Assembly (NCBI GenBank): GCA_021784265.1
Contig: JAJXTA010000002.1
Span: 1-17,790, forward strand
Length of the DNA: 17,790 nt
From: a bacterium
GTDB lineage: Bacteria > Verrucomicrobiota > Verrucomicrobiia > Limisphaerales > J093
Direction: 5' to 3'
Under the pieces are notes generated by a model that did not search any database, was not told the origin of the DNA, and worked only from the letters and a program-made list of their open reading frames with translations. Positions within the stretch are counted from its first letter, which is position 1. Each line of letters begins with the position of its first letter. Of the stretch, positions 1 through 17,790 are shown one piece after another. The position numbers and the translations under genes were made by a program.

Positions 1-21
1 CAGGGACGATTCCGGGCTAGC

Positions 22-813
22 GTGCGCCCCGTGCCTGTTCGTCTGACGATTTTAGGGAGCGGTTCCAGCGGGAATTGCGCCTTGCTGGAAGCGGGGAAGA
101 CGCGCTTGCTTATCGACGCTGGGTTCAGCGCCCGGCAGATCCGGGAGCGCTTGGCGACCCTCCAGCGGTCGGTCGAGGACCTCGACGGGATCCTCCTCAC
201 CCACGAACACGGCGATCATACCCGAGGTTTGGCGGTCTTGTGCGCCAAGCGCCAGATTCCCCTCTACTGCAATCGCCTCACCCGGGAGGCCGTCGAGGCG
301 CAGCTCGAAACCACGTTCGACTGCCGCCTCTTCGTCACCGGCGCCTCCTTTACCGTGGGGGAGATCGGGGTGGACACCTTCCCGGTGCCGCACGATGCGC
401 AAGACCCGGTCGGGTTCCTGTTGCGGACTACGGCTGGCAACATCGGCTTTCTCACCGATCTGGGCTACGCCACCAAGTTGGTCCTCGAGCGGGTGCGCCC
501 GGCCCATGTGCTCCTGCTGGAAACCAACCACGACCTCCAGTTGCTCCAGGACGACACCAAGCGGCCCTGGAGCGTCAAGCAGCGGATCCTGAGCCGGCAC
601 GGCCACCTCTCCAACGAAGCCGCCGCCGGGGTGGCGGCGGAGATTCTCTCCCCGCAACTGCGACACCTCTATTTGGGCCACCTGAGCCGCGACTGCAATC
701 GCCCGGAGTTAGCCCATCGCGTCGTGAGCGAACGGCTGCGCGGCCTGGGCGCCGCCCACGTGCGCGTCGAAGCCACCTCCCAGGACGCTCCTTCCCCGAC
801 CCTGGAGGTCTGA
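22..813 (+). CDS. WalJ/YycJ-type MBL-fold metal-dependent hydrolase
   Basis: Predicted cytoplasmic metallo-beta-lactamase-fold hydrolase of the YycJ/WalJ group. Relatives are metal-dependent exonuclease-like enzymes linked to DNA repair or cell-wall regulation; that role is family knowledge, not shown here. The 263-residue length is normal for the family. Visible motifs are the N-terminal GSGSSGN (12-18), the metal-binding HEHGDH (61-66), a downstream His-Asp (H124, D125), an Asp in FLTDLGYA (D146), NHD (169-171), GHLSNE (194-199) and LGHLSRDCN (218-226), which give the full metal-ligand set in order. The start is uncertain. GTG at 22 is used, but GTG at 31 is equally possible, there is no clear ribosome binding site, and the frame stays open to the left edge, so the true start could lie outside the window. 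It converges on the next gene with 37 bp between them. No clear terminator is visible there. Confidence 0.9.
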   Translation: MRPVPVRLTILGSGSSGNCALLEAGKTRLLIDAGFSARQIRERLATLQRSVEDLDGILLTHEHGDHTRGLAVLCAKRQIPLYCNRLTREAVEAQLETTFDCRLFVTGASFTVGEIGVDTFPVPHDAQDPVGFLLRTTAGNIGFLTDLGYATKLVLERVRPAHVLLLETNHDLQLLQDDTKRPWSVKQRILSRHGHLSNEAAAGVAAEILSPQLRHLYLGHLSRDCNRPELAHRVVSERLRGLGAAHVRVEATSQDAPSPTLEV

Positions 814-850
814 GTCAGGCCGGGCGGACGGTTTTTGGGGCGCGAGCCGG

Positions 851-2167
851 TTACTGCCCCGCCGAATAGGGTTTGGGTTGCGCCTGCTCCCACTCCTCGC
901 GGCTGACGTGTTTGATCTCGTGGAGGAAGACGAAGGCCCCTTTCTTGTTCCCCACCACCACGTCGGGCAAGCCGTCGCCGTTGACGTCGCCGACCACGAC
1001 CTGCGTGCCCACCCCGGAGTCGCTGTCGATGAGGTAGGGCACGTAATCGACCGTCTTGTCCGCATGCCGCACCAGCTTGAACCAGTAGAGCAGGGCGGGC
1101 GCGTTAGGCTCGACGTCCCCCTCCGGACCATGCGCCCAGAAGCGCTTGCCCGCGACGAGGTCCAAGAGGCCGTCGCCGTCCATGTCGGCCAGGGCCAAGC
1201 CGTGGAGCTGGGAGAAATGGACGCCGTAGGGGCTGTCGGCGGGGTTCTTGTCCATGAACCGGTGCGGTTGGAAGCTGACCTGGCCGTCGGTGAGTTTCTG
1301 TTCGTACCAGGCCAAGCCGTAGCCGTGGGCGGCCAGGCTGGTGATCACGTCGTTGCGGCCGTCGCCGTTGACGTCATAGGCGAACATCTGGGCGCCGCCG
1401 GGACCGCTGAAGGCGACGGGGTGGAACTTCCAGACCGGGTCACCTTCCAACGAGGCCGGTTGCTCCCACCAGCCGTCCTTTTCGAGCAGGTCCATCCGCC
1501 CGTCGCCGTTGACATCGCCCACGCCCAGGCCGTGGGTGAACCGTTGCCAGGGGCCCTTGGGGCTGATCGGGTGGAATTTCCACGGCTTGGTTGGTTCGCT
1601 CCAGTCCGCGGCGGCATAGCCCCAGTAGCCGCCGGAGTTGCAGACGATCTCCGGGCGTCCGTCGCCGTTGAGGTCGAGAAAGGCGGGCGACTCGTTGTCG
1701 GTCACCGCCAGGGCGACGTGCCGTTGCCAGTGGCCTTCGCGGCCCTTGGGGTTTTCGTACCAGTAGGTGGGGGTGCCGGGCATGCCGATGACGATGATGT
1801 CAGTCCAGCCGTCCTGGTTTATATCATAAGTAAAAGTAAAGAAATTCTCCGAATAGGCGTTGTGGCTCCCCAGGCCGCCCTCGAACCCCGGGAGCGTCTC
1901 TTCCGTGCCATCGCTCTTCTTGTGCTTGAAGCTGGCGGTGGCCGGGGCGTACTCGTGGCGCGTTTGGAAGTCTGGTCCCTCCCACCAAAACGGGCCGTAC
2001 ACCACATCCATCTTGCCGTCGTGGTTAAAGTCGCCGAGGTTCGCTCCCTCGGCCCAAAACTGGGGCGTCAAGTGCAGCTTTTTGAACGAATGCACCACGA
2101 AATCCTGAGCCGAGACCAGGACCGCGCCTGAAAAGGCCGCCATGCAGGCGAGAGGAAATCTAATCAT
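851..2167 (-). CDS. Secreted FG-GAP/VCBS repeat protein (seven calcium-binding repeats)
   Basis: Exported beta-propeller protein of 438 residues. A signal peptide covers residues 1-21, with likely cleavage after SAQ. Seven DxNxDGxxD-type loops are visible at 46-54, 115-123, 165-173, 218-226, 265-273, 328-336 and 394-402; loops of this kind bind calcium within FG-GAP blades. Seven repeats would close one seven-bladed propeller, so the whole mature protein is probably a single propeller. Each repeat is followed by aromatic-rich text such as GPFWWEGP or TYWYENP, a style common in planctomycete and verrucomicrobial exported proteins. Its ligand is unknown; relatives are usually assigned to binding or adhesion. 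The start gives a good signal peptide, but only a weak G-rich stretch precedes it. It lies on the same strand as the two upstream exported-protein genes but behind a 344-bp hairpin-rich gap, so it may be separately transcribed. Confidence 0.88.
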   Translation of the reverse strand: MIRFPLACMAAFSGAVLVSAQDFVVHSFKKLHLTPQFWAEGANLGDFNHDGKMDVVYGPFWWEGPDFQTRHEYAPATASFKHKKSDGTEETLPGFEGGLGSHNAYSENFFTFTYDINQDGWTDIIVIGMPGTPTYWYENPKGREGHWQRHVALAVTDNESPAFLDLNGDGRPEIVCNSGGYWGYAAADWSEPTKPWKFHPISPKGPWQRFTHGLGVGDVNGDGRMDLLEKDGWWEQPASLEGDPVWKFHPVAFSGPGGAQMFAYDVNGDGRNDVITSLAAHGYGLAWYEQKLTDGQVSFQPHRFMDKNPADSPYGVHFSQLHGLALADMDGDGLLDLVAGKRFWAHGPEGDVEPNAPALLYWFKLVRHADKTVDYVPYLIDSDSGVGTQVVVGDVNGDGLPDVVVGNKKGAFVFLHEIKHVSREEWEQAQPKPYSAGQ

Positions 2168-2209
2168 GCCCCATGTCTGGCACTTCGTGTTCGCGCGGTC
2201 AAGTCCGAT

Positions 2210-2234
2210 CCGCCCCGCGGCCGGCGCGGGGCGG
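2210..2234. repeat. Perfect 10-bp inverted repeat, 5-nt loop
   Basis: CCGCCCCGCG, spacer GCCGG, CGCGGGGCGG. All ten pairs are Watson-Crick. It lies about 43 bp upstream of the start of the FG-GAP gene on its leader side. No T-tract follows on either strand, so it is not a classical intrinsic terminator; a leader hairpin or a remnant of a REP-like repeat is possible. Confidence 0.6.
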
Positions 2235-2260
2235 CGCTTCCCGCGGCGCCGCGCACGGAA

Positions 2261-2281
2261 GAGGGCGGTGGGTCCGCCCTC
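2261..2281. repeat. Perfect 8-bp inverted repeat, 5-nt loop
   Basis: GAGGGCGG, spacer TGGGT, CCGCCCTC. It lies 26 bp from the 2210-2234 stem and abuts the next one. There is no T-tract on either side. Confidence 0.55.
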
Positions 2282-2310
2282 CGCGGGTATTTGCGCGGGA
2301 TTGCCCGCGG
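2281..2310. repeat. 7-bp inverted repeat, 16-nt loop
   Basis: CCGCGGG and CCCGCGG separated by 16 nt. The right arm is directly repeated at 2311-2317, so two alternative pairings exist. It shares its first base with the end of the previous stem. Confidence 0.45.
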
Positions 2311-2457
2311 CCCGCGGCCGGCAGGGCGAGCGGTCCTCCGCGCGCCGAGGTCATGGGGCTGGCGGGGTTGGTTGCGGGAGGCGACGGCTCGCACGGGACG
2401 GCCATCCCTATCCACCTGGGTTCGCCGCGAGGCTGTGTCGGGTTCGGGACCACCCGC

Positions 2458-2477
2458 GGGCTCGTGCGCCCGAGCCC
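2458..2477. repeat. Perfect 7-bp inverted repeat, 6-nt loop
   Basis: GGGCTCG, spacer TGCGCC, CGAGCCC. It is positioned about 35 bp downstream of the DUF1080 stop codon on the minus strand, so it could act as a 3'-end stem for the operon, although no U-tract follows. Confidence 0.4.
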
Positions 2478-2511
2478 AAGTCGCTAAGTGCCGCCCCAAA
2501 AACCACCGGGC

Positions 2512-3144
2512 TTAGGGCAATTCCTCGAGCGTGATCTCTTTGTAGGCGGCCTCGGCCACGCCGCCACCGTGGATTTGCAGACCAATCAGACCGAACTGCG
2601 GGATCGCCGGGTCGGACTCGGTGTAGTCCACCGTTTGTCGTCCGTTCACCTTGAGGATGATGTGCCTGCCTTCGCAGCGGATCTCGTAATCATTCCACGC
2701 ATTGCGGCGGAGCACTTGGTCCACCAGGGCCGGAGCTGGCTGGGCGAGGGTCCGGTTACGGCGCGATTCGTCGTAGAGGCTGCCCCAGTAGGCTGGATCG
2801 CCCAGGTCGGCCTGGTAGCCGACCATCTCGTTAGGCGGTTGGGCGGCTCGCTGGCTGCGAAACTGCACGCCCCCGTTGATGAACCCCGCCGTCCCGACGA
2901 GCTTGAACCTCAGCCGCAGCACGAAGTTCGTGTAGGCGCGGTCGGTGCACAGGAACTCGTTACGCGGGACGGTGTTGCGGAGGGTGCCGCCCACTAGAGC
3001 TCCGCCCTCGATCCGCCAGGTCCGGTTGGTGTCACCGCTCCAGCCGGTGAAGGTGCGCCCATCGAACAAGCGGTGCGCCGGGGACTGGGCTTGGCCAAGG
3101 GCGGCGGCCAGGAGGAACGTGGTCCAGCAGAGCAGGGTGCGCAT
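2512..3144 (-). CDS. DUF1080 (3-keto-disaccharide hydrolase fold) exported protein
   Basis: Exported concanavalin-like protein of the DUF1080 family (PF06439), 210 residues. The signal peptide spans 1-20 (cleavage near GQAQ). Family landmarks in order are LFDGRTFTGW (26-35), WRIEGGALVGG (43-53), NGGVQFRS (90-97), YQADLG (110-115), WNDYEI (150-155), KVNGRQTVDY (165-174) and GLIGLQIHGG (185-194), ending in the typical ITLEEL strand. Members are abundant in PVC bacteria and Bacteroidota. Some hydrolyse 3-keto-sugar glycosides; substrate and activity cannot be read here. It contains a single domain and no cytochrome or sorting domain. The start lies 9 bp behind the stop of the giant exported protein gene, which indicates co-transcription. 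There is no recognisable Shine-Dalgarno sequence, so translational coupling is plausible. Confidence 0.92.
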   Translation of the reverse strand: MRTLLCWTTFLLAAALGQAQSPAHRLFDGRTFTGWSGDTNRTWRIEGGALVGGTLRNTVPRNEFLCTDRAYTNFVLRLRFKLVGTAGFINGGVQFRSQRAAQPPNEMVGYQADLGDPAYWGSLYDESRRNRTLAQPAPALVDQVLRRNAWNDYEIRCEGRHIILKVNGRQTVDYTESDPAIPQFGLIGLQIHGGGVAEAAYKEITLEELP

Positions 3145-3153
3145 GGGGGGCGG

Positions 3154-6100
3154 TCAAGGGTTGCGTTTCACGCGATAGAATTGCCGCGCTTGGTTCGCGG
3201 GGAGGATGGCCGGGCTGGGCGTGGACCCTGGCACGTCGGTCCACGTCTTGAGATCGGGCGAGGCCTGCAAGGTCCCGCCTCCGGTCCAAATCAAGGTGAG
3301 TAGGCCGGCTTTGTCCGCAGTGATGCTGACGAGGAGCGGTGGCTCGATCGGTGTGACCGAGTTTGGCACCAGAATGAACCAATCGAAGTCGCCGCTGCCG
3401 GTGATGAAGCGGAGGGTGACGGGGCCGCCGGGCAGGGTGAAGGTCGTGGGCGGTCCGCTCAGGTTGTTCGTGGCCACCAGGGGCGCCAGGTGGTTGTCAC
3501 CCCAGGCCCCGGAGCCAGGGGCGTCGAAGGCGCCCAGGGCGCGCAGGGTTTGATTCGTGGTGCCCACGCCCGCGGTGACGAGCTCCAGCCGTCCGCGCAG
3601 ACTATGGGCGAGAGTGTCGCCGGAGGAGAGCGCGGCATAAGCTTGGTAGGTGCCGGCGGGGATCGTGCGGGTGTAATCATACCATTCGCCGTCGTCCACC
3701 CAGCCGATCCGGTAATCCACGGCCATGAGCCAACCGCCCCGGTCTAGCCCGTATCGCCCGCCCGCGTTGTCGGTCAGATTCACGCTCTGGCCGCCGACCG
3801 CGAGCCCATTGAGCCGGTCCGAGTTGGTACTGTAATCCCGATAGGCCAGCGACTCGAAGTGGTCATTGTTTTGATAATCGATCCCATACCGCGCCCCCAG
3901 CCCGGCGTAGGCGCCTCCGAAATAGGGCATCTGGCTGGCGGCGGTGAGGGTGTGGTTGGTGCCGTAATCGGAGTCCTCGGCGTCGATAACGAGGCCGGTA
4001 TCGGGCAACTGGTGGCCGGTTTGGAACTCCCATTGGACGGTCTCGGTGTACGGGGTCAGCCCGGCGGGGACCTGGTCGGCGAAGGTCAGGGTTACCGCGA
4101 TGTTGGTGTTGACCGGCAGGGGCGGGGCGAACAGCGCCTGGACGGTGCTCACGCCGTTGGTTTTGCTGATCGTGGGGCTAAGGTTGTGGCCATTGACCAC
4201 GAGCCGCAGCGAAGCCGGGTCCAACGGAGTGTCGCCGTCGGCGATCCGCGCGGTGAGGGGTCCTTGGCCAAAGTCGCCCAACCCCACGCTATTGCGGAGC
4301 GGAGCCACGCGCAGGACGTAGGGCGGCTGGCCGCGTCCCCTCCATTGGTAGGCGCGGAGGGCGGCGGGGTCGGTGGGATCGTTGAGCAAGTGATAGCGGC
4401 CGTCGGCGGTCTGGGTCATCCACTCGAGGCTGGCGAAGCCCTGACCCTGCTCGTAAAGGGTGCGGAAACCGTACAGCCCCGGGTTTAACACCACCAGCGT
4501 GAACGTAGTGTCGGCGGCGGTGCGCCCGCCATCGAATTGGCCCAGTTGATAGAACAGGTCCTTTGGGTTATTGAGCAGGGAGGTCCCGAACCCGTCATCA
4601 CTGTTGACCACCATCGTGTAGGCGCCGGGGGCGGGGAAGGCGATGGCCGTCCAGAGATCGAGGGCGAAGTTCTCGGTGTTGCCCGGCGAGCCCAGGTGGC
4701 CAGGGATGCCAGGGAAGGGAGAGTCGGGATAGCTTGGGGCGTTGAAGTGGCCATCCGTGGCGGTGGGATCGAGGTCGAAGTTGATGACATTGGTCCAGGC
4801 AAACAGCCCGGTGTCGGGGCCGGTGGCAACGGTGTTGCTCAGGTTCGCGGTGTTAGGCCCGAGCTGGCCCCGGAGCATAGCCTCGGCATTGGTGAGACTG
4901 TTGGGCTGGGTGGCGGCCACTTGGTAGGTTTTGATGAGGAACCCCGGGGCGTTGGTGGCCACGGCCCCAGCCGGCAACGCGAGCCCGGCGTCCAGCTTGG
5001 TGAAGGTGGGAACGGTCAGCGTCTGGGTCCAGGAGAAGGAGGTGCCGTTCTGGTCCTTGATGGTTAACCCCACGGGATACGCGCCGCCTGAGGTCAGTGG
5101 TGTGGTGGTGATGAAGGCGATGGTGGTCGTGCCGTTGGTGTCGTGGATGACGCGCGTGGGGCTAACCAGGAACCCCCGGATCGTGAGGGTGATGGTGTTC
5201 GTGTCCGCCACGCTGGCCGGCCCATCCCATAACGTGGCGGTGAAACCGAAGGGCGCGGCCGTGATCCCCTGGAGCAACAGGCTGTTGGTGCGGGCCGGCA
5301 CGAGGGCGAACCAATCGAAATCCCCCGCGTAGGTGGTGTAACGGAGCGTGGTCCGGCCGCCCGGGAGGCGGAAATAGACGGGTTGGCCATTGGTGGTCAT
5401 GGGCAGGAGGGTGTTGCTGCCCCAGCCGCCGGGCCCGGCGGGTCCGAGCAGGGCGCCCAGGGGCTGGACCGTCTGGTTGGTCGTGCCGGCCCCGGCGGTG
5501 ACCAAGCCCAGCCAGCCGCCGATGGTCGTGCCGGCGGTGCCATCGGAGTGGGCGGCGTAAGCGGTGTAAATGCCCGGCGGGATGGTCCGCGTGTAGTCGT
5601 ACCATTCGCCGTTATCCACCCAACCGATGTAGTAATTGAGGCGCATGTCCCACCCGCCGCGGTCCTGCCCGAGGCGCCCGGCGGTGTTGTCGCCAATGCC
5701 GACGCTGGCGGCGCCGGAGAGGTCGGGGGTGGTGTAATCCCGGTACCTGGGCGAGGTGTTGGCGGCGTCGTTATTGAAATAATCGACGAGGTACGTCGCG
5801 CCCAGACCGGCATAGGCGCCTCCATAATATGGCATGACGCTGGCTTGGTCCTGGCTCAGGCCCTGGCTGTCGAAGTCCTCCGCTTCGATGGTGAAGACGT
5901 CCGCGGGCAGCGGCGCCCCCGTCACGAAAGTCCACTGGTTGGACTCGAGGGTGGGGGGAGTGCCGGTGTCGGCGAACACCAGGCGCAGCGTGTTCGTGGC
6001 GTTGGCGGGAATGCTCGGGCCCGGGGCGTAGCTCAGGAGGTTGGTGCCCGGTCCGGGGCTGCTCACGGTCACCGGGACACTCTGGCCATTGACCTCCAGC

Positions 6101-7350
6101 CGCGCCGAGTTGGGATCGAACTGGGTGCGCGGTCCATCCACCACGGTGAAGGAAACCAAGGTGGGCACGCCCACCAGACTCACGTGGCCGGGGCCCGGGT
6201 AGGCGGCCGCCACGTACGGCCCGGTCGGCTGCCAAGCGTAGGTGAGCAGCGCGCCGGGAGCGGTCGGGTCGTTCAGGAGCACGTCCGCGCCCTCATGGAC
6301 GCTCCACCACTCCAGGCTCGCATCGCCCTGGCCTTGCTCATAGACGGTGCGGAACGGATAAAGCCCCGGCTTCGTGACCACGACCACGAACGTGGTGTCC
6401 GCCCAACCCCGGCCCCCCGGGGCGTCGAACTCGCCCACCGTGAACCGCTCGAGCGCGTCCTCGGGATTGAGGCCCGCGCTGGTGCGGAAATCGTCGTCGC
6501 TGTCGATCCCCAGGACGTAAGCCCCGGCCGCGGGGAAGGCGATGGCGGTGAGGAGCTCGCAGGCGAAATTCTCCGTCGGGCTGTTCACCAGCGTTTGGCC
6601 GGGAATGCCCGGAAAGGGGAAGTCCGGATACCCGTTGGCGGCGGTGAAGTGCCCGTGGCCGGACGCGATGTCAAAGTTAATGACGTTGGGCCAGACGAAG
6701 TAGCCGTCCGCGCCCGCAAAGGTAAGGTCGGCCACGTTCGGGCCGTGCTCCCCGGCGAGGAGGGCCTCGGCGTTTGCGATTCCGTTGGGCTGAAGCGCGT
6801 CCACCTGGTAGGTGCGGATGAGGAAACCGGAAATGTTGGTGTTGACGGCGCCGGGTGGCAGGGCCGCGGTTTCTGGCAGCCGGGTGTAGGCCGGCACCAC
6901 CGCGAACGAGAAACTGATGGTGTTGGTATAGGCCGGGGTGCTGGTGTCGCGGAACACCACGGCCACGGTATTGGACGAGCCCGGCGCGAGCAGGCCGTCG
7001 GCGTCGGTGAACGGCGCGCCCGGCTTGAAGCTGATGGTGGTCACGCCGTTGCTGGCTGTCACTGCCGCTCCCACCGGCGTGCCATTGAAGCTCACCCGGA
7101 TCGTGTTGGTCTCGACCCGCGCCACGCCGTCGGCCAACTGGACCTGCACCGTCGCGTCGGGCAGCGCCCCTGTGCCCACCGGGCTGGCGCCGACCCGGTA
7201 CGGGTGGGCCGGGGTGGTGGCGGCCGGGAGCGCCCGCCCGCCCGAATCACCCAGCCCAGTTTGGCCGTAACCGACCCATTCCACCAGGAGCCCGATCACG
7301 AGGATGCGGCCCAGGCCACTCACGTAGGTCCACCAGCGTTTCGCATGCAT
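3154..7350 (-). CDS. Giant secreted two-unit protein: PA14-like, Ig-like and CBM6-like modules
   Basis: Exported protein of 1398 residues from the chosen start, probably carbohydrate binding. The signal peptide is about 1-30 (WWTYVSGLGRILVIGLLVEW, then GYGQ). Unit 1 has an Ig-like strand region (70-150), a PA14-like domain (156-360), an Ig-like domain (385-479) and a CBM6-like beta-sandwich (481-687). Unit 2 repeats the order at 691-782, 784-990, 1010-1112 and 1115-1331. A short tail domain at 1337-1395, with LQASPDLKTWTDVPG, is typical of verrucomicrobial exported proteins. Matching landmarks include YEQGQGDASLEW (337) and YEQGQGFASLEW (966), GWVDNGEWYDYTRTIP (576) and GWVDDGEWYDYTRTIP (1216), and GDFDWF in both CBM-like domains. 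No glycosidase or peptidase catalytic motif was seen, so binding or adhesion is the safer reading. The frame opens at 7395, but ATG at 7350 directly precedes the signal peptide. It is the first gene of an operon with the DUF1080 gene. Confidence 0.88.
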   Translation of the reverse strand: MHAKRWWTYVSGLGRILVIGLLVEWVGYGQTGLGDSGGRALPAATTPAHPYRVGASPVGTGALPDATVQVQLADGVARVETNTIRVSFNGTPVGAAVTASNGVTTISFKPGAPFTDADGLLAPGSSNTVAVVFRDTSTPAYTNTISFSFAVVPAYTRLPETAALPPGAVNTNISGFLIRTYQVDALQPNGIANAEALLAGEHGPNVADLTFAGADGYFVWPNVINFDIASGHGHFTAANGYPDFPFPGIPGQTLVNSPTENFACELLTAIAFPAAGAYVLGIDSDDDFRTSAGLNPEDALERFTVGEFDAPGGRGWADTTFVVVVTKPGLYPFRTVYEQGQGDASLEWWSVHEGADVLLNDPTAPGALLTYAWQPTGPYVAAAYPGPGHVSLVGVPTLVSFTVVDGPRTQFDPNSARLEVNGQSVPVTVSSPGPGTNLLSYAPGPSIPANATNTLRLVFADTGTPPTLESNQWTFVTGAPLPADVFTIEAEDFDSQGLSQDQASVMPYYGGAYAGLGATYLVDYFNNDAANTSPRYRDYTTPDLSGAASVGIGDNTAGRLGQDRGGWDMRLNYYIGWVDNGEWYDYTRTIPPGIYTAYAAHSDGTAGTTIGGWLGLVTAGAGTTNQTVQPLGALLGPAGPGGWGSNTLLPMTTNGQPVYFRLPGGRTTLRYTTYAGDFDWFALVPARTNSLLLQGITAAPFGFTATLWDGPASVADTNTITLTIRGFLVSPTRVIHDTNGTTTIAFITTTPLTSGGAYPVGLTIKDQNGTSFSWTQTLTVPTFTKLDAGLALPAGAVATNAPGFLIKTYQVAATQPNSLTNAEAMLRGQLGPNTANLSNTVATGPDTGLFAWTNVINFDLDPTATDGHFNAPSYPDSPFPGIPGHLGSPGNTENFALDLWTAIAFPAPGAYTMVVNSDDGFGTSLLNNPKDLFYQLGQFDGGRTAADTTFTLVVLNPGLYGFRTLYEQGQGFASLEWMTQTADGRYHLLNDPTDPAALRAYQWRGRGQPPYVLRVAPLRNSVGLGDFGQGPLTARIADGDTPLDPASLRLVVNGHNLSPTISKTNGVSTVQALFAPPLPVNTNIAVTLTFADQVPAGLTPYTETVQWEFQTGHQLPDTGLVIDAEDSDYGTNHTLTAASQMPYFGGAYAGLGARYGIDYQNNDHFESLAYRDYSTNSDRLNGLAVGGQSVNLTDNAGGRYGLDRGGWLMAVDYRIGWVDDGEWYDYTRTIPAGTYQAYAALSSGDTLAHSLRGRLELVTAGVGTTNQTLRALGAFDAPGSGAWGDNHLAPLVATNNLSGPPTTFTLPGGPVTLRFITGSGDFDWFILVPNSVTPIEPPLLVSITADKAGLLTLIWTGGGTLQASPDLKTWTDVPGSTPSPAILPANQARQFYRVKRNP
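3358..5001 (-). repeat. Internal coding repeat, unit 2 (PA14-like, Ig-like, CBM6-like)
   Basis: Codes for residues 784-1331 of the same protein and is the second copy of the three-module unit. The offset from unit 1 grows from about 628 to 640 residues through small insertions, mostly in the CBM-like part. Confidence 0.75.
5293..6885 (-). repeat. Internal coding repeat, unit 1 (PA14-like, Ig-like, CBM6-like)
   Basis: Codes for residues 156-686 of the giant exported protein. The order of domains and many motifs match unit 2 at 3358-5001, about 630-640 residues further along. The DNA has diverged strongly outside the best conserved motifs, so this is an old duplication. Confidence 0.75.
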
Positions 7351-7588
7351 ACCCAAGAACTTTGGCCAGCCCGACTCCGCGGTGGCGGGCGGCACCGAGC
7401 CGCGTCATCCCGTGGAGGGGGGCGCCAACCGGCTGAGCAAGGCCTGTCATCCATACCATCACTTAGAACCCCGGGCTCTCAAGTCCGCTTTTTCGCCGAG
7501 CCGTTAGGGCGCGTCACTCCGTGCGCGCCGTCGCGGCCAACCCGTGGACGCGGATCGTCTTCTGGCGGCGGGTAGAACGAGCGTCCGC

Positions 7589-7603
7589 GTGAGCCTGGCT
7601 CAC
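7589..7603. promoter_or_regulatory. Perfect palindrome GTGAGCC-T-GGCTCAC (operator-like)
   Basis: Seven perfect pairs around one central base. A one-base centre cannot form a good RNA loop, so a dimeric DNA-binding protein site is the more natural reading. It lies about 240 bp upstream of the giant exported protein start. No regulator gene is present in the window. Confidence 0.3.
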
Positions 7604-7675
7604 AGAATGGTCCCGGACGCGGCGGCATGGAGCGATAGCGGCGGGATGGGCAGGAGGAACAGGATTGGGCGGCGA

Positions 7676-7695
7676 CACCGGGCGGCGACCCGGTG
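7676..7695. repeat. Perfect 7-bp inverted repeat, 6-nt loop
   Basis: CACCGGG, spacer CGGCGA, CCCGGTG, within the gene-free region. There is no T-tract on either side and no function is assignable. Confidence 0.4.
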
Positions 7696-7996
7696 CCTCC
7701 GGTGAATCCCGCGATCCGGCCGTAGAAGGGGGGTGCGTTCAAGGGTGGCGGGTGCCGCAGGCCGAGGCGGGCCCCGAGGGACCGGAGACCCGGGGTGGGC
7801 CGTGGCCCGCGACGGGAACCCGGGCATCAGCGCCGCGAGAATCCGTTTGCCTGAGGCTTGGGCACGGCGTATCCATAACCCCATGAGTTGGGAACGACTC
7901 CTTCGTCCGTGGTCCGTTGCCTTGCGCCGACGAGTGCCGTCCAGGTGGCAGCCAGCGTGCGGCCAAGAGGGCGGTACAGATGCCGCCCGCCCGTCC

Positions 7997-8026
7997 GGCT
8001 CGGGTCAGTGGCCCCGTCCCCGAGCC
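7997..8026. repeat. Perfect 8-bp inverted repeat, 14-nt loop
   Basis: GGCTCGGG and CCCGAGCC separated by 14 nt, about 150 bp upstream of the small exported protein gene. It may be a leader stem if transcription starts upstream of it. Confidence 0.35.
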
Positions 8027-8144
8027 TCGACGCCGCCGCACTGTAGAACCCAAGCCGCCCTTGCTGGCGCTAGCCGTCGCCGGCCTGGCCAGCAACCGGG
8101 GAGTGCGGCCCCGCGACCAGCGCCCCATCGAGCGGTTGGGGTTC

Positions 8145-8160
8145 GAACCTCAGCAGGTTC
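8145..8160 (+). promoter_or_regulatory. Hairpin GAACCT-CAGC-AGGTTC abutting a ribosome binding site
   Basis: A perfect 6-bp stem with a tetraloop ends one base before the purine-rich ribosome binding site of the 8176 gene. The left arm is also part of the palindrome GGTTCGAACC (8140-8149), giving a possible alternative pairing. A role in controlling translation is possible but unproven. Confidence 0.35.
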
Positions 8161-8169
8161 AGGGAAAGG
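8161..8169 (+). promoter_or_regulatory. Ribosome binding site AGGGAAAGG
   Basis: A purine-rich site six bases before ATG 8176. It decides the start against the in-frame ATG at 8194. It is one of the few strong sites in this window, where most genes have weak ones. Confidence 0.7.
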
Positions 8170-8175
8170 CATTCA

Positions 8176-8778
8176 ATGAGTACCATAACTGATATGCGCG
8201 CATGTCTCCTCATCTTCGGCCTGGCATGGCTGGCGGCCGCTAGTGTCGTCACCGCGCAAACACCCAGCCCTCTGGCCCAGGCGCCGGGGGTCGGCATCCG
8301 TTTCACCGGTTTCACCAACACCGGCCCGGCAAGCGTAGCCACCGTCATGGGGATGCCCAGCACGAATAGAACCATCTTTGGCCAGCGGGTGACTCCCGGC
8401 TCCGGTCCGCTGAGCGTGACGATTCCCCGAGGGCCTGCCGCGGTCTTTGCCTATACCAATTCGTCCTCGTTGCCAACGGTCTGCACCGTGCAGACAATCG
8501 AGTACCAGACCACCGCTGGCTGGGCCGCGGTCCGGCTGACCTCCCCGCCGGGCAGCCTGCTCGTGCCCCCACACGGTACGGCGACGCAGGCGCTGCCGGT
8601 GTCTGACACCAGTGTTGCCTGGCGGATCAAGGTCTTCTGTGTCGAGCAGGCTACGGGAGTGCGGCGGGCGGTCGAGCGCACGGAGGGATACGTCAACGAA
8701 TTGGCCACCGGCCAGAAGACCGAGCGCTTCAGCGGGCGCAAGTACCTCACGACCAGCGCCCAGCCGGTGAAGCAATGA
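8176..8778 (+). CDS. Small exported protein of unknown function
   Basis: I do not recognise the family. The protein has 200 residues. A short N-terminal stretch (MSTITDMRAC) leads into a hydrophobic segment at about 10-25 and a signal-peptidase-type site after VTAQ (25-28), so it is probably exported to the periplasm. The mature part is rich in Thr, Ser, Val and Pro and looks beta-rich; it has two cysteines (C103, C155) that could pair as a disulfide. The C-terminus is more charged (about 155-190). There is no lipobox, catalytic motif or repeat. The start is supported by a strong ribosome binding site. It is followed on the same strand, 142 bp on, by another small membrane or exported protein; co-transcription is possible but not shown. 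Confidence 0.72.
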   Translation: MSTITDMRACLLIFGLAWLAAASVVTAQTPSPLAQAPGVGIRFTGFTNTGPASVATVMGMPSTNRTIFGQRVTPGSGPLSVTIPRGPAAVFAYTNSSSLPTVCTVQTIEYQTTAGWAAVRLTSPPGSLLVPPHGTATQALPVSDTSVAWRIKVFCVEQATGVRRAVERTEGYVNELATGQKTERFSGRKYLTTSAQPVKQ

Positions 8779-8920
8779 GCAGCAGGACCGTTCCCGGCGG
8801 CAGGCGTGGTCACTTCCCTCCTGGTGGCGCGGGAGAAACTCGCCGCCCTCCGCGGGCATCGGCCCCGGGACTTCCCCTCGGTTGCGGTTGAGCGAGGCTG
8901 TCACTCCACGCGCCTCGGCC

Positions 8921-9313
8921 ATGCGAAAGCGGACGCTGTTGATTCTGGGACTCGCCGCGGCGCTCGGCCTCGCGGGGGCGGTCGGCTGGCCGTTCTTCGG
9001 CTACCGAATTCACGAGCGCTGGCGCCGTCGCGGGTTCGACGCGGCTGCGTGGAAGGATGTCGAGACTCTGACGAACGACGCGCGCCTCCGGAGGGTGGAC
9101 GACCTCTTGCGCCGCTACAACTTTCGCGGTATGGCGCGCGCGCGGGTTACGGCCCTGCTCGGAGAGCCACGGCCGACCGGGTATTTCAAAGGGTGGGACC
9201 TGGTGTATTGGCTTGGACCCGAACGGGGTTGGATCAGCATCGACTCGGAATGGTTGGTATTCCGGCTCGACGCCGACAAGAAAGTCAGCGATTACAAGAT
9301 CGTGCGAGATTGA
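8921..9313 (+). CDS. Small membrane-anchored protein with a BamE-like domain
   Basis: The protein has 130 residues. A hydrophobic N-terminal segment (4-22) after MRKR acts as an uncleaved anchor or signal peptide; there is no lipobox cysteine. The soluble part holds a segment about 70-130 with MARARVTALLGEP (71-83), YWLGP (96-100), WISIDSEWLVFRLD (104-117) and KVSDYKIVRD (121-130). The pattern of a helix ending in 'LLGxP' followed by paired strands resembles the small BamE/SmpA-like fold; this is a pattern judgement, and a direct role in outer-membrane assembly is not implied. A longer frame begins with TTG at 8882, but ATG 8921 places the positive residues directly before the hydrophobic segment. 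There is no good ribosome binding site. It converges on the large ATPase gene with 187 bp between them. Confidence 0.72.
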   Translation: MRKRTLLILGLAAALGLAGAVGWPFFGYRIHERWRRRGFDAAAWKDVETLTNDARLRRVDDLLRRYNFRGMARARVTALLGEPRPTGYFKGWDLVYWLGPERGWISIDSEWLVFRLDADKKVSDYKIVRD

Positions 9314-9438
9314 AGCTGCAAGCCGACCGGTCGCTGGAGCGATTGCCGTGGAGCTGACTGCCGGTGTCGGGCCTCGGGGCGGTGGGTTTCGATTCGCCCG
9401 GTGACAGTTGGTTTTCACTGCCGGAGTGCCGCCCTCTT

Positions 9439-9453
9439 GGTGGCCGAGCCACC
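9439..9453. terminator. Short hairpin between convergent genes
   Basis: GGTGGC, loop CGA, GCCACC, a perfect 6-bp stem. It lies 48 bp beyond the stop of the minus-strand ATPase gene and 125 bp beyond the plus-strand gene. Neither strand has a T-tract after it, so this is only a possible transcript end. Confidence 0.25.
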
Positions 9454-9500
9454 GGGAGACGGTCAGAGTACCCACACTCGATTCGATGCCGCTGGCGGGT

Positions 9501-12500
9501 TCACCTGTAAATCTCTTCGAGCCGATGGGTGAGTTGCCGGGCTTCGGCCCAGCCGACCTCGACGAACAGGTCGAGGACCTCCAAGAGTGCGCTCAGGCAC
9601 TCGGATTCTTGACCATCGTAGCTCTCGAAGAGGTCACGGTGATCGGCCAGGGCTCGCTGGATCAGCCGGACAACGTCACCGACGGCCAGCGATTCGTACT
9701 GTAACCCCGCCGCCGCGCTAATGCGAATGGATTTGGCTGCCAGCAGGAAGATTTCGCGAGGCGCACAGGGGAACAGGTAGTTCAGGGTTTCAACCAGTTG
9801 GTGAGCCGTATGCGGATGCGGCTCCGTCGCAAGGCTGTCGAGCAGAGGCTGGCTGTCGCTCCAAAACTGGCGCCGCTGTGCGGGGTTCAACGCCTGTCGG
9901 TCTTTGAGGTTCGGCCTCTCATCGAGTGCGCCGCTGGCGAAGTAAAGCTGTGCGCCGATGTCATCGACTAGCCGCGCCAGCCGGTCGAGCCTCGCCTGGA
10001 CAGGATTGATGGTGTCCGCAGGCGGCGGATTAGCAGCATGGAGCCGGCGCGATTCCTCGCGGCACTGTTGGAGCTTGATTTGGGCGGCCGCCAATACTTG
10101 GGAGAAGAACCTCCAGGTCCGGGTTCGAGCCTTATCCGCGTAGGCAGCCGGTGTCTCGCCGCCTTCCGCCGTCAGCCAGCCGCCATTGCGGCATGAGTGC
10201 AGCAGGGCTTTGAGTGCGACAGATGCTCGCTGACTGTCGCATTCTTGGATGAGGCCCGTGATAAACGACTCGCAGTCCGGGTCGCCCGTTCGCAGGAAGT
10301 AGAAGAGGTTGACCTGGGCGAGTGTCGTGTGGATGTGATGCTCGGTGGGAGCGATCTTCCGGGCCCGGTCCGCGATCTGGTTCACTCGAGGCTTCACCTG
10401 GTTTGGCGCCTTCGCCCAGAGACAATCCAGCGACGACAGCACGGCATCGAGTACAAACGGCCTTTCCTCGTCCGCGATGAACGTGTCCACCAATTCCCAC
10501 ATTAGGTCGGACGAGGATTGGTCCAGGACGGCTAGCCTCCCTGCCAGGTTGAATCGCAGTGCATAAGACGGGTCGTGACAGAGTCGGCGCAGCGCCGCGG
10601 CAATCGCATCGTCGGCCTGTCCCAAACGGCAGGCAAGGAACGGCAATCCGCAGGCCGCGTCGATTCGGGGAGAAGGCCAGCCCCAACCTGGTGGCTCGTC
10701 CTCTCCTCCTCCCCAGTCCTCGCTCGGCGTCGGCACCGGATCGGTCGAGGCCTTGAGCAGCACCTTCCGCACCGTCGGCCAGCGTTCGTCTGTCTTCGGC
10801 CAGGGCGCTCGTTGGGCGATGGTCGCGCACGCGCCAACAAGGTGGCCCCACAGGTCTTCGGTCATTTGCCTTTGAGCCTGGCCGGGTTGTTCCAGGACTC
10901 GGTCGCATTCCAATATCAGTGGCCAATGCTCGTCGATCGCGCAGGCACTGCTCGCCTGCCCTCCGCCAGCGAGAAAGGGTTTAAGGGATTCGCGTAACTC
11001 GAAGAGTTTCTTGTTCCTAGGTTCGCTGAGATCGACACCCCTGCGCTCGACCCGCTCTTCCGCCGTAAAAGTGCGCGAGATCACCTGGGGTCGCTCGGGC
11101 GGTCGATTCGCCGGCAGTCTTGTGGCTGCCCCGCGGGCGCGTCGCAGGTCTCGAACGGTGCCAAGGACGATATTCCGCTCTTCAAGCACGCCGAGCAGCC
11201 GGTTTTGAGCGTGCTCGACCCAGGGCGGCGCAGGCTCACGGGGTTCCCCCTCGGGCAGTCGCGCGGTCAGCGGCAAGTCAAGGATGAGCCGCTCCAGACG
11301 CTCCCGTCGGGTCGGAGAGTCGAGCTTGTGGAGCGCTTCGAGCAAAAGGACGCTGGCGTACGCATAGTCGGGGTGGGTGAGAAACAGCGACTCGCTCAAA
11401 ACGCCCTCCAGGAGGACGCCCAGGGTCGAGGGATGTTGGGCTCCGGCAACCATGAAAATGGTCCACATCATCGAGGTTCGATTCCGGGCCGCGAACCGGT
11501 CCAGTGCCTGGTTCACGCTGGCCGGATCACCCTCGGCGGCCCAGCCGCGCAAAAGGGCCTCGAAATGAGATAAAATGCGATTCTCGTCATAGTCAAAGCC
11601 GCGTCCCCAGATGTGACCGTAGTCCTCGACCAGGTCGCACCGCGCCCCTCGAAACTGGATGGTGGCCAAGATGCGCTCTTCACGGTTGGGACCGTCCAAA
11701 CGCCGCCGCATGACCGCGTTCCAAGCGATGCATGCTGCTTCGGTCATGAGCGCCGGGTTGTCGCCGCCGCGGGATTCGTAGTAATCAGCCAGGAGATGAT
11801 GCACCGTATTCCAGCGGTCGCTGCTTTGAAAGCGCAGTCGCAGACTCGGGCTCCCGCGCTCTTCCCATTGACCTGGCTCGGGCTCGTCGGAGAATGCCGC
11901 CTCGAACAGGCGGACGATGACCCTGTCGCCCTTGGCGCCAAGGTGCTTGAGGTGTTGAGCCAACGCGCTAAGGTCATCGTGCGGAAACTGCACAAGCCGC
12001 TCTGGCGCGAGAAGACTTAGGAGGGCGTGCTCGCTTTCCGGGGGCGCAACGTGGAACGTCCGGTAAAGCAGCTCGATGGCGACGAGGGCTGCGTAGGGCC
12101 GACCCTTCCCGACCCCCTTGCTGACGTGATGAGCCGTTAGGTCCCGCGCGGCAGCGTTCACAGCACGGCATGGAGACGCGTCGTTCACGCCTCCGACGGC
12201 GTTCAGTCGCGCGAGGATGTGGACTAACGGCGCTTCTGTGAGGAAGTCGCTTGGAAGGCACTTCGCCAATTCCCGCGCAAACGCGCCCCAGGCGCCGGCT
12301 CCAGTCCGGATAATCTCCGGCTCGACATCCTGCAGGCCGGAGGCGAGGTGACGGAGTGCGCGGTGGGCGGGATCGTCTATGCCGGTGGCCGAACCAAGCG
12401 CCGTTAGCAGTGGGCGAAGGTCGGCGAGAGCCTCGACGCGCCGAGCGGCAAGAAGTGGTGCGAGAATGCGGGTCATGCTGCGCAACTGGGGTGCGCCTTC

Positions 12501-14825
12501 CAGTCGCAGAGCTACCTGCCAGAATCCACTCCGCTCGTCCGGCGCATCCCAGATCTGCTCCAAGGCAAACAGGAAACTCTGTCGATAGAAGGTGGGCAAA
12601 AGGTGGTCTTGAAGCACGAAATCATAAAAAGGGTCTGGCGTCTCCGGTATGAGGCAGCGGGCAATTGCATAATCGTGCAAGAGGTGATGGGTGAACCGTA
12701 TTTCATCGCCGCCGACCTGGGTCTGCCGCCGCAGTCCCGGCGAGTTCAGAATGCCGCGGCTGCGCAACTCGTCAACGGAAGCGCGCTCAGAGGCAGACAG
12801 CGAGAGTTGCTTGCGGGACACCGCCAGCCGGCGGCTGCGGACGAGCGCCTGGCAGATGGCTTTGAGCGCGTTCTCCCGGTCGCCGGCTCCTGCGCCTCCG
12901 CTCACGCGTGTTTCCCAGAATGTCCGGAGCAAGAGCGCGGGGCTCTGCCAGTCGGCCAAGTGGGCGGGAGGCACGCCCGCCCGCAGGAGGTCTGCGGCCA
13001 GTCGCAGGTGAAACGGCGAGCGATGAACGCCGCCGGAGTTTGGGTTGGTTCGGGCGCCCTCGATAAATGAGCGGATTTCCGGTCGCGCTGAAACGAGTTC
13101 GTCCACTTGCCGCTCCGCTAACCGAGGCAGGTGGAAATGAGCGACGGCAGGAAAGTCACTCGAAGAAAAGCCGGCGACCCCAGCGCCAGGGAAAGTATCG
13201 CGCAACTCGCGGCTGTATTTGAGGTCGAACTCCCGTACGCTGGCGATTACCTTCCAACTAGCTTGCCCTTCGCGCACATCGCGCAAAAGGCGGCGTAGCC
13301 GCTTTTGCCGATCGGCGTCGCGCAGCGCATCCAGCGCGTCAGTGATGAGGAAGCCGCCCGCGCCGTCGGGCCAGTTGGCCAGGATTTGGTCGAGCCGATG
13401 CGTGAGGTTTGGCGGGTCCTCGTCGGCCAAGAGTAGCACGACGGGGACCCCTTCATTACGCAGGGCCTCGGCAAGCGCATGGATCATGCCGCTCTTCCCG
13501 CAGCCGGGCTCTCCCGTGAGGAGAAGATGGCCGAGCTTCGCCGCCGTGATGAGAGCCGAGAATTCCTGCTGGCGGTCGATATGCACAAGATCGCCTGGAT
13601 CATCGCCAAACGCGAGGGTCGTGTGATCCTTCAGCCCCAACAAGTTCCGCTCGGTTAGCTCGTCGAGCGCGGCGAGGTCGCCGGAGTAGTCCGTTGGCCG
13701 GCGCAATGGGATACCAGCGTCGGTCAGCGCCCGGCGCAGCGACGCCCGGTCGGCTGAAGTGCCTTGGCAGTCCATCTGGAGGAAGTGATGTTCCAGCTTC
13801 TCCCAGGCGCGCGGCGCGAATTTGGAGTCCGCGACGATGTGAGAACCGATGTCGCCTTGAATGTGAGGCGGAAGCCGCTGGCCAGGCCCGAAATCGAGAA
13901 CCTCCACAAACACCGCACCGAGAAACTGACGAAGCTCACCATCGGACGGATCACGTCCTGCTCGTTCTCTCCAGGCCTGGGTGGTCACGTCGAGCAGTCC
14001 TTGCACGGCTTTCTTAGCCTCTTTCCGCCGGGACCCCAAGAAAGCGTCGAGGGGGCCGCCAGCAGCGTCTCGATGCTCTTTGAGGACGCGCGCCAGATGC
14101 TGCGTCCCGGCGGGGCCGACGCTGTTCGGAACCGCCCAGACGAACCGGCTCTTAGCACGCGCGGAACTGGAGAGCTTTAGGAACTGACCCACAAACGCAC
14201 CCACCGTCTCCACGAACGCTGGATCCCGGCGCGTGAGCGCGACGGACCCACTCCGTTCCTTCGCCGAGATAAAGACCCGTGCTTCAGGGTCGTCACGGAG
14301 CGTGACGACGATGTCATCCACCGGCTCCGCCACTTGCATGGCGATGCCTGACAGGTCCCCCCCCGTGATGTTCTCCCACACCGCAGTTTGGCTGCCGGCG
14401 AGCATTTTTACGGCCAGGAACGCGGCAACCCGAGCTTCATAATTCACCCCGCTCGCTGTCGCCCTGCCGCCAAAACGAACCGAGGGGACCGCGGGAACGC
14501 GTGGCGGGCCCTGCGGCGTTGCGCCGGCGGTGGAGGCGGCTCCAGCTTCGTGGTCGTCCCTGAGTGTGGGTGCCGGCTCTATCCGAGGCGTTACGCGCAA
14601 GCCGCGTTGGATTTGAGCGCGCATCCTAAGTTCTTCCAGCATACGAAGCTTCTCCTCCGGCGAGAGACCTGCGGGTGCGCGACGGAAACGGCGCTTATTC
14701 TGAAGTTGCCGGTTAAGATCGAAATCCTCACCAAGCAACTTTAGCCTTTGGTCCGGGGGAAGCTCGGCGAGCATGCGCCGGTACTCCGGGTCGCTCTCGA
14801 GCATGTGCAGCGCGTCCAAGTTCAT
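9501..14825 (-). CDS. Avs-like STAND ATPase with N-terminal PD-(D/E)XK-like nuclease
   Basis: Predicted cytoplasmic defence ATPase, 1774 residues. Residues 1-75 are charged helices with two related segments (PPDQRLKLL, SPEEKLRML), then a Pro/Ala linker to about 115. Residues 120-240 look like a PD-(D/E)XK nuclease: SGVNYEARVAAFLA (E130), EPVDDIVV (D170/D171) and VFISAKERSGS (K189); Ser187 sits where Glu or Gln is usual. It most resembles DUF4297/Cap4-like effectors. The NACHT/STAND ATPase has Walker A GEPGCGKS (438-445), Walker B GFLITDALDA (491-500), sensor-like WKVIASVREFD (524-534) and FTHHLLHDYAIARCL (711-725), the usual end of the winged-helix part. Residues 730-1774 are helical, repeat-like and without catalytic motifs, as in sensor regions of Avs proteins. 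The order effector, switch, sensor suggests nuclease activation on recognition of a phage product; this is inference. The frame is intact. It is the second gene of an operon, 9 bp after the nucleotidyltransferase gene. Confidence 0.85.
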   Translation of the reverse strand: MNLDALHMLESDPEYRRMLAELPPDQRLKLLGEDFDLNRQLQNKRRFRRAPAGLSPEEKLRMLEELRMRAQIQRGLRVTPRIEPAPTLRDDHEAGAASTAGATPQGPPRVPAVPSVRFGGRATASGVNYEARVAAFLAVKMLAGSQTAVWENITGGDLSGIAMQVAEPVDDIVVTLRDDPEARVFISAKERSGSVALTRRDPAFVETVGAFVGQFLKLSSSARAKSRFVWAVPNSVGPAGTQHLARVLKEHRDAAGGPLDAFLGSRRKEAKKAVQGLLDVTTQAWRERAGRDPSDGELRQFLGAVFVEVLDFGPGQRLPPHIQGDIGSHIVADSKFAPRAWEKLEHHFLQMDCQGTSADRASLRRALTDAGIPLRRPTDYSGDLAALDELTERNLLGLKDHTTLAFGDDPGDLVHIDRQQEFSALITAAKLGHLLLTGEPGCGKSGMIHALAEALRNEGVPVVLLLADEDPPNLTHRLDQILANWPDGAGGFLITDALDALRDADRQKRLRRLLRDVREGQASWKVIASVREFDLKYSRELRDTFPGAGVAGFSSSDFPAVAHFHLPRLAERQVDELVSARPEIRSFIEGARTNPNSGGVHRSPFHLRLAADLLRAGVPPAHLADWQSPALLLRTFWETRVSGGAGAGDRENALKAICQALVRSRRLAVSRKQLSLSASERASVDELRSRGILNSPGLRRQTQVGGDEIRFTHHLLHDYAIARCLIPETPDPFYDFVLQDHLLPTFYRQSFLFALEQIWDAPDERSGFWQVALRLEGAPQLRSMTRILAPLLAARRVEALADLRPLLTALGSATGIDDPAHRALRHLASGLQDVEPEIIRTGAGAWGAFARELAKCLPSDFLTEAPLVHILARLNAVGGVNDASPCRAVNAAARDLTAHHVSKGVGKGRPYAALVAIELLYRTFHVAPPESEHALLSLLAPERLVQFPHDDLSALAQHLKHLGAKGDRVIVRLFEAAFSDEPEPGQWEERGSPSLRLRFQSSDRWNTVHHLLADYYESRGGDNPALMTEAACIAWNAVMRRRLDGPNREERILATIQFRGARCDLVEDYGHIWGRGFDYDENRILSHFEALLRGWAAEGDPASVNQALDRFAARNRTSMMWTIFMVAGAQHPSTLGVLLEGVLSESLFLTHPDYAYASVLLLEALHKLDSPTRRERLERLILDLPLTARLPEGEPREPAPPWVEHAQNRLLGVLEERNIVLGTVRDLRRARGAATRLPANRPPERPQVISRTFTAEERVERRGVDLSEPRNKKLFELRESLKPFLAGGGQASSACAIDEHWPLILECDRVLEQPGQAQRQMTEDLWGHLVGACATIAQRAPWPKTDERWPTVRKVLLKASTDPVPTPSEDWGGGEDEPPGWGWPSPRIDAACGLPFLACRLGQADDAIAAALRRLCHDPSYALRFNLAGRLAVLDQSSSDLMWELVDTFIADEERPFVLDAVLSSLDCLWAKAPNQVKPRVNQIADRARKIAPTEHHIHTTLAQVNLFYFLRTGDPDCESFITGLIQECDSQRASVALKALLHSCRNGGWLTAEGGETPAAYADKARTRTWRFFSQVLAAAQIKLQQCREESRRLHAANPPPADTINPVQARLDRLARLVDDIGAQLYFASGALDERPNLKDRQALNPAQRRQFWSDSQPLLDSLATEPHPHTAHQLVETLNYLFPCAPREIFLLAAKSIRISAAAGLQYESLAVGDVVRLIQRALADHRDLFESYDGQESECLSALLEVLDLFVEVGWAEARQLTHRLEEIYR

Positions 14826-14831
14826 GGCAAG

Positions 14832-14836
14832 CCCTC
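14832..14836 (-). promoter_or_regulatory. Ribosome binding site GAGGG of the ATPase gene
   Basis: GAGGG ends six bases before ATG 14825 and overlaps the TGA stop of the nucleotidyltransferase gene. It fixes the start of the ATPase and suggests translational coupling between the two genes. Confidence 0.65.
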
Positions 14837-15350
14837 AATGACCTTCAGAGGCGAGCCAGCGATCGTAGAGGCGATGGCGTTGAAGGATTTGGCTAAACCG
14901 GGATTCATCAAGCGCCTTTTCCTCGCGAAACTGGTCTAGGCGGCGCTTGTCTTTTGGACGGCCCACAGCGAAAGCGATCGCCGCGAGGTGCTCGGCGGTG
15001 AACACGCGTATTGGCACGCCGCCGACGTTGTGCTCCACGCTCTGCTCGAGAGCCTCCTTGGTGAGCGGGTTGGCGTCCGCAGGCAGTAACTGGACCGGCC
15101 AGCCGGCGATGACAGGGAGGCCCTCACGGTTAAGTGGAAACCCGCGCTGCTCCAGGTAGTTGTGAACCAAGCTCAAGGAGGCCAACAACTGGCCCGGTGC
15201 CGGGGTCAAAACCACAAAAATGTCCACGTCCTGCGTATCGACGGGCTCGAGGTAGAAATTCGCGGCGACGGCACCGCCGAGCGCAAACCGGCTAATAATC
15301 CCGTCCGCCTGCATCTTGTTGATGACCGCGAAGGTTTCTTTTATGTTCAT
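14835..15350 (-). CDS. Solitary nucleotidyltransferase-fold protein
   Basis: The protein has 171 residues with a nucleotidyltransferase (pol-beta-like) core. FALGGAVAANFY holds G25 and G26, and QDVDIFV holds D41 and D43: the GG...DxD pattern that binds nucleotide and metal. The next core strand, GWPVQLLPA (83-91), has Gln87 where a third acidic ligand is often found, so catalysis is uncertain. I recall this VQxLP form from a group of small NTase-like proteins that continue with GVPIRVFTAEHLAAIAFAVGRPKDKRR (111-137) and end in a helical ILQRH...DRW segment, as here. AbiEii/MNT toxins are more distant relatives. No AbiEi or HEPN partner is adjacent; the neighbour is the STAND ATPase 9 bp downstream, so the two were probably made together. 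Possible jobs are modifying RNA or protein, or regulating the ATPase. The start gives a full-length fold; only GGGG lies close before it. Confidence 0.82.
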   Translation of the reverse strand: MNIKETFAVINKMQADGIISRFALGGAVAANFYLEPVDTQDVDIFVVLTPAPGQLLASLSLVHNYLEQRGFPLNREGLPVIAGWPVQLLPADANPLTKEALEQSVEHNVGGVPIRVFTAEHLAAIAFAVGRPKDKRRLDQFREEKALDESRFSQILQRHRLYDRWLASEGH

Positions 15351-15356
15351 GCCCCG

Positions 15357-15386
15357 ATTACATCACGCCCTCGTAACTTAACTCAA
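15357..15386 (-). promoter_or_regulatory. Candidate sigma-70 promoter of the NTase-ATPase operon
   Basis: On the minus strand, -35 TTGAGT (15381-15386) and -10 TGTAAT (15357-15362) are separated by 18 bp. They match consensus at 4/6 and 5/6 positions. Transcription would start almost at ATG 15350, implying a leaderless or nearly leaderless transcript, which fits the lack of a normal ribosome binding site. Confidence 0.4.
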
Positions 15387-15391
15387 CCTGT

Positions 15392-15407
15392 CGGCTCGCG
15401 CGAGCCG
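15392..15407. promoter_or_regulatory. Perfect 16-bp palindrome CGGCTCGCGCGAGCCG
   Basis: All eight pairs match. It lies five bases upstream of the candidate -35 box of the NTase-ATPase operon and 18 bases downstream of the stop of the broken PIN gene. It could be an operator for the operon, or, read as RNA, a 6-bp GC-rich stem with a GCGC loop ending the PIN transcript; no T-tract follows. Confidence 0.45.
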
Positions 15408-15425
15408 TTCAAATCCCCGCAGGTG

Positions 15426-15569
15426 TCACCCCTCCGGCCTCAACAGCGGCCTGACCTTGTTGCCGTGCCGGCGATAGATCCTGAAATGCGCGTCCAAGGT
15501 AAACACCGTGCCACCGGGATGCATCTTGGCCAGCAGCCGATCCGGCAGTCTGAGCGGAATCGTGCTCAT
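15426..15569 (-). pseudogene. C-terminal remnant of a PIN-domain (VapC-like) toxin
   Basis: Only the last 47 residues remain from ATG 15569. PLRLPDRLLAKM matches position by position the PIN-family helix usually written PMSLADACLVRM, including its conserved Asp, and is followed, after loss of about three residues, by HPGGTVFTLDAHFRIYRRHG, the hallmark end of VapC-like ribonucleases with their late Asp in TLDxxF. A complete PIN toxin is about 130-140 residues and needs N-terminal acidic residues that are absent here. The frame continues upstream of the ATG to 15719, but that part shows no PIN motifs and looks non-coding. No antitoxin gene is present. A remnant of a type II toxin-antitoxin locus is the best reading; a functional short protein is unlikely. 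Confidence 0.7.
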
Positions 15570-15717
15570 GGCCTTGATGGTAATACGGGCCGAGTGTGTG
15601 TGCAATGCCGGGCTAGCCCGTGATCTGCCGCTGGCGACGGGCCGAGGCACGCGGGCCCGCCTGCCTGCGGTTTCTCCCTTGTAGGGCGCGGTGGTTTTGT
15701 TTCCAATCACCGGCGGC

Positions 15718-16866
15718 ATGGAACCCGCCCGATCAGGCCGCCGGCGTCACTGGTGGTGGTGCCTTTTGCTGGGGTTGGCCGGCTGCGCGCCGGGGTCGCA
15801 CCGGTTCTACCCCTTGGGCATTTACAGCGTGCCCAACACCAACGACCTCGCCCTGGTGCGCGCGGCTGGTTTCAACCTGGTCACCGGTCCCACCAGCAAG
15901 GCTTATTTCGATGCGGCGCAAGCGGCGGGATTGCGCGTGCTGGCGGCCCCAGGCACCGCCGCCGGTCCCCACTTCGACGCCGCCCGCGCCCGCCAGAGTG
16001 TGGCGGCGCTGGACCGGCATCCGGCCTGTTGGGCCTGGTACCTCTGCGACGAGCCGGACTTCAACCATGTCCCACCCGCGCAGGTGCGCCAAGCGGGACG
16101 TTTTCTCAAGTCCCTGGACGCCCGCCGGCCCACGGCCCTGACGCTCTTCCAGGGTTACGACGCCCTGGATTACGGCGGGCTTGCCGACTTGGTGCTGGTG
16201 GACCGTTATCCGATCCCCTGGTTGCCCCTGGCCAACGTCGGTCAACATCTCCGGCAAGCCCGCCTGGCCCTGGGGCCGCATCAGCCGCTGATCGCGGTCA
16301 TCCAGGCCTTCGATTGGCGCTACGACGCGCGCCTTTTGCCGGGAGAAAGCCGGTTCCGCGCCCCGACGCTCGCGGAGCTGCGGTGCATGACCTACTGCGC
16401 CTTGGCCGAGCGGGCTAACGGGCTGTTTTATTACGCCTACGATGCCGGCGGCTGGCGAATGAGCGAGCACCGGACCACCTGGGAGGCCCTCTGCCAGGTC
16501 GTGCGCGAGGTCCAGGCCCGGCGCCCACTCTTTGAGGCCGAGCACCGCTGGTGGGCCCGCGACTACGCGTTCCCCGAACGCGCCCAGGCCTTTAACGCCG
16601 CCTTGGAGAGCAGCGTTACCACCGCCTGGCTGCGGGTGCGCCGCGGCAACACGGAGGTCCCGGCCGGCCATTACCTCCTGGCGGTCAACAACACCGACCA
16701 GCCGCGGACCTTCCGCTTTCGCCTGCCCGCCGCGCCCGCGAGGGACGGGGCCGCCCTGCCGGTGTTGGGCGAGGCGCGGGCCCTGGAGGGCGGCAAAGGC
16801 TGGGTGCAGGACCAGTTTGCCCCGTACGCGGTCCACGTGTACGGACCGCGGGCGGCGGCCGATTGA
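15718..16866 (+). CDS. Lipoprotein with TIM-barrel glycoside-hydrolase-like domain
   Basis: The protein has 382 residues. Residues 7-23 form a lipoprotein signal: basic RSGRRRH, hydrophobic WWWCLLLGL, then the lipobox LAGC with C23 as the lipidated cysteine. The mature part starts like a beta/alpha barrel: YPLGIYSVPN (31-40), LALVRAAGFNLVTGPT (44-59) and LRVLAAPGT (72-80). CWAWYLCDEPD (104-114) follows, where E112 is the natural candidate for a catalytic acid. LVLVDRYPIPW (158-168), IAVIQAFDWRYD (192-203) and GLFYYAYDAGGW (235-246) fit later strands. A C-terminal beta-sandwich (about 300-378), with WLRVRRG and FAPYAVHVYG, is common in glycoside hydrolases. I cannot name the GH family or substrate. 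A longer frame starts with GTG 15691, but ATG 15718 puts the lipobox in the normal place. No strong ribosome binding site is visible. Confidence 0.75.
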   Translation: MEPARSGRRRHWWWCLLLGLAGCAPGSHRFYPLGIYSVPNTNDLALVRAAGFNLVTGPTSKAYFDAAQAAGLRVLAAPGTAAGPHFDAARARQSVAALDRHPACWAWYLCDEPDFNHVPPAQVRQAGRFLKSLDARRPTALTLFQGYDALDYGGLADLVLVDRYPIPWLPLANVGQHLRQARLALGPHQPLIAVIQAFDWRYDARLLPGESRFRAPTLAELRCMTYCALAERANGLFYYAYDAGGWRMSEHRTTWEALCQVVREVQARRPLFEAEHRWWARDYAFPERAQAFNAALESSVTTAWLRVRRGNTEVPAGHYLLAVNNTDQPRTFRFRLPAAPARDGAALPVLGEARALEGGKGWVQDQFAPYAVHVYGPRAAAD

Positions 16867-16892
16867 CAAATCGGTGGTGTACGAACACCCTC

Positions 16893-16925
16893 TCCCGCGG
16901 TGATCGTGGGCGCCGCTCCGCGGGA
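16893..16925 (+). terminator. GC-rich stem after the lipoprotein gene
   Basis: TCCCGCGG and CCGCGGGA, an 8-bp perfect stem with a 17-nt loop, 26 bp after the stop codon. A smaller stem GGTGT-ACGA-ACACC (16876-16889) precedes it. There is no T-tract, so it is at best a weak or factor-dependent transcript end; it lies just upstream of the next promoter. Confidence 0.35.
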
Positions 16926-16935
16926 CGATTCCTCA

Positions 16936-16965
16936 TTGACACCGGAGGCCGGGCCATCATATAAA
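16936..16965 (+). promoter_or_regulatory. Near-consensus sigma-70 promoter for the CoA-transferase gene
   Basis: TTGACA (16936-16941), 18-bp spacer, TATAAA (16960-16965). It matches consensus at 6/6 and 5/6 positions. The predicted transcript start near 16972 leaves a leader of about 44 nt before ATG 17016. It is the best promoter in the window. Confidence 0.7.
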
Positions 16966-17015
16966 GTGATGCAACATGCGGTTGTTGAATGCGATAATCT
17001 AATAGGTCAAAGGAC

Positions 17016-17790
17016 ATGAAAGTTGTTTCGGCGGAAGAAGCGGTACGGGTCGTCAAGTCCGGAGACCGCCTCCATCTCCACAGCGTGGCGTGCGCCCCGC
17101 AGAAGTTGATCCAGGCCCTCTGCGCCCGCGGGCGCGCCGGGGAATTGACGAACGTGACGATCCAACACTTGCACACCGAAGGCCCGGCCCCCTACACCCG
17201 GCCGGAGTTCGAGGGGGTGTTCCAGTTGGAGTCCTTTTTCGTGGGGCACAATGTCCGGCGGGCCACCCAGGAGGGCTATGCCGATTACATCCCGGTCTTT
17301 CTCAACGACACCCAGCGGCTGATCCGGGAGGAATACCTGCACGTGAACGTGGCGATGGTGCAGGTCTCCCCTCCGGACAAGCACGGTTACGTCTCGTTGG
17401 GCACGTCGGTGGACGCGAGTCTGGCGGCGGTCGAATGCGCCGACACGGTGATCGGGGTGATCAACCCGCGGGTGCCGCGGGCCTTCGGCGACGCCATGAT
17501 CCCCCTGAGCCTGATCGACCTTCGGTGCGAAGACGACGCCCCCTTGTTGGAGGCGGCCCCAGCCGCCCCCAACGAGGTCGAGACGCAGATCGGGCGAAAC
17601 GTGGCGGCGTTGATCGAGGATGGCGCGACCTTGCAGATGGGCATCGGGGCCATTCCCAATGCCGTGCTGGCGCAGTTGGGCAACCACAAAAACCTCGGCA
17701 TCCACACCGAGATGTTCTCCGACGGGCTGCTGCCGTTGGTCGAGCGCGGGGTGGTGAACGGGGCGGAGAAATGCGCCGACCGCGGGCGCA
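17016..17790 (+). CDS. Acetyl-CoA hydrolase / 4-hydroxybutyrate CoA-transferase family protein (partial)
   Basis: The 5' part of a family I CoA-transferase gene, 258 residues before the window ends; a complete member has about 430. These cytoplasmic enzymes move CoA between acyl groups (for example acetyl-CoA and 4-hydroxybutyrate or other short acids) through a glutamyl-CoA thioester. Visible landmarks are LESFFVGHNVR (71-81), VSPPDKHGYVSLGTS (117-131), the CoA-site loop LQMGIGAIPNAV (206-217) and GIHTEMFSDG (228-237), whose Glu232 is the expected catalytic nucleophile. The acyl substrate cannot be decided from this half. ATG 17016 is chosen because the family N-terminus (KVVSAEEAVRVVKSGDRL) starts here; AAAGGA lies only one base upstream, closer than usual. 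It has its own strong promoter and so is likely independent of the preceding lipoprotein gene. Confidence 0.92.
   Translation, partial: MKVVSAEEAVRVVKSGDRLHLHSVACAPQKLIQALCARGRAGELTNVTIQHLHTEGPAPYTRPEFEGVFQLESFFVGHNVRRATQEGYADYIPVFLNDTQRLIREEYLHVNVAMVQVSPPDKHGYVSLGTSVDASLAAVECADTVIGVINPRVPRAFGDAMIPLSLIDLRCEDDAPLLEAAPAAPNEVETQIGRNVAALIEDGATLQMGIGAIPNAVLAQLGNHKNLGIHTEMFSDGLLPLVERGVVNGAEKCADRGR

Follow-up and report, generated by a model that had tools for sequence, protein, structure and literature searches.

A MenT1-like nucleotidyltransferase gene coupled to a nuclease-STAND ATPase: a candidate two-effector phage-defence operon

The locus described here raises the question of whether a nucleotidyltransferase (NTase) gene and the nuclease-STAND ATPase gene that follows it form a unit or are chance neighbours. 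Both lie in the window, by which we mean the whole stretch of 17,790 nucleotides analysed, on a contig (C383) of a 4.33-Mb draft genome (G000) that is 75.6% complete and holds one match each for the two genes. Direct reading of the sequence gives the junction as CAT TGA GGGCTTGCC ATG and confirms what the original prediction had described, namely both open reading frames (ORFs), the 9-bp intergenic gap and a ribosome-binding site overlapping the NTase stop codon (Table 1). Downstream (3') of the ATPase gene only short ORFs on the opposite strand are present, and the neighbouring genes that match Pfam have a metabolic or secreted look (metallo-beta-lactamase fold, FG-GAP repeats, 3-keto-disaccharide hydrolase, a weak PA14 and acetyl-CoA hydrolase). 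Known defence genes nearby had been suggested as a check; as no defence family was recognised among the neighbours scanned within the window, the reading of the region as a defence island was dropped. One gene unrelated to the finding (window positions 3154-7395) encodes a 1413-aa protein whose two halves look similar by eye and whose PA14 match falls below cut-off.

Table 1. Features of the NTase-ATPase operon, in window coordinates
Feature	Position	Strand	Basis
MenT1-like nucleotidyltransferase (NTase), 171 aa	14835..15350	-	
NTase T39-x-D41-x-D43 motif: metal site and position of the MenT1 phosphoacceptor	15222..15236	-	Alignment; available passages of PMC11375011
GAGG, ribosome-binding-like, overlaps NTase stop codon	14833..14836	-	Direct reading of sequence
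Nuclease-STAND ATPase, 1774 aa, PDC-M54A family	9501..14825	-	ORF; PADLOC PDLC04700, E 1.6e-231, residues 119-1774
Possible first, imperfect copy of the hairpin motif, residues 1-31	14733..14825	-	Weak second match to the HMM of free-standing small proteins, residues 7-31, i-E 0.18; alignment
Adaptor / antitoxin-like helical hairpin, residues 37-73	14607..14717	-	HMM of free-standing small proteins, i-E 7.4e-8 (residues 34-71); predicted model
Linker, residues 76-117, low predicted confidence	14475..14600	-	10-residue pLDDT means 46-67 over residues 81-130
Cap4/DUF4297-type PD-(D/E)XK nuclease domain, residues 118-370; E130, D170/D171, K189	13716..14474	-	
STAND-type ATPase region, about residues 418-760, including LITDALDA box and HHLLHD box	12546..13574	-	nSTAND3, 9n00, invariants
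Walker A GEPGCGKSG, residues 438-446	13488..13514	-	G438, G443, K444, S445 in 22/22 rows
C-terminal ~1010 residues, presumed sensor	9504..12545	-	Conserved to last residue in alignment A1; covered by PDC-M54A model

The ATPase is an already catalogued PADLOC phage-defence candidate, PDC-M54A, an entry that the original prediction had overlooked together with the N-terminal ~75 residues of the protein. The likeness to PDC-M54 lies in the nearly full-length M54A match (Table 1); the differences are that the M54A models start behind the N-terminal extension, that no PADLOC model fits the NTase, and that M54B (~500 aa) is not beside the window ATPase. M54B was found in two of seven ATPase-bearing genomes, and it was rejected as a missing partner because one of its four models (PDLC04703) gave no match in the 75.6% complete G000.

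A nuclease fold had been proposed for residues 115-250. The fold is upheld by the predicted model and by conservation across 58 aligned rows (D170 and D171 in 58, K189 in 57, E130 in 56), and its extent was corrected to residues 115-370, over which the model matches the nucleases of Hachiman, Avs3, Lamassu and Cap4 and, in a second alignment, Avs3, a HerA-DUF assembly, Cap4 and LmuA. As for the proposed NACHT/STAND ATPase, the motifs stand, with Walker A (GEPGCGKS) and the LITDALDA box invariant at the checked positions in 22/22 rows, but the Pfam model does not, nSTAND3 scoring E 1.6e-4 and 21.9 bits, below its cut-off of 27.2. A profile of the ATPase alignment (A1) matched PDB entry 9n00, 'AAA family ATPase', at 4e-7, and for the C-terminal part, proposed to be helical repeat-like over about 1000 residues, Pfam at E 0.01 gave nothing within residues 776-1774. 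The suggested Avs-like order of nuclease, STAND-type ATPase and long C-terminal part is supported, and the predicted Cap4/DUF4297 fold of the N-terminal effector nuclease likens the protein to Avs3. It differs from Avs3 and AVAST in its extra N-terminal hairpin and the NTase gene, and matches to named Avs models were weak and far below cut-off (NCBIfam Avs4 12.6 of 1500 bits, Avs2 10.5 of 1000); no full-length Avs match was found, PADLOC Avs2 covering 43 residues at E 0.003.

Among 387 genomes of the phylum, the ATPase was found in its own genome only; nine other matches (E 7e-5 to 8e-4) were dropped as short and mostly located at the P-loop. A phage-borne ATPase was rejected because none was found in viral contigs. 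Profile search of genome contigs with the single ATPase sequence yielded nothing, and with alignment A1 six loci (L003-L008). One of these, in a Geobacteraceae MAG (L004:8203-13209), encodes a PDC-M54A relative with a phosphorylase-superfamily domain in place of the nuclease, standing behind an HNH gene and genes that look toxin-antitoxin-like by eye. Thirteen plasmids, from hosts that include Rhizobium, Agrobacterium and Streptomyces, carry distant PDC-M54A relatives (24.7-28.9% identity for the ten listed, H2-H11); a feature underlying one of them (H5) bears the annotation Shedu immune nuclease family protein.

The NTase has a predicted MenT fold, with a DxD motif and S/T two residues ahead of it. 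The GG and DxD motifs of the original prediction are borne out by an alignment of 60 rows, in which T39 and D41 are invariant, D43 and K133 are present in 59 and G25 in 58. MenT1 has T39, D41 and D43 (available passages of PMC11375011), and its 68-aa antitoxin, MenA1, acts by blocking the active site or by promoting T39 phosphorylation, according to the available passages of PMC10435456 and PMC11375011. For the window NTase, Pfam at E up to 1 gave only DUF2204 (E 0.0028), and NCBIfam and PADLOC gave no match. DUF1814/AbiEii membership was not found either, Pfam at E 0.1 giving no AbiEii-type family for 28 family members; AbiE models were absent among the PADLOC matches of the NTase, 28 relatives and the ATPase, and the NTase partner described below is a helical hairpin, not the winged-helix antitoxin AbiEi. 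The difference from MNT-HEPN is that a Pfam scan of five window proteins, including NTase and ATPase, showed no HEPN family.

Genomes with an NTase match numbered 39 of 387 in the phylum to which the window belongs, 73 of 384 in the window's class and 65 of 347 in the phylum represented by an Acidobacteria MAG introduced below; these counts take in weak matches up to E 0.001, some of which may be other NTases. The NTase is present on one viral contig and on a plasmid, and gave no match in phage records. On the viral contig (IMGVR_UViG_3300028909_000096, L009:5995-6869) it is accompanied by a free-standing hairpin protein, among genes that look phage structural by eye.

According to the predicted model, the ATPase begins with short helices (residues 3-11, 13-21 and 24-30), followed by a hairpin of helices 37-53 and 56-73. 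This extension is present in 53 of 126 ATPase homologues (120 database rows, the window's own included, and six loci), while another 43 have the nuclease at their very start and 30 were left unjudged, their N-terminus being absent or of a different type. In genomes with no recognised ATPase of the family beside the NTase, an HMM of the extension picked up short ORFs directly 3' of the NTase as well, and most NTases of the family have a gene of 47-116 aa behind them that starts within about 45 bases of the NTase stop. A second HMM, built from 21 such free-standing proteins and no ATPase sequences, matched 51 of 120 ATPases, every one labelled extension-bearing, with a training set that is not fully independent of the extension, since the first small proteins came via the extension HMM and the others by position and eye. 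From this match we infer that the usual partner gene of the NTase became the front end of the ATPase.

The same HMM found the hairpin, either free-standing or as part of a fusion, behind 52 of 55 NTases (31/34 without the 21 training loci; no match at L021, L023 and L024) and in none of 704 control frames, the set excluding partial NTases (L038, L039) and duplicate loci (L066, L067, L075). For 49 further non-training loci, with NTase frames above E 1e-10 left out and 20 stretches taken from further genome places, the hairpin was found behind 40 of 50 NTase frames, the other ten giving no match, and 647 control frames gave matches in two loci. Six free-standing partners had no significant Pfam family, and the short two-helix partner had no sequence match in the PDB. 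Homology to MenA1 was sought by sequence and not found; the partner differs from that of MenAT1 in sequence, as well as in its reversed gene order and its fusion to the sensor. Searching with residues 1-90 for other long extension-bearing proteins returned only the query among 78 candidates and was uninformative. The NTase, once taken as solitary in kind, instead belongs to a widespread module of NTase and small hairpin protein, whose small partner is the N-terminus of the ATPase.

Linkage of the two genes was assessed with an equally long longest contig as a stand-in for adjacency. Within the database rows, sizes were shared by at least 13 of 116 NTase homologues with one of 119 ATPase homologues, compared to 0.33 expected after jittering; these counts are lower bounds on the best 120 of 1284 NTases, three listed ones without a longest-contig size standing outside the count. 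Twelve of the 13 paired ATPases carry the extension and the remaining one (P0041) is without its N-terminus; with the window row left out, an NTase was paired with 12/51 extension rows and 0/39 extension-less rows (p 9e-4). The Acidobacteria MAG holds a second complete pair (L003), with the NTase and an extended ATPase 2 bp apart. At the five loci without an extension match (L004-L008) no NTase lies within the locus; four of these genomes have no NTase match at all, and in the fifth (G647) an NTase match accompanied by a free-standing hairpin lies on a different contig, with a weak match besides. The proposed coupling of NTase and ATPase holds for the extension-bearing class and not for the ATPase family as a whole, 43/126 of which are extension-less. 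Rare adjacency or absence of a nuclease fold was to count against the original prediction; both were looked for, and the claim survived for extension-bearing ATPases.

A FastTree of the ATPase region between Walker A and the C-terminus, for 113 sequences (13/126 were left out as short or without a Walker A match), requires eight changes of the extension, five of them forced by well-supported branches. NTase-linked rows are spread over several clades, and two sequences with both extension and NTase (P0036 and P0045) branch within a clade that is mostly extension-less. In the NTase tree, a single 74-row clade (support 88) holds all 15 linked NTases and not one of the 55 unlinked locus rows (one a duplicate, three the hairpin-fusion loci described below), a pattern partly built in because linkage is visible only among NTases most like the window's; among database rows outside this clade, 0/47 are linked. 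Over 13 pairs, NTase distances correlated with those of the extension at rho 0.35 (21/3000 permutations, one of six comparisons in a small set), versus 0.16 for the nuclease and 0.17 for the STAND part, nuclease and STAND part correlating with each other at 0.67. A whole-protein mirror tree of NTase versus ATPase (14 pairs) was not significant.

Fusions of the hairpin to other proteins are rare: the 55 NTase loci hold HsdS-like, TPR and OloA fusions in addition to L003, and the 49 further loci hold none above 140 aa. At G259:C37 (L013 / L083:3316-4134) the gene behind the NTase encodes the hairpin joined to an HsdS-like specificity domain (PF01420, E 9.9e-28), with no HsdM or HsdR recognised by eye within 14 kb; neighbours there are an RtcR-like regulator, a Fic protein and a second NTase-like ORF. 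At G397:C3 (L082:8166-9545) a 459-aa TPR-like protein next to the NTase bears the hairpin. At G507:C20 (L081:7378-11321) the NTase lies directly upstream of a 704-aa OloA-like protein with the same hairpin at its N-terminus, with OloB downstream (PADLOC E 1.9e-30 and 2.2e-25), the last two being what we take to be an Olokun defence system. Only the NTase-hairpin module is common to this locus and the window, OloA and M54A being different PADLOC families. Three of the four kinds of fusion partner match PADLOC defence or candidate models.

Starting from the observed gene pair, its fusion and co-occurrence, the predicted folds and the conserved active sites, we read the operon, with a probability of roughly 0.45, as a two-effector Avs-like defence system in which the restraining partner of a MenT-like toxin has been fused to a phage sensor. 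The ancestral unit would have been an NTase gene and, immediately after it, the gene of a small protein of two helices, a pair comparable to MenT1 and MenA1, and this protein would have become the N-terminus of the PDC-M54A ATPase, with a flexible linker between. At rest the hairpin would bind the NTase and keep it inactive, possibly as in MenAT1, through an active-site block or promoted T39 phosphorylation. Sensing of a phage protein by the C-terminal part would lead to an ATP-driven assembly that juxtaposes the nuclease domains and either changes the contact between hairpin and NTase or releases it. DNA would then be cut by the nuclease, and the freed or clustered NTase may act as a toxin that nucleotidylates RNA, most likely tRNA 3' ends, so that translation stops. 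The sign of the interaction (NTase restrained or restraining) and the substrate are the least certain steps. More tentatively, we propose a portable module, in which the antitoxin of a MenT-like tRNA-modifying toxin was fused more than once to unrelated defence proteins (STAND nuclease, OloA, HsdS); the sensor would itself be the antitoxin and release the toxin on infection, adding a translation-stopping effector to a DNA-targeting one.

The main rival, which we regard as unlikely though a serious contender, makes the NTase the restraint: docked on the hairpin, it would nucleotidylate the ATPase or nuclease, as MNT does with HEPN toxins, and hold the whole system off until infection. NTase antitoxins exist (MNT-HEPN; 7ae9 appears in the fold ranking at E 0.17), and docking and co-variation with the extension fit this arrangement equally well. 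The NTase gene also comes first, as the antitoxin gene does in many toxin-antitoxin operons. Less probable is that NTase and hairpin are a self-sufficient toxin-antitoxin (addiction) module, whose fusion only secures retention of the defence locus with no part in sensing. The module is mostly free-standing, its NTase occurs on a viral contig and a plasmid, and fusions to proteins as unrelated as OloA, HsdS and TPR could be opportunistic; however, the share of partner kinds matching defence or candidate models, few as four kinds are, is above the selectivity of random addiction, and the linked NTases lie in one clade, partly through sampling. There is little likelihood that the NTase is an upstream sensor or amplifier whose nucleotide signal or modification activates the nuclease-STAND protein: the nuclease fold is common to the signal-gated Cap4, but it sits here on a STAND-type ATPase, as in Avs3; Pfam found no SAVED or CARF domain in the window ATPase, and CD-NTase folds rank low for the NTase (CdnC E 0.086). 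Chance adjacency, for which it might be said that ATPase and NTase each occur without the other, is rejected by the extension-specific pairing, the excess of shared contig sizes, the second pair in the Acidobacteria MAG and the HMM result that the module's second gene is fused to the ATPase; the coupling is not chance.

Avs-type sensors fire a built-in effector, and toxin-antitoxin systems stop infection. It is mostly unclear how a toxin is linked to one particular sensor; in this operon the gene arrangement itself reveals the link, the partner of a toxin-like enzyme being part of the sensor. If the preferred reading of a sensor-fused antitoxin is true, it would provide a direct route from phage recognition to toxin release, explain a second effector on one sensor, define a plug-in module common to different defence systems and assign a role to a large uncharacterised family of NTases with small proteins.

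PDC-M54A, Avs-like sensors and MenT-like NTases are already known kinds. In the available text of open-licence PubMed Central, preprints excluded, no description was found of the fusion of an NTase partner to a sensor or of its reuse on other defence proteins, and the available passages of PMC7159879, PMC8195603 and PMC12839542 do not describe the arrangement seen in this operon. Open-licence PubMed Central likewise yielded no paper on 'PDC-M54', on a combination of AbiEii, NACHT and antitoxin, or on structures 9N00/9N01. Effector-associated domains (EADs) are small, lack catalytic activity and link effectors to conflict proteins, STAND-type ones among them; they are described as pairing homotypically (available passages of PMC7159879 and PMC8195603). 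By description, the hairpin would resemble them as a small non-catalytic tie to a STAND-type protein and is set apart by its partner, an NTase rather than a like domain.

A divergent NTase clade was also observed (L025-L028, L030, L034-L036), in which the small partner looks different (QxxWQ...W.EK.R); this clade is possibly a sister module.
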